DNA from: a virus
Virus record (IMG/VR): IMGVR_UViG_3300023106_000010
Location: 22,911-86,910 of that record
Length of the DNA: 64,000 bases
Direction: 5' to 3' (one strand)
Shown: one piece after another, positions 1 through 64,000 of the stretch
How the letters are laid out: each line of letters opens with the position of its first letter
Position numbering within the stretch: position 1 is the stretch's first letter
The notes under the pieces: model-generated
What the model was told of the DNA's origin: nothing
The model's database searches: none
What the model saw: only the letters and a program-made list of their open reading frames with translations
Position numbers and translations under genes: made by a program

Positions 1-426
1 ATCTGCACCACTAACGCACCTCCTGCTACTTTCGATGCCGCTGGTTTCGGCGCACAAACTTATGTAGAAATCAAAGAACTGACTAACATTGGTGTTATCG
101 GTGAAGTCGCTTCGCTGATTACTCACGAGCCTGTCGGCGATCCTTATGTCTATAAGTTCAAGGGTAACTATAACACAGGTCAACTGACCCTGCAAGGTGC
201 TTACGCCCCTACCGATCCCGGCCAAGCTAAACTGCTGGTAGCTCTGCAAGACCCACTGGTTTACTCGTTCAAGCTGACCATCGGTGGTGGTACTACTGGT
301 ACTCCACAAGCAACGCTGTACGTGCAAGGTCAAGTTATGTCGGCACCTATCAATGTTGGTTCTGTGAATCAGATTACTGCAATTGATAGCACCGTCGAAC
401 TGTCAGGCAAACTGATTAAAGCGTAA
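1..426 (+). CDS. Tail tube-like structural protein (3' part)
   Basis: Open from the window edge to a TAA stop, 141 residues visible. The segment is rich in Gly, Thr, Ala and Val, with alternating short beta-type stretches (YKFKGNYNTGQLTL, ATLYVQGQVMSAP) and no charged helices, which is what the C-terminal half of major tail proteins looks like. It sits directly upstream of the tail chaperone pair and tape measure gene, the position of the major tail protein gene in siphophages, and is followed by a terminator as expected for a highly expressed virion gene. The role is inferred from position and composition; the N-terminus is outside the window. Confidence 0.6.
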   Translation: MCTTNAPPATFDAAGFGAQTYVEIKELTNIGVIGEVASLITHEPVGDPYVYKFKGNYNTGQLTLQGAYAPTDPGQAKLLVALQDPLVYSFKLTIGGGTTGTPQATLYVQGQVMSAPINVGSVNQITAIDSTVELSGKLIKA

Positions 427-433
427 TACAAAT

Positions 434-470
434 AGCCACTTGGGTAGAAATACTTGAGTGGCTTTCTTAT
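434..470 (+). terminator. Rho-independent terminator after tail tube gene
   Basis: Perfect 7-bp stem AGCCACT / AGTGGCT (434-440 with 457-463) followed by TTCTTAT. It begins 7 bases after the tail tube stop codon and would reduce transcription into the chaperone genes. Confidence 0.75.
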
Positions 471-563
471 CTAGTAACACTATATCAGAACTTACACAAG
501 TAAGTCAATATAAATTTCTAAGCCAATTGTGGCGAAGAACAATCTACCAAAGGAAATAATATT

Positions 564-965
564 ATGGCAACTTTTAACCTGAAGTCCCTGCAACTGGCAG
601 ACACTACTATTGTCCATCTGAAGAATGCTGATGGCTCTTACCTGTACGCTGATGAAGCTGAGAAAGAGCCTCTGGAAGTAGAAGTGTTCGGTCGTTCTTC
701 GAAACAAATGCGCAACTACCTGATTGCTGCTGAGAAGAAAAAAGCTAAGCGTGGCAAGCGTACTGCAACTCCAGAAGAAGCTCAAGAAGACAACGCAGAG
801 TTTTTTGCTGCAATCACCAAATCTGTCAAGAACTTCGATCTGGGCGACGGTCCTCTGACCACTCAAGATGACTTCAAGAAGATGTACCTTGATCCTGCAC
901 TGTACTTCGTAGTCGATCAAATCTCGGAAACCTTGGGCGATTCTGAAGTTTTTATGCAGAAGTAA
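564..965 (+). CDS. Tail assembly chaperone (G-like)
   Basis: 133 residues. ATG preceded by an AAAGGA ribosome binding site. It lies between the tail tube-like gene and the tape measure gene and its 3' end overlaps an open reading frame in the -1 frame with no good start of its own, the classic arrangement of the lambda G/GT chaperones that coat the tape measure protein during tail assembly. The protein is Lys/Glu-rich with an Ala/Lys segment around residues 50-70 and ends EVFMQK. Assignment rests on position and the frameshift layout, not on a recognised sequence motif. Confidence 0.65.
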   Translation: MATFNLKSLQLADTTIVHLKNADGSYLYADEAEKEPLEVEVFGRSSKQMRNYLIAAEKKKAKRGKRTATPEEAQEDNAEFFAAITKSVKNFDLGDGPLTTQDDFKKMYLDPALYFVVDQISETLGDSEVFMQK

Positions 966-1504
966 GAGAGAACCTCTCCCAATATGTCCGTCACAGTGCT
1001 TGGCTCAACGCCACTCCAGAAGGACAAAAGGGGGAGCCTAAATCTCGCAGAGAACAACGTGTGCAGGGTGATCCTATACTGGAACCTCTACCACTATCCA
1101 GCTACGAGGAATATCTAGTAAGTCTTTGGAGAGAAGCTGGAACAGTCTCACAAAAAGGTATGGGCATTGATGCTCTTGACTGGACAGAGCTTATAGCGTG
1201 GTCAGAAAGATTCTACTCAGATACTCTTATAGAGTGGGTAAGAAATCCTGACAATAAACGTCATAAGCCTGTCCCTTTGCTTATCAAGTATTGCACATTA
1301 CCAGATGTAGATTTACAAATCATTCGTCAGATGAGTCAAGAATACTGTTGGATGTCACAAGAGGCAACAGACCCTCGCTGTGCTTGCCCAATTGACGTTG
1401 AAGAACTTGAGATGAGTGAAGAACAGGAAGATGACGCAGTAGAAGATGTGTTGGCTAGCTTACGTGCTATGGGCTTCTTAGGTGAAGATGGACAGAGTTT
1501 ATAA
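950..1504 (+). CDS. Tail chaperone frameshift extension (T-like)
   Basis: The reading frame in the -1 phase is open from 947 (TGA at 944-946) to the TAA at 1502-1504. The first possible start codon is a GTG at 1061 without a convincing ribosome binding site, so the upstream part would be unexplained if translation began there. The end of the preceding gene reads GAA GTT TTT ATG in frame; a tRNA on TTT (951-953) can re-pair with TTT at 950-952, giving a -1 shift and a G-T fusion of about 315 residues. The C-terminal part (IRQMSQEYCWMSQEA, acidic tail) resembles T-type chaperone extensions. Alternatively a separate protein of 147 residues starts at 1061. Confidence 0.6.
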   Translation, partial: FYAEVRENLSQYVRHSAWLNATPEGQKGEPKSRREQRVQGDPILEPLPLSSYEEYLVSLWREAGTVSQKGMGIDALDWTELIAWSERFYSDTLIEWVRNPDNKRHKPVPLLIKYCTLPDVDLQIIRQMSQEYCWMSQEATDPRCACPIDVEELEMSEEQEDDAVEDVLASLRAMGFLGEDGQSL

Positions 1505-1512
1505 AGGTTGCC

Positions 1513-2427
1513 ATGAGAAAATTTAGAAATACTGAGTCATTTATTCGAGATTGCATAGCGATTCATGGTAACAAATACACATACGAAGATACTGAATTCG
1601 TAAAAAGAAAAGACAATGTAGAAATCAATTGTGTAAAACATGGTAAATTTGAGATAAAAGCCGACAACCTACTGTCTGGAAAAGGTTGTATGAAGTGCGC
1701 TGTCGAGAAAAGGGCAGATTTGCGTCGGGATACTACTGAAGACTTTATAGAAAAATCTAGAAAAGTACACGGCGACAAATACGATTACTCTATTTCTGTT
1801 TATGTGCTGGATGATGTGCCTTTGAACATTCGTTGTCCGATTCATGGAGATTTTAGTATGACTCCTGACGCCCACAAACACTCCCAAGGTTGTTCAAAAT
1901 GTGCAAACGTCTCTAGGTCTAAGAAGCATTCGGATACGTTAGAAGACTTTGTAAGGAAAGCGAAGTTAACACATGGGGATAAGTACATTTACTCTGAAGT
2001 GGATTATGTTGGGTCTAAGAGCAAGGTAAAGATAATTTGTCCGTCTATTGGACATGGGGCTTTTTATCAACAACCCGATAATCACATTGAAGGACAGGGT
2101 TGTCCTATTTGTCAACCGGGTGGGTTCAATAGCAAGCTCATGGGGTATGTTTACGTTCTTCAAGCAGGTAATATTACTAAAGTGGGCATCACGAACAAAT
2201 TACCAGAGCAACGCTGCAAGAAAGTTTCGGATTTTAGCAAAAAGAGTTTTGAAGTAGTTACTAGCTATCATCTGGAAGGATGTGAAGCGAGGAGATTGGA
2301 AAAGAGTGCACTTCTTTGGTTGGCAGAAAATTACGAAAAACAAGAGGACAAATTCAACGGCTCAACAGAGTGTTTTCTTGATGTAGATTTAACAGCCTTG
2401 ATATTCAAGATTGAGCAATTAAAATAA
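1513..2427 (+). CDS. Free-standing homing endonuclease, DUF723 repeats + GIY-YIG-like domain
   Basis: 304 residues. Three consecutive repeats of about 60-65 residues each carry a HG(N/D)KY.Y motif (residues 19, 83 and about 153) followed by a CxxHG...CxxC zinc-knuckle-like part, the DUF723 type of DNA-binding repeat. The C-terminal part begins GYVYVLQAGNITKVGIT, matching the T5orf172/GIY-YIG variant nuclease core, with an Arg in PEQRCKKVS and a Glu in ARRLEKS. It is inserted between the tail chaperones and the tape measure gene, a region otherwise without gaps, and its AAGGT site sits 8 bases after the chaperone stop. It would cut DNA of phages lacking the insertion. Confidence 0.8.
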   Translation: MRKFRNTESFIRDCIAIHGNKYTYEDTEFVKRKDNVEINCVKHGKFEIKADNLLSGKGCMKCAVEKRADLRRDTTEDFIEKSRKVHGDKYDYSISVYVLDDVPLNIRCPIHGDFSMTPDAHKHSQGCSKCANVSRSKKHSDTLEDFVRKAKLTHGDKYIYSEVDYVGSKSKVKIICPSIGHGAFYQQPDNHIEGQGCPICQPGGFNSKLMGYVYVLQAGNITKVGITNKLPEQRCKKVSDFSKKSFEVVTSYHLEGCEARRLEKSALLWLAENYEKQEDKFNGSTECFLDVDLTALIFKIEQLK

Positions 2428-2435
2428 GGATCGAC

Positions 2436-5400
2436 ATGGCTGCGGATATCACATCACTTGTAATTTCTGTTACATCACAAGGTATTAAGGAAGCATCGAC
2501 AGCTTTGTCAGGTCTTGGTACGTCTGCTGCAAACGCAGAGAAGCGTATTAACTCTCTTATCGAAGCTACAAAGCGTCTGAACACCATCAATGAAACTGCT
2601 GCAAAATCCTTTGTAAACGTAGCCGACAAGATGCGTGAGCAAGATAAACTGCTATCAAATATGGCAGCTAATTCTCGCACATCGGCTCGTGGGGTACAAG
2701 ACTTGGCAGCAGCTATGTTGCTCTTGTCTACATCCCTCAACTTGATGAATCAGAACATTGTGCGTACAACTGTCTCAACACGCGCTCACAATGAATCTAT
2801 GCGTGAGGCACACGCCCTCGCACGCGGCTTGTCAGGTTCCTTAGGTGCTCTGTGGCTGACGTATGGCAACCTTGCTGGTATGTCTGTTGGTGTGGCTATT
2901 GGTGCTGGTCTGAAGGGTATTATCAGTGTTGGTAAGGATGTCGAGAACACTTTGGAAGGTATTCGTGTTCGTGCAGGGGAATCCCGTGAATCGATGATTC
3001 AAGTTGCTGAAGCTGTAGAACGAATTGGTAAAGGTGTTTATGGCCCACAAGAAGTTGCTAAAGCGTTCGAGACTCTTGCTCTGGCAGGTTTGAAGGCTAA
3101 AGAATCAACTCTTGCAATTGGTGCTGCGCTGAACTTAGCTACAGCCGGTGGAACAAGTATTGAAAAGGCTGCTGAATCTCTCGTAACGATTGGCACAGCA
3201 GTAGGTGCAACAGCTAAGAGTTTTGACATGCTGGCAGATGGTATTACAGCAGCAGCTAATAGCTCTCTGGCATCTGTAGACAGTATTGCTGAATCAGTGA
3301 AACGTGCATCCGTAGTTAATAAATTGTATGGTGCAAGTTTTGACGATATCTTGACACAAACTGCTGCATTGGCACAATTAGGTATTAAGAATACAGCAGC
3401 AGGTACGGCTATTGTCAATTTCTACTCCAACTCGCTAGGTCAAACTGAAAAGTCGAAGAAAGCCCTTGACGCATTGGGAATGTCCTTCACGGATTTGAAC
3501 GGTAAAGCTAAACCTGTTGTAGATGCTTTTGAAGAGTTTACTGAGAAGCTGAATAAATTCGATTTGAAGTCACAGCAGACTATCATCAATGACATTTTTG
3601 GCGAACGAGCTTTGCGTGATGTCGAGGGTTTGCGTGACGCTGTTAATCGCTCCGCAGACGATACAGCAACGTATAGCAACAAGCTCCGTGAGATTCAAGG
3701 ACAGATTGCTGAAGCAGCGGGTACAGCGGCCCTGCAAAGTGTGCAGCTTGGTTTGACTACTTCTAAACAAATGGAATCTGTTGGTAACACTCTGAAAACT
3801 AGTTTGTCAGCAGCTTTCACAGAGGTCGCGCCGACGATTAAAGAGGTGTCCGATAGGCTGAAAGAAGTATTAGGCTCCCCTGAGTTTGTTCGTAGTATTG
3901 CAAACATCGCTACAGGTATTGCCAACCTGACCGCATTCTTGGTCGAGAATTACAAAGCAGTTGGCTATGTTGTTGAAGGTTTCTTGTTGTGGAAAGGTAT
4001 CACTCTCGGTGCTAATATGTTTGAAGCTATGGCACGAGGATTGACAGGCGTTGCTTCTGCAATGGGATTTGTGACGGTGGCAACTAATGGTGCTGCTGTA
4101 GGTACAGGCGCTCTTGCAACAGCTTTGAGATTCCTTCCGGGTATTGGTTTGGTGCTAACTGGCTTAACCGCCGCTTGGGCGCTGTACAACCTGCACTCAG
4201 GCAAAGCAAAGGATGTCGCTCAACAAACTGCTGACACGTATAATAAAGACTTTCTGAAAGCTTTGAAAGAAGAGGCTGAACGTCTTGAGAAGACTAACGA
4301 AGTGATTGCGTCTGGTACTTCTATCAAGGAGGCTGATGCTGTTGCTACTCGTGAACTGGCTATGGCTAAACTCCAAGAGACTAATGCTGACGCCGTCGCA
4401 AGTGCTCAAAAGACTCGTGACGAAGCCGCTGCTGCCCTCAAGGCTAAAAAGATTATCAATTACGCTTACGACGACAAGAGTAGCAAAGAAGCTAAAGCGT
4501 TAACTGCTGCACAGGATACACTCAACAAAGCAACAGAAACTTATAGCCAAACTATGAGTGATGCTGTGATGTTGACTAATCGTGTTGTGGAGGCAAGCAA
4601 GATAAAGAAAGCAGCTTATGCAGCAGAAGCGTTAGCAGCAGAGCAAGCAGCCAAAGCTGCTGCCGGTAATTTAAAATTTGGTGGAGCTAAACCAGACAAA
4701 GCTGCTGTCAACGACGCTTACGCAGCAGCCATCACATCGCTTAATAACAAAATCAAAGCTGCCAAGAAAGATATGCAGAACTTTGACGACAAGCTTAACG
4801 ATCAATTCAAAGCTGGCGAGATGGGCAAACTGCAAGTCATTCAGTCTTCTGCTGAAAATCAAATCGCAGAATATGAGAAAATTGGTAAGACTATTCAGGA
4901 TCAAATTGACAAGGCTTCTAAAGGTAAGAATAAAACTGCTGACGTAGAGAAATTCTCAGGTTTGCAGGAAGCTAATACAGAAGCCATCGAACAAGCCAAG
5001 CGTAAACAGGCTCAAGAGACTTCTGTGTATATTAGTCAACTTCGTCAAGATAGTAATAGAGAAGCTGTTAAGCAACTCGAAGAAGAAGGCAACTACGTAT
5101 CGGCAGCAGCCCTTCGCTGGAGTACCGAGTATTCTCCAGCAATTCAAGCTGTACAGAAAGACTACGAAGCTCTTGGCGATAAATTCCCTGAGATTGGTGA
5201 GCGTCTGAAACAATTGGAAGCTACGCAGGAATCCTTTATGGATGCTGCTCGTGTCAAAGAGTTGTCCAAAGAGTATAACGTGTTGGCTCTTGAAATTGCT
5301 AACACTCTGAAAGGTGTACAAACTGCTTCTGAAGATCAAGGCTTAGTTGCCATGTGGACAGCAGCACAAGATGCTACAGAGAAATACAAAGCTTCTTTGC

Positions 5401-8400
5401 CGGGATTAGCAGCCCAACTCGAAAAGCTGAAACGCTTTGCAATGGCTGATGACGCTTCCACAGGTGATAAGAAAGCCTACGAAGAGGCGTTGTCTCAGCA
5501 GACTTCTTTGGCTGAGAAATATAAGACAATGTGGACAGGTGTGGGTAAGTCTATCTCAGACTCCTTGGGAGACGCCTTCGGTAAATCTGGTAAAGCTGCT
5601 GGAGACATACTTCAGTCGATTGTCAAATACAATAATACCGATAACAAGTCAATCGAAGCTAAGAACAAACTCTACGGAAGCATGGCTGGTGCAGCTAAGA
5701 ACTTCTTCAAAGAAGGCTCTACAGGTTACAAGGTCATGGCTGCTGCTGAGAAAGTGTTCCGTGCTATCGAGTTGGCGAACATGATTAAGTCGTTGTTTGT
5801 GCACGAAGCTATAACTACCGCAAAAGTAACTGGAACTGCTATTGGTCAAGTGGCTGAAACTTCTGAAGTTATTGCCGGTGAAGCTGCTCGTAACACCGCC
5901 AAAGTTCCGGGAGTGTTTATGTCGTTCATGAGTGCACTTGGTCCATGGGGCGCTGCTGCGGCTGCTGTAGCTATTGCTGCTGTGCTGGGTGGCGCTTTCA
6001 GTGGAGGAGGCGGAGGTGGTATGTCTGCTGCTGAACGTCAAGCTAAACAAGGTACAGGTTCTGTACTGGGCGATGATTCAGCTAAAAGCGAAAGCATTGC
6101 TAAATCCTTGGAATTGATTCAACGTGACTCAGGCTTAGGCTTGGTACACTTCAAGTCAATGGATACTTCGCTGAAAGCTGTTGTTGCAGGACTTGGCAGC
6201 TTGGGGGCATCGATTGTTCAATTCGGTGGCGTCAATGATGTATCGAAACAAATCGCAGAAGGCCAATCTAGCGGATTCTTTAGTAAGCTTGCTACTTCTA
6301 TTTTCGGTGGCAAAACCACTGTGCAAGATAGCGGTATTTCGTTTGGTGCAGGTACTGTTGGTAGCATAGGTACCAGTGGTGTTAACGCACAATCCTACAA
6401 CGATATTAAGAAATCTGGTGGATGGTTTAGTAGTGACAAGTATCGCACAGAAACTAAAGATTTAGGGTCAGATATTAGTGGTAAGTTTTCTGACATTATT
6501 AGTAACATGGCTAAAACAATCACTGCTGCGGCTGACATGATTGGTATCGGTGGATCAGCTTTCAATGAACATCTGAAATCCTTTGTAGTCGATCTGGGTA
6601 AAATCTCCCTGAAAGATTTAAAAGGTGATGAAGTTACTGATGCACTGAATGCTATCTTCTCTAAACTTGGCGACGACATGGCAATGTTTGCTGTGGATGG
6701 CCTAAAGAACTTCCAGAAGATTGGTGAAGGTTATCTCGAAACTCTGTCACGAGTTGCTAATGAACTGATTCAGGTGCAAGATGTGTTTGCTGTACTTGGC
6801 AAGTCTATGACTTCTACAGGCTTGGCGGCGATTCAATCCTCGCAAAACTTTATTGATTTGTTCGGTAGTATTGATAAGCTGACAGAAGCTACAAGTTATT
6901 TTGTTGAGAACTTTTTGACAGATGCTGATAAGTTGAAACCTATCCAAGAATCACTGACCAAAGAGATGAATCGTTTAGGTTTGTCGTCAATTGACACTGT
7001 AGAAGAGTTCAAGAACCTCGTGCTTGCACAAGACTTGAATACTAAAGCTGGTCAAGAGATGTATGCAAACTTGATGAATGTCGCTCCTGCATTCTTGGCT
7101 GTTTCAGAGGCATCAACTAAAGCAGCAGAAGCAATAGCTGACCTCGCTAACAAGCGTCTGGACATGCTCTTGACAATTGCTGAATTGGAAGGTAATTCCG
7201 CCGCAGCTACATCCATAATTGCTCAGCAACGTTCTATTGAATTAGCTGCAATGGACGCCTCACTTCGCCCTCTGCAAGAACGTATCAATTTCTTGAACGA
7301 CGAAAAAGCTGCCACCGAAAAGTCTAACTCTTTACGAGACAAAACATTGTCGTTGAGTCTAACTCTGGCAAACTTGGAAGGTAATACTGCTGCGGCTACT
7401 GCTATTGTAGCACAACAGAGACTGATTGAGTTGGCAGCTATGGACGCTTCTCTGCGACCTATCCAAGAGCGCATTAACTTATTGACAGATGAGAAAGCAG
7501 CAGCTACAGCAGCGGCAGATGCCATTAAGAAGAATATTGATGCTTTGAAAACCACTGCTCAGAATGACTTTAATGTTCTGAGTAAAGCACTCACCAAAGC
7601 AAAGAATGATGCTCAGGTTGCGTACGATGCTCAAGCAGCTATTATTAATGCTCAAATTAGTTCTCTGGAAACTGTGCGCAATGGTATTACTGAGTTGAGT
7701 AATGCGTTGGATAGTACTCTGGACTCTATGCTGGACAATGCTGCTCTTGCAATGACTCGTGCTCAAGCTCAAGCGAAGTTGGATGAAGCTCTTAAAACTG
7801 CACGTACCACTGGTAAGCTCCCTTCCGCAGCAGACTTAAAAGATACGTTGGCAACTCTTGCGAAAGACCCAGCAGACTCGTTTAGCTCTTATGCAGATTA
7901 CATTAAGGATGTTGGTATTACAGCAGGTAAAGTTTCTAACTTAGCGGATATAGCTAAAGGTCAAGAGACAGCGGTGGATAAACAAATTGCTTTAGCTCAG
8001 AAGCAACTGGATGTCGCTAAAGATACTCTTGACAAAGAAATGGCTAAGTATGACATGTTGCTGGCTTTTGAACAGCAGCAGCTTGACGCGATGAATGGTA
8101 CGACAGTTGCTGTGCAAAATTTGACAGCGGCTTTGGTTAATTTCAATTCATCTGTACTGGCTGCTACAGCCGCTCAAGCTGGTCAGACAGGTTCTAATGG
8201 GAAGCCAATTACTTCTGTGAGAGCAACTGAAGATGACATTAAGAACCTGTACAAAAATGTGCTGGGTCGGGAAGGTGATGCTGGTGGGCTGGAGTATTAC
8301 AAGAAACTTGCTAGCGAGGGCTACACAGCATCCCAGTTGTCTCAGTTTTTTATGCAGTCTCCTGAGTATCTGGCTAAGCATCCTGACGGTAGTCATGCTG

Positions 8401-8654
8401 GTGGATTAGATTATGTGCCAAAGGATAACTATATTGCTCGTTTGCACAAGGGCGAGAAAGTTCTTACGGCACAGGAAGCTAAGAAGTCTCGTGACGGTGG
8501 TAGTGAAGATATGATTGCCACTGCTGTAAGTGCTGCTTGTTCAGCCACATTGGAAATGCTTGATCCATTGGTGAAAGATGTTAGCTACATGAAGAAGTTG
8601 TTGCAGAACTCTTCTCCAGATGGCAATAGCATTCAAGTTACGATTGTCTCCTAA
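2436..8654 (+). CDS. Tail tape measure protein
   Basis: 2072 residues, the longest gene in the window, starting at ATG after AAGGA. The N-terminal part is long helical sequence, followed by hydrophobic segments around residues 130-160 and 510-590 and by the GPWGAAAAAVAIAAVLGG plus glycine stretch near 1165-1195. The KQGTGSVLGD...AKSESI segment just after it is typical of tape measure proteins. A tandem duplication of about 60 residues lies at about 1567-1690. The C-terminus has a DUF4214-type segment (YKNVLGREGDAGGLEYY, about 1936-1952) and a GGLDYVPKDNYIARLHKGEKVLTAQEA-like end region also common in this family. It sets tail length and is probably ejected with DNA. Confidence 0.95.
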   Translation: MAADITSLVISVTSQGIKEASTALSGLGTSAANAEKRINSLIEATKRLNTINETAAKSFVNVADKMREQDKLLSNMAANSRTSARGVQDLAAAMLLLSTSLNLMNQNIVRTTVSTRAHNESMREAHALARGLSGSLGALWLTYGNLAGMSVGVAIGAGLKGIISVGKDVENTLEGIRVRAGESRESMIQVAEAVERIGKGVYGPQEVAKAFETLALAGLKAKESTLAIGAALNLATAGGTSIEKAAESLVTIGTAVGATAKSFDMLADGITAAANSSLASVDSIAESVKRASVVNKLYGASFDDILTQTAALAQLGIKNTAAGTAIVNFYSNSLGQTEKSKKALDALGMSFTDLNGKAKPVVDAFEEFTEKLNKFDLKSQQTIINDIFGERALRDVEGLRDAVNRSADDTATYSNKLREIQGQIAEAAGTAALQSVQLGLTTSKQMESVGNTLKTSLSAAFTEVAPTIKEVSDRLKEVLGSPEFVRSIANIATGIANLTAFLVENYKAVGYVVEGFLLWKGITLGANMFEAMARGLTGVASAMGFVTVATNGAAVGTGALATALRFLPGIGLVLTGLTAAWALYNLHSGKAKDVAQQTADTYNKDFLKALKEEAERLEKTNEVIASGTSIKEADAVATRELAMAKLQETNADAVASAQKTRDEAAAALKAKKIINYAYDDKSSKEAKALTAAQDTLNKATETYSQTMSDAVMLTNRVVEASKIKKAAYAAEALAAEQAAKAAAGNLKFGGAKPDKAAVNDAYAAAITSLNNKIKAAKKDMQNFDDKLNDQFKAGEMGKLQVIQSSAENQIAEYEKIGKTIQDQIDKASKGKNKTADVEKFSGLQEANTEAIEQAKRKQAQETSVYISQLRQDSNREAVKQLEEEGNYVSAAALRWSTEYSPAIQAVQKDYEALGDKFPEIGERLKQLEATQESFMDAARVKELSKEYNVLALEIANTLKGVQTASEDQGLVAMWTAAQDATEKYKASLPGLAAQLEKLKRFAMADDASTGDKKAYEEALSQQTSLAEKYKTMWTGVGKSISDSLGDAFGKSGKAAGDILQSIVKYNNTDNKSIEAKNKLYGSMAGAAKNFFKEGSTGYKVMAAAEKVFRAIELANMIKSLFVHEAITTAKVTGTAIGQVAETSEVIAGEAARNTAKVPGVFMSFMSALGPWGAAAAAVAIAAVLGGAFSGGGGGGMSAAERQAKQGTGSVLGDDSAKSESIAKSLELIQRDSGLGLVHFKSMDTSLKAVVAGLGSLGASIVQFGGVNDVSKQIAEGQSSGFFSKLATSIFGGKTTVQDSGISFGAGTVGSIGTSGVNAQSYNDIKKSGGWFSSDKYRTETKDLGSDISGKFSDIISNMAKTITAAADMIGIGGSAFNEHLKSFVVDLGKISLKDLKGDEVTDALNAIFSKLGDDMAMFAVDGLKNFQKIGEGYLETLSRVANELIQVQDVFAVLGKSMTSTGLAAIQSSQNFIDLFGSIDKLTEATSYFVENFLTDADKLKPIQESLTKEMNRLGLSSIDTVEEFKNLVLAQDLNTKAGQEMYANLMNVAPAFLAVSEASTKAAEAIADLANKRLDMLLTIAELEGNSAAATSIIAQQRSIELAAMDASLRPLQERINFLNDEKAATEKSNSLRDKTLSLSLTLANLEGNTAAATAIVAQQRLIELAAMDASLRPIQERINLLTDEKAAATAAADAIKKNIDALKTTAQNDFNVLSKALTKAKNDAQVAYDAQAAIINAQISSLETVRNGITELSNALDSTLDSMLDNAALAMTRAQAQAKLDEALKTARTTGKLPSAADLKDTLATLAKDPADSFSSYADYIKDVGITAGKVSNLADIAKGQETAVDKQIALAQKQLDVAKDTLDKEMAKYDMLLAFEQQQLDAMNGTTVAVQNLTAALVNFNSSVLAATAAQAGQTGSNGKPITSVRATEDDIKNLYKNVLGREGDAGGLEYYKKLASEGYTASQLSQFFMQSPEYLAKHPDGSHAGGLDYVPKDNYIARLHKGEKVLTAQEAKKSRDGGSEDMIATAVSAACSATLEMLDPLVKDVSYMKKLLQNSSPDGNSIQVTIVS
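7150..7510 (+). repeat. Tandem duplication inside tape measure gene
   Basis: Two adjacent copies of about 60 codons share LEGN(S/T)AAAT(S/A)I and ELAAMDASLRP(L/I)QERIN in the same order. Nucleotide identity has decayed (different codons for the same residues), so this is an old in-frame duplication rather than a recent one. It adds helical length to the tape measure. Confidence 0.85.
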
Positions 8655-8681
8655 CAGATTTAATCGTTATTGTAACACAAG

Positions 8682-8706
8682 GAAGGGCTTCGGCCCTTCT
8701 CTTTTT
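8682..8706 (+). terminator. Terminator after tape measure gene
   Basis: Stem GAAGGGC / GCCCTTC closed by a TTCG tetraloop and followed by TCTTTTT. A textbook strong intrinsic terminator placed 30 bases after the tape measure stop and 10 bases before the next start, so the downstream fibre gene is likely expressed by read-through at a lower level. Confidence 0.92.
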
Positions 8707-8716
8707 AGGAGAATAC

Positions 8717-11104
8717 ATGGACGTAATCGTTCCAACTAAATTAGCAGCGAGTGTTTTTACAAGAGCCTCTATTGCCTCTTTTTATAATAGCACTGCTGTC
8801 TTGTCGTATGCTGCTGTAAACGTCCCTCGGGCAAACTATGACCCTACTAATCTCAGTAACCAACCTACTCCTCTTTTTGAGAGCAATACTACTAACCTAA
8901 CTCCTTACCCAGAAAACTTCTTGTTTGGCGGGGATGCTAGTGGAGTAGCAACAAGTGTAAACAATGCCACTTGCGAATATAATTGCAGCGTGGCCCCGGA
9001 TGGTAGATTCTTCGCAGATAAGCTAGTAGAGACTGCAAGCAATACAGTACACGGCGCGCTTATGGGGGGGTTTTCCGCAGGTGTGAATACGACTTACTCG
9101 GTATTTGTCAAAGCTGGAGAGCGAACTAAGTTTCGTTGGGATGCTGTACCAACAGGCGGTTCTGGTATTACAGACTCGTGGGTATTTGATCTGGTCGCAG
9201 CAACAGTCACAAGGTCAACGACAGGTGCTACAACAGCTATTATTACGCCTGTAGGTAACGGTTGGTATCGTTGCTCGATGAGCGGAGCATCAGCTTTGAT
9301 CGATGCTACTAATTTTAATATGATGTCTGGCACGAATGTAATTTACACAGGTAACAGAACTTCTGGGATGTACTTGTGGGGCTTTCAGGCTGAAACTGGT
9401 TTGGTGCCCACGAGTTATATTCCACCTACTTACACTTTCACCAGCCGTGCTGGTACTACTGCCACTTATATTAATTCGGCAGGAAACATTACCTCGGCAG
9501 CAGCTAACGTTGCGAGGATGCATTATATCGCAGATAATTTGAGCTTAGCTCCGCGACTATTATTTGAACCTGCTGCGACTAATTTGTGTTTGCAGAGTTC
9601 TGCGTTTAATACCTCCCCTTGGGTTGCACAAGCCGGCCTAACAATAACTGCAAACTCAACGATTGCACCTGATGGGACAGCCGTAGCTGAAACCATTACA
9701 GACCCTTCCGCAGTTGCTAATGCTTACGTAGGGCAAGACATCACAGTTGCTAACAACAGTGCAGGTTACGTACTTTCGGTTTTTGTTTTGAAAACAGTAG
9801 GAGCAACAACGTTCCCTTGTCTGGAGTTGGCTTTAGGTGGAGGTAGCCCTCAGATTGCAGGAGGTGTTGTTATTGACACTAATGCTGGGGCTATCCAGAG
9901 ATATGGGACAAGCACGTCAGTCGTATACGGGCGAGTAGATTCTTGTAAAGACTATTGGAGAATAAGTGTCGGTATTTACAATAATAATGCAGGAAACACT
10001 GTGGCATCTTGTAAGGTTTATCCCGCTGTAAACACAAACGGCTCGACTACTTTTAATGTAGCAACAACAGGCTCGGCAATTATCTGGGGTGCTCAACTAG
10101 AAACTACTAACACAGGCTTCGGAACATTCGGAACAGCTAACCTGACACGTACATCCTACATCGCTACAACCACAGTCGCTGTAACTCGTAATGCTGACAT
10201 TATATCAGCTACAGCAACAGATCGTGCAGCAGATACTGTGGACGCACAAGGTATGTATTACACGAACATTCCTGAGAATGATTTCCCTGTGTGGAGTGGA
10301 GCTACAACTTACGGCATTGATGTATCTGGTAGCAATTCAGTAATCTACAAACACGTAAAGTATGCATCACTACAAGCGTCCAACACCAACCACCAACCAG
10401 ATATCAGCCCTACATGGTGGTCTGTTATAGGCTCCACAAATGCTTATGCGTTAATCGATACACAAGTTGGTACGCAAACTTCCACTAACTCTGGCAATCA
10501 CATTCTGAGTTATTTCACAGGTCCAACTCAATCTAGCATTAGCTTGATTAATGTCTCAGCAGATTATATCACGGTAAAGGTATTTTCAGGTGGTGTGCAA
10601 ATGTACACTAACACTGTGGATTTTACTGGAGGTTCTTCAGGAGTACCAATTACAGATTACACTATTACAGGACTTACCCCATATATTAATGGTGTTATAT
10701 CTCTGGACGTGTATGCTGATAACATCAAACCAGCTATTGGTAACTTCGTAGTAGGTACTAAATACTACTTAGGTTCAACTGAGACATCCCCAACAATTGG
10801 TATTGTTGACTACTCTGTCAAGACAATTGACGCATTTGGTAATCCTACACTTACAAAGCGTGGTTATGCCAAGAGAATGAATACTAAGCAACTGATGGAC
10901 GATTCTACTGTCGATACTGTTGCAAGGCTTATGTCGCAGATTCGGGCTACTCCTTGTGTGTGGAATGCTAACACAACAATGAGAAATCTCACAAGTAATG
11001 CCAAGACATCTTTGATTGTCTATGGGTATTATAAGGATTGGGAAATTAGTGTTGATTATAAGTCTATTAGCTATTTGACGTGTAGTATTGAGGGACTTAT
11101 CTAA
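8717..11104 (+). CDS. Large tail/fibre protein with repeated lectin-like domains
   Basis: 795 residues; ATG after AGGAG. Two related segments begin at about residues 38 and 268: each has a decapeptide like N(Y/L)...L.FE..(T)NL followed by a stretch containing APDG.(F/A).(A)D/E, the pattern of phage virion proteins with jelly-roll carbohydrate-binding domains. A WWSVIGSTNAYALID segment and the C-terminal ATPCVWN...LIVYGYYKDWEISV...IEGLI end resemble tail-tip or fibre proteins of other siphophages. Located right after the tape measure gene, where distal tail proteins are encoded. Exact role (tail tip versus receptor binding) cannot be decided from sequence alone. Confidence 0.75.
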   Translation: MDVIVPTKLAASVFTRASIASFYNSTAVLSYAAVNVPRANYDPTNLSNQPTPLFESNTTNLTPYPENFLFGGDASGVATSVNNATCEYNCSVAPDGRFFADKLVETASNTVHGALMGGFSAGVNTTYSVFVKAGERTKFRWDAVPTGGSGITDSWVFDLVAATVTRSTTGATTAIITPVGNGWYRCSMSGASALIDATNFNMMSGTNVIYTGNRTSGMYLWGFQAETGLVPTSYIPPTYTFTSRAGTTATYINSAGNITSAAANVARMHYIADNLSLAPRLLFEPAATNLCLQSSAFNTSPWVAQAGLTITANSTIAPDGTAVAETITDPSAVANAYVGQDITVANNSAGYVLSVFVLKTVGATTFPCLELALGGGSPQIAGGVVIDTNAGAIQRYGTSTSVVYGRVDSCKDYWRISVGIYNNNAGNTVASCKVYPAVNTNGSTTFNVATTGSAIIWGAQLETTNTGFGTFGTANLTRTSYIATTTVAVTRNADIISATATDRAADTVDAQGMYYTNIPENDFPVWSGATTYGIDVSGSNSVIYKHVKYASLQASNTNHQPDISPTWWSVIGSTNAYALIDTQVGTQTSTNSGNHILSYFTGPTQSSISLINVSADYITVKVFSGGVQMYTNTVDFTGGSSGVPITDYTITGLTPYINGVISLDVYADNIKPAIGNFVVGTKYYLGSTETSPTIGIVDYSVKTIDAFGNPTLTKRGYAKRMNTKQLMDDSTVDTVARLMSQIRATPCVWNANTTMRNLTSNAKTSLIVYGYYKDWEISVDYKSISYLTCSIEGLI

Positions 11105-11140
11105 ATGTATTTTAACGTAGCACTCTTGAAAGGGAATATT

Positions 11141-11215
11141 ATGAACACTGCTCCACGTATGACAGGAGGAGGAACCCCACCACCTCCGCCTCCTCCAAAG
11201 CCTTCTAACAAATGA
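11141..11215 (+). CDS. Proline-rich micropeptide
   Basis: 24 residues from an ATG preceded by AAGGG at good spacing; an in-frame ATG at 11105 without a site would give 36 residues. The peptide has a GGGT followed by seven consecutive prolines and ends KPSNK. Its stop overlaps the next start (ATGA). A seven-proline run would stall ribosomes unless elongation factor P acts. Function unknown; conserved spacing and translational coupling argue that it is real. Confidence 0.55.
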   Translation: MNTAPRMTGGGTPPPPPPPKPSNK

Positions 11216-11610
11216 TATACCTAGCCCTATTCATTCTCGCAATATGGTGTAGTAGGGCTAACCAAGGTGCTATGTGGATGACAGTGGTAATTGGAATAAG
11301 CTGGTCAGCACATTATCCCTTGAGCTTGATGACAGACAGAAGTGCATGGTTCATGATTGTGTTCTTTGTAGACATGTTTATCATCTACGCAGCCATTGCT
11401 GTCTGGCGTCAATCTTCGTTACCAATCATAGGACTGTCCTTCATGCTATGTGTTGGACATCTTATTGATTGGCGGTACGAGACAGACCCTGTGTACTACC
11501 AGATTGCGAATTATTTAGAATACTTAGAGATTATCAGTTGTATAATCTTTTCACCAGTTGTACTAGATTTTATTAAACAAAGGATTAGATATGCCTTCAG
11601 GGGAATTTAG
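11212..11610 (+). CDS. Polytopic membrane protein near lysis cassette
   Basis: 132 residues with about four hydrophobic segments (residues 1-12, 21-38, 46-64, 70-84) and a C-terminal amphipathic end with FIKQRIRYAF. No recognised family. Its start overlaps the proline-rich micropeptide stop and its 3' end overlaps the next gene by 20 bases, so it belongs to the late lysis operon. Could be a holin or antiholin, or a superinfection-related protein; not decidable here. Confidence 0.7.
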   Translation: MIYLALFILAIWCSRANQGAMWMTVVIGISWSAHYPLSLMTDRSAWFMIVFFVDMFIIYAAIAVWRQSSLPIIGLSFMLCVGHLIDWRYETDPVYYQIANYLEYLEIISCIIFSPVVLDFIKQRIRYAFRGI

Positions 11611-11953
11611 CTGGATGTTGTCAGGAGCTTTATTCCTCTTGACAATCTTATTCGGAACGGTCTGGTATTTTATCAGGTCCGAGGTTCAAAGCCTTAAAGA
11701 TGCCGATGAACACAACAATGACAGGTTCCTCAAAATCGAATCTAAACTTGAAAAAGGATTAAGCGAGATGAGGGAAGAAGCGAAGCACATGGTGGAGAAA
11801 TCCCAGCAACGTGCAGATAGAGACATTGAACTGCTCCGCTCTGACATGCGCGACCAAATGGCACAAATGCGTGAAGCCTTGCGCAGTACGGAACAGAATA
11901 TTCTGAACCAACTTAATTTGTTGTTCAGAGCCAATAACATCGGCAGCAATTAG
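11591..11953 (+). CDS. Single-span membrane protein with long coiled coil
   Basis: 120 residues. ATG after AAAGGATTAGAT. One transmembrane helix at residues 8-28 (MLSGALFLLTILFGTVWYF) followed by roughly 80 residues of charged heptad-like helix (Glu, Lys, Arg, Met, Gln). This topology resembles small lysis-region membrane proteins and i-spanin-like or pinholin-associated proteins, but a clear Rz/Rz1 pair exists further downstream, so the role stays open. Confidence 0.7.
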   Translation: MPSGEFSWMLSGALFLLTILFGTVWYFIRSEVQSLKDADEHNNDRFLKIESKLEKGLSEMREEAKHMVEKSQQRADRDIELLRSDMRDQMAQMREALRSTEQNILNQLNLLFRANNIGSN

Positions 11954-12055
11954 TAATACACAAGCCCACGTAAGATTTATCTTAAAAGATGGGCATTACA
12001 ACTATCTCGTGCGTTGTGCACGCGTAAGTTTATTAGTCTACCAAAGGAAAATATT

Positions 12056-12616
12056 ATGAACAAAGAAGAATTGATTGCAACAGCAACACGTATTGCTAAG
12101 AAGTTTATCCGCCCTACCGAAGAACTCTCCCTTGTAGCTTATCCGGACCCTTACAGCGCATTGGGTAAAGCTCTTGAGAACAACCTGAAATCTCGTGCGT
12201 ATCGTGACGGTAAGTTTGTCATTCCGAAAGAATGGGAGAAGCTATCACCTGAACCAGTAACTATAGGGTACGGAGCTACCTTCAAAGGACTCAAGCTTGG
12301 CACTGTATGGGCGCTAGAACAGGCTGAGAGCGATTTGGATCAACAAGTGAGGGTTCGCATTGAGCAAGTTCTCAAAGCCGCTCCTACGCTGCTCAAACGC
12401 TCACCTGAGAAGCTTGCTGCGTGCGTATCGCTTCAGTTCAATATCGGGCAGTCAGCCTTCGAAGAATCCACTCTGGTGAAGCTGCTGAATAAAGAGGACA
12501 TGGTAGGTGCTGCTGAACAGTTCCCTCGTTGGAATAAAGTTAAAGGGCAAGTATCAAATGGCCTGACCAATCGTCGCAAGGCTGAGCGAGATTTGTTTAT
12601 CTCTGTGAAGGGGTAA
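12056..12616 (+). CDS. Endolysin, GH24 phage lysozyme
   Basis: 186 residues from the ATG at 12056, which has AAAGGA upstream; an earlier in-frame start at 12014 lacks one. Cleaves the beta-1,4 linkage of peptidoglycan. The lysozyme signature is visible as E22 (TEELSLVAYPDP), D31 and T69 in the PVTIGYGAT stretch; compared with T4 lysozyme there is an insertion of about 25 residues between the D and T. A C-terminal NRRKAERDLF element is typical of the family. No signal peptide is seen, so export depends on a holin from the neighbouring genes. Confidence 0.92.
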   Translation: MNKEELIATATRIAKKFIRPTEELSLVAYPDPYSALGKALENNLKSRAYRDGKFVIPKEWEKLSPEPVTIGYGATFKGLKLGTVWALEQAESDLDQQVRVRIEQVLKAAPTLLKRSPEKLAACVSLQFNIGQSAFEESTLVKLLNKEDMVGAAEQFPRWNKVKGQVSNGLTNRRKAERDLFISVKG

Positions 12617-12618
12617 TT

Positions 12619-12888
12619 ATGAAGTGGGCTACCATTAAGCGTTGGACGCTCGATATCTTCACTGAGGAGGATGGCCTCACAATTGACCCTGTACGTGCAG
12701 GGGCTGTAGGAGGTTCCTTCTACGGCTTTGTGTGCCACGCGTATCAAACCTTCTGGCAGCACGTACAATTTGACATGCTATCCTTCTCAGGGGGCTTGGC
12801 AGCTATTCTAGGCGTGCTTGGCATGTACCTGAAGACTAATAAGAAGCATGTGTCAGAAGCTCCTAAAGAGGAGAACGGTAATGTTTAA
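12619..12888 (+). CDS. Holin-like membrane protein
   Basis: 89 residues, ATG after AAGGGGTAATT. Two short hydrophobic segments, residues 27-45 (AGAVGGSFYGFVCHAYQ) and 53-72 (LSFSGGLAAILGVLGMYL), and a charged tail (KTNKKHVSEAPKEENG). Size, topology and location between endolysin and spanins fit a phage holin that makes the membrane lesion for endolysin release. It overlaps the Rz start by 8 bases. Confidence 0.75.
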   Translation: MKWATIKRWTLDIFTEEDGLTIDPVRAGAVGGSFYGFVCHAYQTFWQHVQFDMLSFSGGLAAILGVLGMYLKTNKKHVSEAPKEENGNV

Positions 12889-13258
12889 TCTCATTGGATG
12901 GCAAGCTAAGCTAGCTGAATACTTGATTGTGATTGCTGTGCTGTGTGGAGTATTTTATGGAGTTTACCACAAAGGTGGTGAGGATGCTCGTTCAGAGATT
13001 GCAGAAGAACAAGCTAAAGCAGACAAGGCACAACAAGATAAGTACAATCTTGTTTCCCAGAAGTATGAGGATTTGAAGAATACGAGGCAACAGAATGTCA
13101 ACACCATCACCAAGGAAATTACTCACATTATTGATAAGCCTATTTATAATGTGCAGTGTATCGATGACTCAGGTAGGATGCTCATCAACGATGCCCTCGC
13201 GGGACGTGCAGCTACCAAGCAATCTGGTACAACCGTGCAAGCCACTCCAAAGCCTTGA
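12881..13258 (+). CDS. Rz: Rz-like inner membrane spanin
   Basis: 125 residues from the ATG at 12881 (GAGGAG upstream). One N-terminal transmembrane helix (residues 9-28, KLAEYLIVIAVLCGVFYGVY) followed by a periplasmic coiled coil rich in Glu, Lys, Gln (ARSEIAEEQAKADKAQQ). The Rz1-like lipoprotein gene starts inside it in another frame, the classical lambda Rz/Rz1 overlap. The pair spans the periplasm and fuses inner and outer membrane in the last step of lysis. Confidence 0.85.
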   Translation: MFNLIGWQAKLAEYLIVIAVLCGVFYGVYHKGGEDARSEIAEEQAKADKAQQDKYNLVSQKYEDLKNTRQQNVNTITKEITHIIDKPIYNVQCIDDSGRMLINDALAGRAATKQSGTTVQATPKP

Positions 13259-13373
13259 GGGAACAACTGGAGCGGACTTGACACGTAATATTATCGCCAA
13301 CTCTCAGATTTACTGGGAGTGTGCTGACAGCAAGCAAGCGCTGATTGATGCTGTTACAACAAAGAACAAGTAG
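13095..13373 (+). CDS. Rz1: Rz1-like outer membrane spanin lipoprotein
   Basis: 92 residues. Starts within Rz in the +1 frame at an ATG with GAGG upstream and runs 115 bases past its end. A signal sequence (residues 8-23, KLLTLLISLFIMCSVS) leads to a lipobox-like TQVGC with the modified cysteine at residue 29; the -3 position is Gln rather than the usual Leu, so the box is not canonical. Pro- and Ser-rich after the Cys. Partner of the Rz-like protein. Confidence 0.8.
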   Translation: MSTPSPRKLLTLLISLFIMCSVSMTQVGCSSTMPSRDVQLPSNLVQPCKPLQSLEGTTGADLTRNIIANSQIYWECADSKQALIDAVTTKNK

Positions 13374-13408
13374 TATGTACAGATGTCCTTTTCGGTAGAA
13401 AAGACTTA

Positions 13409-13439
13409 CCCACTATCCTTCACAGGACGTGGGCTTTTT
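13409..13439. terminator. Terminator ending the late operon
   Basis: CCCAC...GTGGG stem (13409-13413 with 13429-13433) with an inner CCT/AGG pairing, followed by CTTTTTG on the plus strand. It lies 36 bases after Rz1. The convergent homing endonuclease gene on the minus strand ends inside the hairpin (stop at 13420-13422), so the hairpin may serve both directions. Confidence 0.8.
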
Positions 13440-13998
13440 GTTGCCCATGATCTTCAGTATATCCAGCACCAAAACTATTCTGTAAAGATATCATCTTTTC
13501 CCTGTAACTCACGGCCAGATCGAAAGCTGTCTGATATCCATAAGTCAGAATTCTGAAGGACTTAGATACTCTTCGCCCAAGCTTGACACAGTGCCAACTA
13601 GCTCTCCAATAAAGATACCCTCGGAGATTAGCTAGCATGACGCCATTATGACCAGAAGTATTTCTAGGATTTATTGTTCTGTTGCGGGAATTAATTGCAT
13701 TCTCGACGCAGCGAAGATTCTGAATAGAGTTGTTCTTTTTGTTTCTGTCTATGTGGTCTATCTGAAAACTTGGAGATATCGGGCCATTTACTAGTTGCCA
13801 GATAATTCGGTGGACTTTATATACTTTATAATTTATACCGACAACAAAATACCCAGCCTTTTCTACACTACCTGCCACATCTCCCGGAGAGCATAAAACC
13901 CTCCCTACTCCCTTACCGCCCCTGCGCTCCACCTTCCATCGCAAACAACTTGGGGAGGTTTCGTCGTAATAGAAATATTTATTAAATTCTTCTTCCAA
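13420..13998 (-). CDS. HNH homing endonuclease with AP2-like C-terminus
   Basis: 192 residues if started at the TTG at 13998, which has GGAG five bases upstream; a TTG at 14040 is in frame but lies inside the preceding terminator. HNH_3 core: VHRIIWQLVNG ... IDHIDRNKKNNSIQNLR, with the two His of the DHIDR part and an Asn in NLR. The following SGHNGVML...YWRAS...LGRRV part is an AP2-type DNA-binding domain. Sits alone at the junction of late and early modules, behind a terminator. Closely similar in build to the HNH gene at 27981. Confidence 0.85.
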   Translation of the reverse strand: MEEEFNKYFYYDETSPSCLRWKVERRGGKGVGRVLCSPGDVAGSVEKAGYFVVGINYKVYKVHRIIWQLVNGPISPSFQIDHIDRNKKNNSIQNLRCVENAINSRNRTINPRNTSGHNGVMLANLRGYLYWRASWHCVKLGRRVSKSFRILTYGYQTAFDLAVSYREKMISLQNSFGAGYTEDHGQQKAHVL

Positions 13999-14011
13999 AC
14001 TAATCTCCAAC

Positions 14012-14032
14012 AATAAAAGCCCCTTTCGGGGC
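14012..14032 (-). terminator. Terminator of the nrd operon
   Basis: On the minus strand GCCCC GAAA GGGGC is followed by TTTTATT. A GAAA-capped stem 18 bases after the stop of the gene at 14050. Confidence 0.85.
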
Positions 14033-14049
14033 AGTTGCAATTTAAATAT

Positions 14050-14418
14050 TTAGTTAAGGACTTCTTCAAGTTCTGAGAACAATTCAGCCTTCTCAAGAAC
14101 GTCCTCAACTTTATCCTTTGCACGCGAAGACAAATACTGCTTCATCTGTGCTGGTTTATAGTCAGTCCCTTTGACCATTGCTTTAACAGCCAAACCAATA
14201 TCAGTCTTCAGGTCTTTAATCTCCCGCACCAACTCAGGTTCTTTGTCTTCTGTGAAAGCTTTCATTTCCTCTTGGATAGCTTTGATTTCAGCCTTCTTCT
14301 GAGTTAGGAAAACTTGGTCAGCTTCCCACTCTTTAAGTATCTGAGACTTGGTGTCCAAAGTACGCAGACTAGGGAGAACTTCTTGCGCGTAGGTTTGCAG
14401 GGTTACGTTTTGGTTCAT
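14050..14418 (-). CDS. Small helical protein downstream of nrdB
   Basis: 122 residues. The ATG at 14418 has AAGGA at good spacing; the in-frame ATG two codons earlier is too close to it. Almost wholly charged helix (Glu, Lys, Asp) with heptad-like segments around residues 35-70. No recognised family. Last gene of the nrd-containing operon, just before the terminator. Confidence 0.75.
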   Translation of the reverse strand: MNQNVTLQTYAQEVLPSLRTLDTKSQILKEWEADQVFLTQKKAEIKAIQEEMKAFTEDKEPELVREIKDLKTDIGLAVKAMVKGTDYKPAQMKQYLSSRAKDKVEDVLEKAELFSELEEVLN

Positions 14419-14427
14419 TGTCATTCC

Positions 14428-14616
14428 TTATTTAGTTTTAAATTGCACAGCAAAAGATTTATACAGAGCTTGCACGCCTACACAAAGCACCCAAGTGTAA
14501 CAAGCAAGGCACATGAAGCCGATTACAATAGTTGCTCCAGCGAATAGCATGAAGAGTGCTAGGGCTGCTAGTGGTACACTCACAACAAGTGTCAGAAGTG
14601 TTTTAATTGTGTTCAT
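14428..14616 (-). CDS. Small membrane protein
   Basis: 62 residues from the ATG at 14616 with GGAG upstream. Two hydrophobic segments cover most of the protein (residues 5-22 and 24-50, with LAALALFMLFAGATIVIGF). Has a promoter-like element between it and nrdB. Function unknown. Confidence 0.75.
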   Translation of the reverse strand: MNTIKTLLTLVVSVPLAALALFMLFAGATIVIGFMCLACYTWVLCVGVQALYKSFAVQFKTK

Positions 14617-14641
14617 TGTTTCTCCAAATTGAGAACTACCA

Positions 14642-14670
14642 TTTTTACAAGTAGTTCTCAAGGTTGTCAA
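14642..14670 (-). promoter_or_regulatory. Promoter-like element before small membrane protein gene
   Basis: Minus strand TTGACA (14665-14670), 17 bases, TAAAAA (14642-14647). The spacer contains CTTGAGAAC, resembling the spacer of other promoters in this genome. The -10 is weak. Confidence 0.5.
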
Positions 14671-14673
14671 GGG

Positions 14674-15672
14674 TTAAAAGTCATCCCAACCTTCAACGGC
14701 AGTAGAGTGCGAATACTCGGTCACAGAACTCTCAAAGAAGTTCTCCTTTTTGCTGTGATCCAAATGAGCATAGGGGTTGACAGAAAATCCCTTGTACAAC
14801 ACACCAAGACCAACAACCTTCGCACGCTGATTAGCCATCCACTTCACATACGACTCCGTAGACTGTTTAGAGATACCAAGAATGTTGTCGCCATAAATCT
14901 CATGGCCCCACACAATCTCTTGTTCAACAGCTTCCCGAATCACTCCCTCCAACATCTTCATGTCATCTTCATCAAACATATCTTTGATAAGGAAGTTCAT
15001 AAACGACACATGAGTGACTTCATCGTTTTCAATATACTTGATAATCGCAGCAGGTTCAACAAGCTTATTACGTGAAGCTAACTGATAGAACAGATTGAAT
15101 CCATTGTAGAAGTAAATACCCTCTAGAACGAAATCTGCTGCCAAGGCCAGCTTATAGTTGTCCTGAGTAGGATCGTCTGCAAAAGCCTGATAGAGCTTTG
15201 CAATCGTCTTATTACGCTCAAGCAGCAGTGGGTTAGTTCGCCAGTAATTGTATATCTCCTCACGTTCCAAGTTAGGGAACAACTCTTGAAGAATGTATTG
15301 GTAGCTTTGGCTATGCACCAATTCTTGATATGCTTGCACAGTGAAGAGTGCGCTTACTTCTGGTGCTGTGATGTAATCCGAAAGCATTGGTAAGTTATTC
15401 ACTTGCATAGAGTCCAGAGCAATCAGGAAGCTTAGGGTGTTCTTCACAGCTTTCATCTCAGCTTCAGTAAGCTCTTTCAGCGTCGTCTTAGACTCTACCA
15501 AACTAACCTTCTGCGGCAACCAGAAGTTATTCTGCATAATGTTCAGAAGGTTAGTAGCCCACTTGTACTTGATACTATTGAGGTTCATGATACCGGTAGA
15601 GTTACCACCAACAATCAGACGATCACCAGTGGCATCACTACCGTGCTCATTGAATACTTTCTTGTGTTCCAT
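14674..15672 (-). CDS. nrdB: Class I ribonucleotide reductase, beta subunit
   Basis: 332 residues. Generates and stores the tyrosyl radical needed by the alpha subunit for reducing ribonucleotides. Di-iron ligands are visible as D87, E117, H120, E184, E218 and H221, and the radical Tyr is Y124 in QELVHSQSYQY (H plus four, as in E. coli NrdB). Helical ferritin-like fold composition and normal length for the family. Starts 15 bases after the nrdA stop, so the two subunits are co-expressed. Confidence 0.96.
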   Translation of the reverse strand: MEHKKVFNEHGSDATGDRLIVGGNSTGIMNLNSIKYKWATNLLNIMQNNFWLPQKVSLVESKTTLKELTEAEMKAVKNTLSFLIALDSMQVNNLPMLSDYITAPEVSALFTVQAYQELVHSQSYQYILQELFPNLEREEIYNYWRTNPLLLERNKTIAKLYQAFADDPTQDNYKLALAADFVLEGIYFYNGFNLFYQLASRNKLVEPAAIIKYIENDEVTHVSFMNFLIKDMFDEDDMKMLEGVIREAVEQEIVWGHEIYGDNILGISKQSTESYVKWMANQRAKVVGLGVLYKGFSVNPYAHLDHSKKENFFESSVTEYSHSTAVEGWDDF

Positions 15673-15686
15673 TAAATCCTTTCAGG

Positions 15687-17885
15687 TTATCCGGCACACG
15701 CAGCACAGTCCGCTTCAGCTTTCTGCAATGTCGCATTCTTCTTAATGCTGCGAATATAGTAAATCGTCTTGCACTTCTTCTGGTGAGCATAATGAATTGC
15801 ATCGTACAAATCTTTAGCGGTGAAGCCTTCTTTATTCTGGTCTAGAATGAGTTCCATACTGCAACCAGTATCAATAAACTTTTGAGCCTCAGACACATAA
15901 TCGATAATCTCAATCGGAGAGTGCTTAGAGAACGTTTTGCCGTAGCAGATAGGATTTTCTTTTAAATACTTTGCAGCCACGAGCAAACTTCCATTGCCGT
16001 TGCCCTCGGCAAAGAAGCCCGAATACACCGGAAGCACGCTAGCGGAAGCATCTTGATAAATCGAAGTGCTGGTGGTAGGTGCAGGAGAAGTCAGTTGGCT
16101 GTTGCGCATACCATATTTGTCAATCTCTTTTTGCACGTCCATCCAAGCAATCTGACTCTCACGGCTGTTACTTGCAAAATACTCAATCTGCTTACCGTTC
16201 TTCCAATCCGAGTTCTCGAAAGCGTCGAAACTACCAAACTCTTTAGCGAGTTCAACACTCTCAAGGATAGCATTGTATTCTATAACCTCACTCAAGTCAC
16301 GAATCTCTTTGATGCTCTTAAAGTTCAACCAGTTCTTAGCGAGGTAGTCATGAAGGCCCATCTGCCCGATTCCGATTGTTCGGTAAAGGTTATTGTGGTC
16401 TTGGTTGATCTGGTCAGGAGATTTCGTCAAACTGATTCCATAATCAAGCATTCGAGTAGCGATGCGAGTTACCTTAGCCAAATGTTCGTGATCCCGGATA
16501 TTCCCTAGATTAATGGAACCTAGATTACAAACATGTCCTAGCACGTCTGGGAGAACATTAGAGAACGACTCTGTGCACAAGTTCCCACACACAATACCGT
16601 AAGCTTGCTTGTCACCCTTGTTAGGATTACGACGATTCATCTCGTCAGTGAAAGCAATGTAAGGCAAGCCACTATCAAACTGAGAGCGCATGATGATCTT
16701 CATCACATCTTTGGCTTTCAATTCTTTGGCAACCTTCAACTTACCGGCATAGAATGCTGCTTCGATCTTCTCGTAAGCTTGCTCAAACTCTTCGCACCAC
16801 ATACCACGAATATCAATACCAAGTTTCTTCTTAACTTCAAACGGGCAGAAGGTGATATAGTTCTGATTGGCCTTATCGCGTTCCAAAAAGAAGTCAGGCA
16901 TCGTTACTTGCGGGAACACATCAAATGACTTCAATCGCAAGTCACCGTGTTCTGTTTGCATGTCCAAGAAGCCTTGAATATCATTGTGCCAAACTGGCAG
17001 AGCACAAGTCACAGCACCCGCACGCTTGCCGCCTTGATTGACTGCCACAGCAGTATCATTAATAATTTTAACCCACTGAGACACAGGTCCAGCAGCATCT
17101 TCCGCTCCACCTACATCACTGCCTTCAGCACGCAGATAACCAAGGAATACTCCAACACCTCCGCCTTGTTTACTGATACGAGCAATGCGCTTTACATTAT
17201 CAAAGATCGATTCCAAGTCATCTTCAAGAGCAATAATGAAGCAAGAAGCAATGTTACCACCTTTACGCAAGTTAATCATGAAAGGTGTAGCAAGAGAGAA
17301 CTCACGATTACTCAGCACGTCATAAAACTCTTTGACTCGTGCAATACGTTTCTCTGGCTTCTCAAATTGACCAAAGCGCATTGCATTACCCATATGCATG
17401 TGCTGGTTCAATTCAAACTTACCGAGATACTTCTTCTTGGCAGTTACCAGAGACGAGTGAGAGTGCTCCAAGTCGCGGCAGTGGTCAATGTAATTACCAA
17501 GCTCGTTAATCTCGTCTTCGGAGTACGTGTCAAGAATGTCCTTGTGCCACTCGCCCTTCTTCGTGTTGTACTTGACAACCTCTAGGAAGGTCTTGCCACG
17601 CAGCTTGTAGTTGGCCCACATGTCAGCAGCAAGGGCTTTGCCTGCCACGTTCAGCCACTCAGGCTCCTGTGGCGTAGCAAGCTGTTTGGCGTGCTCGATA
17701 ATGTTAGCTTGGATAGCAGATGTCTTGATACCGTTCTTGATAAACTGGTCAATACGAGCCTCCAAGGCAAGAGGGTTGGCACCAGTGTTGCCCACTGCAT
17801 GAGCAATAGATTGCTTGATCTTGATTACATCGTAGGGAACTTTGACACCATCTCGTTTTTCTACAAATACATTTTTAGCAGTCAT
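15687..17885 (-). CDS. nrdA: Class I ribonucleotide reductase, alpha subunit
   Basis: 732 residues from the ATG at 17885 with GGAG upstream. Catalytic subunit converting ribonucleoside diphosphates to deoxyribonucleotides. An N-terminal ATP-cone start (FVEKRDGVKVPYDVIKI) suggests allosteric control. Active-site residues are all present: C215 (NIASCFI), N435-C437-E439 (GNLCTES) and C453 (HVCNLGS). The radical-transfer YY pair is in KTIYYIRS and the C-terminal redox pair is C727/C730 (DCAACAG). No intein or frameshift. Feeds phage replication with dNTPs. Confidence 0.97.
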   Translation of the reverse strand: MTAKNVFVEKRDGVKVPYDVIKIKQSIAHAVGNTGANPLALEARIDQFIKNGIKTSAIQANIIEHAKQLATPQEPEWLNVAGKALAADMWANYKLRGKTFLEVVKYNTKKGEWHKDILDTYSEDEINELGNYIDHCRDLEHSHSSLVTAKKKYLGKFELNQHMHMGNAMRFGQFEKPEKRIARVKEFYDVLSNREFSLATPFMINLRKGGNIASCFIIALEDDLESIFDNVKRIARISKQGGGVGVFLGYLRAEGSDVGGAEDAAGPVSQWVKIINDTAVAVNQGGKRAGAVTCALPVWHNDIQGFLDMQTEHGDLRLKSFDVFPQVTMPDFFLERDKANQNYITFCPFEVKKKLGIDIRGMWCEEFEQAYEKIEAAFYAGKLKVAKELKAKDVMKIIMRSQFDSGLPYIAFTDEMNRRNPNKGDKQAYGIVCGNLCTESFSNVLPDVLGHVCNLGSINLGNIRDHEHLAKVTRIATRMLDYGISLTKSPDQINQDHNNLYRTIGIGQMGLHDYLAKNWLNFKSIKEIRDLSEVIEYNAILESVELAKEFGSFDAFENSDWKNGKQIEYFASNSRESQIAWMDVQKEIDKYGMRNSQLTSPAPTTSTSIYQDASASVLPVYSGFFAEGNGNGSLLVAAKYLKENPICYGKTFSKHSPIEIIDYVSEAQKFIDTGCSMELILDQNKEGFTAKDLYDAIHYAHQKKCKTIYYIRSIKKNATLQKAEADCAACAG

Positions 17886-18450
17886 ATTTCTCCAAATAAA
17901 TTTCTCGTGTTTCTGCAAACTCTTTATATTCTTCCATGGTCTTCAAAGCACCGGAGCTATTATATACCGGACCTCGAATACTAACAAGAATATCATTCAA
18001 CTCTGCAATCTTCTTTTCTTCAGCTTCCCAGTCTTCTTCCAACTGGTCCTGCGGGAGTACCGCCCGGTCTTCCTGCCAATCTAAGCTGTCGTTATCATTA
18101 AGATATTCTGCCCAGTCTCTAGTTTTGAAAGACAGTTCAGCTATTTCTGTCATTTTAGACGGGTCGGAAAAACTCGAAATAATCAACCTTTCTGTAATAC
18201 CTGCCAAGTAACTGTTTCGATACTCAACATCACAGCGTACCTCCCCACACAACCTGTATCCTGTGACAACTTTGTTTTGCAAGTTGCGGTGCTTATTTGC
18301 AAAGTATGCCATAGGATACTCTACATCAATGCCAATCTGGTGTGCATACTTTGCAACGAGTGGATCGTTTTCAATTCTCACAATGTCGAATTCCGACATT
18401 TCTGAGAGTTCTGTGATTAGTTGTAAATCTGAAACTGAGATGCAAATCAT
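17875..18450 (-). CDS. Conserved-looking acidic protein, unknown
   Basis: 191 residues from the ATG at 18450, preceded by AAGGAGGA. No recognised motif. The N-terminal half mixes short beta-like stretches (IVRIENDPLVAKYAHQIGIDV), the C-terminal half is strongly acidic helix (QDQLEEDWEAEEKKIAELN). Overlaps the nrdA start by 11 bases, so it is translationally coupled with nrdA and may relate to nucleotide metabolism, but this is only context. Confidence 0.75.
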   Translation of the reverse strand: MICISVSDLQLITELSEMSEFDIVRIENDPLVAKYAHQIGIDVEYPMAYFANKHRNLQNKVVTGYRLCGEVRCDVEYRNSYLAGITERLIISSFSDPSKMTEIAELSFKTRDWAEYLNDNDSLDWQEDRAVLPQDQLEEDWEAEEKKIAELNDILVSIRGPVYNSSGALKTMEEYKEFAETREIYLEKYDC

Positions 18451-19046
18451 TCTTCCTCCTTGTACTTCCAATTTTCTAGTGCAGTAATTACCCGCGCATC
18501 GACCAAGAACTCTCCAGACCTCAACCTTTCAGTCCACCTCAAAGCCTCATCTTGTTTCGCAGATTTGTAAGCACCGAATGCTTCTTGGTACGTTCCAAAA
18601 TTACCTAAATATTTTCTGCCAATCCCATCTTGATTGACTCTAGCCATAAATTTCCCATGATTCTTCGCAACGCCTGTGGGATAAGGACCAACACTCGAAG
18701 CTGACAGAAAACTGTTGAGGCTTGTAGGCACAAGTACGCAGAACTTTTCACCGTAGACTTTGTTGCCGGGAACGAGGATATCTTTGTCTAAGTCGTATTT
18801 AAGCTCCCCATAACCCACCTGTTTACTGTACCAATCCGCAAAGTATTGAAAGTCTAAAAATTCTTCAGATACAGTGCAACCAATATAAGTGGGTCGTTTT
18901 TTGTGATATTTACTTCTCTCTACACAACGAGATTTCATATCTTGCCAAGTCTGATTTGCTTTAGTCTTGTATTGAACCCCGTTGACAATATAGGTTGAAA
19001 TCCACCTCCCAGAAGAATCTTTCGCATCTGGTGCAAGAAGTGCCAT
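18447..19046 (-). CDS. AP2/HNH-like homing-type protein
   Basis: 199 residues. Architecture known from many phage genomes: N-terminal W..M..RC......RPTY.GC.V...F..F..F..W (residues about 34-70), then LDKDILVPGNKVYG.KFCVLVP followed by an AP2-like segment (TGVAKNHGKFMARV...RKYLGNFGTYQEAFGAY). These are free-standing homing-endonuclease relatives. ATG overlaps the stop of the MazG-like gene (TGATG), inserted into the nucleotide-metabolism operon without breaking coupling. Confidence 0.75.
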   Translation of the reverse strand: MALLAPDAKDSSGRWISTYIVNGVQYKTKANQTWQDMKSRCVERSKYHKKRPTYIGCTVSEEFLDFQYFADWYSKQVGYGELKYDLDKDILVPGNKVYGEKFCVLVPTSLNSFLSASSVGPYPTGVAKNHGKFMARVNQDGIGRKYLGNFGTYQEAFGAYKSAKQDEALRWTERLRSGEFLVDARVITALENWKYKEEE

Positions 19047-19414
19047 CAGTAGGCCTTCCCACCAGCAGCCTCACGAGACTCTTTCTTGTGATCCTGACGA
19101 TTCTTATTATACTCCATCTTCTCCACAACAGCACCGCCCAAGTCCATGTTGTAAGCTCCCGCCAAATCGCAAATACGAATCAGAGCGTCCGCCAACTCCA
19201 CTTCTCGCATATCTCGGTGAGGTAGCTTATCATCAGGACAATCTTTGCGATCACCTTCCATTGCTTCAGAAATCTCACTGTGAATCAGACACAGTTTATT
19301 GGAAAAACACATTGGGTTCAGGGTTGTGCTGTTACCCTCTTTGTCGGTCCACCAACCAGCATCGAAAGAAGCTTTGTGGCATGCGTCTACTACGTTGTTA
19401 ATTTCAATCTTCAT
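19046..19414 (-). CDS. MazG-like nucleotide pyrophosphohydrolase
   Basis: 122 residues from the ATG at 19414 with GAGGAG upstream. The all-alpha NTP pyrophosphohydrolase signature is visible: LIHSEISEAMEGDRK (E..E) and REVELADALIRICDLAG (E..D), the metal-binding acidic residues of MazG/dUTPase-2 fold enzymes. Such enzymes hydrolyse (d)NTPs to monophosphate, cleaning the pool or lowering ppGpp. It sits with nrdA/nrdB in one operon. Overlaps the neighbour at 19404 by 11 bases. Confidence 0.85.
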   Translation of the reverse strand: MKIEINNVVDACHKASFDAGWWTDKEGNSTTLNPMCFSNKLCLIHSEISEAMEGDRKDCPDDKLPHRDMREVELADALIRICDLAGAYNMDLGGAVVEKMEYNKNRQDHKKESREAAGGKAY

Positions 19415-19667
19415 AATACTCCTCAAATGGATTTTCCAAATCTAAACTTACTAACCAAATCTTTAATCCTTCTGTCAAAGGCAGAGCAACATTATACTTG
19501 AAAGCTTCCCCATTCACAACAATATCTTCAACACTAATAACTACAGTATTATCAAAATCAAAGATTGTTGGAAATGTCTGGTGATTCTTTACAAGTGCTA
19601 CTCTGCCATAAGAAATTAGAATTAAGGAGATTGGCAATCCCACTAATGGCACTTGTAGTTGTTTCAT
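19404..19667 (-). CDS. Small protein with hydrophobic N-terminus
   Basis: 87 residues; ATG at 19667 overlaps the metallophosphoesterase stop (TGATG), and a GTG one codon earlier is also possible. Residues 6-22 (VPLVGLPISLILISYG) form one membrane or signal segment; the rest is beta-like and acidic at the end (ENPFEEYYED). Unknown function. Confidence 0.65.
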   Translation of the reverse strand: MKQLQVPLVGLPISLILISYGRVALVKNHQTFPTIFDFDNTVVISVEDIVVNGEAFKYNVALPLTEGLKIWLVSLDLENPFEEYYED

Positions 19668-20539
19668 CACAAACTCATTGCTTCTAAAATAGGGACACCA
19701 TCAATAATCAGACTAGTGCCAATAATAGGACGTTTCAAATTAGTGTTGTTGTACGCAAACGCATAACTGTCATCTGCAATCAAACAACCGCTGTTCATTG
19801 CAAAGAACAAACCATTAGGATTGGCCCAATACTTCACACCAAAGCTCTCATGGAAGTGGCCGCACACATGGCTCATAGACATCGCCTGAGAAGTTTTAAT
19901 TGCTTCAGCACTCTTGCCATGGTGAATGTAAACCTTTTGACCGTCTGGAAGGTCGATTGTTAGATCGTGTACCCACTGCCAACCATCGCCAACTTGTAAC
20001 ACTTCATTGTAGCTTTTCAGGTAGTGTCGAGGGATACCGTGAGCCTTCGACTTACGGAACACCATGCTACCATGATTACTGTCGATAATGTCCATCACTG
20101 GGAACAACTCTTCAATCTGTTTGATGATTGGCAGTGCAGCACGAAGCTCATCACCAGCACTCATCAAATCCGGGTCGCTGTCGTGAAAACTTAGTGCATG
20201 TTTGTCAAGCTCATCTCCTAGACAAATCACTCGTGTAGGATTATAACGTTCCTTCAGCATCTTCAAGAAGGGGATAGTATTCGGATGATGATACGGAATG
20301 TGCATGTCAGAAATGAACAAAATACGAGAATTGTCATGACTCTGTTTAGGTGCAGGTTCGTAATATTTCTCGTCAATACTATAAACCTCATCCAACTTCA
20401 ACTCGGAGAAATAACTACGAAGCATATCACTCACTGTGCTTTTCGGCTTATTTACTTGGATGGCAATATCGCGCCATGACATCACACCAGTGTTTGCCAA
20501 CTTAACAGCATCTTGTTCCCACTCTTTGTTATCAATCAA
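19667..20539 (-). CDS. Calcineurin-like metallophosphoesterase with N-terminal helix-turn-helix
   Basis: 290 residues; starts at TTG 20539 with AAGGAG seven bases upstream, no ATG fits. Residues 8-42 look like a helix-turn-helix (VMSWRDIAIQVNKPKSTVSDML). The phosphoesterase core follows: D78-M-H80 (ISDMHIP), GDELD (108-112), SNHGSM, HHGK and GHFHE, covering the five metal-binding motifs of the family. Phage members are proposed to act as nucleases or phosphatases in replication. It is encoded with HNH and 5'-3' exonuclease genes. Confidence 0.85.
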   Translation of the reverse strand: MIDNKEWEQDAVKLANTGVMSWRDIAIQVNKPKSTVSDMLRSYFSELKLDEVYSIDEKYYEPAPKQSHDNSRILFISDMHIPYHHPNTIPFLKMLKERYNPTRVICLGDELDKHALSFHDSDPDLMSAGDELRAALPIIKQIEELFPVMDIIDSNHGSMVFRKSKAHGIPRHYLKSYNEVLQVGDGWQWVHDLTIDLPDGQKVYIHHGKSAEAIKTSQAMSMSHVCGHFHESFGVKYWANPNGLFFAMNSGCLIADDSYAFAYNNTNLKRPIIGTSLIIDGVPILEAMSL

Positions 20540-20813
20540 GCTTATTCTCCTTAAAATCCTTAGCCACTTGCTTCAAAGTATCCAACAGTTCTGTATTAGT
20601 TCTCATTTCGACCATATCACTAACATTGAACACATTATGGTGAGAACAATCGTGCAGCTTTGTTGTGTATCCATCGGTAGGGACGTAAGCCAAACCACTT
20701 GCATACGTAACAGCTTTGCCATAAGTGGGGTCAAGCTTCTCAAGATACTCCACTCGTCGTTTCAACTCTGCAATTTCTCGCTGTGCATCAAACACTACTG
20801 TTTTATTATTCAT
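20532..20813 (-). CDS. Small protein with N-terminal coiled coil
   Basis: 93 residues from the ATG at 20813 after AAAGG. N-terminal helix with Arg/Glu heptads (REIAELKRRVEYLEKL), a central part with His and Cys (KLHDCSHHNVFN), C-terminal helix. Overlaps the HNH gene by 8 bases and the next gene by 8, so it is part of the replication operon. No known family recognised. Confidence 0.7.
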   Translation of the reverse strand: MNNKTVVFDAQREIAELKRRVEYLEKLDPTYGKAVTYASGLAYVPTDGYTTKLHDCSHHNVFNVSDMVEMRTNTELLDTLKQVAKDFKENKLD

Positions 20814-21354
20814 CACAACCTTTCTTAGCAAATATTTCATCAAGTGCCTTACGTCTCTGTTCAGGATTCTTACAAACATATCCATGTTCATCCAGCAGAG
20901 CTTGCATTATACTCTTATTGGCAGGTTTCAGCAAGGAAATCTTCTCTTTTTCTATGCGAGCTTCCTCGAAAGAAATTCCCTGCTTATCTGCCACCGTATG
21001 AATATCGTGACAAGTTTTATCCAGTATGCGGAAATTTTCTACCTCGCAATAAAGATTATTAGCGAACGGCCCAATATCCTGAATAGTCAGAATACTTCCT
21101 GCACTCACCGGGAAATGATCGGCAACGCAATCTTTCATCTTGAACCACTCACCACAGATAGCGCACTGGTATTCCCACTTCTGCTGTTTGTTCGGGCCTT
21201 TGTAAGCACGTCTAGCAAGCTTGAATGCTTCAGCACGAGGAGGCCAGCGAAGAGATTTAGAGCGGAGTGCTGAACGAATCCAAGCTAGGTAAGCACTCTC
21301 TGTCATTGTTCCGCCACACCTTACCAGAGGCTCTTTAGGCTTCTTTACGGCCAT
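20806..21354 (-). CDS. HNH endonuclease
   Basis: 182 residues from the ATG at 21354 (TGATG overlap with the gene before). Zinc ligands C64-xx-C67 (CAICG) and C115-H116 (TCHDIH) bracket an HNH-type core with D79-H80 (VADHFPV). The N-terminal half is basic. This compact HNH type occurs inside replication modules of many phages next to exonuclease and metallophosphoesterase genes and is probably a replication or recombination nuclease rather than a homing enzyme. Confidence 0.8.
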   Translation of the reverse strand: MAVKKPKEPLVRCGGTMTESAYLAWIRSALRSKSLRWPPRAEAFKLARRAYKGPNKQQKWEYQCAICGEWFKMKDCVADHFPVSAGSILTIQDIGPFANNLYCEVENFRILDKTCHDIHTVADKQGISFEEARIEKEKISLLKPANKSIMQALLDEHGYVCKNPEQRRKALDEIFAKKGCDE

Positions 21355-22253
21355 CAAACAATACCCTCAATATTCAACGTAAAGAATCTACCCTCACCTT
21401 CCTTGCCAGCTTCATCCAGAGTTTTCAAAGCATCCATGACAGCCACAACTTGCTCATCGGAGTAGCAGATGTATGGCATGTCTTCTTGGCTACGATAAAC
21501 CTTATAAACCCCCTCCGAGATAAACACATCATGACCTGTGCCAGAGGTGAAGTTTTTGATGGATTCCAGAAGAGTGTTAGAGGCTTCTGCCAGTTCTTCT
21601 ACAGCTTTCTGAGCTTCGTTCATACCAACAAGTTCAATTTTAAACTCAAGAATACTAGCGTCAATCTTGTCACCTTTTTTGTACTCAACAGCCTTAGTAT
21701 ACTCAGCAATCAGCTTATCAGCATCTTCCCCAATAGAGTAATCAGGATCACGAGAATAACCGCCAGCAGAAGGGCTACTAGTGTAAAGAGCATCTTCAGA
21801 TTGCCGGCACAGGATGTCTTCAAATTTATCTGCAAAGGTTTCTGGAGACATGAAAGTACCGATATACTTATTTTCAGGAGTTTTATAAGTCTTGTCAAGC
21901 TGTCGAATAATTCGTTTAAGTTCCCCTTCAGGTTCACCAAAGTAGCTGTCATTGTAGCTCATGCAACCAGTGTACATGTTGAGTTTGTCGATACATTGAC
22001 GAGTAAAATCACCATTCAAATCACTCTCCTCAGATGCAACATACTTCTCTCCGTATCTGCTAGTTTTGATTACACTGTGGTCAGTTATAACAACCTCTAG
22101 CGAATACTTCTTCAACACTTCCAATTGGCCCTTCGTAATCGTGACTGTTTCTTTCTCGCCGTCATATTGGAGGCTGTAGTAGTAATAACTAATAGGCCAG
22201 ACGGTTGCCCATTGTCCTTGGGAGTTTTTAATGCGGGTAGTGTTAGTGTTCAA
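21354..22253 (-). CDS. Replication-region protein of unknown function
   Basis: 299 residues if started at the TTG at 22253, which has GGAG ten bases upstream inside the end of the exonuclease gene; an ATG at 22274 gives 306 residues but has only a weak site. Tyr/Asp-rich centre (YTSSPSAGGYSRDPDYSIGED), charged C-terminal helices (EAQKAVEELAEASN). No recognised domain. Tightly packed between exonuclease and HNH genes, so a replication accessory role is possible. Confidence 0.7.
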   Translation of the reverse strand: MNTNTTRIKNSQGQWATVWPISYYYYSLQYDGEKETVTITKGQLEVLKKYSLEVVITDHSVIKTSRYGEKYVASEESDLNGDFTRQCIDKLNMYTGCMSYNDSYFGEPEGELKRIIRQLDKTYKTPENKYIGTFMSPETFADKFEDILCRQSEDALYTSSPSAGGYSRDPDYSIGEDADKLIAEYTKAVEYKKGDKIDASILEFKIELVGMNEAQKAVEELAEASNTLLESIKNFTSGTGHDVFISEGVYKVYRSQEDMPYICYSDEQVVAVMDALKTLDEAGKEGEGRFFTLNIEGIV

Positions 22254-23235
22254 TTTTAAGTTTCTCCAAAACATTCTTCACAATAAACCGATCACCATCC
22301 CAGCGAGGCATGAACGCACAGTCAGCATACATCTGCCAGATTTCCATCCAATCTTTAGTGTGCAGAGAATCATCCCAAGCACGATAGGTGGTAGGCTCTG
22401 GATACCAATACTTGTACTGATTCATAACAACTACAGCAGCTTCCTTGTCTGTGGTGCAATCCTTCAGAAGCTCATAAGCACCTACATCTCCAAACTTTAC
22501 TTTAGCAAGCTCGCATGGCTTGTACGCGTCAACTGGATCACCAAACATGAATTGGAACCAGAGGAATGCTCGCCCTTTACCTTTGATGATTTTCTCATAA
22601 GTAGGATCACCATTCTTTTTCTTCTTACCAGTATCACGGAGAATTAGAGTGAGTGCACCATACCCTTCAATCAACTCCGGTTCGTCCATGGTATCCCAAT
22701 TATACAGCCAACCGGGACCATGATTGGCATCTTTGTCTGTGCTGGCCTGAATTACCACTTCACCATCTTTATATCCCTGATAAGCATACGCCACCAACAC
22801 TTCATCAGCCTCGCCTACTGCCGTCTCCGCATTGTGAAACTTAACAAGATATTCTTTAGCTTCTGCAAGATTAATAGGCTTACCAGAATCGCTGCGAGTG
22901 TTCTTATACTGAGAGGGTAGAGGAATACTCTTGCGGAAATTGTCATCTCCAGAAATCACAATATGATAGCTATCCGCTTTGCACGCCTCAATAATACTGT
23001 TCAGCTTACTCTTGATGGAACGCAGAGTATTTGCAATTGGCTCTGGCTTCCTCACAGCTTCCAAGTCATATTGGTCTGCCGCATCAGACGCCCACTCTTT
23101 AAACTTTGTTGCTGTATCAAACTCATACTTATCAAGAGTTTCTTTGTGTGTGGCAATTACGCTACGCTTCTCTGTTACGGCTGCACATTTGAAAGCCAGA
23201 AGGTCGCCATCAATTACTGCTAATCGGCCAGCCAT
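22243..23235 (-). CDS. 5'-3' exonuclease (FEN-like)
   Basis: 330 residues, ATG after AGGGAGAG. Removes RNA primers or degrades 5' ends. Metal-binding carboxylates of the PIN/FEN fold are visible: VIDGDLLAF (D9, D11), VISGDDNFR, GEADEVLVAYA (central E/D cluster) and ASTDKDANHGPG followed by YNWD. The order and spacing match phage T7 gp6/T5 D15-type exonucleases. Sits in the replication operon with HNH and phosphoesterase genes and would cooperate with the polymerase B and ligase genes. Confidence 0.85.
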   Translation of the reverse strand: MAGRLAVIDGDLLAFKCAAVTEKRSVIATHKETLDKYEFDTATKFKEWASDAADQYDLEAVRKPEPIANTLRSIKSKLNSIIEACKADSYHIVISGDDNFRKSIPLPSQYKNTRSDSGKPINLAEAKEYLVKFHNAETAVGEADEVLVAYAYQGYKDGEVVIQASTDKDANHGPGWLYNWDTMDEPELIEGYGALTLILRDTGKKKKNGDPTYEKIIKGKGRAFLWFQFMFGDPVDAYKPCELAKVKFGDVGAYELLKDCTTDKEAAVVVMNQYKYWYPEPTTYRAWDDSLHTKDWMEIWQMYADCAFMPRWDGDRFIVKNVLEKLKIEH

Positions 23236-23236
23236 C

Positions 23237-24013
23237 TTACTCTCCCTTCAACCAGAGAATATCATCTTTCTCAAAGTCTTCGTTCTCCACAACTTCAATC
23301 CCGACTTTAAGCAGCACATCATAAGCATTACCCGGCATTGCTTCATTAGCACAACTCACAACAATGTCAGGCTTCTTCTTGTACAGTGCCATAGCTGCAT
23401 CGATAGAGAAAGGAACTTCGGTATCAATCAGAGCACGCTCACCGTATTGACCACCGATAGCTGCTGCCAGATCATCCCAAGAATTCAGTTCTACTTTGTG
23501 TAGAGCCAAACCAATTCGCAGCATGTCAGCACGATTGATCTTGTATCCACGATCTTGATACTTCAGCACTCGCAGCAAGCTACCGAATGGATAACGAGTG
23601 CCCGCATGGAAACTCATATGACGTTGTGCAGCATGTTTAAAGAAGTCTTCTTGGAATACAAACTCTTCTTTGTCAATGTCGTATGCACCCATGCAAACAG
23701 TGAAGTCGAATGCATCAAATACATTTTGTACTTCTTGGAAGAAATCAAACAACATGAATTGAATGATAGCTCCATCACGATTACCAAATGTAATGGCCCT
23801 ATCTGTAGCAGCCAAGCACCACATTCCATCATCGTAAGCATTACCTACCGCAGTAATAAAATCTTTCTGAGTCTTGAAGTAGAAGTCTACATCGTTGATT
23901 GGTTGTGCTGTGAATACGCTGGTGATTGCTCCACCAGCTACAAATGCACCTTTAGGCCAAGTGTAACCGGAAGCGTCTTTAATTTGTTTTAGTTCTTTTG
24001 CATGTTGGGTCAA
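23237..24013 (-). CDS. Nucleotidyltransferase-fold protein
   Basis: 258 residues from the TTG at 24013, which has AAGGAG six bases upstream; the longer GTG start at 24046 lies in the terminator loop. Pol beta-type NTase motif: G27-G28 (VAGGAITSV) followed after 12 residues by D41-x-D43 (INDVDFYF), then a helical C-terminal part with HAGTRYPFGSLLRVLKYQDRGY typical of phage relatives of tRNA-nucleotidyl/poly(A) transferases. Substrate unknown. First gene downstream of the SSB terminator. Confidence 0.75.
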   Translation of the reverse strand: MTQHAKELKQIKDASGYTWPKGAFVAGGAITSVFTAQPINDVDFYFKTQKDFITAVGNAYDDGMWCLAATDRAITFGNRDGAIIQFMLFDFFQEVQNVFDAFDFTVCMGAYDIDKEEFVFQEDFFKHAAQRHMSFHAGTRYPFGSLLRVLKYQDRGYKINRADMLRIGLALHKVELNSWDDLAAAIGGQYGERALIDTEVPFSIDAAMALYKKKPDIVVSCANEAMPGNAYDVLLKVGIEVVENEDFEKDDILWLKGE

Positions 24014-24031
24014 TATGTTCTCCTTGGTAAA

Positions 24032-24063
24032 CAAAAATCCCCACACCCTTTCGAGTGCAGGGA
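24032..24063 (-). terminator. Terminator after SSB-like gene
   Basis: Nine-pair stem on the minus strand (TCCCTGCAC with GTGTGGGGA, two G-T pairs) followed by TTTTTG. It starts 15 bases after the SSB-like stop and probably lowers expression of the downstream replication genes relative to SSB. Confidence 0.85.
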
Positions 24064-24077
24064 CAATTTAGTTAATG

Positions 24078-25136
24078 CTAAAAAGGCGAATCTTCGAGGT
24101 CACTGTCGTCCACAGGAGCTTGTGGCTTCTTAGGTGCAACAGCTTTAACAACCTTTGGAGTCTCAACAGCAGCCTCGCCATCTTCAGGCTTCCCATTAGG
24201 GAACTTGGTGCGAATCTCAATCAAGTCTTTGTCCGATTCTTGAATCTTCGACAGAATCTCTTTAGCCTTGTTGATGATTTCTTTCTCACCATCTTCACCG
24301 TTACGTTCTACAACCGCAGCTTGCATCTTACTACCTTGGTACTCTTCAGCCAATACGATTTTCCGTACGTCAGCCATTCGCAGCAAGTCAAACTTAGCTA
24401 CACCACCCAGTTCTTCTTTCTCTTCCAGAATATCGTCATCATCGAAGTTGACAGACAGTGCTTTAATCAGAGCCTCTGGTGGAGTCATGCTCTTGAGCAA
24501 GGGGACAGGACTCTTAAGTTTCGTATTCACATACGTCTTATCATCCTTCTTTTCAACTTTGACATTGACATCAAACATGAATGGCTTGCCGACCAGTTGA
24601 CCGATATCATTCAGCTTAGGGTTTTTATACTCTGGGCTAAAGATTACTTCACCAACCTTCTTGCCGTCCTCATACTTCACAACGTTAGCAATCTTGTAGA
24701 ACTGCGACGTGGAAGCCAGTACCCAAGCTCGCCCTTTGATGTACGCATTGGTCTTTGGGTCACGAGGTGCAACAGTGGTAAAGTTCAGACCATCAGACAT
24801 GCCGCGATTGACAGGGTGCAGCGGCAGACGAATATTCTTGACTCCAATATCACCTTCATAGTCGTGAGTTTGGTCCAGCAGGTCAACGTAGCAAGCAATC
24901 TTCTGCTCCACAGCGTCAGGCTTAGGCCAGATGATTTTATCATTACCCTCTTCGTCTTGCTCCCGATCACCAGAGTTAGTCTTAGCAAACTTAGGCTGCT
25001 TCTTATGACTGCCCAAGTCAACCAGCAGTCCAATCTGCACAGCTTGCAAACCGTCTTCTGGAATGATTGGTACAAATTCCTTCTGCTCACCAGCAGTGGT
25101 ATTACGTTCAGGTGCATTAATATTGCGTGGCTTCAT
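24078..25136 (-). CDS. Single-stranded DNA-binding protein-like
   Basis: 352 residues, ATG after AAAGGA. Central part rich in beta-type sequence, long linker with VVKAVAPKKPQAP, and a C-terminal acidic tail ending DDSDLEDSPF. Such an acidic tail with terminal Pro-Phe is the partner-binding signature of bacterial and phage SSBs (E. coli SSB ends DDDIPF). Gene lies in the replication block behind a consensus promoter and tRNA gene and ahead of a strong terminator, fitting a protein needed in quantity. The OB fold itself is not recognisable by eye. Confidence 0.75.
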   Translation of the reverse strand: MKPRNINAPERNTTAGEQKEFVPIIPEDGLQAVQIGLLVDLGSHKKQPKFAKTNSGDREQDEEGNDKIIWPKPDAVEQKIACYVDLLDQTHDYEGDIGVKNIRLPLHPVNRGMSDGLNFTTVAPRDPKTNAYIKGRAWVLASTSQFYKIANVVKYEDGKKVGEVIFSPEYKNPKLNDIGQLVGKPFMFDVNVKVEKKDDKTYVNTKLKSPVPLLKSMTPPEALIKALSVNFDDDDILEEKEELGGVAKFDLLRMADVRKIVLAEEYQGSKMQAAVVERNGEDGEKEIINKAKEILSKIQESDKDLIEIRTKFPNGKPEDGEAAVETPKVVKAVAPKKPQAPVDDSDLEDSPF

Positions 25137-25199
25137 TTGTTTCCTTTAGTTTATTTACGTGCTAAGTCAGCACAGACGTTTGTTGATACACAACAATTA

Positions 25200-25276
25200 T
25201 GGAACCACCGGAGGAAATCGAATCCCCTTAAAGTCCGTGTAGAAAACGGATGCATAGTCCAGTCTGCCACGGTGGT
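25200..25276 (-). tRNA. tRNA-Arg(UCU)
   Basis: 77 bases read on the minus strand. Perfect 7-bp acceptor stem ACCACCG/CGGTGGT, D arm with GCA/TGC and GG in the loop, 5-bp anticodon stem TCCGT/ACGGA closing the loop TTTCTAC with anticodon TCT, T arm GGGGA/TCCTC with loop TTCGATT, discriminator T and encoded CCA. UCU reads AGA/AGG codons, rare in many Gram-negative hosts; AGA is used in this genome. Transcribed from the promoter at 25368-25396 together with SSB. Confidence 0.93.
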
Positions 25277-25367
25277 ATTGTTAGTGCCTCTATGTGACCA
25301 AGAGGACTTTACCGGAGACTTGTCACGGCTTCGTAAGGCATCGCCCATACTACGTCACAGAACAGTT

Positions 25368-25396
25368 ATTATACAGATTCTTCTAACAATTGTCAA
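25368..25396 (-). promoter_or_regulatory. Consensus sigma70 promoter for tRNA-Arg and SSB
   Basis: TTGACA (25391-25396), 17 bases, TATAAT (25368-25373) on the minus strand. Both hexamers perfect. Spacer starts ATTGTTAGAAG, close to the shared spacer of other promoters here. A leader of about 85 bases precedes the tRNA. Confidence 0.92.
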
Positions 25397-25399
25397 GCT

Positions 25400-25477
25400 T
25401 TATTTATTCTCAGTAATCGCATACAGAACAATTGCAATTAGCCCAAGCCACATAAGTGTTTCGACAATGATGTTCAT
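25400..25477 (-). CDS. 25-residue membrane micropeptide
   Basis: Start ATG overlaps the stop of the preceding gene (TAATG) and GGAG lies upstream. The peptide is one hydrophobic helix (TLMWLGLIAIVLYAI) with a polar end. Its 3' end touches the -35 of the tRNA/SSB promoter. Short but with good translation signals. Confidence 0.6.
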   Translation of the reverse strand: MNIIVETLMWLGLIAIVLYAITENK

Positions 25478-25719
25478 TAGTTCTTCTCCACAGTGATGAT
25501 ACTAAAACCTCTGTCCTTCAGAATCTTACGAGCATTGCGCAAGGACTCAGCGAATTCTTCAGCTTGCTCTTTTGTCAGGAAGAACTCTGACTCGTCTTGT
25601 AAATCTGCCAAGCTGCTAAGTTTCCTTGCACTGACCCAATTCACTCGATAAGAGTCAAAGACAACAATCTCTTTAGTGTTGTTAGTCTCTGGCACAGCTT
25701 TCTTTTTAAAGAAGATCAT
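25477..25719 (-). CDS. Small basic/acidic protein, unknown
   Basis: 80 residues. Starts at ATG one base past the stop of the upstream gene. KKK-rich N-terminus, helical C-terminal part (TKEQAEEFAESLRNARKIL). No family recognised; member of the dense small-gene operon ending before the tRNA promoter. Confidence 0.7.
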   Translation of the reverse strand: MIFFKKKAVPETNNTKEIVVFDSYRVNWVSARKLSSLADLQDESEFFLTKEQAEEFAESLRNARKILKDRGFSIITVEKN

Positions 25720-25929
25720 TTAGTCTCCCTTGCTGAACCAGCGTCGGATAACATATTGTCGTCCCAAGCTGATGAATGTGTAGATAATACCAATAATGAT
25801 GTTGTCATGAATTGACACGTTATACCCAAACATAGGGAACACAACAATATTAGCAATGAAGTTAATGCTGTAGCCAACAGCAATGTTAATCCAAGCCTCT
25901 TGCCAACTACGCTTCTTACTTTGTGCCAT
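25720..25929 (-). CDS. DUF7220-like small membrane protein
   Basis: 69 residues. MAQSKKRSWQEAWINIAVGY followed by two hydrophobic segments (INFIANIVVFPMFGY and NIIIGIIYTFISL) and a basic end RQYVIRRWF. This matches a small-membrane-protein family found in many phages and prophages (SK...EA..N...G....F......FP.FG). Inner membrane location expected; function unknown. Overlaps the MazZ-like gene by 14 bases. Confidence 0.75.
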   Translation of the reverse strand: MAQSKKRSWQEAWINIAVGYSINFIANIVVFPMFGYNVSIHDNIIIGIIYTFISLGRQYVIRRWFSKGD

Positions 25930-26374
25930 CTTGGTCTTTCAGGTAGTAGTGCTTTGGTTGCTTGTCAGAATGTAGTTCGTGCAAACTTTTCACAATCGGT
26001 GAGAGCTTTGCAATCTCTTCTTGATAGCCTTTAAACTGTGGTCGGTCATCTACGAGAGTTCCAGCAGCACGAGCACACAACAGGATATCAACATTTGCCA
26101 GAATAGCGCCAAAGTGAGGCACACCATCAGCGCTGTCAACTTCCTCGCCGCTCATCCACTTGTCAAGATGTCGTCGGATAGCGTCAACGTAGATAGAAGC
26201 GATTACAGGCGTTGCTACAAAATTGGACAGACCGTACTTCAGCTTACCGTTCAGCTTGCCCAATGAGCCGTACGCTGTGCCTAATGGGCTGAACAGCGAC
26301 AAAGGAATACTTGACTGCCCATGGATTTGTTTAGGATTAGTTTTAGATGTGTCTTCAACCAGTTTTCCACCCAT
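25916..26374 (-). CDS. MazZ-like dATP/dGTP diphosphohydrolase (DUF5664)
   Basis: 152 residues from the ATG at 26374 (GGAG nine bases upstream). DUF5664 signature: NPKQIHGQSSIPLSLF near the N-terminus, LKYGLSNFVATPV, IYVDAIRRHLDKWMSGEEVD and VPHFGAILANVDILL, ending the domain with VDDRP. Family members convert dGTP or dATP to the monophosphate; in diaminopurine phages they feed PurZ. No PurZ or DatZ is seen in this window, so here pool control is more likely. The second such enzyme beside the MazG-like gene. Confidence 0.85.
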   Translation of the reverse strand: MGGKLVEDTSKTNPKQIHGQSSIPLSLFSPLGTAYGSLGKLNGKLKYGLSNFVATPVIASIYVDAIRRHLDKWMSGEEVDSADGVPHFGAILANVDILLCARAAGTLVDDRPQFKGYQEEIAKLSPIVKSLHELHSDKQPKHYYLKDQDGTK

Positions 26375-26378
26375 ATAA

Positions 26379-26636
26379 TCAATCTCCCTTGAAAGGCTTG
26401 TACAAAGTGTTACGAGTCTCAAACTCACCAGTTTCTTCGTCAAATGCCACAATAGCACTCGTGTAGACAACTGGAAAGTCGTTCAAATATGCCGCAGGAT
26501 GATCCACAGTAGTAATTGTCACGCTCTTGCCAATTTCAAAATCGTTCCACCTAGCAGTGTAATGCACAACAGGCTTCACACGTTCTTTGTTCGTTGTCAC
26601 ATCTGAGTAGTAAGCTAGTTCATTATTGTATTCCAC
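26379..26636 (-). CDS. Small protein, unknown
   Basis: 85 residues; GTG start at 26636 with AAGGAG seven bases upstream. Beta-rich composition (VHYTARWNDFEIGKSVTITTV), acidic (FDEETGEFET). First gene after the promoter at 26680-26706. Confidence 0.75.
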   Translation of the reverse strand: MEYNNELAYYSDVTTNKERVKPVVHYTARWNDFEIGKSVTITTVDHPAAYLNDFPVVYTSAIVAFDEETGEFETRNTLYKPFKGD

Positions 26637-26679
26637 TTGATTCTCCTTAAATTAAGCTCTCCTGAGCTAATGTGAACAT

Positions 26680-26706
26680 CTTATAGACAATTCTTACTGC
26701 TGTCAA
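26680..26706 (-). promoter_or_regulatory. Promoter for DUF5664 operon
   Basis: TTGACA (26701-26706) and TATAAG (26680-26685) on the minus strand with a short spacing of 15 bases. The leader then has AGCTCAGGAGAGCT, a near-palindrome, before the ribosome binding site. Confidence 0.65.
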
Positions 26707-26714
26707 GACAATTC

Positions 26715-27068
26715 TCAATCAATGCCAATTTCCTTGCACATCCAATCCAAACTCTTCAGAACGCCCCTTCGTTGTGTGTAGATGTCGTGCGAGGAGAAGT
26801 GAGAAATTCCTTGCTCGTTTAGCCAGTCCAGCAAAGTAAAGGCACGATATTCTCGTATCTCGTAAGCTTCATCTTCACAAGGAAGCATAACACACTTTGG
26901 TAAACGTGCAGGAACTTTGTAGGCTTTGGGAAGCTTGATTCGTATCTTTGCACGTTCTCCCCTGTTGTCGGTACGAGGAGGTTCATTCACAAGAAGGTCA
27001 ATACAGATTTGTACAATTGGTAACCAAGGAGCTTTCTTGGGGATTGTCCATGTTTTAGGTTTTGTCAT
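26715..27068 (-). CDS. Basic protein, unknown
   Basis: 117 residues. Pro/Lys-rich N-terminus (TKPKTWTIPKKAPWLP), Lys/Arg-rich middle (RAKIRIKLPKAYKVPARLP), C-terminal FTLLDWLNEQGISHFSSHDIYTQRRG that looks helical and possibly nucleic-acid binding. No family recognised. Overlaps the gene at 27055 by 14 bases. Confidence 0.7.
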   Translation of the reverse strand: MTKPKTWTIPKKAPWLPIVQICIDLLVNEPPRTDNRGERAKIRIKLPKAYKVPARLPKCVMLPCEDEAYEIREYRAFTLLDWLNEQGISHFSSHDIYTQRRGVLKSLDWMCKEIGID

Positions 27069-27192
27069 AGGCTGTAAGTTTTGCTGTCAAGTCTGCTAAC
27101 CTAGAATAATATTCCCTGTCATCAATTTTCTCAGCTTCCCACAAATCTGTCAATACTGATATAGCATCCCTGTAATCTTGGTAGTGCATCAT
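27055..27192 (-). CDS. Small W/EY-motif helical protein, copy 1
   Basis: 45 residues; ATG-ATG start after GGAG. Sequence pattern Y..Y..A...L..LWEAEKIDDREYYSRLADL closely resembles the products at 27541 and, more weakly, 27189: one helix, a Trp, an acidic turn (I/Y)(D/S)D(R/K)EY and a second helix. Overlaps both neighbours. Unknown role. Confidence 0.65.
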   Translation of the reverse strand: MMHYQDYRDAISVLTDLWEAEKIDDREYYSRLADLTAKLTAYDKT

Positions 27193-27329
27193 TGTTTGCT
27201 CTCCTTCTCTGCAAGCCATTGCTCATGCAAAGCGTCTAGTTCGTTTTCCAATTCATCCTCAGTCATGTCATATGTGCGATAGATTTCTAGGAGTTCTTTT
27301 TCTCGTGTGTTGTATTCTTCAAGAGTCAT
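27189..27329 (-). CDS. Small acidic helical protein, copy 2
   Basis: 46 residues; ATG after GGAGGAGG. Two acidic helices (TLEEYNTREKELLEIYRTY and TEDELENELDALHEQWLAEKE). Shares the two-helix plan and the acidic connecting turn with 27055 and 27541. Overlaps its neighbours by 4 bases each. Confidence 0.65.
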   Translation of the reverse strand: MTLEEYNTREKELLEIYRTYDMTEDELENELDALHEQWLAEKESKQ

Positions 27330-27544
27330 TGTTCCTCCTCCACCAATTTAACATCACTCAAATCTTCTGGCAGATAAGCTACATCATCCATCCAGTCATA
27401 ATCTGGTTCAGGACACTCTACAAAATATCCAAGTTGCTTCAGAAGTTCTCTCGGATTGATTCGATGGTCTTGTACGACAAGCTTACCATCAATGTAGATG
27501 CCTATCCAATCGTCTCCGTTGTCGATGATAGTTGCTGTTTTCAT
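27326..27544 (-). CDS. Small acidic protein, unknown
   Basis: 72 residues from the ATG at 27544 with GGAAG upstream. Beta-hairpin-like start (TATIIDNGDDWIGIYIDGKLVVQDH), then a helix and an acidic C-terminus (DVKLVEEEQ). Not recognised; coupled by ATGA overlaps to both neighbours. Confidence 0.7.
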   Translation of the reverse strand: MKTATIIDNGDDWIGIYIDGKLVVQDHRINPRELLKQLGYFVECPEPDYDWMDDVAYLPEDLSDVKLVEEEQ

Positions 27545-27666
27545 TGTTCTTCCCAATACATTTCCAACTGTCGTAGTTTTTCTCTGTATTCTTTGTCAGA
27601 ATACTCATCAGCAGCCCACTTTTCATATAGGTGTTTTAGCTGCCATTCATAGTCGTCTCTTGTCAT
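27541..27666 (-). CDS. Small W/EY-motif helical protein, copy 3
   Basis: 41 residues. Pattern YEWQLKHLYEKWAADEYSDKEYREKLRQLE has the same order of Tyr, Trp, SDKEY and Leu as the product at 27055. ATGA-type overlaps on both sides. Confidence 0.65.
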   Translation of the reverse strand: MTRDDYEWQLKHLYEKWAADEYSDKEYREKLRQLEMYWEEQ

Positions 27667-27803
27667 TGTTCAGTTTCCTCTTGTTGTGTTCGCCTTGCGG
27701 CTGTGAGAAAGGCTTTTGGAATTCGCTGCCATTTATCGCCGTTGTGTACGTAATCACTCTCAGAGCTTTGCTTACAGCAAAATTGCTTTGTGTTTGTAGC
27801 CAT
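27663..27803 (-). CDS. Small basic protein, unknown
   Basis: 46 residues from the ATG at 27803, inside the 3' end of the upstream gene. Contains CC and many Lys, Gln, Thr; a YVHNGDKWQRIPKAF stretch. The ribosome binding site is weak (GAAGAA) and translation probably depends on coupling. Confidence 0.5.
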   Translation of the reverse strand: MATNTKQFCCKQSSESDYVHNGDKWQRIPKAFLTAARRTQQEETEQ

Positions 27804-27984
27804 TTTCTTCTGCGTCCTCTTCATCGTTTGCATAACCCTCACTTGGATCATCTCCGAAATAAATTATCGAAGGTGATTGTACTTTCTCTGGAGATTGTCC
27901 GTGGTCGCAGTAACCGTAGACGGACAGTTCCAGTTCTGCTTTGGATAGCAGCTTCAGTTGTGCTAGTAGTTCTTTTGCTTTCAT
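27772..27984 (-). CDS. Small acidic protein, unknown
   Basis: 70 residues. ATG overlaps the HNH stop (ATGA), AAGG upstream. N-terminal helix (AKELLAQLKLLSKAELEL) followed by VYGYCDHGQSPEKVQ and an acidic segment. The helix-YGYCDHGQ form occurs in other phage small proteins, role unknown. Confidence 0.65.
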   Translation of the reverse strand: MKAKELLAQLKLLSKAELELSVYGYCDHGQSPEKVQSPSIIYFGDDPSEGYANDEEDAEENGYKHKAILL

Positions 27985-28751
27985 GTTCCGTGCCTTTCAG
28001 TGTATCCCGCTCCAAGAGCGTTAAGTTCTTCAATCATTTTCTTACGGTGTTCACAAGCCATTTCAAACGCTATTGCATCACCTAATTTAGCAACAGGGAA
28101 GCATTTACATGATTCTGTATTATCGATGTTTCTCCAAACCGCAACATAATAATAGTAAGGATCACCTTTTCTATCTGTATTGGTTTGATACTTTACACCA
28201 GACACTCCTGTTGAATTGTTAATATTCTTCTTTGCGTTTCTGGCATTAATTACTCTTGGTACAAGTCTAAGATTCTCAATTTTATTGTTTGTTCCATCTC
28301 CATCGATATGGTCAATAAACAAATCAGAATCAATTTCTCCATGAAATAAAACCCACACCACACGGTGAGCACTGCTCTTTAAACCATCAATATTAATCTT
28401 CCAATATCCTCCGTGACAACTTCCAACCACATCTCCGGGATAACATTGCACCTTTAAATTATCCTTACCAGAGTATCGAAACACTTTCCATCTCAGACCA
28501 CTAGGACTTGTTTCGTCATACTCTACAATTTCTGACAAATGATTATACTTAACATTCTCCCTACGGATATTCACTTCTGGGTTAACGAACTGACCCTTTC
28601 TTAGTTTTCCACCCGTAGTCTGTACTTCTGTTGAAAAGTTATCAAAAACTATAGTGATATCGGAATACAGATTGTATTTTGTTACAGTACACCAACCACA
28701 ATTATTTGACAGAAATCTATCACCTACTTTAATATTTGGTTTCATGCTCAT
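27981..28751 (-). CDS. HNH homing endonuclease with AP2-like domain
   Basis: 256 residues. A unique N-terminal 70 residues (KVGDRFLSNNCGWCTVTKY) precede the same layout as the gene at 13420: LRWKVFR...GDVVGS, AHRVVWVLFHGEID, IDHIDGDGTNNKIENLR (HNH core), then TGVSGVKYQTN...YYYVAVWR of the AP2-like domain and a C-terminal LGAGYTE.HG. Follows the small gene at 28748 in an operon behind a promoter with a LexA-type site. Confidence 0.87.
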   Translation of the reverse strand: MSMKPNIKVGDRFLSNNCGWCTVTKYNLYSDITIVFDNFSTEVQTTGGKLRKGQFVNPEVNIRRENVKYNHLSEIVEYDETSPSGLRWKVFRYSGKDNLKVQCYPGDVVGSCHGGYWKINIDGLKSSAHRVVWVLFHGEIDSDLFIDHIDGDGTNNKIENLRLVPRVINARNAKKNINNSTGVSGVKYQTNTDRKGDPYYYYVAVWRNIDNTESCKCFPVAKLGDAIAFEMACEHRKKMIEELNALGAGYTERHGT

Positions 28752-28936
28752 TCAAATGACTCCAATTTCTTCAGAAGTCGAATCTTGGCTGCACGTTTAC
28801 GAGCTTCAATAATCTTTTCTACAATTTCTGTGTGACCTTTGTTTTTATGATAGGTCAACATTTGACTTACAGACTGACTTGTGACAGTTAACACATGTTC
28901 AACAACTTCTTCTACACTTGCTTCTGAATATTTCAT
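28748..28936 (-). CDS. Small helical protein of a homing cassette, copy A
   Basis: 62 residues from ATG 28936. Pattern VEHVL......V....YHKNKGHTEIVEKIIEARKRAAKIRLLKKLE resembles the product at 51598 (YHKSKGNFYVVERIDKARMVLKQQRVMLQLE). Both precede a homing-nuclease gene by an ATGA overlap and follow a LexA-box promoter. Basic C-terminal helix could bind nucleic acid. Confidence 0.7.
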   Translation of the reverse strand: MKYSEASVEEVVEHVLTVTSQSVSQMLTYHKNKGHTEIVEKIIEARKRAAKIRLLKKLESFE

Positions 28937-28961
28937 GGACAATATCTCTGGTTAAAGAAAC

Positions 28962-28990
28962 ATTATACCATGAACTATATGATTTGTCAA
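28962..28990 (-). promoter_or_regulatory. Consensus sigma70 promoter (cassette A)
   Basis: TTGACA (28985-28990), 17 bases, TATAAT (28962-28967), both perfect. A LexA-type site lies one base upstream of the -35. Confidence 0.92.
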
Positions 28991-28991
28991 G

Positions 28992-29007
28992 CTGTTTATT
29001 TATACAG
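28992..29007 (-). promoter_or_regulatory. LexA-type operator (SOS box) 1
   Basis: CTGTATAAATAAACAG on the minus strand, preceded by TA. It fits CTGT-N8-ACAG with an AT-rich centre, the LexA operator of gamma/betaproteobacteria. It overlaps the DNA polymerase stop codon (29000-29002) and ends one base from the -35 of the next promoter. Confidence 0.75.
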
Positions 29008-31072
29008 TAGTCAGAACTAACTTCTCAGCTTCGGCTACGTAGTAGTCATAATCAATGTCACCAACAAAGTCTTCAATGTTATTACAAGTCTTTACCATGT
29101 ATTCAATGTCGATGCCAAAGCGGCGTTCCTCACCACCTTCTTCAGTTGGAGGCATGATCTTCACAAGCTTTCCACCAGTCTTGCATGGATAGTAGCGGCA
29201 AATGTTCTGTTGAAGTGTCTCATTTTCTTCCGCATCAATAATCACCAAACGACTACTGCGCGGAACCTTCGTTCGCAACATGAAGTCAAACTTCTCTTTG
29301 TGAGCCATAATAAATTCACGCACATCCGTTCCAAACAGCATCTTCGCTTCTGCTGCCATTGGAATGACCAGTGAAGAGTGGTTCTTGTGCCAACCTAAAT
29401 CTTTGTACTCGTAAGCACCTTTGTTCTTCAGCTTACCATTTGTGTAGTGCGCAATATAATTATTCACGTCTCGGATATACATTGCTTTGTACTCAGCATA
29501 CTCCAAATCAAGCTTAACCTGTTTCTGCCAGTCTGCACAAATCTGATTGTATTGCTCACGAGAAGTACGTTTCATCTTCACAGTGATGCCATCGGTGTTG
29601 ACTTGAATAATCTGCAAACCTTCAATGTCCATCAATTTCTCGGCTAACAGGCACAATGAAAGCTGACCATTGATCGTGATCTTCATAGTGTATGCAGAGT
29701 CGTAGAACACACTAAACTGATTGTTGCTATCGCCGTACACACCGTTCAGAGCTAGCTTCAGCATTGCATTCTCAGCAGATGCCTTTGGATAGCTTTTACG
29801 CTGTTCATAAACGTCCTTGTAAATCTCACAGAACTTCTTGCTCAAGTGTTCTGGATAGACATTGTTGCTGATAGCAATGTTTGGATACATTGAGGAAACG
29901 TCAGCATCAATTACTTCGTGCTCATCATCCTCTCGTACAATGGTTGTGGACAAGCTACCATGAATCCCACCTACACCGAAGTCAAAGCGGAAACCATTAA
30001 TAACTACGTTCAGAGTTTCGGCAATCTTCCACTTGAAATAATATGAGTGCTGGAATTCGCCTTTCTTCTTTGCTTTCAGTTGAACCTTGTCAACCCAGCC
30101 ACATGGATGTTCTCGTTTGAATTCATCATACTGAGCACGAGTCGGTTCACCTGTCTTACACTTCTCTTTCTTGACAATCATCTCAGCGTATAGTGCAACG
30201 TCACCAAGTTTGTGTTCTTCGATATCTGTGAATACACCTTTGGTTTCTTTGATAACCTGCTTAGCCAACCATTGATGAACTGCGATAAACTCAGGGCGTT
30301 TGAAGTCGTAATAATCAAACAAACAATCTCGAATCTTGATATACGGACGAATAGTTTGAATCAATTTCTTCTGACGACCAACCATCTTGTGTGTTTTGAT
30401 ACCAGCTTCTTGTAATCGCATCGTGAAGAAGTCTTTGCCGATCTTCGTATCATTGTGATTCATGAAGTCTCGGTTATACTTCTCCGTCAGTTGAGTTCGG
30501 AAGTCCACCATCGGCTTGCTATGATGATAGAAGTTGTTTGTACAATAAACGTCATGTCCATTGTACTTCACAAGCACATCAATCTGTTCGTGTGACAACT
30601 CCATACCAACAGGAAAAGGCAAATCCTCAATGTTAGGTTCACGCATATTAAACTCAAGCATCTTTAGACTTGTCATCTTCGCTTTGTTGTCGAAGTGATG
30701 AATCTTGAACAGATCAACCTGCTTCACATATTCTTCTTCAGCAGGAACAGTGTGTGCAAACCCGCCCTCTTTGACAGACGCAATTTGTTCCATTGCCCAA
30801 CCATAAATCATTCGTGCGAGTTCTTCACCGTCTTTAGGAAGACGATTGCGATTCTCAATGATCTTGTGTAATACAGGGTAATCAAATCCTTTATTGTTGA
30901 ATCCTACCATTCGATCACCCTGCTTCTTGAGATAATCTACACAAGCAAGTACCCGATGGATTTCGTTCTTACGACCACTTACTTCAAAGGTGTTAGGAAA
31001 CTTTCCATCTGTACGAACAATACAGAAAGTAAAGCAGTTAGGGTAAGTCTCGCAGTCAAACGTCCAATCCAT
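29000..31072 (-). CDS. Family B DNA polymerase
   Basis: 690 residues. Proofreading domain: ExoI D6-C-E8 (TFDCETYP), ExoII GFNNKGFD with D64, ExoIII Y170-NGH-D174. Polymerase domain: motif A D391-VSSMYPN, motif B K439-LALNGVYG, motif C VNTDGITV with D494. In motif C the first acidic residue of the usual DTD is Asn492, a variant seen in some phage polymerases. Shorter than most family B enzymes. Its start overlaps the HNH-like gene by 17 bases, so both share the promoter at 31673. Replicative polymerase of the phage. Confidence 0.95.
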   Translation of the reverse strand: MDWTFDCETYPNCFTFCIVRTDGKFPNTFEVSGRKNEIHRVLACVDYLKKQGDRMVGFNNKGFDYPVLHKIIENRNRLPKDGEELARMIYGWAMEQIASVKEGGFAHTVPAEEEYVKQVDLFKIHHFDNKAKMTSLKMLEFNMREPNIEDLPFPVGMELSHEQIDVLVKYNGHDVYCTNNFYHHSKPMVDFRTQLTEKYNRDFMNHNDTKIGKDFFTMRLQEAGIKTHKMVGRQKKLIQTIRPYIKIRDCLFDYYDFKRPEFIAVHQWLAKQVIKETKGVFTDIEEHKLGDVALYAEMIVKKEKCKTGEPTRAQYDEFKREHPCGWVDKVQLKAKKKGEFQHSYYFKWKIAETLNVVINGFRFDFGVGGIHGSLSTTIVREDDEHEVIDADVSSMYPNIAISNNVYPEHLSKKFCEIYKDVYEQRKSYPKASAENAMLKLALNGVYGDSNNQFSVFYDSAYTMKITINGQLSLCLLAEKLMDIEGLQIIQVNTDGITVKMKRTSREQYNQICADWQKQVKLDLEYAEYKAMYIRDVNNYIAHYTNGKLKNKGAYEYKDLGWHKNHSSLVIPMAAEAKMLFGTDVREFIMAHKEKFDFMLRTKVPRSSRLVIIDAEENETLQQNICRYYPCKTGGKLVKIMPPTEEGGEERRFGIDIEYMVKTCNNIEDFVGDIDYDYYVAEAEKLVLTTV

Positions 31073-31643
31073 GTTTCAGACCTTCCACAACACGGATACA
31101 AACATCAAGGATTTCTTCATCATTCATTTCTCCGCGTAATAAATTCACTTGCCAAATAACAACTCGTGTATTCTCTTTAGTATATCCTTTTGAAGAGTCT
31201 CGTCTGTCGATACTTGGTGCAAAAGGATTCTTTTCATATTTTGGATGCTGTGACAAGTCAAATGGTAGATGTGTTATTTCACAGAACCCGGATTTGAGTT
31301 TATCTTCGATCCAATTAACAGTAAGATCAAATTCTTCGTATTTTACTGCTCTGCGTGTAGCACTTTTGTAAAGTGTTTTTGCTCTACCACTGATACTTTT
31401 GTAGAAATCAGCGCTTCTCTTTTGGGAAGCTTCTTTGACTTCAGGGTTTTCTTGTCGTTTCTTCTCTCGTTCTTGTCGTTTGTGTTTGTATTCAGGATTA
31501 TCAGAATATCTTTTTCTATTATACTCTAACACACACGCCTTACAAACCGAATTTCTTCGATGATTTCCATCTTCAGATTTTTCGACAACGTAGAAATCTT
31601 CTTCATTTTTCTCTGTATTACACTTGCTGCAAACTTTACTCAT
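31056..31643 (-). CDS. HNH-like nuclease with N-terminal zinc finger
   Basis: 195 residues. N-terminal KVCSKCNTEK...VCKACVLEY is a CxxC...CxxC zinc finger; a highly basic helix follows (HKRQEREKKRQEN). The C-terminal part has CEITHLPFD and SIDRRDSSKGYTKENTRVV, the pattern of phage HNH-like endonucleases (SxDRxxSxxGYxxxN). Overlaps the polymerase gene and is first behind an SOS-type promoter; probably a mobile nuclease sitting next to pol. Confidence 0.8.
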   Translation of the reverse strand: MSKVCSKCNTEKNEEDFYVVEKSEDGNHRRNSVCKACVLEYNRKRYSDNPEYKHKRQEREKKRQENPEVKEASQKRSADFYKSISGRAKTLYKSATRRAVKYEEFDLTVNWIEDKLKSGFCEITHLPFDLSQHPKYEKNPFAPSIDRRDSSKGYTKENTRVVIWQVNLLRGEMNDEEILDVCIRVVEGLKHGLDV

Positions 31644-31672
31644 AACACACCTTCTATGACGTTGAAAGCAGT

Positions 31673-31700
31673 ATTATATCATAAAGTTGCAGCCTGTCAA
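31673..31700 (-). promoter_or_regulatory. Consensus sigma70 promoter for HNH-like gene and DNA polymerase
   Basis: TTGACA (31695-31700), 16 bases, TATAAT (31673-31678) on the minus strand. A LexA-type site lies two bases upstream of the -35. Confidence 0.9.
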
Positions 31701-31702
31701 GA

Positions 31703-31718
31703 CTGTACGGATATACAG
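31703..31718 (-). promoter_or_regulatory. LexA-type operator (SOS box) 2
   Basis: CTGTATATCCGTACAG with flanking TA and TC; the arms ACTGTA/TACAGT are a perfect 6-bp dyad. It lies just after the primase-helicase stop and two bases from the -35. Confidence 0.8.
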
Positions 31719-31720
31719 TA

Positions 31721-33340
31721 TTAATCCGAACTACTCTCAAACAGAATTACTTCCCACGTATCTTCGTCAACACAAAACTCGTCACAATTACCAAGATTAC
31801 TCCAAGGTCGATTCTTCAGAACTGTCAGACGGACAAGTCCTCGTTCTCGATTTGGCAAAATCTGTGGTTCAAGTCCAAGAATGATAAATGACAATTGTTC
31901 TAGTGCAGCGGAACCGCGTAGAAGCTCTTTATTTACTTTTACCCAGAATGCTTCATCTTCTTTACCTTTTGGAGCTTTAAAGATGTCATCCGAACGTTTG
32001 ATGTGTGACACAGCAATAATACAGACATCGTTAGCTGCACAGAATGCTGCCAGTTCTGTCATTACCATGTCAAGCTCTTTACGCTCGTTTGCAATGTCTG
32101 ACCCGCTGATGACGACAGAAAGATGGTCCAATATGATGTAACCACACTTCTCAACCAAGTGCATTGTCTTGATCTTGGACATCAGTTCTGTGATTGGCAG
32201 ACTACCAAAGTGGTCAAGCATCACCAAACTATCGTTGTCCACAATCTTGTCATAGGCTTCTTTGATTCGCTCACGAGTTGCACAAGACAACGGATCATTC
32301 TTGAACTTATTATAGTTCACTTTCAGTTCACCCGCAACCATTCGTTGCAAGGTTTCTACCTTATTTTCCTCAAGGTAAATCATACCAACTTTTTCACCAG
32401 CTTTCAAGAAGCCGGATGCAAAGATGGATGTCACAGTCGATTTGCCCACACCAGATGGGCTTGTCACAAGAACAAGCTCTCCCTTGCGGAAACCATGAAT
32501 CTTCTTCATGAGCTTAGGGAATTCATTGATGTACAAACCTTCTTCACGAGGTGCAATCAATTCTTCAAAACTAATATCAGAAGCCTTGATAATCTTCTCA
32601 GCACTATAAGGACGCTTGTTGAATTGCACCAACTTTGCCAGATCGTCAGACTTACCAGCTTGAAGCATGTCCGAAGCATCTTTAAACTCATCAGGAGCCG
32701 TCACAACGAACAGACTCAGTGGTGTACCAATCAGTGCACCAGCGACTGCTTCACGAGCTTCATGGCCCTTCATAATCCCTTTTTGACGTTCCGCTGGAGT
32801 GCAGTAATCGTCATCGAAGAAGATGCAGAGGGAATCAAAGTTCTGGATAAAGGATTCATTGTGTAGAGTTGCCTCTACAGCATTAGCAGTTCCAAGTGGA
32901 ATACTAACAACAAAAGGTTCCATGCCATCAAACTTGGTCCCTTTAACTTGGTCTTTCATAGACTGAAATACGCTCAGACAGTCAAGCTGACCCTCTGTGT
33001 AGACAAGCGCATTCTTTTTTCGTTGAATCGATTCAGCAACATCCTGTCCAAATAGGCGGTTGCTGATATTAACAGAACCAACACTCGTCCAATGATACTT
33101 CTCAGACTTGTCTCTCGTCAAGTCCATTTTGGAGAACCCGACTACTTTTCCTTTTTGATTATACGAAGGGAAATAGAGTGCTTCCAGATTACCGTTGTTC
33201 ACATAACCACGTACGCCAAATCGTTCACAGGTTTCTTTTCGGATATTACGCTGTGGAATATCAACGAACGGATATTTACCAATATCTTTTAGAGTTTCTT
33301 TTGGTACAAACTCGCTACCGCTTTCATTATCATCACTCAT
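31721..33340 (-). CDS. TOPRIM primase / RecA-like replicative helicase (Twinkle/T7 gp4-like)
   Basis: 539 residues from the ATG at 33340 with AGGAG upstream. N-terminal TOPRIM domain: YTEGQLDCLS (E116, D120) and IFFDDD (175-179). C-terminal helicase: Walker A TSPSGVGKST (K300), Walker B YIILDHLS, AVSHIKR arginine/H4-type motif. No N-terminal zinc-binding domain as in T7 gp4 is present, so template-specific priming may be reduced or done by another protein. Unwinds DNA at the phage fork ahead of polymerase B. Confidence 0.92.
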   Translation of the reverse strand: MSDDNESGSEFVPKETLKDIGKYPFVDIPQRNIRKETCERFGVRGYVNNGNLEALYFPSYNQKGKVVGFSKMDLTRDKSEKYHWTSVGSVNISNRLFGQDVAESIQRKKNALVYTEGQLDCLSVFQSMKDQVKGTKFDGMEPFVVSIPLGTANAVEATLHNESFIQNFDSLCIFFDDDYCTPAERQKGIMKGHEAREAVAGALIGTPLSLFVVTAPDEFKDASDMLQAGKSDDLAKLVQFNKRPYSAEKIIKASDISFEELIAPREEGLYINEFPKLMKKIHGFRKGELVLVTSPSGVGKSTVTSIFASGFLKAGEKVGMIYLEENKVETLQRMVAGELKVNYNKFKNDPLSCATRERIKEAYDKIVDNDSLVMLDHFGSLPITELMSKIKTMHLVEKCGYIILDHLSVVISGSDIANERKELDMVMTELAAFCAANDVCIIAVSHIKRSDDIFKAPKGKEDEAFWVKVNKELLRGSAALEQLSFIILGLEPQILPNRERGLVRLTVLKNRPWSNLGNCDEFCVDEDTWEVILFESSSD

Positions 33341-33364
33341 TCTGCTCCTTTTTTCGTAGCCCAA

Positions 33365-33568
33365 TTAACCCTCCGCATCCATCCCAAAATTCAACTCCCA
33401 ACTACCTGTCTCATCCTGAAGATACATATCCTCATTACAAAACTTGTCATTCGGATTATAAGGATTATCCCAAACAATGAGATTCTCATTCCCAGCATCA
33501 AGCATCACACCATGCTCCTCGCACAATGCTTCCAAGGCAGCTTTGAAGTTGTCGAATTTAGTTGTCAT
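33365..33568 (-). CDS. Small acidic protein, unknown
   Basis: 67 residues from the ATG at 33568 (GGTGAGAG upstream). Helical start (KFDNFKAALEALCEEHG), then Asn/Asp/Trp-rich sequence. Lies between ligase and helicase genes. No family recognised. Confidence 0.7.
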   Translation of the reverse strand: MTTKFDNFKAALEALCEEHGVMLDAGNENLIVWDNPYNPNDKFCNEDMYLQDETGSWELNFGMDAEG

Positions 33569-33744
33569 TCTCTCACCAAGTTTGTTGAGGCATTCAAGCA
33601 TGCTGCCAACTCATAAAACTGCTGAGCAACATCTTCCATGGTAGTGTGCTTATCCACGTAAGCTAATTCTGACTTAACGCCTTGTCGCGACACGTAGAAC
33701 ACCTCAACACTCTGGTCATCATATTTGATAATAATTTCACTCAT
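33565..33744 (-). CDS. Small protein after ligase, unknown
   Basis: 59 residues; ATG overlaps the ligase stop, AAGGG upstream; stop overlaps the next start (ATGA). Beta-like N-terminal part (SEIIIKYDDQSVEVFYVSRQG) then a helix. Unknown. Confidence 0.7.
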   Translation of the reverse strand: MSEIIIKYDDQSVEVFYVSRQGVKSELAYVDKHTTMEDVAQQFYELAACLNASTNLVRE

Positions 33745-35099
33745 TTCAATCCCTTCGCAGCAGCAAGAATGCGTTCACAGTCTTCCAAGCTGTCAGCAAC
33801 ATTTTTATCATGTCGTTCTTCAAGCCACACTGGCAAGAACAAGCTCTTAGTATCCCGATCCCGCTTGCTGATGATGTCGTTAGCCTTCACTGTCACAATC
33901 TGACCAATCATAACATCACGATTCATCCAGAAGTATTGACGAATAATATCTGTGAAGCCTGTACCTACATCCGTCACCAGTTTACCACAACTACTCTTCA
34001 ATTGCAATGCACCCATCATACCAGAAGCCTTACCAGTGCCTTCTGCAACACCTGTGATTTCCAAGTCAATCTCAAACTCAATCTTTAGTTTCACACAATC
34101 CTTACTCGTGCCGTCTTTCCAAATGAAGTCAGGAGTTTTGAGCACAGCACCTTCCAATCCTGCCGCAGTGAATTTAGAATAAATCTCGTAAGCTTCTACC
34201 AGAGTTGCAACTTTCTCCGTATGCACCTTCTCGACATTAACCACTTTGTTGCTAATCACCAAGTTGCTGAGACTCGCTAAACGATAGCTGTAATCCATAT
34301 TACTCTTACCAGCCTTAAACTCTTCAACTTTCAAGTAGTCCCAAGCAAACATCTTGAAGATGAAATTGTCATCAACGTCACCACCCTTGAGAATACTGTT
34401 AAGCATTCCATTGCCGGTTTGACGGTCTAGAACATCTTGCTTGCCATCGTATTGAGGATTCGTGAATACCAACAACTCACCAATCAACACAGCACCATCA
34501 GGAACACCCTCAGCAAGCTTCTCAGCGAACTCTTTAGGATACTTGCTACCTGCACGAGTGATCGCCTCTGGAGCCTTGCCAGCCTCTTTGACAAGATACA
34601 GGAAGCTCCCATCACATTTCTCTTGCACATACATCAGAGGAAGCTTGGAAAACTTCTCTTTAGCTTTTGCATCAAGCAGGGAGCAACGTTGATAAGGCAC
34701 TGAGAAATATAAATCAGGCCAAGTTTTCAGCACCATCGTGTCACCTACCGAAGCGCCTATGGATCGGTCAATCATAAGCTTGGTAAGTTCTTGACCTTCA
34801 CCATTCAAACTGTGGTGAATCATACTCAGAGTAGCAATCGCCTTGTTGCCTGTATCTTTTCGTTCAGCCAAGTAACCAATCATCTGGTCAATTGTTTCCT
34901 GACCAAATTCCTTGCTAGGAGAGACAGCGAGAGTTTTCGCGGGAACAATCTTCTTCTGATAATAATTAATACCCGGATCATACGTTACCCGCATAAATTC
35001 CTTGAACAACTCGTTGTCCTTGTGCTGCATTAGAATGGCTTGCTTGTTCAGATTACCCTGAGCTTCTTGAAGGCTCTTTACAATATCATACAGTTTCAT
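33741..35099 (-). CDS. ATP-dependent DNA ligase
   Basis: 452 residues from the ATG at 35099 (AAGGAG upstream). Seals nicks through an AMP-lysine intermediate. Motif I is EKCDGSF with nucleophile K161; further motifs visible are VLIGELLVF (III), LEGAVLK (IV) and DCVKLKIEFEID (V). An N-terminal helical domain of about 130 residues precedes the core, as in T4/T7-like ligases with extra DNA-binding domain. Co-encoded with the 2OG oxygenase gene (stop/start overlap) and helicase. Confidence 0.93.
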   Translation of the reverse strand: MKLYDIVKSLQEAQGNLNKQAILMQHKDNELFKEFMRVTYDPGINYYQKKIVPAKTLAVSPSKEFGQETIDQMIGYLAERKDTGNKAIATLSMIHHSLNGEGQELTKLMIDRSIGASVGDTMVLKTWPDLYFSVPYQRCSLLDAKAKEKFSKLPLMYVQEKCDGSFLYLVKEAGKAPEAITRAGSKYPKEFAEKLAEGVPDGAVLIGELLVFTNPQYDGKQDVLDRQTGNGMLNSILKGGDVDDNFIFKMFAWDYLKVEEFKAGKSNMDYSYRLASLSNLVISNKVVNVEKVHTEKVATLVEAYEIYSKFTAAGLEGAVLKTPDFIWKDGTSKDCVKLKIEFEIDLEITGVAEGTGKASGMMGALQLKSSCGKLVTDVGTGFTDIIRQYFWMNRDVMIGQIVTVKANDIISKRDRDTKSLFLPVWLEERHDKNVADSLEDCERILAAAKGLK

Positions 35100-35716
35100 C
35101 AAATCTCCTTATGTGCTGGATCATTCCGTTCAACACCACGTTCAACCAAATCCCAATCGTAGTCTATCAGATAATTGTGAGCATTGCCAACTCTATTGTA
35201 CTTATTCTTGGAAACAGAAATCTTCACAAATGTCCTGAAGCCCTCAGTTGTTGGATTAGCTACACGATGCACAATGGTGTTGTCAAGCTTTAACAAACTG
35301 TTCGCAGGATATATCCTGATGTTCTCAACCTTAGCTTGCTCAGTCATCTGCTCCATAGAAACACTGTGATCTTCACTTAGTTCAAACTCTTGCACACAGA
35401 ACTCTGTTGGGTAGCTGTCACTCCACAAGAAATTAATATCGTCCGTGCCAAAGCCATCTATGTGCCATCCGGGACGATTCCAGCTACAATTTGGCCCTGT
35501 GAACAAGTGCTTGGCTGTCAAGTAGATGTAGTGGTCACAGTAGTGTAAAGCGCTTGGTAACGCCTTCGCAATGATAGGCCAGAAACATTTCAGATTGTCT
35601 GGTATCATCCAAGGTCCGTCAGGCAAAGCAATCAGCATGTCCTGAACGAACATCATCTCAGATGGCTTGACAATCACTTGTGCTATTTGTTCAGGTTCTT
35701 TGCTGAATACTTTCAT
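35099..35716 (-). CDS. 2OG-Fe(II) oxygenase-like protein
   Basis: 205 residues. The double-stranded beta-helix iron facial triad is visible as H85-x-D87 (GWHIDGFG) and H150 (NTIVHRVANP), with R161 (GFRTFVKIS) for 2-oxoglutarate. Beta-rich between. Members hydroxylate proteins, nucleobases or small molecules; the substrate cannot be told. Position beside ligase and helicase makes DNA or replication-protein modification thinkable but unproven. Confidence 0.8.
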   Translation of the reverse strand: MKVFSKEPEQIAQVIVKPSEMMFVQDMLIALPDGPWMIPDNLKCFWPIIAKALPSALHYCDHYIYLTAKHLFTGPNCSWNRPGWHIDGFGTDDINFLWSDSYPTEFCVQEFELSEDHSVSMEQMTEQAKVENIRIYPANSLLKLDNTIVHRVANPTTEGFRTFVKISVSKNKYNRVGNAHNYLIDYDWDLVERGVERNDPAHKEI

Positions 35717-35720
35717 GTTA

Positions 35721-35816
35721 CTATTTCTCCATCAACAGCAACAAGAACCCAATCAGAAAGATATACCACGGAGCTTCGTATGCGCAACACACAATAAATG
35801 CAAATAGTGCTACCAT
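35721..35816 (-). CDS. 31-residue membrane micropeptide
   Basis: ATG after GGGAG. One hydrophobic stretch covers nearly the full length (LFAFIVCCAY ... WYIFLIGFLLLLM), ending EK. Translation signals are good; function unknown. Confidence 0.6.
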   Translation of the reverse strand: MVALFAFIVCCAYEAPWYIFLIGFLLLLMEK

Positions 35817-35819
35817 GAT

Positions 35820-36008
35820 TTAACTCCCATAATTACAAGCATCATTGAACCGAACAAACTCTACAGTTGCTGCAATATTATCCGCAGTGAGTGATAGTCG
35901 TGCAAGCTCCCTAGCCATCTCATCAGGAGTGCAGTTATCCACTCCCTTCAGAACAAGCTTCAGCTTCTTGGTGAAATAGTCTGTGTCTAGGCCATAGGAG
36001 TTACGCAT
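35820..36008 (-). CDS. Small helical protein, unknown
   Basis: 62 residues from the ATG at 36008 preceded by GAGGAGGG. Mixed charge, helical (DEMARELARLSLTADNIAATVEF). Overlaps the upstream gene by 8 bases. Confidence 0.7.
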   Translation of the reverse strand: MRNSYGLDTDYFTKKLKLVLKGVDNCTPDEMARELARLSLTADNIAATVEFVRFNDACNYGS

Positions 36009-36300
36009 AACAACCCTCCTCGGCATCATGTGCCTCGGTCAATCGAACGAAATCCTCATGTTGATATGCAAAGGTTAGCTCGTCAAGTAGCTCTCGCTGA
36101 TTACGTTCCAAGAGGTGCAGCTTGCGCAACTCCTTCTCAGCACTCTTAGTGTACCGCAAGTATGCCTCGTCATCGCTCTTGCCACACTGACGGAAATCCT
36201 TCAGAATGTCTCGATATGATTGATACGAAATATTATGCAAATCGATCTGTTGGCTATTGATTGCGATGATCGATTGTAGGATGCTAGACGAGAGGCTCAT
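36001..36300 (-). CDS. Helical protein, unknown
   Basis: 99 residues from the ATG at 36300 (AAAGGA upstream). Long charged helices (SAEKELRKLHLLERNQRELLD). Overlaps the next upstream gene by 4 bases. Confidence 0.7.
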   Translation of the reverse strand: MSLSSSILQSIIAINSQQIDLHNISYQSYRDILKDFRQCGKSDDEAYLRYTKSAEKELRKLHLLERNQRELLDELTFAYQHEDFVRLTEAHDAEEGCYA

Positions 36301-36527
36301 ACATTTCCTTTGCACAATTGCTTCAGTGCTTGTTGGATTTTGACATAACCTTTCAACTCCGCACGATGTTGCTTCATAATTTCATGTACAGAATACTCTA
36401 GAGTCAGATAACCTTTTTCATCAGCTTCAGCTTTGCGTTGTCGCAAGTAGATAATTTCATCCTCAATGAATTTGATAATTTTCTTGTTCGTACTCAGTTG
36501 GCTCTGAATTGCTGCTAGATGTTTCAT
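36297..36527 (-). CDS. Coiled-coil small protein, copy 1
   Basis: 76 residues, ATG after AGGAG. Pattern I...E..I.YLRQRKAEADEKG.L..EY..HE....R.ELK.YV..Q...KQL matches the product at 37325 over its whole length, so these are paralogues. Probably a two-helix hairpin. Role unknown. Confidence 0.75.
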   Translation of the reverse strand: MKHLAAIQSQLSTNKKIIKFIEDEIIYLRQRKAEADEKGYLTLEYSVHEIMKQHRAELKGYVKIQQALKQLCKGNV

Positions 36528-36536
36528 AATTTCTCC

Positions 36537-36713
36537 TTATTTAATAACAGCAATACGTGCTTGAATACACTTACCATTCATATAATCTTTGTTCGGAAGA
36601 TTGCCCAAAACTCGAATACATTCCTCACTTGTTGCAAACTTTTCAATAACTACAGGGTTGTTAGCATTATAACCACCTGCTGTAATCAGAAGCCATACCA
36701 GAATTGTGCTCAT
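36537..36713 (-). CDS. Small secreted or membrane-anchored protein
   Basis: 58 residues, ATG after GGAG. N-terminal hydrophobic segment (TILVWLLITAGGY) could be a signal peptide; two cysteines follow (SEECIRV and GKCIQAR), compatible with one disulfide in the periplasm. Unknown role. Confidence 0.65.
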   Translation of the reverse strand: MSTILVWLLITAGGYNANNPVVIEKFATSEECIRVLGNLPNKDYMNGKCIQARIAVIK

Positions 36714-36742
36714 AATTTCTCCTTAGTTGTTCGTAACGTCAT

Positions 36743-36770
36743 TGTATAGCAGTTGTCAGGGTTGTGTCAA
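36743..36770 (-). promoter_or_regulatory. Sigma70-type promoter
   Basis: TTGACA (36765-36770), 16 bases, TATACA (36743-36748) on the minus strand, upstream of the gene at 36537. Confidence 0.75.
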
Positions 36771-36771
36771 G

Positions 36772-36936
36772 CTATTTAGGATGCACAAGATTGGCCCCTA
36801 CCCACACGACCCCTGCAATAATCCCTGTCAGAGCTAACGTAACTAACACTTGTCCTAGTTTTCCAAGATATATCTGCCAAGCACAGAAGCAGATTATTGG
36901 AGAAGACATTAATACGTACCCTATAAATTTCTTCAT
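36772..36936 (-). CDS. Small membrane protein
   Basis: 54 residues, ATG with GGAG nine bases upstream. Two hydrophobic segments (GYVLMSSPIICFCAWQIYL and LVTLALTGIIAGVVWVGA). Its stop is one base from the -35 of the following promoter. Unknown. Confidence 0.65.
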   Translation of the reverse strand: MKKFIGYVLMSSPIICFCAWQIYLGKLGQVLVTLALTGIIAGVVWVGANLVHPK

Positions 36937-36939
36937 TAT

Positions 36940-37122
36940 TCATTTCTCCACGGTATGTAAGTATTCACCACAACCCTCGCAGTATTCTTTGTTCAATTCC
37001 TCAATATCATGCTCTTTGCCACAGAAAACACAAACGAAAACTGGAAATTCTATCGGTTTGAGTTTAGTACAAAGATAGTCTTCTTGGGAGTATTTGTCGT
37101 ACTTAGCTGAAACGTTGCTCAT
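36940..37122 (-). CDS. Zinc-ribbon small protein, copy 1
   Basis: 60 residues. Two CxxC knuckles (CVFCG and CEGCG) after an N-terminal YSQEDYLCTKLKP that recurs in the product at 37886 (YSGEDYLCNKTRP). The conserved pre-ribbon motif plus paired knuckles define a small paralogous family. Possible nucleic-acid or protein-binding role. Confidence 0.75.
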   Translation of the reverse strand: MSNVSAKYDKYSQEDYLCTKLKPIEFPVFVCVFCGKEHDIEELNKEYCEGCGEYLHTVEK

Positions 37123-37294
37123 CTCGTTCTTTCATAGCTTCTTTTACAGAGTCAATAACAGCTTGTGTCACTTCCAACTTCAACTTCAGATGTTCGTTAG
37201 ACAGATTACCTTCTTCATCAACCATTTGCACCATGAGAGTGATTGTTGGTGTGTTGAATCGTGAGAGCCAAAGCTCAGGTTTATTTATGCTCAC
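37103..37294 (-). CDS. Small protein, unknown
   Basis: 63 residues; GTG start with GGAG five bases upstream. Beta-like N-terminal half (TITLMVQMVDEEGNL), helical C-terminal half. Overlaps the zinc-ribbon gene by 20 bases. Confidence 0.7.
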   Translation of the reverse strand: MSINKPELWLSRFNTPTITLMVQMVDEEGNLSNEHLKLKLEVTQAVIDSVKEAMKERDEQRFS

Positions 37295-37324
37295 GGATTC
37301 TCCAACAAAGCTTTCAGGCTAACA

Positions 37325-37621
37325 TTATTTCTTCCAATCTGTAGCGATAGACGGCTTAGGTTGATCTTTACGATGTTTCTTTACAATCTTAGGCTTCTTG
37401 TAAGCACTCAGTAATCCTTTGAAATACCTCTGCTCCAGAACATATTTTGCAAGTTCTCCCTTCAAATAGCTCAGAGCATTGTGATACTTGTATTCATCTT
37501 CCAACAAACCACTAGCATCACATTCACGCTTCTTTTGTCGATAGTATTCAATGTGTTGTTCTAGAGCTTGGATTTCAATCTTGTTTAGAAAAATCCGTCG
37601 AGTTAATACTGCTTCTGTCAT
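37325..37621 (-). CDS. Coiled-coil small protein, copy 2
   Basis: 98 residues from the ATG at 37621 (AAGGAG upstream). Core IEALEQHIEYYRQKKRE-like helix pair is paralogous to 36297, with an added basic tail (KKPKIVKKHRKDQPKP). First gene behind the promoter at 37650. Confidence 0.75.
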   Translation of the reverse strand: MTEAVLTRRIFLNKIEIQALEQHIEYYRQKKRECDASGLLEDEYKYHNALSYLKGELAKYVLEQRYFKGLLSAYKKPKIVKKHRKDQPKPSIATDWKK

Positions 37622-37649
37622 GCTGTTCTCCTTAATTGTTCGTGTAAGT

Positions 37650-37678
37650 ATTTTACGCTGGTTTGTGAGAATTGTCAA
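37650..37678 (-). promoter_or_regulatory. Sigma70-type promoter
   Basis: TTGACA (37673-37678), 17 bases, TAAAAT (37650-37655) on the minus strand. It lies inside the 3' end of the gene at 37653. Confidence 0.75.
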
Positions 37679-37883
37679 GAAAATCGTCATCATCTAGAAC
37701 ATCATACAAAACTTGATCTTCCTTAAATTGATTATCGAAAGCTTGACAAATCAACGAGTAAGTATTCTTAGATATCTTGCTATTGTCACCTGTGATTTTG
37801 TTGAACAAGTCTAGATAATTTTCATAGTCAAAGTCTCTCGACCAAGCATCACATTCTATAGTGCTCCAAATTGAATCGCTCAT
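37653..37883 (-). CDS. Small acidic protein, unknown
   Basis: 76 residues from the ATG at 37883 (GAGG upstream). Asp-rich C-terminus (YDVLDDDDFLDN). No recognised motif. Confidence 0.7.
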   Translation of the reverse strand: MSDSIWSTIECDAWSRDFDYENYLDLFNKITGDNSKISKNTYSLICQAFDNQFKEDQVLYDVLDDDDFLDNSHKPA

Positions 37884-37885
37884 CA

Positions 37886-38077
37886 CTAATCCTCATAATA
37901 TGGAAAACTTACTTCACAGCATTTGGAACAAACTGTCATGGTATTGTTATGCAAACCATAAGTTATAGATTCGTAAGGCTCGTGACAATACCCGCACAGA
38001 AGCAATCCACGAGGGCGTGTCTTGTTGCAAAGATAATCCTCACCACTGTATTCGTCAAAGATTCTGTTTACGTTCAT
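37886..38077 (-). CDS. Zinc-ribbon small protein, copy 2
   Basis: 63 residues from the ATG at 38077, which overlaps the thyX stop. Shares YSGEDYLCNK with the product at 36940, followed by two knuckles CGYCHEPYES and CSKCCEV. Paralogue. Confidence 0.75.
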   Translation of the reverse strand: MNVNRIFDEYSGEDYLCNKTRPRGLLLCGYCHEPYESITYGLHNNTMTVCSKCCEVSFPYYED

Positions 38078-38736
38078 TTCCAAGTCTCATCAGCAATAGG
38101 AAAAGCCTGATTCACAGCTTCTGCGATTAGCCGAGCAAGCACGACGTGTTCTTCTTGAGTAACACCTTTTTCAAGACGTACCTGCAAATAATGGCACCAA
38201 GAACGAATTGTACCATTCACATATGCACGAGACATTGTCAGCCCTTCGGGTAGAATCACTCGACAAACTTCCTTGGCAATCCCTGCTTCCAGAGCAAACT
38301 TGTAGCGGTCTTTTACAATATCCAAGATTTCGTGTTGAATATCTTCCCACACTCGTTTCAATACTTCGTCATCCGTGTCAATACTATTCTGACGATTTTT
38401 GCTATCTTGCATACGCAGATCACGAATACAGAAAGCTTTCTCCAGAGAAGTCACATCAGCATAACGCTGTGAGAATTCTTGGAAACTAAAGCTGCGATGG
38501 CGCAGTAACTGTCGCATAATATCTCGTGGGGCCGAAACCTCCACCACGGCATTAGCCATCTCTAAAGGACTCCAGTGACTGTGCTTCACAAGGTACGACA
38601 GCAGCTTGTCAGCCGTATCCATGTTCATTTGATTGGATGGATTGCTCACTCGTGCACAATACGCGATGAGTTCTTTAGCATCTTCAATACCTTCTACTAC
38701 AGGTTTAGTTACAGCGATTAGTTTTGCGTTCAGCAT
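38074..38736 (-). CDS. thyX: Flavin-dependent thymidylate synthase
   Basis: 220 residues. Makes dTMP from dUMP using FAD and methylenetetrahydrofolate. The ThyX signature RHR-x7-S is present as R79-H80-R81...S89 (RHRSFSFQEFSQRY), and the C-terminal part has RAYVNGTIRSWCHYL and EVCRVILPEGL typical of the family. Normal length. Works with the phage RNR to raise dTTP; encoded some 20 kb from nrdAB in another minus-strand operon. Confidence 0.95.
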   Translation of the reverse strand: MLNAKLIAVTKPVVEGIEDAKELIAYCARVSNPSNQMNMDTADKLLSYLVKHSHWSPLEMANAVVEVSAPRDIMRQLLRHRSFSFQEFSQRYADVTSLEKAFCIRDLRMQDSKNRQNSIDTDDEVLKRVWEDIQHEILDIVKDRYKFALEAGIAKEVCRVILPEGLTMSRAYVNGTIRSWCHYLQVRLEKGVTQEEHVVLARLIAEAVNQAFPIADETWK

Positions 38737-38739
38737 TTA

Positions 38740-38919
38740 TCAATCTTTCAAATCAGAATATTCACAGAGGTCCAACTTTACAGCCAACTCTTTCAAGCCG
38801 CTATTAGCACCATCGATATAATCAGAGTTAGCTCCCGCCAAGAACATTACTTCTCGGTTCCTGTCAAGCATATCCAGAATTGTTTCCAAGAGGAATGCCT
38901 TATACATTGTTGTACTCAT
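38740..38919 (-). CDS. Small protein upstream of thyX, unknown
   Basis: 59 residues, ATG after GAGGAAG and overlapping the stop of the gene before. Helical, mixed charge (YKAFLLETILDMLDRNREVMF). No family recognised. Confidence 0.7.
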   Translation of the reverse strand: MSTTMYKAFLLETILDMLDRNREVMFLAGANSDYIDGANSGLKELAVKLDLCEYSDLKD

Positions 38920-39158
38920 TCTTCTTCCTCATCTTGTTCAGGCTCATCCAAACCTTCGACACAGTACATAGAGTATTCGCCATCACGACAATCACCACGA
39001 GGGTCCATTGATCGCTCTGTGCCGAAAGCATCTTCACAGGCCATTTCATTCAAGCCAATCTCCAGAGCTTCTGCAATAGTGTCTTCCCAATCTTCGTCCT
39101 CATTCATTGCCAGAAGATTTTCCAATACTTTCTTGTTGCGTAGTTGTTGTTCAGTCAT
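38916..39158 (-). CDS. Acidic small protein, unknown
   Basis: 80 residues, strongly acidic, ending DEPEQDEEEE. A DNA-mimic-like charge pattern is possible but not shown. Overlaps the next gene by 4 bases. Confidence 0.7.
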   Translation of the reverse strand: MTEQQLRNKKVLENLLAMNEDEDWEDTIAEALEIGLNEMACEDAFGTERSMDPRGDCRDGEYSMYCVEGLDEPEQDEEEE

Positions 39159-39204
39159 GGTCGTTTCACTCCCATGCTAATCTTCACGTTGTTCAGCTTA
39201 GTAA

Positions 39205-39357
39205 TCAGATTTCCTCCATGTAAGGATCGCAGTCTACACTACGAACCCTCTTATTACAATGACGAATATCACCTTCAAGGTCAACTGAAACTAGTTCAGC
39301 TTCATCGAAATCTTCAGCCTCGATTACAACTCGATATTCACAAATCCATTTAGCCAT
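39205..39357 (-). CDS. Small protein, unknown
   Basis: 50 residues from the ATG at 39357 (AAGGATGAG upstream). Beta-like (KWICEYRVVIEAEDFDEAELVSVDL). Unknown. Confidence 0.65.
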   Translation of the reverse strand: MAKWICEYRVVIEAEDFDEAELVSVDLEGDIRHCNKRVRSVDCDPYMEEI

Positions 39358-39628
39358 TATTCTCATCCTTGTAATCTTCAACACATTCTTCGCACATGCG
39401 ATTAACATACTCAGAATGCAATGATAGCACAACATCAGGGTCCGTCATAGGATTACTCACCAACCCTCCTGTAACACCCATGTAAACTTCTGGAATGTTG
39501 CGAATCAACACTGAGAAATCAGAAAGCTCTTTCTTCAGTTGCTCTACATCGATTGAGCCATCTGGCAAAACTAGGATTTCTTTCCAGAATCGGTCCCAGC
39601 ATTCTTGTGGGTCTTCTTGTTTACGCAT
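39350..39628 (-). CDS. Phage protein of unknown function
   Basis: 92 residues from the ATG at 39628, overlapping the preceding stop (TGATG). Reads LPDGSIDVEQLKKELSDFSVLI and YMGVTGGLVSNPMTDPDVVLSLH, a type of sequence I have seen in other phages without assigned function. Acidic, with two Cys near the end (CEECVEDY). Confidence 0.75.
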   Translation of the reverse strand: MRKQEDPQECWDRFWKEILVLPDGSIDVEQLKKELSDFSVLIRNIPEVYMGVTGGLVSNPMTDPDVVLSLHSEYVNRMCEECVEDYKDENNG

Positions 39629-39849
39629 CACCAAGCCACATCCACAACAATAGCTTCCACTTCAGATAGATCATAGTTGTCCACTAACCATTGTGCGAAG
39701 TTGCCCTCTTCAGGTTCAAGATATTCCTTGTCGAGAATAATAGCAGTGTCATTATGAATCCGCCAGTCTTGGTCATCAAAGAACAACTTGGAGATTTCAC
39801 CGGGGAAATTGCATCGCTGTAGCATCAAAACTTTTTGTACTTTGCTCAT
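39628..39849 (-). CDS. Small protein, unknown
   Basis: 73 residues, ATG after GAGGATGT. Acidic, with Trp (DDQDWRIHNDTAIILDKEYL). Unknown. Confidence 0.7.
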   Translation of the reverse strand: MSKVQKVLMLQRCNFPGEISKLFFDDQDWRIHNDTAIILDKEYLEPEEGNFAQWLVDNYDLSEVEAIVVDVAW

Positions 39850-40094
39850 ACATCCTCCACAGCCGAATGCAACTGCCCACTAACATTCTTCAAATCCTCA
39901 AAGCTCTCAAGAATCTCGTACAAGATACCAAAAGTCTCCTTAGAATTCTCTACACTCGTACCAAGAATATTTGCTGTGAACGTCACAGGATAGAGTTGCA
40001 CGTCGGCTACAGCGGCTTTCTCTCCCAACATCTTACGATATTCCTCAGCCTCACGCTGTTTACGTTCTAGCATACGTTGTTCAAAATGGCTCAT
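39846..40094 (-). CDS. Small helical protein, unknown
   Basis: 82 residues, ATG after GGAGAGG. Charged N-terminal helix (EQRMLERKQREAEEYRKML), mixed C-terminal part. Unknown. Confidence 0.7.
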   Translation of the reverse strand: MSHFEQRMLERKQREAEEYRKMLGEKAAVADVQLYPVTFTANILGTSVENSKETFGILYEILESFEDLKNVSGQLHSAVEDV

Positions 40095-40249
40095 ACACCC
40101 TCTCCAGTGACTTCCATCAACATCTGCACAACAATATCACTCGTGCGCTTAGTGTAAGCCTCCAGACACCAAGCAGCTTTGAAGACATTATTAACATACA
40201 ATTCAACAATATCTTCTGATGGATTCTCTACAATCTTATAATCGTTCAT
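40091..40249 (-). CDS. Small protein, unknown
   Basis: 52 residues, ATG after GGAG, stop overlapping the next start (ATGA). Mixed alpha/beta; no motif recognised. Confidence 0.65.
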   Translation of the reverse strand: MNDYKIVENPSEDIVELYVNNVFKAAWCLEAYTKRTSDIVVQMLMEVTGEGV

Positions 40250-40608
40250 ACATTCTCCTCAATAATTTCTACAGGGTCTACGGGTTCCGCAGGTTCTTCT
40301 TGCTCAACAAGCACAGGAGGCTTTGCCAATTCCTCATTACGTTGAGCTTGCAACACTTGAATAAACCACTCACGATTTTTGTATTGTACACCAGTTGCCA
40401 CTTCTGTGTAAATACCACTTGGGTGAGAAATGTAGTCTACCCCTACAGCACCGTGTATAGTGATGGGCGTGGGCACTTTTGTTGTGGCAAGATTGAATTG
40501 GTCCACTTGTACATCCCAAGCAATGATGGAATGCTCCGTCACTTGAATTGTTGGCGTGGACTTGTCTACGTGTACGGCGTAGTAATCTGGTAGTGCGGTG
40601 ATGATCAT
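40246..40608 (-). CDS. Beta-rich protein with acidic Pro/Glu tail
   Basis: 120 residues, ATG after AAGGAG. Beta-type sequence for about 80 residues, then a tail of PPVLVEQEEPAEPVDPVE. Unknown role; the tail looks disordered. Confidence 0.7.
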   Translation of the reverse strand: MIITALPDYYAVHVDKSTPTIQVTEHSIIAWDVQVDQFNLATTKVPTPITIHGAVGVDYISHPSGIYTEVATGVQYKNREWFIQVLQAQRNEELAKPPVLVEQEEPAEPVDPVEIIEENV

Positions 40609-40775
40609 TGATTCTCCTTAATTCTGTAGTAAGTATTTACATCCCAGCTAGGATTTCCCCAAGTGTTATGTTGACGAGGAAGGTCTTCCCAAGGCATATA
40701 AAGATTATGCCGATATTGAATTTCTAAACCGTTTGCCCAAGCGATGATTATTTCTTTGTGTGGATGTTGTTTCAC
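40605..40775 (-). CDS. Small protein of the HKEIIxAWxxG...W type
   Basis: 56 residues; GTG start with GGAG upstream. The pattern HPHKEIIIAWANGLEIQYR ... W.DLP ... PSWD....YRIK is a widespread short phage protein type (phage genomes often carry one, function unknown). Stop overlaps the next start. Confidence 0.75.
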   Translation of the reverse strand: MKQHPHKEIIIAWANGLEIQYRHNLYMPWEDLPRQHNTWGNPSWDVNTYYRIKENQ

Positions 40776-40776
40776 G

Positions 40777-41670
40777 CTACTCTCCGAATTTCTTGATATA
40801 TCCGTTACTCAAAGCTTCATAGAATTTGTTAACATAACTCTCGTCATAGAGAGCTTGAATTTCATCATAATGGTCGTAGCAGAACTTCCTAAACCACCCT
40901 GAAGAAATGCTTGTACTTAACTTCATCTGAGCCATGTCAAAAGCCCATTTACGATTTACATCTGGAAACGGGTGAATACTTCTCTCCAAGCTTAGCACAT
41001 ACATTTCTTCCAACGCTGCGTAAAGCTGAATCTCTTTAGGTAAAGTAAAGAACATGCTCTTAGACGTAAACACCTCTGTATCATCAGGCTTGAAATACTC
41101 GTAAGCTGGTTTGTCCAAGTGCTTCACGGCCAGATGGATATCGTCGTGCTCTAGTGTATAGATGCTCGCAGAGTTATCAAAGAAATCTTGCTTACTTTGA
41201 TTTAATTTTGGTAAAACATTATCATAAGTGTCTTTCTCACGCTGCTTAAAGAAATCCATGTACGATGGTCGAAGCTCGCATCCAAGCTTCTCAAGTGCCT
41301 GAATGTCACGTAAAGTCTTCAAGAAGTGTGGACTATCCTTCTTGTACTTGTGGGAGCACTTCAGAAGATAAAGGAAGTCCAAGGATGGAATCAACATACC
41401 TTCATGTTCGATTGTGTCCCAATCATTCTTCACAAATTCAATAAGCTTCTCAGCACGACTTCCTGTCCATGCCACTTCTACTTCCGTAATCTCACCGTCA
41501 GCAAACTTCATATAGATGCTATCACCACTCGAAATAGGATAGCACACTTTCGGCCTATGCTTTTTCTGATATTCTTCAGCTTCTTCATAAGTGCCTACCA
41601 AGTCAGTGTCCTGCGGCTCACGCCATTCTGGCACATGGTATTTAATAGCTTTGCTTCCGATGAGGATCAT
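40777..41670 (-). CDS. Nucleotidyltransferase-fold protein (DUF7275-like)
   Basis: 297 residues, ATG after GAAAGAAG. N-terminal GSKAIKYHVPEWREPQDTDLVG has the GS...D.D layout of NTase-fold proteins and is the hallmark of a phage family usually of unknown role; a helical body follows with HPFPDVNRKWAFDMAQMKL. The second NTase-like protein in the window after 23237. Substrate unknown. Confidence 0.7.
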   Translation of the reverse strand: MILIGSKAIKYHVPEWREPQDTDLVGTYEEAEEYQKKHRPKVCYPISSGDSIYMKFADGEITEVEVAWTGSRAEKLIEFVKNDWDTIEHEGMLIPSLDFLYLLKCSHKYKKDSPHFLKTLRDIQALEKLGCELRPSYMDFFKQREKDTYDNVLPKLNQSKQDFFDNSASIYTLEHDDIHLAVKHLDKPAYEYFKPDDTEVFTSKSMFFTLPKEIQLYAALEEMYVLSLERSIHPFPDVNRKWAFDMAQMKLSTSISSGWFRKFCYDHYDEIQALYDESYVNKFYEALSNGYIKKFGE

Positions 41671-41682
41671 ATCTTCTTTCTA

Positions 41683-41946
41683 TTAGCAGTCGTACGAGGA
41701 GCTATTCCAGTCAGGATGCAAACTATCTACAGCCTCAATCTCATTACTAAACATGCCGTAGCTGCCACCAAGCTTAATCTCAATACCAGAGATTTCTACA
41801 ACTTCTTTAATTTCTTTAAGAATGGTTTTGATAGCTTCAACTTTCTCAGCAACAACCTTTTTACCTTCTTTGGCTGTGAGAGTTGGGATGCCAGCTTGTT
41901 TCATAATTGCATCCAGACGTGCTTTACTGATTGTGATATTAGTCAT
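41683..41946 (-). CDS. W..SS..C-tail protein 1
   Basis: 87 residues. Helical lysine/glutamate-rich body, then LGGSYGMFSNEIEAV and the C-terminus HPDWNSSSYDC with Cys as last residue. One of four adjacent genes sharing a Trp-Ser-Ser...Cys C-terminus. Confidence 0.75.
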   Translation of the reverse strand: MTNITISKARLDAIMKQAGIPTLTAKEGKKVVAEKVEAIKTILKEIKEVVEISGIEIKLGGSYGMFSNEIEAVDSLHPDWNSSSYDC

Positions 41947-41964
41947 TTGTTAGTCCTTAATTAA

Positions 41965-42414
41965 TTAGCAATAAGAAGTCAACCACTCGGAGACATCACT
42001 TTCCATCGTGTCTAGCAGACTCCACAGCTGTTGGAAAGACGCACTTTCATCATAGCTAAAGATACCCTCGTCAAACTGAGTGGTGTAAGGATCGCCATAA
42101 GGGCTATATTCGCTCTGGCGGTCGTAATAAGGCAGATCATAACTAACACCAGAAACATCGCTGACAAACTTAGCATTCTTCAGAAGCTCCAGAGCTTGTG
42201 CACTGACAGCTTCCAGATCGATCTTTTCTTCGTCATCTTCATCGGCACTAACAATCTGTTCCAGAAATACTTTAGCATCCTTAATTGCATCAGCAATAAA
42301 CTTGCTAGCACCTTGACGAATAGATGCTCGCATTTGTGCTTGCTCTACTGCCAAAGCATCATAACGAACTTTCATTTCGGTCAGATTTACGCCATCGATA
42401 ATAATTTCTTGCAT
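41965..42414 (-). CDS. W..SS..C-tail protein 2
   Basis: 149 residues. N-terminal helical half, acidic middle (SADEDDEEKIDLEAV), Tyr-rich part (YDLPYYDRQSEYSPYGDPY), C-terminus SEWLTSYC. Same C-terminal Cys ending as its three neighbours. Confidence 0.75.
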   Translation of the reverse strand: MQEIIIDGVNLTEMKVRYDALAVEQAQMRASIRQGASKFIADAIKDAKVFLEQIVSADEDDEEKIDLEAVSAQALELLKNAKFVSDVSGVSYDLPYYDRQSEYSPYGDPYTTQFDEGIFSYDESASFQQLWSLLDTMESDVSEWLTSYC

Positions 42415-42434
42415 GATTTTCTCCTTAGTTTAAA

Positions 42435-42677
42435 TTAGCACGTTGCTGTGGAAGAAACCCACTGAGCACTATCAGACCACTTGTTGTAATTCTCAACACC
42501 ATCAGGATAGTACGTAGCTCCAGCACCATAACCAGCTTGCGCAGAACAACCTTCACCACCCCAAGGCAAATCAAACTCCACTTGAGCTTCATCTGCAATC
42601 TTAACACATTCGTTGAAAAGTTTATTCATGATTTCACAACGATCTGAGAGTTCTTTGTACGCTTGTTGTTTGTCCAT
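42435..42677 (-). CDS. W..SS..C-tail protein 3
   Basis: 80 residues from the ATG at 42677. Helix with DRCEIMNKLFNECVKIADEA, then Gly/Tyr-rich GGEGCSAQAGYGAGATYYPDG, ending QWVSSTATC. Family member. Confidence 0.75.
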   Translation of the reverse strand: MDKQQAYKELSDRCEIMNKLFNECVKIADEAQVEFDLPWGGEGCSAQAGYGAGATYYPDGVENYNKWSDSAQWVSSTATC

Positions 42678-42679
42678 TG

Positions 42680-42874
42680 TTAGCAACCTTCTGCCGAAGA
42701 ACTTACCCAACCATTTTCATTGTCATAATAGCCACCATCACCATAACCTGCCGGGCCATCATAGCGAACGTAGTCCAAGCCAGCTTGATCTGCAATGTCA
42801 GCAATACGGCTGTACAGAACATCAATTTCGGCTTTCAACTCTACAATCTTTTTACTTGCTTCTTGCTTTTCCAT
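42680..42874 (-). CDS. W..SS..C-tail protein 4
   Basis: 64 residues from the ATG at 42874 (AAGGAG upstream). Helical start (EASKKIVELKAEIDVLYSRIADIA), Gly/Tyr segment PAGYGDGGYYDNEN, ending GWVSSSAEGC. Family member, close to protein 3. Confidence 0.78.
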   Translation of the reverse strand: MEKQEASKKIVELKAEIDVLYSRIADIADQAGLDYVRYDGPAGYGDGGYYDNENGWVSSSAEGC

Positions 42875-42884
42875 AATTTTCTCC

Positions 42885-43292
42885 TTAACGTACAGCAAAA
42901 TATAAATTCCCAATTCTCACATTCTTCTTAGTAAACTCGTGCGGAACATGGTTGAAGTAGAAATATCCACTCCTAATTGGACTTCGGTGTTTCAACAACT
43001 TAAATCCAAACTCTGCTTGCTCTGTTGTCAGTCGCCATGTCTTCAGCTTAGCAACCCAAGGATACTGACGAGGTTCCTTCAATACTTGATGCAAGCTCTT
43101 GTCAGAAATTATAGCACGATTGTAAGCGCTGTCAACAACTAAATTTTGTACTTTTACAGTCTCACCTCTGGCTTCGTACCAAGCTATCAACGTGACGGCT
43201 TCAAACCTCGAAGGAACCCTGTCAGAAATCCTAGCACATACTTCTGACGAAAGCAACAATCCTAACAGTAAACTTACCCATAACACTCTCAA
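42885..43292 (-). CDS. Secreted SleB-like cell wall hydrolase
   Basis: 135 residues; TTG start with AGGGG five bases upstream. Signal peptide residues 1-20 (VLWVSLLLGLLLSSEVCA). Hydrolase_2/SleB-type core: VTLIAWYEARGETVKVQN with catalytic-type E40 in EARGE, VVDSAYNRA, PRQYPW, GYFYFN and RIGNLYF at the end. Would act on peptidoglycan in the periplasm. Its place among early small genes, not in the lysis cassette, is unusual. Confidence 0.78.
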   Translation of the reverse strand: MRVLWVSLLLGLLLSSEVCARISDRVPSRFEAVTLIAWYEARGETVKVQNLVVDSAYNRAIISDKSLHQVLKEPRQYPWVAKLKTWRLTTEQAEFGFKLLKHRSPIRSGYFYFNHVPHEFTKKNVRIGNLYFAVR

Positions 43293-43492
43293 ACAATCCC
43301 CTGTTCAATCTCATAGAAGCGTTTTATGTACGCATCCTTCTGCTCTGGAGTGAGAAGGCCATGTACACTCTGAAGCTTCTCACGTTCTTTGAAAGCCTTC
43401 TCAATGTCTTCAGCAGAGACAGCAGCTAGAGCACTTGCATAGTCGTATTCAATGTAAGGCTTTCGCATAGAGTTTTCAATATCGTCAGTCAT
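43289..43492 (-). CDS. Small acidic helical protein, unknown
   Basis: 67 residues, ATG after GGGAGTGAG. Helix-rich (AEDIEKAFKEREKLQ). Stop overlaps the SleB-like start (TTGA). Confidence 0.7.
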   Translation of the reverse strand: MTDDIENSMRKPYIEYDYASALAAVSAEDIEKAFKEREKLQSVHGLLTPEQKDAYIKRFYEIEQGIV

Positions 43493-43689
43493 TGCTCACT
43501 CCCTTTCAATAATTTATACAATTCCTCTTCCATCTCATCTGTCAAGAATTCTGACAATTCTACATCACCTACTTTGAAGCTGTCAATGTAAAATTCTTCA
43601 GGCGCTCCGGGATCGAATTCTGACGAATTCCAAGCTGGATTGTGCGTGTAATTGATTGTGCACGTCTGTTTAGCTTTATAAGCTGTCAT
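43489..43689 (-). CDS. Small acidic protein, unknown
   Basis: 66 residues, ATG after AGGAG. Contains AWNSSEFDPGAPEEFYID and an acidic helix. No motif recognised. Confidence 0.7.
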   Translation of the reverse strand: MTAYKAKQTCTINYTHNPAWNSSEFDPGAPEEFYIDSFKVGDVELSEFLTDEMEEELYKLLKGSEQ

Positions 43690-43883
43690 TCACTCTCCTT
43701 AAATATTGGGTGAAACACTGATGAGCTTTGTTCACACATCCGCTCAATAAGAGCATCCTTGACAAGCTCTCGTAGTTGTATGAGGTCTTGTAGATTGAAC
43801 AACTTCACCCTTGGCTCAGAGCGTGGAGATGAGTATTCAAAGTTGTCTTCGATAAATTCTTGTAGTTTTTCATTGTCTGTCAT
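43686..43883 (-). CDS. Small helical protein, unknown
   Basis: 65 residues, ATG start with site upstream. Helical (LQDLIQLRELVKDALIERM). Unknown. Confidence 0.7.
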   Translation of the reverse strand: MTDNEKLQEFIEDNFEYSSPRSEPRVKLFNLQDLIQLRELVKDALIERMCEQSSSVFHPIFKESE

Positions 43884-44089
43884 TCTTCCTCCTTGTTGCT
43901 ATACATAACATGGGCTTCTTGCCAGTAAAACCAAGCAGCTTGCAAACCCTCGTGTAGATATACTCCATACCTGTCCCTATCAAGCGAAGCTCCAAAGATG
44001 TGTAATTTACAAGCAGTTACTTCAAAATCTTCTCTTACTGGGCAAGAACCTATCTCAGACGACTGCGGAAATGTATAAGTAGATTTCAT
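43880..44089 (-). CDS. Small protein, unknown
   Basis: 69 residues from the ATG at 44089 preceded by AGGAGGAAAC. Contains LQAAWFYWQEAHVMY, a W..WQ.A pattern seen in many phage small proteins. First gene of the operon behind P44112. Confidence 0.72.
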   Translation of the reverse strand: MKSTYTFPQSSEIGSCPVREDFEVTACKLHIFGASLDRDRYGVYLHEGLQAAWFYWQEAHVMYSNKEEE

Positions 44090-44111
44090 GTTTCCTCCTG
44101 TGTGAACATAC

Positions 44112-44140
44112 ATTCTACGTGCAGTTGTAAGAGTTGTCAA
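44112..44140 (-). promoter_or_regulatory. Sigma70-type promoter for small-gene operon
   Basis: TTGACA (44135-44140), 17 bases, TAGAAT (44112-44117) on the minus strand. Spacer ACTCTTACAAC resembles the shared spacer. It drives the operon that leads towards thyX. Confidence 0.85.
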
Positions 44141-44157
44141 GCGCAAATGTTCAGACG

Positions 44158-44191
44158 AAGAAAAGCCCTCCGAGCTTTCGCAGGGAGGGCT
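44158..44191 (-). terminator. Terminator of SGNH gene
   Basis: Minus-strand stem AGCCCTCC / GGAGGGCT (8 bp) followed by TTTTC, 10 bases after the SGNH stop. Confidence 0.9.
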
Positions 44192-44200
44192 TATGTTGTT

Positions 44201-45670
44201 TTAATTCACAACTTTTGTAAGAACAGGGATTGCTGCCAATGTGGCTATGGCGGCATATCCAGAAAAACTAGGGTGCGTGTTGTCCACCGTACCAGCAGGA
44301 TTCCAGTAGAAACCCCCTGAATTTGTGGCGTCATATACTCCTACCACATTAGGGTTAATAAAGAAAGCTCCTCGAATCGCACTCATTTTGGCAATGAAGG
44401 ATTGTCGGCGGGCTTCTGTACCAGCACCTGCATATGGTACAGGTGCGATGAGCACTGGTACAACCCCTAGCGAATAGGCGGTGTCGTAGAGGTCAAAAGC
44501 CCTTGAAAATTCAGCGCTATTAACGGCATCTGTAGATGGTGTGTCATTTGGCGTGTAAGGTGGGTAAACTACAACTGTTGGGCGGATAAGTGCCATAAAA
44601 TCTTTTGCACGTTGCAAGTATTGCGTAGTAGTTTGTCCACCAATACCCGCGTTGATGAACCCTACAGGTTTGTCCACATTAGCTAAGGCAACCCCTGCTT
44701 TCATGGTCCAACCACCTGACGAGTTTAGTGCGTTGTTAGTGGTAGCATCCCCACCAGCACCCAGCCCTTTGATGATAGAATCACCCACAAAAAGAACTAG
44801 GTCGGCACTACCCCTCATACGAAAAACTAAGCCATAAATACGTACAGTGGTAGTATTAGCCCCAGCAGTCCATGCTGTGGTCATTGCCGAAGGGTTACTC
44901 ACACCGTCTACACTAGCTTGGGCAACACTAGCAAATTCATAAGGGGCAAGGCTGTCGTTGAACAAATCAGCTTGAGCGGCAGTAGTGAACTGGAAAGATG
45001 CACACGTCCTGTTATTTATGTAAGACCTAGCCATCACAATTGGGAGTGTCTTTCCGTCCGTTCTAGGAATACTTGACAAAGAAATCCAATCAGACAGTAT
45101 CAATGTTGGGCGAGCCAGCGATCCTGCTGCTATTGATGTCGAAGATGCTCCTGACCATGTTACAGGAATCCATCCATTTTGTGTGCCCGCAGCAGCTAAT
45201 GTGTTATACTGAGTGCCATTGATAATAGGTACAGTTTTACTTACATTGGAACTTTCTGACACTGCCACACAAGCTCCATCTAAGGTGGTAGAAGATGCTC
45301 CAATGTTGATTGTCAGGAGTGCCACAGCATCAAAATGGCCCGGTGCAGTTGTGAGAAGGTTGGCAGTTACAACATTGGCTCCACCATCGAAAGATGGCAT
45401 CATAGGTACAAACGCGCTAATAGTACTAGGTCGTTTTACAAACGTTGTAATTTTACCATTTGAATTGTTGAGTGCCAAACCGTCTGCTGTGAAAGTAGCT
45501 GTCTCAGCAGGAAGCTTCACAACCATTTTGTTTGTTGCAACATCTTGAGGTACTTGTGTCGAGCTAATACTTCCTGTAACATTACTGCTACCGGTATCTG
45601 ATTGAAGTACAATTGCCCCATTCTCATTGACTCCCCATACACTAGCTTCTTGAATTGTATCTACAGCCAT
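44201..45670 (-). CDS. SGNH/GDSL hydrolase, spike-like virion protein
   Basis: 489 residues from the ATG at 45670. The N-terminal 290 residues are beta-rich with TTT and GAS repeats, as in tail spike or fibre shafts. The C-terminal 200 residues are an SGNH hydrolase: block I FVGDSI (S298), G344 (GIGGQT), N375 (YTPND) and DNTHPSFSGY with D463 and H466. Such domains deacetylate or cleave surface polysaccharides. Monocistronic, with its own strong promoter and terminator, lying inside the early region rather than with the tail genes. Confidence 0.85.
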   Translation of the reverse strand: MAVDTIQEASVWGVNENGAIVLQSDTGSSNVTGSISSTQVPQDVATNKMVVKLPAETATFTADGLALNNSNGKITTFVKRPSTISAFVPMMPSFDGGANVVTANLLTTAPGHFDAVALLTINIGASSTTLDGACVAVSESSNVSKTVPIINGTQYNTLAAAGTQNGWIPVTWSGASSTSIAAGSLARPTLILSDWISLSSIPRTDGKTLPIVMARSYINNRTCASFQFTTAAQADLFNDSLAPYEFASVAQASVDGVSNPSAMTTAWTAGANTTTVRIYGLVFRMRGSADLVLFVGDSIIKGLGAGGDATTNNALNSSGGWTMKAGVALANVDKPVGFINAGIGGQTTTQYLQRAKDFMALIRPTVVVYPPYTPNDTPSTDAVNSAEFSRAFDLYDTAYSLGVVPVLIAPVPYAGAGTEARRQSFIAKMSAIRGAFFINPNVVGVYDATNSGGFYWNPAGTVDNTHPSFSGYAAIATLAAIPVLTKVVN

Positions 45671-45792
45671 ATAATTATTCTTTCTATAAACGCCAAATGG
45701 CTCCATACACTACGTGTAGAAGCTTTCAGCTTTTGTTATCCCTTGCGCAAGGACTCTAACAGAATGTTAGAACGACTGTAAAAGTTACAGTC
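45671..45792 (-). promoter_or_regulatory. Hairpin-rich 5' leader of SGNH gene
   Basis: Starting at the likely transcription start: GACTGTA/TACAGTC hairpin (45774-45792), TCTAACA/TGTTAGA hairpin (45755-45771), CCTTGCGCAAGG palindrome (45741-45752) and CTAC/GTAG hairpin (45710-45719). An array of stems in a 120-base leader; it could stabilise the mRNA or regulate it. Confidence 0.6.
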
Positions 45793-45798
45793 TTCGCC

Positions 45799-45826
45799 AT
45801 TATACCACGATTCCGCTGTGTGTCAA
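45799..45826 (-). promoter_or_regulatory. Consensus promoter of SGNH gene
   Basis: TTGACA (45821-45826), 16 bases, TATAAT (45799-45804), minus strand. Divergent from the plus-strand promoter at 45852. Confidence 0.9.
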
Positions 45827-45851
45827 TAGGGCAACAGCCATAAACTTTATC

Positions 45852-45880
45852 TTGACAGTTCTCAGAACAACTCCTATCAT
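45852..45880 (+). promoter_or_regulatory. Sigma70 promoter, first plus-strand early operon
   Basis: TTGACA (45852-45857), 17 bases, TATCAT (45875-45880). Spacer GTTCTCAGAAC is an 11-bp palindrome. Confidence 0.88.
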
Positions 45881-45909
45881 GTACCTGTACAGCTTCCACG
45901 AAAGACATC

Positions 45910-46095
45910 ATGAAAATTCTGCTTTACTCAGTTCTCACAATTCTCTTGACAGCCATCTGTACACTCCTTATAGTGTACGCAGAGCCTAAGACAATCATCA
46001 ATGTGTTGGCTGTCAGTGTTCTGGCAATTCTAGTAGGATTGATGCTGGAGAGCGGATTTATAGCGTTGTACAATTTTATTAACAAGGAGAAATAA
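45910..46095 (+). CDS. Small membrane protein
   Basis: 61 residues with two hydrophobic segments (LLYSVLTILLTAICTLLIVYA and INVLAVSVLAILVGLML). First gene of the plus-strand early region. Confidence 0.72.
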   Translation: MKILLYSVLTILLTAICTLLIVYAEPKTIINVLAVSVLAILVGLMLESGFIALYNFINKEK

Positions 46096-46097
46096 TT

Positions 46098-46292
46098 ATG
46101 GCTCAGCCATTGGAAGCTTATCGTAAGAGGAATGGTGATGATACGTTAGTTGTGACGTACTATCCCGGAATGATCGAATTATATACAATTGATGCGTGGC
46201 ATGAGCACAAAACAGCTTTCAACATGCATATCTTAGATTGGCGTGCTTTGAATGTGGCTGTTGAGGCTTGTCATAATGGAGAGAATGTATGA
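46098..46292 (+). CDS. Small protein, unknown
   Basis: 64 residues. Beta-like (LVVTYYPGMIELYTID) then a helix with WRALNVAVEACH. Site GGAG upstream. Confidence 0.7.
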   Translation: MAQPLEAYRKRNGDDTLVVTYYPGMIELYTIDAWHEHKTAFNMHILDWRALNVAVEACHNGENV

Positions 46293-46522
46293 ACGAAGAA
46301 GACAATTTGTTGAAGGAATTTGGAAAGCTTGTCGAGCAATGTAGGCTTAATATTGCAGGAGATTGTCCTAGCAAGGATGATGTTATTATTGTGTTTGCTG
46401 GCGAGTACATTGGTGCTATTAAGAAATTAGTTAGCGAGAAAGATTATTTGCTTGATATAACCCTTACACGGTTGACTAAATTTACTGGAAGTAAAAACTT
46501 AGGAGTTGTGAATGAAAGTTGA
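46289..46522 (+). CDS. Small protein, unknown
   Basis: 77 residues, ATG after GGAG, overlapping the previous stop. Helical, acidic start. No motif. Confidence 0.7.
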   Translation: MNEEDNLLKEFGKLVEQCRLNIAGDCPSKDDVIIVFAGEYIGAIKKLVSEKDYLLDITLTRLTKFTGSKNLGVVNES

Positions 46523-47213
46523 AATTACAAATAACAAAGGCCAAGAAGGTATTGGTAATCCTTGGTATTCTTCTCGGATTGGCGAGAAGTTTGATGTTGA
46601 AGAAGTTGTTGACGAAGATCGCTTTAGAGAAGGTTGGTATTGGGTGGTTGTTCCTAAGAAAGATAACTTCACTCACTACATTCAAGGTCGTGATTGTGTA
46701 GCTGTATCTTGGGGAATTGACGCAGCATGGGACAAGCCTTCGGAGGATTGGTTTGATTCTTGTAAACCTGTGAGCAATGTTTGGATTGAGAATAAAGACT
46801 TTGTACAACCTGTCGCAGATGATGTTCTTGTAGACGTAAAGTTGGACGGAGTTTATGATGCATATTACAATGGGACTTCCGCTGGTGTATGGATGTGGAA
46901 AAAACTTGAACATGAATGTGTGACACATTGGCGTCTGCATAAAGAAGAGAAATCTTTAGAAGACGCATGGGACGAACCTGATAGCATCCCTTGGACAGAA
47001 GCGGTCACATGTCACAAAGGTGAACAAATCCTTGCTGGCGACTATTACAAGTATCCGGATACGCCTAAGAAAATCATTTATCCAAAGAAGAAATCTGTAG
47101 AGCAAATTACAGCAGACTCTTACAATCAAGTAGCTGGTACAAGTTTGTCAGAACAAATGGTTGTGGATATTGTGCGACTTGTAGAAGCTCTGAAAAACAT
47201 GGAGAAAGTATGA
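46512..47213 (+). CDS. Trp/Asp-rich protein, unknown
   Basis: 233 residues, ATG after AGGAG, overlapping the previous gene by 11 bases. N-terminal part KFDVEEVVDEDRFREGWYWVVV looks like a small beta barrel; the middle has many Trp (HYIQGRDCVAVSWGIDAAWDKP). C-terminal helix VDIVRLVEALKNME. Not recognised. Confidence 0.72.
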   Translation: MKVEITNNKGQEGIGNPWYSSRIGEKFDVEEVVDEDRFREGWYWVVVPKKDNFTHYIQGRDCVAVSWGIDAAWDKPSEDWFDSCKPVSNVWIENKDFVQPVADDVLVDVKLDGVYDAYYNGTSAGVWMWKKLEHECVTHWRLHKEEKSLEDAWDEPDSIPWTEAVTCHKGEQILAGDYYKYPDTPKKIIYPKKKSVEQITADSYNQVAGTSLSEQMVVDIVRLVEALKNMEKV

Positions 47214-47545
47214 AAATTGAATTCGGAAATTCTAATGCTGCAAATAAGTTTGTTGAGCAAATTAAGAAAGATGGTATGAAGGTGTCTATAGCTGGAGAAG
47301 AATATTTTGTGAATTATATAGAACTTCAGTTTCAACAACCCTTTATCAGTGTAGTTCTACATCTACATCATAATCTTAAACGTGTATATCCAACTTGGGA
47401 ACATGGTGAAACAATTTTGAAAGACTTGCGTCAACGTAATAGCAGCCTGTTGAAGTTTACTGAGAAAGCTATTGCTCTGTATGTGTCCAGTGGTGATGCT
47501 GAGAAGTATCTTGCTAAGTACAATCGTGATGGCACTGAAAAGTAG
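47210..47545 (+). CDS. Small protein, unknown
   Basis: 111 residues, ATG overlapping the previous stop (ATGA). Mixed alpha/beta; helical end KFTEKAIALYVSSGDAEKYL. Unknown. Confidence 0.7.
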   Translation: MKIEFGNSNAANKFVEQIKKDGMKVSIAGEEYFVNYIELQFQQPFISVVLHLHHNLKRVYPTWEHGETILKDLRQRNSSLLKFTEKAIALYVSSGDAEKYLAKYNRDGTEK

Positions 47546-47565
47546 CTTTTCAAAATCAAACTTAT

Positions 47566-47600
47566 TTCCTGAGGCGGTCGAAAACTTCAGGAACTTTTTA
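47566..47600 (+). terminator. Terminator-like hairpin
   Basis: TTCCTGA / TCAGGAA (47566-47572 with 47587-47593) followed by CTTTTTAG. Ends the first plus-strand early operon. The rest of 47600-47693 holds nothing recognisable. Confidence 0.65.
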
Positions 47601-47693
47601 GTCTCTTTTAGCAGCTATTTTTGATTGTCCCTAATTACAAATAGCTCTCATAACACCTAATAGTTTCTCATTCACAACTTTTAAGGAATTGCT

Positions 47694-48047
47694 ATGGCTT
47701 TCGCAACATCGATTATTCTCGCCTATCTCGTGTCTACTGCGCCTATTGTTCATCTACGTTTCATTGACAAGATGGCTTCTGTAGAAAACTGTTCTGCTGT
47801 CATTGAAGCTGTCAAACGTCAAGAAATTCTTGAGCCAGAGGATGAGCAGATTCACACTCGTCTACGATGCTTGGCTGTGTCGCTCAAGATAGACCAAGAC
47901 GACGATGGCCCTAGCAAACCTGTAGCTGTTCCTCCTACAACTCTTAACAGCCCTGTGACAGGATATCCTTGCAGGAAAGCTCTCACAGGTTTGCTAACTC
48001 CCTGCAAAGAGGCTTCCTATTCGGAACAACCCTTACATACACAATAG
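47694..48047 (+). CDS. Protein with hydrophobic N-terminus, unknown
   Basis: 117 residues, ATG after AAGGA. Residues 2-20 hydrophobic (FATSIILAYLVSTAPIV), then helical and Pro-rich parts. Possibly membrane-anchored. No family recognised. Confidence 0.65.
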   Translation: MAFATSIILAYLVSTAPIVHLRFIDKMASVENCSAVIEAVKRQEILEPEDEQIHTRLRCLAVSLKIDQDDDGPSKPVAVPPTTLNSPVTGYPCRKALTGLLTPCKEASYSEQPLHTQ

Positions 48048-48052
48048 CACAC

Positions 48053-48077
48053 AGCCCGCTTGAGCGGGCTTTCTTTT
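48053..48077 (+). terminator. Rho-independent terminator
   Basis: AGCCCGCT TG AGCGGGCT (8-bp stem) followed by TTCTTTT, six bases after the stop. Confidence 0.92.
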
Positions 48078-48157
48078 GCGTGAAAGAATCTTAATTTCTT
48101 CAAAGATACTTAGCTCAAACTTTCTTTGAAAAGTCCAGAATTATTTTGATAAAACGC

Positions 48158-48186
48158 TTGACTGTCGTTTTGTTATCGTGCATACT
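48158..48186 (+). promoter_or_regulatory. Sigma70-type promoter
   Basis: TTGACT (48158-48163), 17 bases, CATACT (48181-48186). Confidence 0.65.
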
Positions 48187-48254
48187 TCTTCACATGGACA
48201 GAAATACAAGTGTCCAAATAACCTAAACCTCGTTATTAATTATTGGAGAATCCC

Positions 48255-48725
48255 ATGAACGCACAAGCTTACGAAACCACTGTCAACTCTGGCCCGGTCC
48301 CTGTTATTGCACGTAAAGACTCCGCAGGCAATGCTGTCATCTTCATTCAGTCTGAGTTGGATATGTCAAAAGAGGGCGGTGAGATTGCTGTTTGGCACAA
48401 CGGGGTAGAGACTCGCAAAGTTCCTCTTTCCTACTACCACAGTAGCACTAAACTGGAGCATGATAAAGAGCTAGAAGTGTTGAACAAATTTGCGACCGAA
48501 TTTAAACCGACCTTCGGGGTTGCAGTGAAACGTAGGCTCGGGAAGGATTTGTCAAAACATCGCACTGTAGTGCAAGATGATGAACCTAAAAGTGCTAACA
48601 ACACGCTTCGCCGGTCTAGTGACAAACCTGTTTTCTCGTTTAATCAAGAAGAGTATCGTGCAAAGATGCAGATCGCGATTCAGGCTGCAATTGCTGCGGT
48701 AGATGCTGAATATAACTCAAAGTAA
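48255..48725 (+). CDS. Protein of unknown function
   Basis: 156 residues from the ATG at 48255, preceded by GGAG; a TTG at 48243 is in frame. Beta-type N-terminal half (VPVIARKDSAGNAVIFIQ), basic middle, helical end (QIAIQAAIAAVDAEY). Stands alone between terminators, hence an independent unit. Confidence 0.72.
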   Translation: MNAQAYETTVNSGPVPVIARKDSAGNAVIFIQSELDMSKEGGEIAVWHNGVETRKVPLSYYHSSTKLEHDKELEVLNKFATEFKPTFGVAVKRRLGKDLSKHRTVVQDDEPKSANNTLRRSSDKPVFSFNQEEYRAKMQIAIQAAIAAVDAEYNSK

Positions 48726-48780
48726 ACGATCTGTTGTAAAATAGCCTCAAAGAAATAAAGCTCTTGCCTTCTCTCCATGG

Positions 48781-48820
48781 AACGCCGATAATTCTTAAAA
48801 GGATGTCGGCGTTTATTATT
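48781..48820 (+). terminator. Rho-independent terminator
   Basis: AACGCCGA (48781-48788) pairs with TCGGCGTT (48806-48813), followed by TATTATTTATT. Confidence 0.85.
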
Positions 48821-48836
48821 TATTCTGGAGACAAGA

Positions 48837-49220
48837 GTGAGCTTACGTAAAATCATAAGATTTGAAACGGCAGTTGATGCTAAAGGTATGTACCACGATG
48901 GCGAAGCGCCCTGTACAAACGATATGCAGGAAAGTATGCGTCACCCTATGCCTAGAGATGATAGCAAGCTCTCAGACGCATTAGATGCTCACGAAAACCC
49001 AACTATGTCTGATTGGTACTTTGGCTTCGGTAGCAAGAAGCAAGCGCGCTTCTGGATTTATAAAGCTGTGTGGTTGCGTCAACTGCATGCTGCTGGGATT
49101 GTAGTGAGCGAGTACCAATGCCTTCGCGAGCATACGATTGTAGGTGATACTCAAGCTATTTTCCTAAGCCACGAAAGTAAACAATCTTTTTCGATATTAG
49201 ACTACTTCAATTTGAAATAA
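48837..49220 (+). CDS. Protein of unknown function
   Basis: 127 residues; GTG start with GGAG upstream. Contains Met/His/Asp-rich sequence and RFWIYKAVWLRQLHAAGIVV. No recognised domain. Confidence 0.7.
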   Translation: MSLRKIIRFETAVDAKGMYHDGEAPCTNDMQESMRHPMPRDDSKLSDALDAHENPTMSDWYFGFGSKKQARFWIYKAVWLRQLHAAGIVVSEYQCLREHTIVGDTQAIFLSHESKQSFSILDYFNLK

Positions 49221-49263
49221 TGTGTTACTATTAAGCTTCCTCCCAAACAACGAGCGAAGCCTA

Positions 49264-49524
49264 ATGTCTACTCCATTCACATCCCTCTACCTAATCAACT
49301 ACACCCTCGTCAATCCCACAGAGACACGAGTAAGCTATACCAAAGCAGACAATGCAATCCGTGCCTTACACACGCTCCAACAGACTCTTGATCTTCGCAC
49401 GCTCCATAGAGTGGAAAGTGTCTCCGTGAGCCTCTACGACTCATCTAGCAACAGCTTTGTCCCATTGGACTTGGACCTAATTTGCAAGTCGTGGGTGGAA
49501 TGGATTCAGGTATACAAAAGTTGA
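49264..49524 (+). CDS. Small protein, unknown
   Basis: 86 residues from the ATG at 49264. The ribosome binding site is weak (GAGCGAAG); a longer start at 49222 is possible. Beta-like with a helix (ADNAIRALHTLQQTLDL). Confidence 0.6.
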   Translation: MSTPFTSLYLINYTLVNPTETRVSYTKADNAIRALHTLQQTLDLRTLHRVESVSVSLYDSSSNSFVPLDLDLICKSWVEWIQVYKS

Positions 49525-49533
49525 AGAAACTTG

Positions 49534-49562
49534 TTGACAGTTGTCAGAACTGAGAGCATCAT
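49534..49562 (+). promoter_or_regulatory. Promoter with conserved spacer
   Basis: TTGACA (49534-49539), 17 bases, CATCAT (49557-49562). Spacer GTTGTCAGAAC. Confidence 0.75.
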
Positions 49563-49592
49563 AGACCTACATTAACGAAACGGAGAAATAAA

Positions 49593-49934
49593 ATGGACAA
49601 CCGAATCATCCCAAGCTTCATCCAAGAGCTACTCGAAGCAGACATTCCTGTATCGCTCACCAAAGACAGCTTCATCGTAGACGGTTTCTATAAGAGTGGC
49701 ACTGTAGAAATCAAATGCCGAAACGAAGCTGATTGGTATGCTGTAGCTCGGTATCAAGAGAAAACGGATATTGAAGATATTCAAGACCTAGTTGCTTTGA
49801 ATTATTATTGGTGGCAGAGTGGAAAGGAACGCTACGAAGGCTGGAATCAACCTAATAGCCGCTGGCTCCCTCTCTTGGTGCAATACGGCTATGTCACTGC
49901 TAAAGTGATCCCTGAACAAACTATTTACGAATAA
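49593..49934 (+). CDS. Protein of unknown function
   Basis: 113 residues, ATG after GGAG. Trp/Tyr-rich (LNYYWWQSGKERYEGWNQP). No recognised family; first in the operon behind P49534. Confidence 0.72.
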   Translation: MDNRIIPSFIQELLEADIPVSLTKDSFIVDGFYKSGTVEIKCRNEADWYAVARYQEKTDIEDIQDLVALNYYWWQSGKERYEGWNQPNSRWLPLLVQYGYVTAKVIPEQTIYE

Positions 49935-49945
49935 GGAGAAATAAA

Positions 49946-50533
49946 ATGCCAACAGGATACACCGCAGCAATCAAAGATGGAATCACTTTTAAAGAATATG
50001 CTCTGTCTTGTGCACGAGCTTTTGGAGCGTTAGTATCAATGCGTGATGAGCCATCTAACGCAACAATACCCGATTCTTTCGAGATATCCTCTTACTACCA
50101 GACAGCTTACGACGATGCTCGCAAAGCTCTTGATGATCTCTCTGCACTCGAATACGAAGAAGTTGCTACAAAGTATGAAGCTTACTATACGAAGTCTGTA
50201 GCAGATTATGAAGCCATTAAGCTTAACAAGCAAGATTTGGAAGTAAAGTATCTTCGCATGTTGGCAGATGTAAAAGAGTATGCTGTACCGTCTGACGAAC
50301 ACAAAGAGTTTAAGAAGTTCATGATTGACCAAATCGTGCAAAGCATTGATTGGGATTGTGACATGAAATATTATGATATTCCTAAACGTGTCGAACCACT
50401 TGATTGGTGGTCTGAGCAAATGCTTTACTTGAAGCGTGCTGTAGAAAATCGTAGCAATAGTTTGGACGAAGAAATTGAACGCGTCAACAAACGTAATCTC
50501 TGGATCAAACAACTTAAGGAGTCTTTGAAATGA
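49946..50533 (+). CDS. Widespread phage early protein (PTGYTAAIKDGI type)
   Basis: 195 residues, ATG after AAGGAG. The N-terminus PTGYTAAIKDGITF..YALSCARAFGALV(S)MRD is a signature of a family common in phages and without known function. The rest is charged helix with ELEVKYLRM-like coiled parts and WW. Followed by an overlapping short gene. Confidence 0.82.
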   Translation: MPTGYTAAIKDGITFKEYALSCARAFGALVSMRDEPSNATIPDSFEISSYYQTAYDDARKALDDLSALEYEEVATKYEAYYTKSVADYEAIKLNKQDLEVKYLRMLADVKEYAVPSDEHKEFKKFMIDQIVQSIDWDCDMKYYDIPKRVEPLDWWSEQMLYLKRAVENRSNSLDEEIERVNKRNLWIKQLKESLK

Positions 50534-50661
50534 GCAACGACAAAGCACTCTCCCTCTACTCTGGTCGCAATGTGCCAGAGTCTTTGGCAGCAATTAACGC
50601 CCAGATCAATCTTGCACAGATGCCTCTTGTATTATATTTTCAACAAAAGACACTACGCTAG
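50530..50661 (+). pseudogene. Truncated small gene, cut by homing cassette
   Basis: 43 codons from ATG 50530 (overlapping the previous stop) to TAG. The first 30 residues (NDKALSLYSGRNVPESLAAIN) match the product at 51909 (NKALELFQGRDVPQHLAESN). After about 50618 the reading enters the 3' end of the minus-strand GIY-YIG gene and the similarity ends, so the original end was probably lost when the cassette inserted. Confidence 0.55.
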
Positions 50662-51601
50662 GATAATTCTCAATTAATGTGGCTTCTGTGATGAAGCCCT
50701 TAACTTCTTGAGGGGTTACGATAAAATTAGCTTTTATTTTTCGTTCGATCTTACTTGCAAGCCAAGGGCTTATATCATTAAAAGTTTTATAGTTTTGAAT
50801 TACAAACTGCCTCTTTTTAAGATTCATTTTGTGGTGTTTCAGTCTTGTAGTCAAGTCTCGTGTTATTCCATAACCAGTAAAACTGCCTGTATCAGAGGTT
50901 ACTTCCAGAACATAAATAATAAAATTAGCGTCCTTAGGGATTGTTTTGGTTTTCCTACAACTGCAAGGCAGATAACCTTGGAGCATATTTTGTCTACAAC
51001 CTTCAAATATCTCTTGGGGATTACTTGTAGAGCATCTTGGGCAAATGTACCTCCAAGAATCTTTACCTTTGACCTCTTTTTCACACTTCCAAAACAATGT
51101 ATCTTCATGGAACAATCCTGTTGCCATTAGCTTATTAGCTACAAATTCATCATTATCTTTCTTTCTCGGTACAACTTGTAAGCTGCACATTTGGCAACCA
51201 CCTCGCTTATCCATGAATGTTTTTATTGTCGATGTCCATTCGTGGTTATCCCTTCTACATCTTAGGAAGATCTTGTCGTCATCAATTCTGGTAATTTCTA
51301 CATTCATTTTTGCCGCTTTTCTGTGACACAAAACAATTTTCTGTTCTTTTGACCATTTACCCATTTTAGTGCAGCCACACGGCAATTTACCTTTCATGAG
51401 AGATGATTTCTCTGCTAGAAATTTGCCATCCCCAAACAGTTCAGAATCATTCTTACAAGTATGGCAAATAATAGTGTACACCTTAGCCCAAGCACGTTTC
51501 TCACCAAACCAACCTAAAACCTCAACTTGGCCTTCTTTACCAAAACGTTTTCCAACAAATTCATCTAGTTCTGCAAAATATGGTTGTACTTTACCGTTCA
51601 T
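50606..51601 (-). CDS. GIY-YIG homing endonuclease with zinc knuckles
   Basis: 331 residues. Several CxxC-type knuckles (CHTCKND...LPCGC, CQMC, CPRCSTS...LPCSC) precede a C-terminal GIY-YIG-like nuclease (FIIYVLEVTS...GYGITRDLTTRL, with R and later E in KIERKIK). Minus-strand insert in a plus-strand gene region. Its ATG overlaps the stop of the small gene at 51598. Cassette B behind a LexA-box promoter. Confidence 0.82.
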   Translation of the reverse strand: MNGKVQPYFAELDEFVGKRFGKEGQVEVLGWFGEKRAWAKVYTIICHTCKNDSELFGDGKFLAEKSSLMKGKLPCGCTKMGKWSKEQKIVLCHRKAAKMNVEITRIDDDKIFLRCRRDNHEWTSTIKTFMDKRGGCQMCSLQVVPRKKDNDEFVANKLMATGLFHEDTLFWKCEKEVKGKDSWRYICPRCSTSNPQEIFEGCRQNMLQGYLPCSCRKTKTIPKDANFIIYVLEVTSDTGSFTGYGITRDLTTRLKHHKMNLKKRQFVIQNYKTFNDISPWLASKIERKIKANFIVTPQEVKGFITEATLIENYPSVVSFVENIIQEASVQD

Positions 51602-51813
51602 TCTCCAAATCCTTTACAATCATTTTTAAGCTGCTCTAGTTGGAGCATTACCCGTTGTTGTTTCAACACCATACGAGCTTTATCAATTCGTTCAACAACA
51701 TAAAAATTCCCCTTGCTTTTGTGGTAGCGCTTTGCTACACTTACTGAAGCTGAGGAAGACGAAGCGATGTGTTGTAGAAGTTCAACATCACTAGAAGTTA
51801 CGTAATTAAACAT
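51598..51813 (-). CDS. Small helical protein of a homing cassette, copy B
   Basis: 71 residues from the ATG at 51813 (AAGGA upstream). Shares YHK(S/N)KG...VE(R/K)I..AR....(R)..(L)..LE with the product at 28748. Followed by a nuclease gene in an ATGA overlap, exactly as in cassette A although the nuclease family differs. Confidence 0.7.
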   Translation of the reverse strand: MFNYVTSSDVELLQHIASSSSASVSVAKRYHKSKGNFYVVERIDKARMVLKQQRVMLQLEQLKNDCKGFGE

Positions 51814-51845
51814 TGTGCTTATCCTTACAGTTGTGGTAAGCTTAT

Positions 51846-51873
51846 ATTGTAACACGGAAATGTTACCTGTCAA
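51846..51873 (-). promoter_or_regulatory. Sigma70-type promoter (cassette B)
   Basis: TTGACA (51868-51873), 16 bases, TACAAT (51846-51851), minus strand; LexA-type site two bases upstream of the -35. Confidence 0.85.
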
Positions 51874-51875
51874 TA

Positions 51876-51891
51876 CTGTGTATTTATACAG
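51876..51891 (-). promoter_or_regulatory. LexA-type operator (SOS box) 3
   Basis: CTGTATAAATACACAG on the minus strand with flanking A and T giving ACTGT-N8-ACAGT. Almost the same as box 1 (14 of 16 positions or more). Confidence 0.78.
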
Positions 51892-51908
51892 TTATTTAGG
51901 AGAGAGAA

Positions 51909-52073
51909 ATGACTACTAACAAAGCTTTAGAACTTTTCCAAGGGCGTGACGTACCTCAACACCTTGCGGAATCGAATGCAGCAAAGCTCATCAATGCCTT
52001 GCACTACCTCGGAGACCGTTACATCCTCGCAAAGCCTGTAAAGCGCCTTAAACTGAAGAAACGGAGCTATTGA
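51909..52073 (+). CDS. Small protein of the NKALxLxxGRxVP type
   Basis: 54 residues, ATG after GGAGAGAG. NKALELFQGRDVPQHLAE...LHYLGDRYILAKPV and a basic end KRLKLKKRS. The intact relative of the truncated gene at 50530. Confidence 0.72.
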   Translation: MTTNKALELFQGRDVPQHLAESNAAKLINALHYLGDRYILAKPVKRLKLKKRSY

Positions 52074-52074
52074 T

Positions 52075-52254
52075 ATGGCAACCTACACTCTCACCACATC
52101 TCCCACGTATGACGCCAAAGGTAAGGCCGTGGGAGCGTATTACACTGTGCTACGCGATGGCATGATTATTAACACTTACACTAGCAAAGAGGAAGCTACT
52201 CAGATTGTCGAGGCGCTTACTGAAATGGAAGCTCTTAAGAAAGTTAAGAAATGA
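52075..52254 (+). CDS. Small beta-rich protein
   Basis: 59 residues; start three bases after the preceding stop. Beta hairpins (GAYYTVLRDGMIINTYTSKEE) then a Lys/Glu helix. Unknown. Confidence 0.68.
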   Translation: MATYTLTTSPTYDAKGKAVGAYYTVLRDGMIINTYTSKEEATQIVEALTEMEALKKVKK

Positions 52255-52334
52255 ATACGTTCCAGTCTGGTGACACTTGTGGAGAGTATGTGAGCCAGTG
52301 TAACGATAAGTTTGAATATCCGGAGGATTACTAA
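52251..52334 (+). CDS. 27-residue peptide
   Basis: ATG overlaps the preceding stop (ATGA). Acidic, two Cys (SGDTCGEYVSQCND). Its end carries the GGAGG site of the next gene. Small, so less certain. Confidence 0.5.
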   Translation: MNTFQSGDTCGEYVSQCNDKFEYPEDY

Positions 52335-52335
52335 C

Positions 52336-52539
52336 ATGAACCAATTCCTATTCACCAAAGAACTACTGGAATCTTGTACCGTAGAACTGTCCGAGAAATA
52401 CAACATCGTATATGCTTACGAAGACAATGGAATCTACCTCACCGTATGCAAGCTTGAGGGCGGCGTAGCTACTATTGTTGTGCAAGACATTATTCCTTGG
52501 CCTAGCAAGGATGCTTTTGAGATTACTCAGAAAGATTAA
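52336..52539 (+). CDS. Small protein, unknown
   Basis: 67 residues from the ATG at 52336 with GGAGG upstream. Beta-like C-terminal half (IYLTVCKLEGGVATIVVQ). Unknown. Confidence 0.7.
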   Translation: MNQFLFTKELLESCTVELSEKYNIVYAYEDNGIYLTVCKLEGGVATIVVQDIIPWPSKDAFEITQKD

Positions 52540-52540
52540 G

Positions 52541-52633
52541 ATGACACGCTTACAACTTCTCTTCCTAGCCTTGCTGCTAGATGCTGCATGTTGGAGTGCA
52601 TTGGGATGGATTGTTTATAAGGGTTTGGTATGA
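52541..52633 (+). CDS. 30-residue membrane micropeptide
   Basis: Hydrophobic throughout (LQLLFLALLLDAACWSALGWIVY). ATG one base after the preceding stop; stop overlaps the next start. Confidence 0.58.
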   Translation: MTRLQLLFLALLLDAACWSALGWIVYKGLV

Positions 52634-52794
52634 GCGCACCTAGAGCAACCATCCCACCACCTATACCTCCTCTCAAGAGCGACTTGAAGCTTAAACTGGC
52701 AACACAAGCTATCAACAAACTGAAGAATGGTGGCTACGAAGATGGTAAGAACATTGCTGTCGTGCTGGAGTATATTATGGAGAAATTGAAATGA
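52630..52794 (+). CDS. Small protein with Pro-rich start
   Basis: 54 residues, ATG overlapping the previous stop. APRATIPPPIPPLK then a helical part (LATQAINKLKNGGYED..NIAVVLEYIMEKLK). Unknown. Confidence 0.65.
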   Translation: MSAPRATIPPPIPPLKSDLKLKLATQAINKLKNGGYEDGKNIAVVLEYIMEKLK

Positions 52795-52997
52795 CAAAAT
52801 TCCAAGAAGGTGACAAAGTAATGTGCACAGACACTCGTAATGATGCAAATCATTTGCAGTGGAACAAAGTTTACAAAGTGTCATGGTGCAGTGAACATTA
52901 CGTTCGGCTCAGCATGAGTATGATGCGTGTCGGAGGTGGCTTGCAAGCGACGATGTTTTCTGTGGATAGATTTGAGAAGGTTCTTGACAATTCTTAG
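52791..52997 (+). CDS. Small SH3-like protein, unknown
   Basis: 68 residues. FQEGDKVMCTD...NKVYKVSW and a GG turn suggest a small beta barrel of the kind found in many phage early genes. The -35 of the following promoter lies in its 3' end. Confidence 0.68.
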   Translation: MTKFQEGDKVMCTDTRNDANHLQWNKVYKVSWCSEHYVRLSMSMMRVGGGLQATMFSVDRFEKVLDNS

Positions 52998-53011
52998 AAC
53001 TACTGTAGAAT
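52984..53011 (+). promoter_or_regulatory. Promoter with conserved spacer
   Basis: TTGACA (52984-52989), 16 bases, TAGAAT (53006-53011). Spacer ATTCTTAGAAC. Confidence 0.82.
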
Positions 53012-53046
53012 GTAATTCATAGCAGCACAACACACAGGAGAACGAA

Positions 53047-53205
53047 ATGCGCGAAGGCAGCAAACTCATCGTAGCAAATGGTAGCGGAAGCTTCACGTGC
53101 ATTTTTCTCTCTTGGATTGGTGCTACAGATAAGATGAATTGTCTGTCTCGATTTGGTGGGCAGATCGTTGTTGACCAGAAAGATGTGTTAGAATTCTTCG
53201 TATAA
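53047..53205 (+). CDS. Small beta-rich protein
   Basis: 52 residues, ATG after GGAGAACG. Beta-like (SKLIVANGSGSFTCIFLSWIG). First in the operon behind P52984. Confidence 0.62.
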   Translation: MREGSKLIVANGSGSFTCIFLSWIGATDKMNCLSRFGGQIVVDQKDVLEFFV

Positions 53206-53221
53206 CTTAAAAGGAAATAAA

Positions 53222-53386
53222 ATGACTCCAACTATGATTGTAGAACTTATTGCAGCAGCTTACGCACTGTACATGGGCTGGAAATTGCGCATCACTAATG
53301 GTGGATACTTTGATACGTTCATCTTTAAGATGTCCCCAATCGGATTGAGCTTTGCGCTTGTGCTCAATGCTTTTAAAGTTTTCTGA
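53222..53386 (+). CDS. Small membrane protein
   Basis: 54 residues, ATG after AAAGGA. Two hydrophobic segments (MIVELIAAAYALYMGWKL and IGLSFALVLNAF). Unknown. Confidence 0.65.
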   Translation: MTPTMIVELIAAAYALYMGWKLRITNGGYFDTFIFKMSPIGLSFALVLNAFKVF

Positions 53387-53392
53387 CTAAAT

Positions 53393-53635
53393 ATGAACAT
53401 CAAGAAGGTTTTGGAACTCTCATTAGCATCCATCAAGAACAGTCAGCGTAATTTCATCTGCGTGGCTATCAAGCAACATTGTGATGGTGATGAGATTCTT
53501 GAACAGAAGTGTGTTAAGATTATGGAGAAATATAAACCTAAAGGCAAGAATGACTTGTACGTAGGTTGGTGGAGCTTCTTTGACAGGAAGAGTCGTATTG
53601 AAGCACTTGAGAAAGCTATTGGAGAATTGAAATGA
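53393..53635 (+). CDS. Small protein, unknown (paralogue of next gene)
   Basis: 80 residues. The stretch NSQRNFICVAIKQH resembles NEQAEYVCIALTNY in the next product, with similar distances from the start, suggesting duplication. Ends with a helical segment (IEALEKAIGELK). Confidence 0.7.
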   Translation: MNIKKVLELSLASIKNSQRNFICVAIKQHCDGDEILEQKCVKIMEKYKPKGKNDLYVGWWSFFDRKSRIEALEKAIGELK

Positions 53636-53967
53636 AACTTAAAGACCATAAAATTGCGGCGTTGAAACATGCTCGCAAGCTTATTTCTAATGAACAAGCA
53701 GAATACGTCTGTATTGCTCTGACTAACTACGCCGTTATTAAAGAGAATGCTGTTGCATCAGAAGCAGTAGAATATCTTCACCACTACATAGGTAAACAGC
53801 TTAATGGTGAGGGTGCACTTGATTATTGGCTCTTTTCGAATAAAACTCTTGACACTATTGAAGATGTTCAAAGCTGTTGGTTTCATGGCAAGGGGAGTAA
53901 GAAGATTCGCCAAACTCGACTCAATTGGATTGATTGGATGCTTGAGTGCTATGAAGGAAAGAAATAA
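53632..53967 (+). CDS. Small protein, unknown (paralogue of previous gene)
   Basis: 111 residues, ATG overlapping the previous stop. Helical N-terminal part with ALKHARKLI, EYVCIALTNY core, C-terminal WIDWMLECY. Confidence 0.7.
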   Translation: MKLKDHKIAALKHARKLISNEQAEYVCIALTNYAVIKENAVASEAVEYLHHYIGKQLNGEGALDYWLFSNKTLDTIEDVQSCWFHGKGSKKIRQTRLNWIDWMLECYEGKK

Positions 53968-54185
53968 TGTTCAAATCAATCGATGACACTAACGAGAAGC
54001 TGGAAGGCTTCAAATACGCTAACAAGCACCACGAAGAAGAGTTTGTTGTGATGGAACATGATGATGGTATTGTGACGATTCAAATGTCAGGTGATTCTGC
54101 CGCTATTTTCGTAGAGGACATCCCGAAGCTTGTGAAAGCTTTGCTTGCAGCGGAAGACTATATGCGTCATAATGGAGGGAGTTGA
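53967..54185 (+). CDS. Small protein, unknown
   Basis: 72 residues. Beta hairpin EEFVVMEHDDGIVTIQM then a helix VEDIPKLVKALLAAEDYM, a form common in phage early proteins. Unknown. Confidence 0.68.
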   Translation: MFKSIDDTNEKLEGFKYANKHHEEEFVVMEHDDGIVTIQMSGDSAAIFVEDIPKLVKALLAAEDYMRHNGGS

Positions 54186-54186
54186 T

Positions 54187-54318
54187 ATGTTCTGCTGGCA
54201 TAAATGGAGTAAGTGGACTGTCCCTGTTGCATATCGTGCAGTTGGAGGCTACATTGGATGGTGGCAAACCAAAGAATGTTCTAAATGTGGTAAAGTTAAA
54301 CGGAGGACTTTTGAATGA
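54187..54318 (+). CDS. Small zinc-finger-like protein
   Basis: 43 residues. CWHKWSKW at the start and CSKCGKVKRR at the end provide C, H, C, C ligands for one zinc. Short proteins with CxHxWSxW...CxxCG occur in many phages. Unknown role. Confidence 0.68.
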   Translation: MFCWHKWSKWTVPVAYRAVGGYIGWWQTKECSKCGKVKRRTFE

Positions 54319-54602
54319 AACACATTCAAACGGAGAGCAGAATGTTATCTTTCAACATCAACAATTACGCCACTGTCACATTGACAGAATTTGGTGCAGA
54401 AATTTACAATAAACGTTATGATGATATGAAGCAATATGTTCCAACAGACTACATTTTTAGTAATGTAGATGTCAAAGCTGGATATGTTCTCAAAGCACAA
54501 CTGTGGAGCTTGTTCCAAGATTTTGGTCCTTACATTAGTCTTGGTCGGGAGAATCCATTTGAGGGGTGTATTATGATGTTTGATGAGGAGGATTTTGAAT
54601 GA
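54315..54602 (+). CDS. Protein of unknown function
   Basis: 95 residues, start overlapping the previous stop (ATGA). YATVTLTEFGAEIYNKRY, KAGYVLKAQLWSLFQDFG and the acidic end form a type frequently seen in phages. No function known to me. Confidence 0.72.
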   Translation: MKHIQTESRMLSFNINNYATVTLTEFGAEIYNKRYDDMKQYVPTDYIFSNVDVKAGYVLKAQLWSLFQDFGPYISLGRENPFEGCIMMFDEEDFE

Positions 54603-54979
54603 GCGCCGCATTCGTAGCAATCAACAGTGCCAACAACTCCATTGCCGCATCCAATGCAGCACGTGCACGAGCGAAATACCTAGCCGACTGTCAATTTGTC
54701 ATGGATCATGGCGAGAGCACTGCAAGCAACACAGTAGCTGAGAAACAAGCTTATGCTGAATGTGTTAGTGCAATTTATCCGCCAGCTACAATGGATGTTC
54801 ATTCAGGTAAGGCTGTTGTAGCTGCCTTCTTGATTGCTGCATTGATTGGGGCTATTGTGGGATGGTTCCGCTCTGATTATGAGCGATTTGAAAGTGCTTG
54901 TTTGGGCGCTCTTGGTGGAATGGCTCTGCTGATGGTTGGTGCAATTATTATTGTTGCTATTGCTTTTGTGTTCTCTTGA
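54599..54979 (+). CDS. Membrane protein, unknown
   Basis: 126 residues. Ala/Asn-rich N-terminal helix with two Cys (ADCQFV, AECVSAI), then two membrane segments (VVAAFLIAALIGAIVGWF and LGGMALLMVGAIIIVAIAFVF). Confidence 0.72.
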   Translation: MSAAFVAINSANNSIAASNAARARAKYLADCQFVMDHGESTASNTVAEKQAYAECVSAIYPPATMDVHSGKAVVAAFLIAALIGAIVGWFRSDYERFESACLGALGGMALLMVGAIIIVAIAFVFS

Positions 54980-54986
54980 AGGCATT

Positions 54987-55172
54987 ATGAATAAATACAT
55001 TTCAGGTACAATCACTTGTCTTTCTACATTTGGTCTGACATTCTTTCTATCACATTTCATGTGGCAACTACTTTTCTACAAGACGTTCAGCGTAGATTAT
55101 TTCATGTTTAGTGTGCTCAGCATGGGTGGAATGGTTGTGGGATTGAATTACTTAACGGGAGAATGGGAGTGA
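54987..55172 (+). CDS. Small membrane protein
   Basis: 61 residues from the ATG at 54987. Two hydrophobic segments (GTITCLSTFGLTFFLSHFMW and YFMFSVLSMGGMVVGLNYL). Confidence 0.68.
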   Translation: MNKYISGTITCLSTFGLTFFLSHFMWQLLFYKTFSVDYFMFSVLSMGGMVVGLNYLTGEWE

Positions 55173-55333
55173 GATACTACTACGAACGAGAAGATTTGAC
55201 AGATGTTTATTACATCATTGACCGTTACTCAGACACCCATATTTGTGATTGCTTCTTTTTAGGTCAAGTGAAATTTGTTGTCAAGGCTTTGAATGAATTT
55301 GAGGAGCGGAGGGTGAATGGCACTAACTTTTAG
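55169..55333 (+). CDS. Small protein, unknown
   Basis: 54 residues; GTG overlaps the previous stop. Tyr-rich start (RYYYEREDLTDVYYI), Cys pair, helical end. Unknown. Confidence 0.62.
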   Translation: MRYYYEREDLTDVYYIIDRYSDTHICDCFFLGQVKFVVKALNEFEERRVNGTNF

Positions 55334-55340
55334 TTAGCTC

Positions 55341-55368
55341 TTGACAACGTGCAAATGTATGATATAAT
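55341..55368 (+). promoter_or_regulatory. Consensus promoter of HTH gene
   Basis: TTGACA (55341-55346), 16 bases, TATAAT (55363-55368), both perfect. Confidence 0.92.
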
Positions 55369-55398
55369 ATATGTACAATTGATAGAAAGGTGTTAATT

Positions 55399-55614
55399 AT
55401 GGCAGTTGATAAGTCTCGTGCTAAGCTGCTACGCGAGCAAGGATTGACGTTCAAAGAGATTGCCTTGGAGCTTGGTTGCTCTGAGGCTTATTTGCGTACA
55501 ATCATGCGAGGTGTGGCTAAGGGTGTGCGCTATCAGGAGTTTTCCGTAGAGGATGATCTGAGGCGTATTAGCAAGGAACTTGCTGGAGTTGTGAAGCGAC
55601 TAGAGCAAGAATAG
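55399..55614 (+). CDS. Small helix-turn-helix DNA-binding protein
   Basis: 71 residues from the ATG at 55399. Residues 6-38 (KLLREQGLTFKEIALELGCSEAYLR) form a clear helix-turn-helix of the Trp-repressor/sigma-like type; a C-terminal charged helix (RRISKELAGVVKRLEQ) may dimerise. Monocistronic between a perfect promoter and a terminator, so it is expressed strongly on its own; a candidate regulator of phage or host promoters. Confidence 0.85.
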   Translation: MAVDKSRAKLLREQGLTFKEIALELGCSEAYLRTIMRGVAKGVRYQEFSVEDDLRRISKELAGVVKRLEQE

Positions 55615-55641
55615 ATATAAGAGTAGTTACATTTTGATTAT

Positions 55642-55665
55642 GACCCACCATGAGTGGGTCTTTTT
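55642..55665 (+). terminator. Terminator of HTH gene
   Basis: GACCCAC / GTGGGTC (7 bp) followed by TTTTT. Confidence 0.92.
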
Positions 55666-55680
55666 ACGTTTGGAGGTTTT

Positions 55681-56493
55681 GTGGCAGTAATTAATAAAAA
55701 TGTATTTTATGTATACGTACACAGGAGAGGTGATAACAACGAGGTGTTTTATGTTGGAAAAGGTAAGGGCGGGAGGGCGACAGCTACAGCAAGGAGGAAT
55801 GCATGGTGGACGAATATCTACAAAAAATATGGAAGAGTGGTAGAGTACGTAGAGAAGGGCATGTCAGAAGAAGATGCATATGATTTGGAGTATGAATTAG
55901 TTAAATTTTACAGAGAAACTGGACACACCCTATGTAATCTAACAAATGGTGGGGATGGTACAAGATCAATTCCAGAAGCCGCTAAAAAGATAATGACAGA
56001 AAGAATTTTATCCCCTGAAGTTGTCGAAAAACGATTAAGAAATATGAGAAGGCCCGTTCTTTGCTCAAATGGAATGATTTTTGATTCTGCAAAGAGTGCT
56101 GCTGCGTGGCTGGGTAAGGGGTGTGGTGGAAGTATTAGTGTGGTGTGCAAGAGAAAAGGTAAATGTAGCTGGGGTGGTTTTGTTTGGAGATATGTTGACG
56201 ATTCTGAAGATTTAAAGATTATTTTGTTGAAAAATTTAGATGCTTTTGTAGAGTTCGGTTGTGATGTACATCTATCACAATTTGCCCCAAGTAAAGTTTA
56301 TTGTTCAAACGGAATCGTATTCAAATCGGCTGACCAAGCAGCAAACTGGCTAAAAACTAATGGATTCCCTAATGCGAATCGTTCAACTGTCAGACGTTGT
56401 TGTAATAATGCTACATGGTACTTTGATAAAATAGGGTTTTCATGGCAAGAAATATTTGTCGGACCATTTGTGACAAATCAAAATATTTCTTGA
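55681..56493 (+). CDS. GIY-YIG homing endonuclease with NUMOD-type repeats
   Basis: 270 residues from the GTG at 55681, which has GGAGG five bases upstream. N-terminal GIY-YIG domain (FYVYVHRR...EVFYVGKGKGGR, R in ARRN, E in DLEYELV), then two repeats of a DNA-binding module: (V)LCSNGMIFDSAKSAAAWLG...GGFVWRY and VYCSNGIVFKSADQAANWLK...GFSW. Inserted after a terminator and without a promoter of its own, in the plus direction. Confidence 0.88.
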   Translation: MAVINKNVFYVYVHRRGDNNEVFYVGKGKGGRATATARRNAWWTNIYKKYGRVVEYVEKGMSEEDAYDLEYELVKFYRETGHTLCNLTNGGDGTRSIPEAAKKIMTERILSPEVVEKRLRNMRRPVLCSNGMIFDSAKSAAAWLGKGCGGSISVVCKRKGKCSWGGFVWRYVDDSEDLKIILLKNLDAFVEFGCDVHLSQFAPSKVYCSNGIVFKSADQAANWLKTNGFPNANRSTVRRCCNNATWYFDKIGFSWQEIFVGPFVTNQNIS

Positions 56494-56518
56494 TTTTCTC
56501 AGGATAGTGTAATACTAT
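56490..56518 (+). promoter_or_regulatory. Sigma70-type promoter
   Basis: TTGATT (56490-56495), 17 bases, TACTAT (56513-56518), spacer TTCTCAGGATA. The -35 overlaps the GIY-YIG stop codon. Confidence 0.6.
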
Positions 56519-56552
56519 GTCTACTGGATGCACAAACACAAGGAGAACAACC

Positions 56553-56720
56553 ATGACCAGCTTCATAAATCTTCCAGCCATTTACCACTACGCACACTCC
56601 ACCAACACAGACATGTACACAGCCTATTGCGAAGGTGTTATTATTGGGCAAAGCTTTAGCAAGGATGAATGTGAGTGGATTGCTAAGAAACATTACATTG
56701 CAAATAAACAGGAGAAATAA
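56553..56720 (+). CDS. Small protein, unknown
   Basis: 55 residues from the ATG at 56553 (AAGGAG upstream). Contains IYHYAHSTNTD and EGVIIGQSFSKDECEWIAKKHY. Unknown. Confidence 0.68.
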   Translation: MTSFINLPAIYHYAHSTNTDMYTAYCEGVIIGQSFSKDECEWIAKKHYIANKQEK

Positions 56721-56721
56721 A

Positions 56722-57015
56722 ATGGAATACAAAGATATCTCGGAAAAGCAACCTTTCCAATTCGTTGACACCACTGTATATCAACTGGAATTTGATAGCT
56801 GGCGCAAAGGAGAGGCGCAGATGCGAAATCGTGTGTATGCTAATGTGTATGGTTATCGGGACACGCCTAAAGAGGAATTGGAAGCTACGGCACGTTTATT
56901 CGCTGCTGCAAGCGAAATGCTGGAGTTGCTAAAAGAATCGCAAGAAAGTATTGGCGGAGACTGGCGACAACGTCGTGATGCAATTGTTGCCAAAGCACAA
57001 GGGGAAGCGGAATGA
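56722..57015 (+). CDS. Small early protein, unknown
   Basis: 97 residues from the ATG at 56722 (GGAG upstream). The central LEATARLFAAASEMLELLKE is a helical segment seen in many phage early proteins. Confidence 0.72.
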   Translation: MEYKDISEKQPFQFVDTTVYQLEFDSWRKGEAQMRNRVYANVYGYRDTPKEELEATARLFAAASEMLELLKESQESIGGDWRQRRDAIVAKAQGEAE

Positions 57016-57272
57016 ACTACCATAACGAAATTATGAACCTGCCTTGCGTTTTATCAATGCTAGACCTGTCCGGCCCATTGGATCGTAATGTAGCTTTTAA
57101 AGTTGGACATCGCACGGCTAGGCATCAAGCAGCGGAAATTTGTAATCAAGCAGACGCACGCATAGAGGAGCTTGAGAGTGCTTTGCAATCAATGATTGAC
57201 TCCTATGAGTATGAAGCTAGTGCAGAAAATCCTAGTTTATTGCAAGCTAAGAAAGTTCTTGCACAATCCTGA
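57012..57272 (+). CDS. Small early protein, unknown
   Basis: 86 residues; start overlaps the previous stop. HRTARHQAAEICNQADARIEELE is helical and typical of small phage proteins. The -35 of the next promoter lies in its last codons. Confidence 0.7.
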   Translation: MNYHNEIMNLPCVLSMLDLSGPLDRNVAFKVGHRTARHQAAEICNQADARIEELESALQSMIDSYEYEASAENPSLLQAKKVLAQS

Positions 57273-57287
57273 GAACTGTGCAATAAT
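57259..57287 (+). promoter_or_regulatory. Promoter with conserved spacer
   Basis: TTGCAC (57259-57264), 17 bases, AATAAT (57282-57287). Spacer contains CCTGAGAAC. Confidence 0.65.
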
Positions 57288-57324
57288 AGATTCACGTTGT
57301 CCCACATAGCAAACGGAGAGAATT

Positions 57325-57567
57325 ATGATCGCCACTTTCAAAACTTATGGTCGCTTGTCAACGTACAAAATTCGTCTGCAAGCATTCTATCTGCATAAAT
57401 CCTATTTGTTCCGTCACTGGCTGTTTCAGTGGAAGCAAGACGAAGATGGTGATATTGTTTTCAGTGTTGCTAATCGGCTGCATTTCATCAAATATAAAGA
57501 GCATACATTGATTAAGTTTGGTAAAGTGGATTATCAACAGGCTGCTAAGTATGTTCGGGGAGAATAA
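57325..57567 (+). CDS. Small basic protein, unknown
   Basis: 80 residues, ATG after GGAGAG. Aromatic and basic (FYLHKSYLFRHWLFQWKQD). Unknown. Confidence 0.7.
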   Translation: MIATFKTYGRLSTYKIRLQAFYLHKSYLFRHWLFQWKQDEDGDIVFSVANRLHFIKYKEHTLIKFGKVDYQQAAKYVRGE

Positions 57568-57568
57568 C

Positions 57569-57664
57569 ATGAGCCAGCAAGAATACAAATTGTGGTACGT
57601 CCAACATTTAGCTATGCTGGCTGAGTTTAGGAAATATAAAGAACAATTGCTCAAGGGGAAATGA
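57569..57664 (+). CDS. 31-residue peptide
   Basis: ATG after GGGGAG. Helical (QEYKLWYVQHLAMLAEFRKYKEQ). Its end supplies the site of the next gene. Confidence 0.55.
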   Translation: MSQQEYKLWYVQHLAMLAEFRKYKEQLLKGK

Positions 57665-57665
57665 T

Positions 57666-57932
57666 ATGATTGCCTTTATGAAATACGACTTATTCCCTTA
57701 TGTAGTCTGGGGAGAGGTGGTAGAAGATGGTCGCAAAGATAGTACGGTTAATGTAAAAGGATATGGGTGCTATCACATTAATTCCGTAAAATTCATTCTT
57801 CCACAAGAGCGAGGAGTTAAGCTTGCTGAAGAGGTAGTACAAATTAACATTGAATATCAAGATGTTAAAGAAGCTTTGCACAAGAAATATACAGACAAAC
57901 TTAATGCCTTGATGGCATGGAAAGAAATTTGA
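57666..57932 (+). CDS. Small protein, unknown
   Basis: 88 residues, ATG after AAGGGG. Beta-like first half, helical second half (QDVKEALHKKYTDKLNAL). Unknown. Confidence 0.7.
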   Translation: MIAFMKYDLFPYVVWGEVVEDGRKDSTVNVKGYGCYHINSVKFILPQERGVKLAEEVVQINIEYQDVKEALHKKYTDKLNALMAWKEI

Positions 57933-57933
57933 T

Positions 57934-58236
57934 ATGAACATTCCACCAAACACTAAGCCATTTTCATTAGAACTGGCAAAACAAAATCACCCTCTAATCA
58001 CTCGTGACGGACGCAATGCTAAGTTTATTGCTTATGTGCCTGATGCTAACAAAGGATTCAATTTAGTAGTTATGATTGACGGCAATGTGTACACTACGCG
58101 TGACGATGGGCAATTCACCAATCGTAATTTTGATGTATTCCTAGCACCATTGGGAATGTGTGAGGGATTGCCAGTGTTCGCGGGAGACACTTTACACGGC
58201 GTCAAAGGTAATCACACATCGACGTTTGAACAGTGA
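57934..58236 (+). CDS. Protein of unknown function
   Basis: 100 residues. Beta-rich: GRNAKFIAYVPD, NLVVMIDGNVYTT, LPVFAGDTL. The GRxAKFIAYVPDA start is a recurring phage early-protein type. Unknown role. Confidence 0.72.
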   Translation: MNIPPNTKPFSLELAKQNHPLITRDGRNAKFIAYVPDANKGFNLVVMIDGNVYTTRDDGQFTNRNFDVFLAPLGMCEGLPVFAGDTLHGVKGNHTSTFEQ

Positions 58237-58293
58237 TCTATCTTTCGAGCATCTTGCACAGAATGTATTAAGTGAGTATTTGGAGGGCTTGAA

Positions 58294-58542
58294 ATGACAA
58301 CAGTTTATCGAGTAGACAACGAACTACTAACCATTGCAGAGGTTGATAAACAATCCTTGCACGCTGATACGCCTCTGAATGTGTGGCTTCCTGTTGTGTA
58401 TGGTTGTGGGGAGTATTGTTATTATGAGGATGAGCAAGAGGCTAAAGAATCTTTGTATCGTATTATTGACAAAAAGATTGTAGCTCTGCGAGAGATTCAA
58501 GCAAGTATTTTTGATTGGTCTGATGAGGAGTATGAGGAATGA
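58294..58542 (+). CDS. Small acidic protein, unknown
   Basis: 82 residues, ATG after GGAGGG. Contains WLPVVYGCGEYCYYEDEQEAKESL. Unknown. Confidence 0.7.
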   Translation: MTTVYRVDNELLTIAEVDKQSLHADTPLNVWLPVVYGCGEYCYYEDEQEAKESLYRIIDKKIVALREIQASIFDWSDEEYEE

Positions 58543-58790
58543 TACGCTCAACAACTAAGCACCATACACCCGGAATCACTCTTGAGCAGTTCATTGCACT
58601 GAAGCCGCATAATTTACGCCTCGGTCAATGGTTTGTTAATTGCTACCTGAAGCCTATCAAGACTGGCAACAATTATCACTGGGAAGCTTTGGCAGATGAA
58701 TTACACAACTCTGACGGAGCTAAAGCTAAACGATTGATTACTCAGGCTATGAACCAATGGCAGTGGTCTACACTACCTGAAATTATTTGA
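58539..58790 (+). CDS. Small protein, unknown
   Basis: 83 residues; start overlaps the previous stop (ATGA). Contains RLGQWFVNCYLKP and a helical end. Unknown. Confidence 0.7.
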   Translation: MIRSTTKHHTPGITLEQFIALKPHNLRLGQWFVNCYLKPIKTGNNYHWEALADELHNSDGAKAKRLITQAMNQWQWSTLPEII

Positions 58791-58799
58791 AGATTCTTC

Positions 58800-58828
58800 T
58801 TGCATTCCTAGCGAATGTGCGCTATTCT
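58800..58828 (+). promoter_or_regulatory. Sigma70-type promoter
   Basis: TTGCAT (58800-58805), 17 bases, TATTCT (58823-58828). Confidence 0.6.
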
Positions 58829-58865
58829 TAAGGCTCTGAAACGGACAGCACATAAAGGAAATATC

Positions 58866-59063
58866 ATGAACAACCTTCAACAACTGCAAGACGAATTTTG
58901 GCGCACTCGTGTGGAAGCTAAAGCAGCTTACAAAGCTTGGCAAGATGCTGTTAAGATTGGTAATCATACGGACGAGCCTAAGCTACATCATTTGTATGTG
59001 CGCGCATGGCAACTACACCAAGAAGTAAATATGGCACAATTTCTGGCTGAGTGTGAAGAATAA
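58866..59063 (+). CDS. Small helical protein, unknown
   Basis: 65 residues from the ATG at 58866 (AAAGGA upstream). WRTRVEAKAAYKAWQDAV and LHQEVNMAQFLAECEE. Unknown. The 127 bases after it show no gene. Confidence 0.7.
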   Translation: MNNLQQLQDEFWRTRVEAKAAYKAWQDAVKIGNHTDEPKLHHLYVRAWQLHQEVNMAQFLAECEE

Positions 59064-59190
59064 GCTAGGAAGCCACTTTAGAGCCATTCTTAGGCACCTA
59101 GGAGCGCTCCAAAGCTAAAGAGCTAGGACATTTGCACACAACACACAACGGAGCCTGTGAGGTCTGTTTAAATCACTTTGAAAGAATATT

Positions 59191-59571
59191 ATGAACCTTC
59201 AAGATTACCTTATGTCATTCCGTGACATTAACGACGAACAAGTATTTACAGACCGGAGTTTCCCTCGTGCGAATCGTATCACTTGTGCAGATGGCTTCTC
59301 GTTGTCTGTGCAAGCATCCTTCGGAGCTTATTGCACTCCTCGCACTAACATTGCAAATTGGTCCGCTGTAGAAGTGGGATTCCCAAGTGCTAAGCCTGAA
59401 TTCTTTGCACAGTATGCAGAGTCAAGCGGTTGGACTGACGAGGATACAGGTGAAGTGGAGTTCTTCGACTATACAAATACAGTTTATGGATATGTCCCTA
59501 TTGAGCTTGTAGAGCAATGTATTGCGTTGCATGGCGGGATTGTCTTAAATAACTTGTTGGAGAACAAATAA
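59191..59571 (+). CDS. Protein of unknown function
   Basis: 126 residues, ATG after GAAAGA. Beta-rich core with ANRITCADGFSLSVQASFGAYCTPR and VEVGFPSAKP, of a phage family I recognise as common but uncharacterised. Confidence 0.75.
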   Translation: MNLQDYLMSFRDINDEQVFTDRSFPRANRITCADGFSLSVQASFGAYCTPRTNIANWSAVEVGFPSAKPEFFAQYAESSGWTDEDTGEVEFFDYTNTVYGYVPIELVEQCIALHGGIVLNNLLENK

Positions 59572-59831
59572 TGTTTACTCGATTTAGCGATATGTGTAGT
59601 GGAGGTTCTGTCAAGATTAAAGGTGCCGAGTGGATTATTATTGAGGCATCGGAAGATGACGCTGTAGCTTACTTTGAAAAGCGATTTGACCGTGATCCGT
59701 ACAATGTCACGTGTGATTGCTGCGGTGGGGATTATTCTATTGACGAATACGAGACACTGGAAAAATGTATGTATCGATGGATGGACGTTGATAAAACTCT
59801 GATTATCTGCAAAGAAGATATGAAAGGCTAA
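59571..59831 (+). CDS. Small protein with CxxC
   Basis: 86 residues. Contains VTCDCCGGDYSIDEYETLEK, an uncommon C.CCG element; acidic. Start overlaps the previous stop (TAATG). Confidence 0.72.
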   Translation: MFTRFSDMCSGGSVKIKGAEWIIIEASEDDAVAYFEKRFDRDPYNVTCDCCGGDYSIDEYETLEKCMYRWMDVDKTLIICKEDMKG

Positions 59832-59835
59832 AACC

Positions 59836-60084
59836 ATGAAAGTTACAATCAATCCCGCACAACCATCCAATGACGACATTTTCAAGCCGGGGACGTTGGT
59901 TATAGACCCTAAAGATGGCTCTGTTGTATTAGTATGCAAGTCTGACGAAATTCTTAGAGATTGTGAATTTACAGGAGTTGCTATTAACTCTGTCAGTTTG
60001 TTCTGTTCTGGCTATCTTGAGCCTAAATTTCAAAAGAAACACTTTGTCAAGTTTGTTGGTAATGTTATTTTGGAGCAAGCATAA
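59836..60084 (+). CDS. Small beta-rich protein
   Basis: 82 residues. FKPGTLVIDPKDGSVVLVCK suggests an SH3-like fold. Unknown. Confidence 0.7.
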   Translation: MKVTINPAQPSNDDIFKPGTLVIDPKDGSVVLVCKSDEILRDCEFTGVAINSVSLFCSGYLEPKFQKKHFVKFVGNVILEQA

Positions 60085-60275
60085 TGACAATCGAATACAA
60101 ACAACCGTCTAAAGACGAATTTACTTACATCATGGATGATTATTGGTTTATGATGTCTGAGCTAGAGAGAATTGCACAAGATAACAACGATGCTGTATTG
60201 AGACATTTCTTAGATGCTTATTTTAAGAAATGGAGTGAGTTTGCTGGATTGGAGCGTAAACCTGTCTGGAGTTAG
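60084..60275 (+). CDS. Small acidic helical protein
   Basis: 63 residues, start overlapping the previous stop. DDYWFMMSELERIAQD and AYFKKWSEF. Unknown. Confidence 0.7.
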   Translation: MTIEYKQPSKDEFTYIMDDYWFMMSELERIAQDNNDAVLRHFLDAYFKKWSEFAGLERKPVWS

Positions 60276-60277
60276 AA

Positions 60278-60403
60278 ATGAACATCACATGCGACACAAA
60301 CACACTAGAAGCTATCAAGACAGTGTGCTACACTCTATGCGTATTCGGTGTTGGGTATTGGATTTATAAGATGCGCCGAGTTTTCTTTATTATTGAGGAA
60401 TGA
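60278..60403 (+). CDS. 41-residue membrane peptide
   Basis: One membrane helix (TVCYTLCVFGVGYWIY) after a polar start with Cys, then basic KMRR. Start close to the previous stop with GGAG upstream. Confidence 0.6.
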   Translation: MNITCDTNTLEAIKTVCYTLCVFGVGYWIYKMRRVFFIIEE

Positions 60404-60405
60404 TT

Positions 60406-60657
60406 ATGGTGCGTAAATATAATCCTGATGTGGAAACGGAATGGGCTAATGCATACAACCCAAACAGTGAATACTCTATTGCTGTTATGGTAGAATCTCC
60501 TTATGGGGAATGGGTGAAGTTGGAAACCTATGAGGACGAAACTAAGAGACTTCGTGCTATGATTCATAGGCTGGAAGAACGTAACACAGCGCTAGAGGAA
60601 GACATCAAGCTAGGGGAAGCCAACCAGTTGCAATTATTGGAGATGCTTAAGCCATGA
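60406..60657 (+). CDS. Small coiled-coil protein
   Basis: 83 residues from the ATG at 60406 (GAGG upstream; an ATG at 60400 is also possible). C-terminal half is coiled coil (LRAMIHRLEERNTALEED). Unknown. Confidence 0.68.
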   Translation: MVRKYNPDVETEWANAYNPNSEYSIAVMVESPYGEWVKLETYEDETKRLRAMIHRLEERNTALEEDIKLGEANQLQLLEMLKP

Positions 60658-60884
60658 CAACTTTACGAGTTGAAAACGAGGAAAGAGCGACGCAAGGCGC
60701 TATTACATTTGAAACACAAGAACACTTCGACGCGGCTGTTCGTAAATACCTTGCAATTGATATTACCCTGTACGAAGATTACGGAGATGTCAAGCTTTCG
60801 GTGATGCTCACAGACACTTTGACGGGGGTCACTGTAGATAGTGCTAAGGATTATTGTACAGTGGTAGAAAGTAAGTGGGAATAG
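60654..60884 (+). CDS. Small acidic protein, unknown
   Basis: 76 residues; start overlaps the previous stop. Alpha/beta (QEHFDAAVRKYLAIDITLYEDYGDVKL). Unknown. Confidence 0.7.
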   Translation: MTTLRVENEERATQGAITFETQEHFDAAVRKYLAIDITLYEDYGDVKLSVMLTDTLTGVTVDSAKDYCTVVESKWE

Positions 60885-60980
60885 AGCCTATTCACGTCAA
60901 AACAGGGCTAGAAGCGCGTTGTACATGTTGGACGACAGGATTTATGTGATAATGCTGGAAACGACTTAGAGAGGTTTAAA

Positions 60981-61184
60981 ATGGCTTACATAGATTTTGA
61001 AGGTAGTAATTTTATAACAGCCTACAAGGACGCTGATAAAGATTCCATTATCATCCGCTGCAATATACAATACACAGACATTGGCAAGGGCGAATCACTT
61101 TGGCTGTTTATTGAGCGCCACGGTGGTCATAAAGAAACTGCTAAGTATTTAGCAGAGCGGTATAAGAAGGAAACTTTCTTGTGA
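60981..61184 (+). CDS. Small protein, possibly truncated
   Basis: 67 residues, ATG after AGAGAGG. YKDADKDSIIIRCNIQYTDIGKGESL, ending KKETFL. A coding-looking frame without a start continues directly downstream (61153-61360), so this may be the N-terminal part of a once longer gene. Confidence 0.65.
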   Translation: MAYIDFEGSNFITAYKDADKDSIIIRCNIQYTDIGKGESLWLFIERHGGHKETAKYLAERYKKETFL

Positions 61185-61360
61185 AGCCACAGATAAAGTT
61201 ATTGTACAGTCAAGAATTCCGTGTATTACTGTAACTAATTATAAAGATTGGTATGGATGGAATGATTATTTGTTTGTCAAGGCTGATGAATATGTGGATT
61301 GGTTGAATGAGGTAGGGAGGGATTGTATATGGAATGTTCCACAAAACATAGAGGATTGAT
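61153..61360 (+). pseudogene. Start-less coding-like frame after 60981
   Basis: The frame +1 to the gene at 60981 is open from 61153 to TGA at 61358-61360 and reads like protein (VTNYKDWYGWNDYLFVKADEY, VDWLNEVGRDCIWNVPQN), with no ATG, GTG or TTG in its first 100 bases. Either a frameshifted end of 60981 or a remnant. Confidence 0.5.
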
Positions 61361-61501
61361 ATGAGTCGCAACAAATCAGAAGGTAAGTACGCTGGTAAGA
61401 TCAAGGGTAAATTCTTCCGCACTTGGGCAAACAACCGCGTAAACGTCCCTTGTGCGTATAGAGCATTGCGCGCCCCACACAGTAGGAAATATTCGGCATG
61501 A
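61361..61501 (+). CDS. Small basic protein, unknown
   Basis: 46 residues, ATG after GAGG. Very basic (GKYAGKIKGKFFRTWANNR, RAPHSRKYSA). Could bind nucleic acid. Unknown. Confidence 0.65.
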   Translation: MSRNKSEGKYAGKIKGKFFRTWANNRVNVPCAYRALRAPHSRKYSA

Positions 61502-61526
61502 CTGAATACATATAGGAGGTTGTGAA

Positions 61527-61619
61527 ATGAATAAAATTGCTTATATCGTCATACCTATTATTTTATGCATTCTCTTCATAGCATTTATTGTGACGATTAC
61601 GTTATTGGTGAGCAAATGA
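61527..61619 (+). CDS. 30-residue membrane micropeptide
   Basis: ATG after AGGAGG. Wholly hydrophobic (IAYIVIPIILCILFIAFIVTI) with a Lys at each end. Confidence 0.6.
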   Translation: MNKIAYIVIPIILCILFIAFIVTITLLVSK

Positions 61620-61852
61620 ACATGCGAGAAGAATTCCATAAGTGGTGCGAACAGAACGATTTTGATATAGGGATGTACGATAGAGCGCCTATATCTGTGT
61701 ACAATTGCAGGGTGACAGATAAGGCTTGGGTAGTGTGGCAAGCAGCACATCAAGCGGGGTATGATGATGGTGTAGACTGGGCCAACGAAGAAGCTTACAC
61801 AAAGGGTTATGAGCAGGGTAGGATGTTAGCTAAACTACGAAATAGCGCTTGA
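61616..61852 (+). CDS. Small protein with W.VWQAAH motif
   Basis: 78 residues; ATG at 61616 overlaps the previous stop (a second ATG is at 61622). EFHKWCEQND...AWVVWQAAHQAGYDDG is a common phage early-protein type. Unknown function. Confidence 0.72.
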   Translation: MNMREEFHKWCEQNDFDIGMYDRAPISVYNCRVTDKAWVVWQAAHQAGYDDGVDWANEEAYTKGYEQGRMLAKLRNSA

Positions 61853-61899
61853 TAGATTTGTGATAGTTTCTTGCTATTGTGGTCATAGTTATAATTGTC

Positions 61900-61927
61900 T
61901 TGACTGTCTACAGATTGGGCGTATAAT
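61900..61927 (+). promoter_or_regulatory. Promoter of PolA/RNAP-like gene
   Basis: TTGACT (61900-61905), 16 bases, TATAAT (61922-61927). The leader of about 165 bases includes the palindrome TGACATGTCA (61948-61957). Confidence 0.85.
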
Positions 61928-61947
61928 GGTCGTACGTGACACTGATT

Positions 61948-61957
61948 TGACATGTCA
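61948..61957. promoter_or_regulatory. Palindrome in leader of PolA/RNAP-like gene
   Basis: TGACATGTCA, perfect 10-bp dyad, about 15 bases downstream of the expected transcription start. Candidate operator or hairpin. Confidence 0.4.
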
Positions 61958-62097
61958 GAATCGTCTGTAACCCGCATGTACGCTTGTTCTCCAGCTTGTC
62001 GCTACTGTCATAACTAGGTGAAATGTGCCTTAATGATAGGAAATGAACTTGACTTGCTGAGAAAAAGAACTAACAAGGAAGCTTGATAAGGACAACA

Positions 62098-63393
62098 ATG
62101 ACAGTAAGATTAACCGAAGAAGGAATGGTATTAGAGAATAGTTCACTACCTATCAATAGTAAGCGACTAGCACTCAACATAGAGATAAGTGATTCAGTCA
62201 AGAACAAGACTAGACGATGGAATGTAAGGAACAAGATAGCTATTCAAGTTGTATTAATGAACTTGATTGCTTGTAATGAGAAGAAACAAAGGTTGTTCTA
62301 CAGTAGGCAGAAGGATAGCCGACAGAAGTGGAAATACAATGTAAGAGGACTAAACGCTCTAGACATCATCAAAGCTATTGATGAACTGGAGCTAATGGGC
62401 TATGTATATAACTACATTGCAGATAGACAATACCTTTATAGCGAAGAGGATAAACTACCTTCTTGGGTGAAAGCTACAGATTCTCTTGTAAGTAAGTTCT
62501 GTACAGACGAAACAGACTGTCAGAAGGCTGAGAAAGCTTATATAGCTGCAAACTTGAACATTGAAGTAAGAGAGTTCAAAAGCAAGAAGAAAGTAGACTA
62601 TGTAATATCGGATGAGACAAGGGAAATAGAGCGTGTTGTCTTATTCTTGAACGATATGAATAGTAATCACCTATTCCTAACCAAAGATGGGGAAGTTATC
62701 GAGAACGTGTACACCCGCATATTCAATGAGAGTTTGAAATACGGTGGCAGGTTTTACCGTGCCGGAATCTTGAACATGCCGAACAAGGCTAACAAGGATC
62801 GATTACGAACGACAATTGACGGTGAATCCGTTTATGAGATAGACTTTGATTGCTTACACATTTCTATTCTTGCTGATGAGAGTGGTGTAGCTGACAAGTA
62901 CGAGGGAGACATTTATTACAAGGTGTTGGAGCCTGAGCAATACAGTTTAGCTAATCGTGCACTTGTGAAGCTTGCTGTAAATATCTGTCTCAATGCCACT
63001 TCGGTGACTTCGGCAGCCAAAGCGATCAATAAACAGATTGGTAAGTATCCTGAGAATACATTCTGCTTTACTTGCGGTTATGCTGTAATACGGCAGATCA
63101 AATTAAAATTACCTGACTTTGTACAAGCATTTTGCAATAAGAAGTCCACAGGTAAACGGCTTCAGAATATTGATAGCTGGATTGCTCATTATGTGGTTGA
63201 CGAGTTTATCAAGATTCAACAGCCAATTCTCATTATTCATGATTCGTTCATGGTGCAACGTAAGAACGCTGGTAAGCTTGTAGACGCAATGACAGCAGCA
63301 TACAAGAAAGTTGTTAAAGTAGACAAGATTGTAAGAATGAAAATGAACTGGGTTGAGAACGACGAAGTACAGGCCACAGATTGTTCTAAATGA
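62098..63393 (+). CDS. Divergent PolA/T7-RNAP-like polymerase palm protein
   Basis: 431 residues from the ATG at 62098 (AAGGA upstream). Residues 85-120 look like a winged helix (LDIIKAIDELELMGYVYNY). From residue 216 the motif order of the family A polymerase palm appears: GGRFY...NMP...R (TGR/NLQN-like), motif A EIDFDCLHISILADESG with D249, spaced as in Pol I DYSQIELRVLAHLSG; motif B R287-xxx-K291; motif C IIHDSFMV with H381-D382-S383, more like T7 RNA polymerase (HDSF) than Pol I (HDE). No exonuclease domain. Could make RNA or DNA; activity unknown. Confidence 0.7.
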   Translation: MTVRLTEEGMVLENSSLPINSKRLALNIEISDSVKNKTRRWNVRNKIAIQVVLMNLIACNEKKQRLFYSRQKDSRQKWKYNVRGLNALDIIKAIDELELMGYVYNYIADRQYLYSEEDKLPSWVKATDSLVSKFCTDETDCQKAEKAYIAANLNIEVREFKSKKKVDYVISDETREIERVVLFLNDMNSNHLFLTKDGEVIENVYTRIFNESLKYGGRFYRAGILNMPNKANKDRLRTTIDGESVYEIDFDCLHISILADESGVADKYEGDIYYKVLEPEQYSLANRALVKLAVNICLNATSVTSAAKAINKQIGKYPENTFCFTCGYAVIRQIKLKLPDFVQAFCNKKSTGKRLQNIDSWIAHYVVDEFIKIQQPILIIHDSFMVQRKNAGKLVDAMTAAYKKVVKVDKIVRMKMNWVENDEVQATDCSK

Positions 63394-63403
63394 AGGGGAA
63401 GAT

Positions 63404-63583
63404 ATGAAATACGAAGTGTTGGAGTTATTGCAACCAAACGATGAGTTAGACGACTTCGGGCGGGATATGGTGAAAACTAGATGTATTGCTAATAACGTGT
63501 TACGTGTTGTTTATGTGCAACATCCTATAGATAACCGTCTGATTGATGTAGGTTACACTTTCGATGTACCAACAAAGGAATAA
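63404..63583 (+). CDS. Small protein, unknown
   Basis: 59 residues from the ATG at 63404 (AAGGGGAAG upstream). Beta-rich (NVLRVVYVQHPIDNRLIDVGYTF). Directly after the polymerase-like gene. Confidence 0.7.
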   Translation: MKYEVLELLQPNDELDDFGRDMVKTRCIANNVLRVVYVQHPIDNRLIDVGYTFDVPTKE

Positions 63584-63585
63584 CT

Positions 63586-63822
63586 ATGAACATTGAACTA
63601 ACAGACGACCAACAATATGATGTTTGCAAAGCTGTTCTCATTGCAGACTACAAGCGGACACTAACACAAAACGAATGCCAGCCAGATGAACTAGAGCAGC
63701 GTATACGAGCTTTCCATACATTGTTTGGGTACTATCTCACCACCAAGGAACAAACAGCGCTTAGCGAGTGGCGTTGGCAACAGATTGAAATTGTTGTTGA
63801 CAAGATTCCTAAAGTAGCATAA
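63586..63822 (+). CDS. Small helical protein, unknown
   Basis: 78 residues, ATG after AAAGGAAT. LTDDQQYDVCKAVLIADYKRTL is a helical start seen in other phage early proteins. Unknown. Confidence 0.7.
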   Translation: MNIELTDDQQYDVCKAVLIADYKRTLTQNECQPDELEQRIRAFHTLFGYYLTTKEQTALSEWRWQQIEIVVDKIPKVA

Positions 63823-63857
63823 CCTACGTATATCAACCTAACCTTAAAGGAACAATC

Positions 63858-64000
63858 ATGAAACTCTCAGAAGCAATCGACCGTATCAACAAAGACGACA
63901 TTGACTCGTGTTATGATATAGAAGTATTTAATAGTGCTTTAGGTATGAACTGTTATGCTTATGACAGCATTATTAAAGAAAGTCTTAAGTATGCATTCCT
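63858..64000 (+). CDS. Partial gene at window end
   Basis: ATG after AAAGGA; 47 codons visible (KLSEAIDRINKDDIDSCYD), running off the window. Not identified. Confidence 0.6.
   Translation, partial: MKLSEAIDRINKDDIDSCYDIEVFNSALGMNCYAYDSIIKESLKYAF

What the first reader, a model, noticed from the sequence alone, without database searches (positions are those of the whole stretch)
28962..29007. Phage promoters preceded by LexA-type operators: box 1 before a homing-nuclease cassette
Seen: CTGTATAAATAAACAG ends one base before a perfect TTGACA-17-TATAAT promoter. Two other promoters (31673, 51846) have the same layout, with boxes CTGTATATCCGTACAG and CTGTATAAATACACAG. No other promoter in the window has such a site. 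Known: CTGT-N8-ACAG is the LexA operator of gamma/betaproteobacteria. Inferred: the host SOS repressor holds these operons off until DNA damage, including damage by the phage's own nucleases.
Basis: partly seen in the sequence, partly recalled or inferred. Interest (0 to 1): 0.75.

Follow-up and report, generated by a model that had tools for sequence, protein, structure and literature searches.

The report
LexA-type boxes on phage nuclease promoters
A metagenomic phage carries three mobile DNA-cutting genes, each behind a strong promoter with a copy of the site that the bacterial DNA-damage repressor LexA binds, which suggests these cutters stay off until the host's DNA-damage alarm goes off; binding and control have not been tested.

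Summary
CTGT-N8-ACAG boxes at 28992-29007, 31703-31718 and 51876-51891 lie 1, 2 and 2 nt upstream of TTGACA in strong sigma70-type promoters on the minus strand. They are among the four most LexA-like sequences in the whole 86.9-kb contig. Three of those four abut promoters, which is about 3e-9 by chance. Box 1 is identical over 18 nt to the box upstream of the SOS gene hokE in E. coli. Each box is the first element of a nuclease cassette (HNH-AP2; Endo VII-like; CapR/GIY-YIG). Relative L017 lacks the first two cassettes and their boxes. The contig encodes no LexA, S24 or HTH_3 repressor, and its nearest relatives infect beta/gammaproteobacteria, whose LexA reads CTGT-N8-ACAG. Best reading: host LexA represses the cassettes until SOS induction. 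Cassette 2 also places the DNA polymerase gene behind such a promoter. Against this, the layout is absent from 22 related phages (3 here, 0 there); three homologous cassettes elsewhere have promoters but no box; the box sits upstream of -35 rather than over -10/start; and the host is unknown. This is a new variant of known LexA control of phage promoters; no report of LexA-controlled homing nucleases was found.

The parts
28992..29007 (-). Box 1, CTGTATAAATAAACAG, LexA-type operator; overlaps the DNA polymerase stop codon (29000-29002)
   Evidence: 18-nt identity with the hokE box of E. coli
28962..28990 (-). Promoter 1, TTGACA-17-TATAAT, perfect
28748..28936 (-). Cassette 1 leader ORF (62 aa), uncharacterised three-helix protein; homologue in cassette 3 and in three relatives
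   Evidence: model pLDDT 93; no fold match
27981..28751 (-). Cassette 1 HNH endonuclease with AP2-like C-terminus (256 aa)
   Evidence: PF13392 1.9e-16, phrog_99 2.6e-38
31703..31718 (-). Box 2, CTGTATATCCGTACAG, LexA-type operator, directly after the helicase stop codon; absent with its cassette from L017
31673..31700 (-). Promoter 2, TTGACA-16-TATAAT
31056..31643 (-). Cassette 2 Endo VII-like nuclease (195 aa); its end overlaps the polymerase start
   Evidence: phrog_3322 3e-27, phrog_1035 1.1e-25; overlap
29000..31072 (-). Family B DNA polymerase, now downstream of promoter 2
   Evidence: phrog_1252 1.7e-179; in L017 it follows the helicase 6 nt later
51876..51891 (-). Box 3, CTGTATAAATACACAG, LexA-type operator
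51846..51873 (-). Promoter 3, TTGACA-16-TACAAT
51598..51813 (-). Cassette 3 leader ORF (71 aa), homologue of the cassette 1 leader (35% identity)
50606..51601 (-). Cassette 3 CapR/DUF4379 protein (331 aa) with a GIY-YIG-like C-terminus
   Evidence: PF21817 7.1e-18; GIY-YIG match weak, 0.05, below cut-off; phrog_681 endonuclease 1.7e-31

Best explanation
The boxes are operators for the host's LexA repressor, carried at the 5' edge of three mobile nuclease cassettes. On infection, host LexA sits just upstream of -35 and keeps RNA polymerase off an otherwise near-maximal sigma70 promoter, so the nucleases are not made early. When phage replication, host-DNA breakdown or other damage gives single-stranded DNA, activated RecA makes LexA cleave itself and the cassettes switch on when recombination templates are abundant and homing pays. 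Cassette 2 also places the DNA polymerase gene behind such a promoter, in addition to any read-through from the helicase. Shown: box sequence, position, statistical non-randomness, association with three unrelated nuclease families, absence of cassettes 1 and 2 with their boxes from L017, no repressor of the LexA/S24/HTH_3 kind in the contig. Inferred: LexA binding, repression, SOS induction, timing and benefit.
For: Boxes are the top LexA-like sites of the contig and abut promoters, about 3e-9. 18-nt identity with the hokE box of E. coli, hokE being an SOS-regulon gene (PMC2814082). A prophage umuDC-type operon has CTGTATAAACAAACAG upstream, one base from box 1. CTGT-N8-ACAG is the LexA motif of most beta/gammaproteobacteria (PMC3323433, PMC6595937). 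Nearest polymerase relatives infect Limnohabitans and Curvibacter; nearest helicase relatives infect Pseudaeromonas and Pseudomonas. No S24, LexA_DNA_bind or HTH_3 protein in the contig. Box and hexamers recur while spacers differ. T4 endonuclease-specific promoters are middle or late, never early (PMC2988022), so delayed expression is the known pattern.
Against: No box-promoter layout in 22 related records. Homologous cassettes in L011/L117, L118 and L119 have their own promoter but no box. The usual site of working LexA boxes is over -10 and start (PMC2814082); here the box is centred near -45, where activators also bind. Two further nuclease cassettes in this contig have strong promoters without a box. 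The host is unknown. A reversed-pattern control scan of IMG/VR gave as many raw hits as the box pattern (11 and 11), though fewer after merging relatives (4 against 10).
Confidence: 0.62

Rival explanations
1. A phage-encoded regulator of an unrecognised kind, for example the 62-71 aa leader protein, binds the boxes, so the cassettes regulate themselves rather than through host SOS.
For: Leader ORF directly behind boxes 1 and 3, predicted with confidence as three helices. T4 I-TevI represses its own promoter (PMC2988022).
Against: Three relatives have the leader ORF without the box. Cassette 2 has the box without a leader ORF. No fold match. One operator serves three unrelated nucleases. The motif, flanks included, is the LexA consensus.
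Confidence: 0.15
2. The boxes are sites for an activator, or UP-element-like sequences, that raise transcription; LexA or a LexA-like protein could act positively from upstream of -35.
For: Box centre near -45 is an activator position; the centre is A/T-rich. The LexA homologue gp6 of phage GIL01 activates from a site overlapping -35 (PMC6182141). An A/T-rich TAAATAAA-GC-TTGAC without a box occurs in the homologous L011 promoter.
Against: A perfect or near-perfect -35/-10 needs no activator. A UP element does not explain the CTGT/ACAG dyad.
Confidence: 0.1
3. The sites are LexA-like but have no effect in infection, for example inherited from another element, or met in a host that reads another motif.
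For: No conservation in relatives.
Against: Three well-preserved copies at nearly one geometry, with diverged spacers, argue for selection or very recent acquisition.
Confidence: 0.13

Closest known systems
LexA operator (SOS box) of gamma/betaproteobacteria
   Same: CTGT-N8-ACAG with A/T-rich centre and TA-type flanks; box 1 identical over 18 nt to the hokE box
   Different: Lies upstream of -35 of a near-perfect phage promoter rather than over -10/start; downstream genes are nucleases of a phage
Phage GIL01, whose lytic promoters are held by host LexA
   Same: Host LexA as repressor of phage promoters
   Different: GIL01 is a temperate Bacillus phage, with tandem boxes and co-repressor gp7; here single boxes and only cassette promoters, no sign of a lysogeny switch
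T4 I-TevI and other regulated homing endonucleases
   Same: Nuclease expression delayed by an operator at its own promoter
   Different: I-TevI represses itself through a site like its homing site; here three unrelated nucleases share one non-self operator
F-CphI, Endo VII-motif homing endonuclease family
   Same: Cassette 2 protein is Endo VII-like and free-standing
   Different: Not shown to be a homing enzyme; no link of F-CphI to LexA known to me

Membership tests
LexA operator of beta/gammaproteobacteria | CTGT-N8-ACAG core | tested here: met
   exact at three promoters
LexA operator of beta/gammaproteobacteria | A/T-rich centre and TA flanks like known operators | tested here: met
   top scores of the contig, above shuffles; 18-nt match to the hokE box
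LexA operator of beta/gammaproteobacteria | placed to block RNA polymerase at the promoter | tested here: inconclusive
   1-2 nt upstream of -35; usual position is over -10/start (PMC2814082)
LexA operator of beta/gammaproteobacteria | kept upstream of orthologous genes in relatives | tested here: not met
   0 of 22 related records; 0 of 3 homologous cassettes
LexA operator of beta/gammaproteobacteria | bound by host LexA and relieved by DNA damage | not testable with these tools
   needs gel shift and expression data; host unknown
Free-standing homing endonuclease cassette | nuclease of a homing-endonuclease-type family | tested here: met
   HNH and Endo VII-like matches significant; CapR/phrog_681 endonuclease match significant, its GIY-YIG match only 0.05
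Free-standing homing endonuclease cassette | present in one phage, absent from the same place in a relative | tested here: met
   cassettes 1 and 2 absent from L017; cassette 3 not tested
Free-standing homing endonuclease cassette | cuts the cassette-free allele and promotes its own transfer | not testable with these tools
GIL01-type LexA phage switch | tandem boxes controlling the main lytic promoters | tested here: not met
   single boxes at cassette promoters only; a gp7 homologue was not searched for
I-TevI-type autorepression | operator resembles the endonuclease's own homing site | tested here: not met
   one shared operator for three unrelated nucleases; box absent at the cassette-free places in L017

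The most novel reading that the evidence does not exclude
A phage in which host LexA times a set of unrelated homing nucleases, and through cassette 2 part of the transcription of its DNA polymerase, to the SOS response: mobile cassettes that acquired SOS control so as to cut when recombination is active.
Probability: 0.35. Interest if true: 0.72.

Novelty: new variant of a known kind. Interest (0 to 1): 0.52.

Why it matters
How free-standing homing nucleases are timed in phage infection is still an open area (PMC2988022 names it so). If LexA times them, selfish nucleases would listen to the cell's damage signal, possibly in a self-reinforcing way since nuclease cuts can induce SOS, and the same signal would reach the phage polymerase gene. 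The prediction is directly testable with three short promoters and a lexA mutant.

Tried and rejected
Whole-collection enrichment: box plus perfect promoter gave 11 raw hits in IMG/VR, and a reversed-pattern control also 11, so the raw count shows no general enrichment; after merging related hits it is 10 against 4. Nearly the same pattern in 84,980 prokaryote genomes gave 16 hits, mostly Clostridia and other non-proteobacterial MAGs, near what chance gives. A looser pattern (CTGTATAN5ACAG, 0-3 nt, TTGACA) gave 89 stretches, with a 2-nt gap commonest (22 of 45 distinct), but -10 matches only slightly above background, so most are not proven promoters. Boxes as the nucleases' target sites: rejected for box 2, which lies in inserted DNA that L017 lacks. 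Phage LexA/CI: no match to S24, LexA_DNA_bind or HTH_3. Relatives of nucleases 2 and 3 in IMG/VR: none found; HNH relatives have no box at a promoter. The TTGACA downstream of the umuDC-type boxes lies only about 12 nt before the start codon and is not counted as a -35; those loci serve only as examples of the box.

Full report
What is there. The window is bases 22911-86910 of an 86,910-base phage contig, 42% G+C in the window. Three exact CTGT-N8-ACAG boxes lie in the window, each on the minus strand just upstream of a strong sigma70-type promoter: CTGTATAAATAAACAG-C-TTGACA-N17-TATAAT, CTGTATATCCGTACAG-TC-TTGACA-N16-TATAAT and CTGTATAAATACACAG-TA-TTGACA-N16-TACAAT. A fourth exact box, at contig 5191, has no adjacent promoter.

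Is it more than chance. The bare motif is not enriched. Scored with centre and flanks, the four exact sites are the four best of the contig, 19.7-20.5 against 17.5-19.4 for the best of each of ten second-order shuffles. With 26 promoters at no more than one mismatch, the chance that at least three of four sites fall 0-2 nt upstream of one is about 3e-9, and shuffled upstream regions yield 0.0016 boxes per genome. The test was chosen after seeing the pattern, but the margin is large.

What lies downstream. Box 1: a 62-aa leader ORF and an HNH nuclease with an AP2-like end. Box 2: an Endo VII-like nuclease whose end overlaps the start of the family B DNA polymerase. Box 3: a 71-aa leader ORF related to the first (35%) and a CapR/DUF4379 protein with an endonuclease-family match and a weak GIY-YIG match. 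The nucleases belong to three unrelated families. Two other nuclease-type cassettes in this contig, a CapR one (contig 6045-7397) and a homing-endonuclease match (window 55681-56493), have strong promoters without a box.

Are they insertions. In relative L017 (84% amino-acid identity of the polymerase) the polymerase follows the helicase after 6 nt, where this phage has box 2, promoter 2 and nuclease 2. After the polymerase, L017 has no HNH cassette and continues to the orthologue of window 27772-27984. So boxes 1 and 2 came with their cassettes and mark their 5' edges. By comparison, other relatives carry nuclease genes at the same polymerase and helicase borders.

Who could bind. Box 1 plus the next two bases (CTGTATAAATAAACAGCT) is identical to the site upstream of hokE in E. 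coli K-12; hokE is listed as an SOS-regulon gene (PMC2814082). In a prophage contig, CTGTATAAACAAACAG stands in front of an S24/umuC-type operon. CTGT-N8-ACAG is the LexA motif of most beta- and gammaproteobacteria (PMC3323433, PMC6595937). The nearest polymerase relatives infect Limnohabitans and Curvibacter, the nearest helicase relatives Pseudaeromonas and Pseudomonas. The contig encodes no S24, LexA_DNA_bind or HTH_3 protein, and its Pfam scan shows no repressor among the listed families. The host is not known.

What speaks against it. The layout box-(0-6)-TTGAC occurs three times here and not once in 22 related records. Three homologous leader-ORF cassettes in relatives have promoters but no box; the L011 promoter is visibly homologous to promoter 1 and lacks the dyad. 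Working LexA boxes usually overlap -10 and start (PMC2814082); here the box ends 1-2 nt before -35. A LexA footprint reaches a few bases beyond its 16-mer (own knowledge), so occlusion of -35 is plausible, but an activator role is not excluded.

Mechanism. Most likely host LexA represses these promoters until activated RecA appears during infection, so that nucleases are made late, as T4's endonuclease-specific promoters are middle or late but never early (PMC2988022). Binding, repression and timing are inferred.

Other phages. Box sequences of this type occur elsewhere in IMG/VR. One 44.6-kb contig has five CTGT-N8-ACAG sites, four of them within about 1 kb in or beside a divergent intergenic region, one identical to box 2, without an S24 or LexA_DNA_bind match. 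L059 has a box and perfect promoter before an ORF that resembles Endo VII-type nucleases by eye, next to a family A DNA polymerase; that ORF had no Pfam match. These are leads, not proof.

Novelty. Searches of the open-access library found LexA-controlled phage promoters (GIL01) and autoregulated homing nucleases (I-TevI), but no paper on LexA-controlled homing nucleases. The library lacks most subscription journals.

Noticed in passing
window 28748-28936 and 51598-51813; L117, L118, L119: A small uncharacterised leader-ORF family (62-71 aa, three predicted helices) in front of nuclease cassettes of three different families; no Pfam or PHROG match at 0.001 and no fold match.
   Followed up: partly
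contig 5191-5206 (L005), recombinase 5501-6175: A fourth exact LexA-like box without adjacent promoter, about 300 nt upstream of a serine recombinase gene.
   Followed up: partly
window 45852-45868, 49534-49550, 52984-53000: A different recurrent element: TTGACA followed by GTTCTCAGAAC-like dyads in the -35/-10 spacer, possibly another operator.
   Followed up: no
window 45826 (-); contig 11065 and 21564 (+): Promoters with 16-nt spacers holding a CACAG/CTGTG-like dyad (for example TTGACACACAGCAAAACTGTGTTATAAT).
   Followed up: no
L258 (IMGVR_UViG_3300037247_000112, contig 37951-38886): Another phage contig with four LexA-like boxes in about 1 kb, one identical to box 2, and no S24 or LexA_DNA_bind match.
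   Followed up: partly
window 25411-25426 and 25368-25396: A 15/16 LexA-like match 14 nt upstream of the TTGACA of a perfect promoter that reads towards a tRNA-Arg gene (25200-25276).
   Followed up: no
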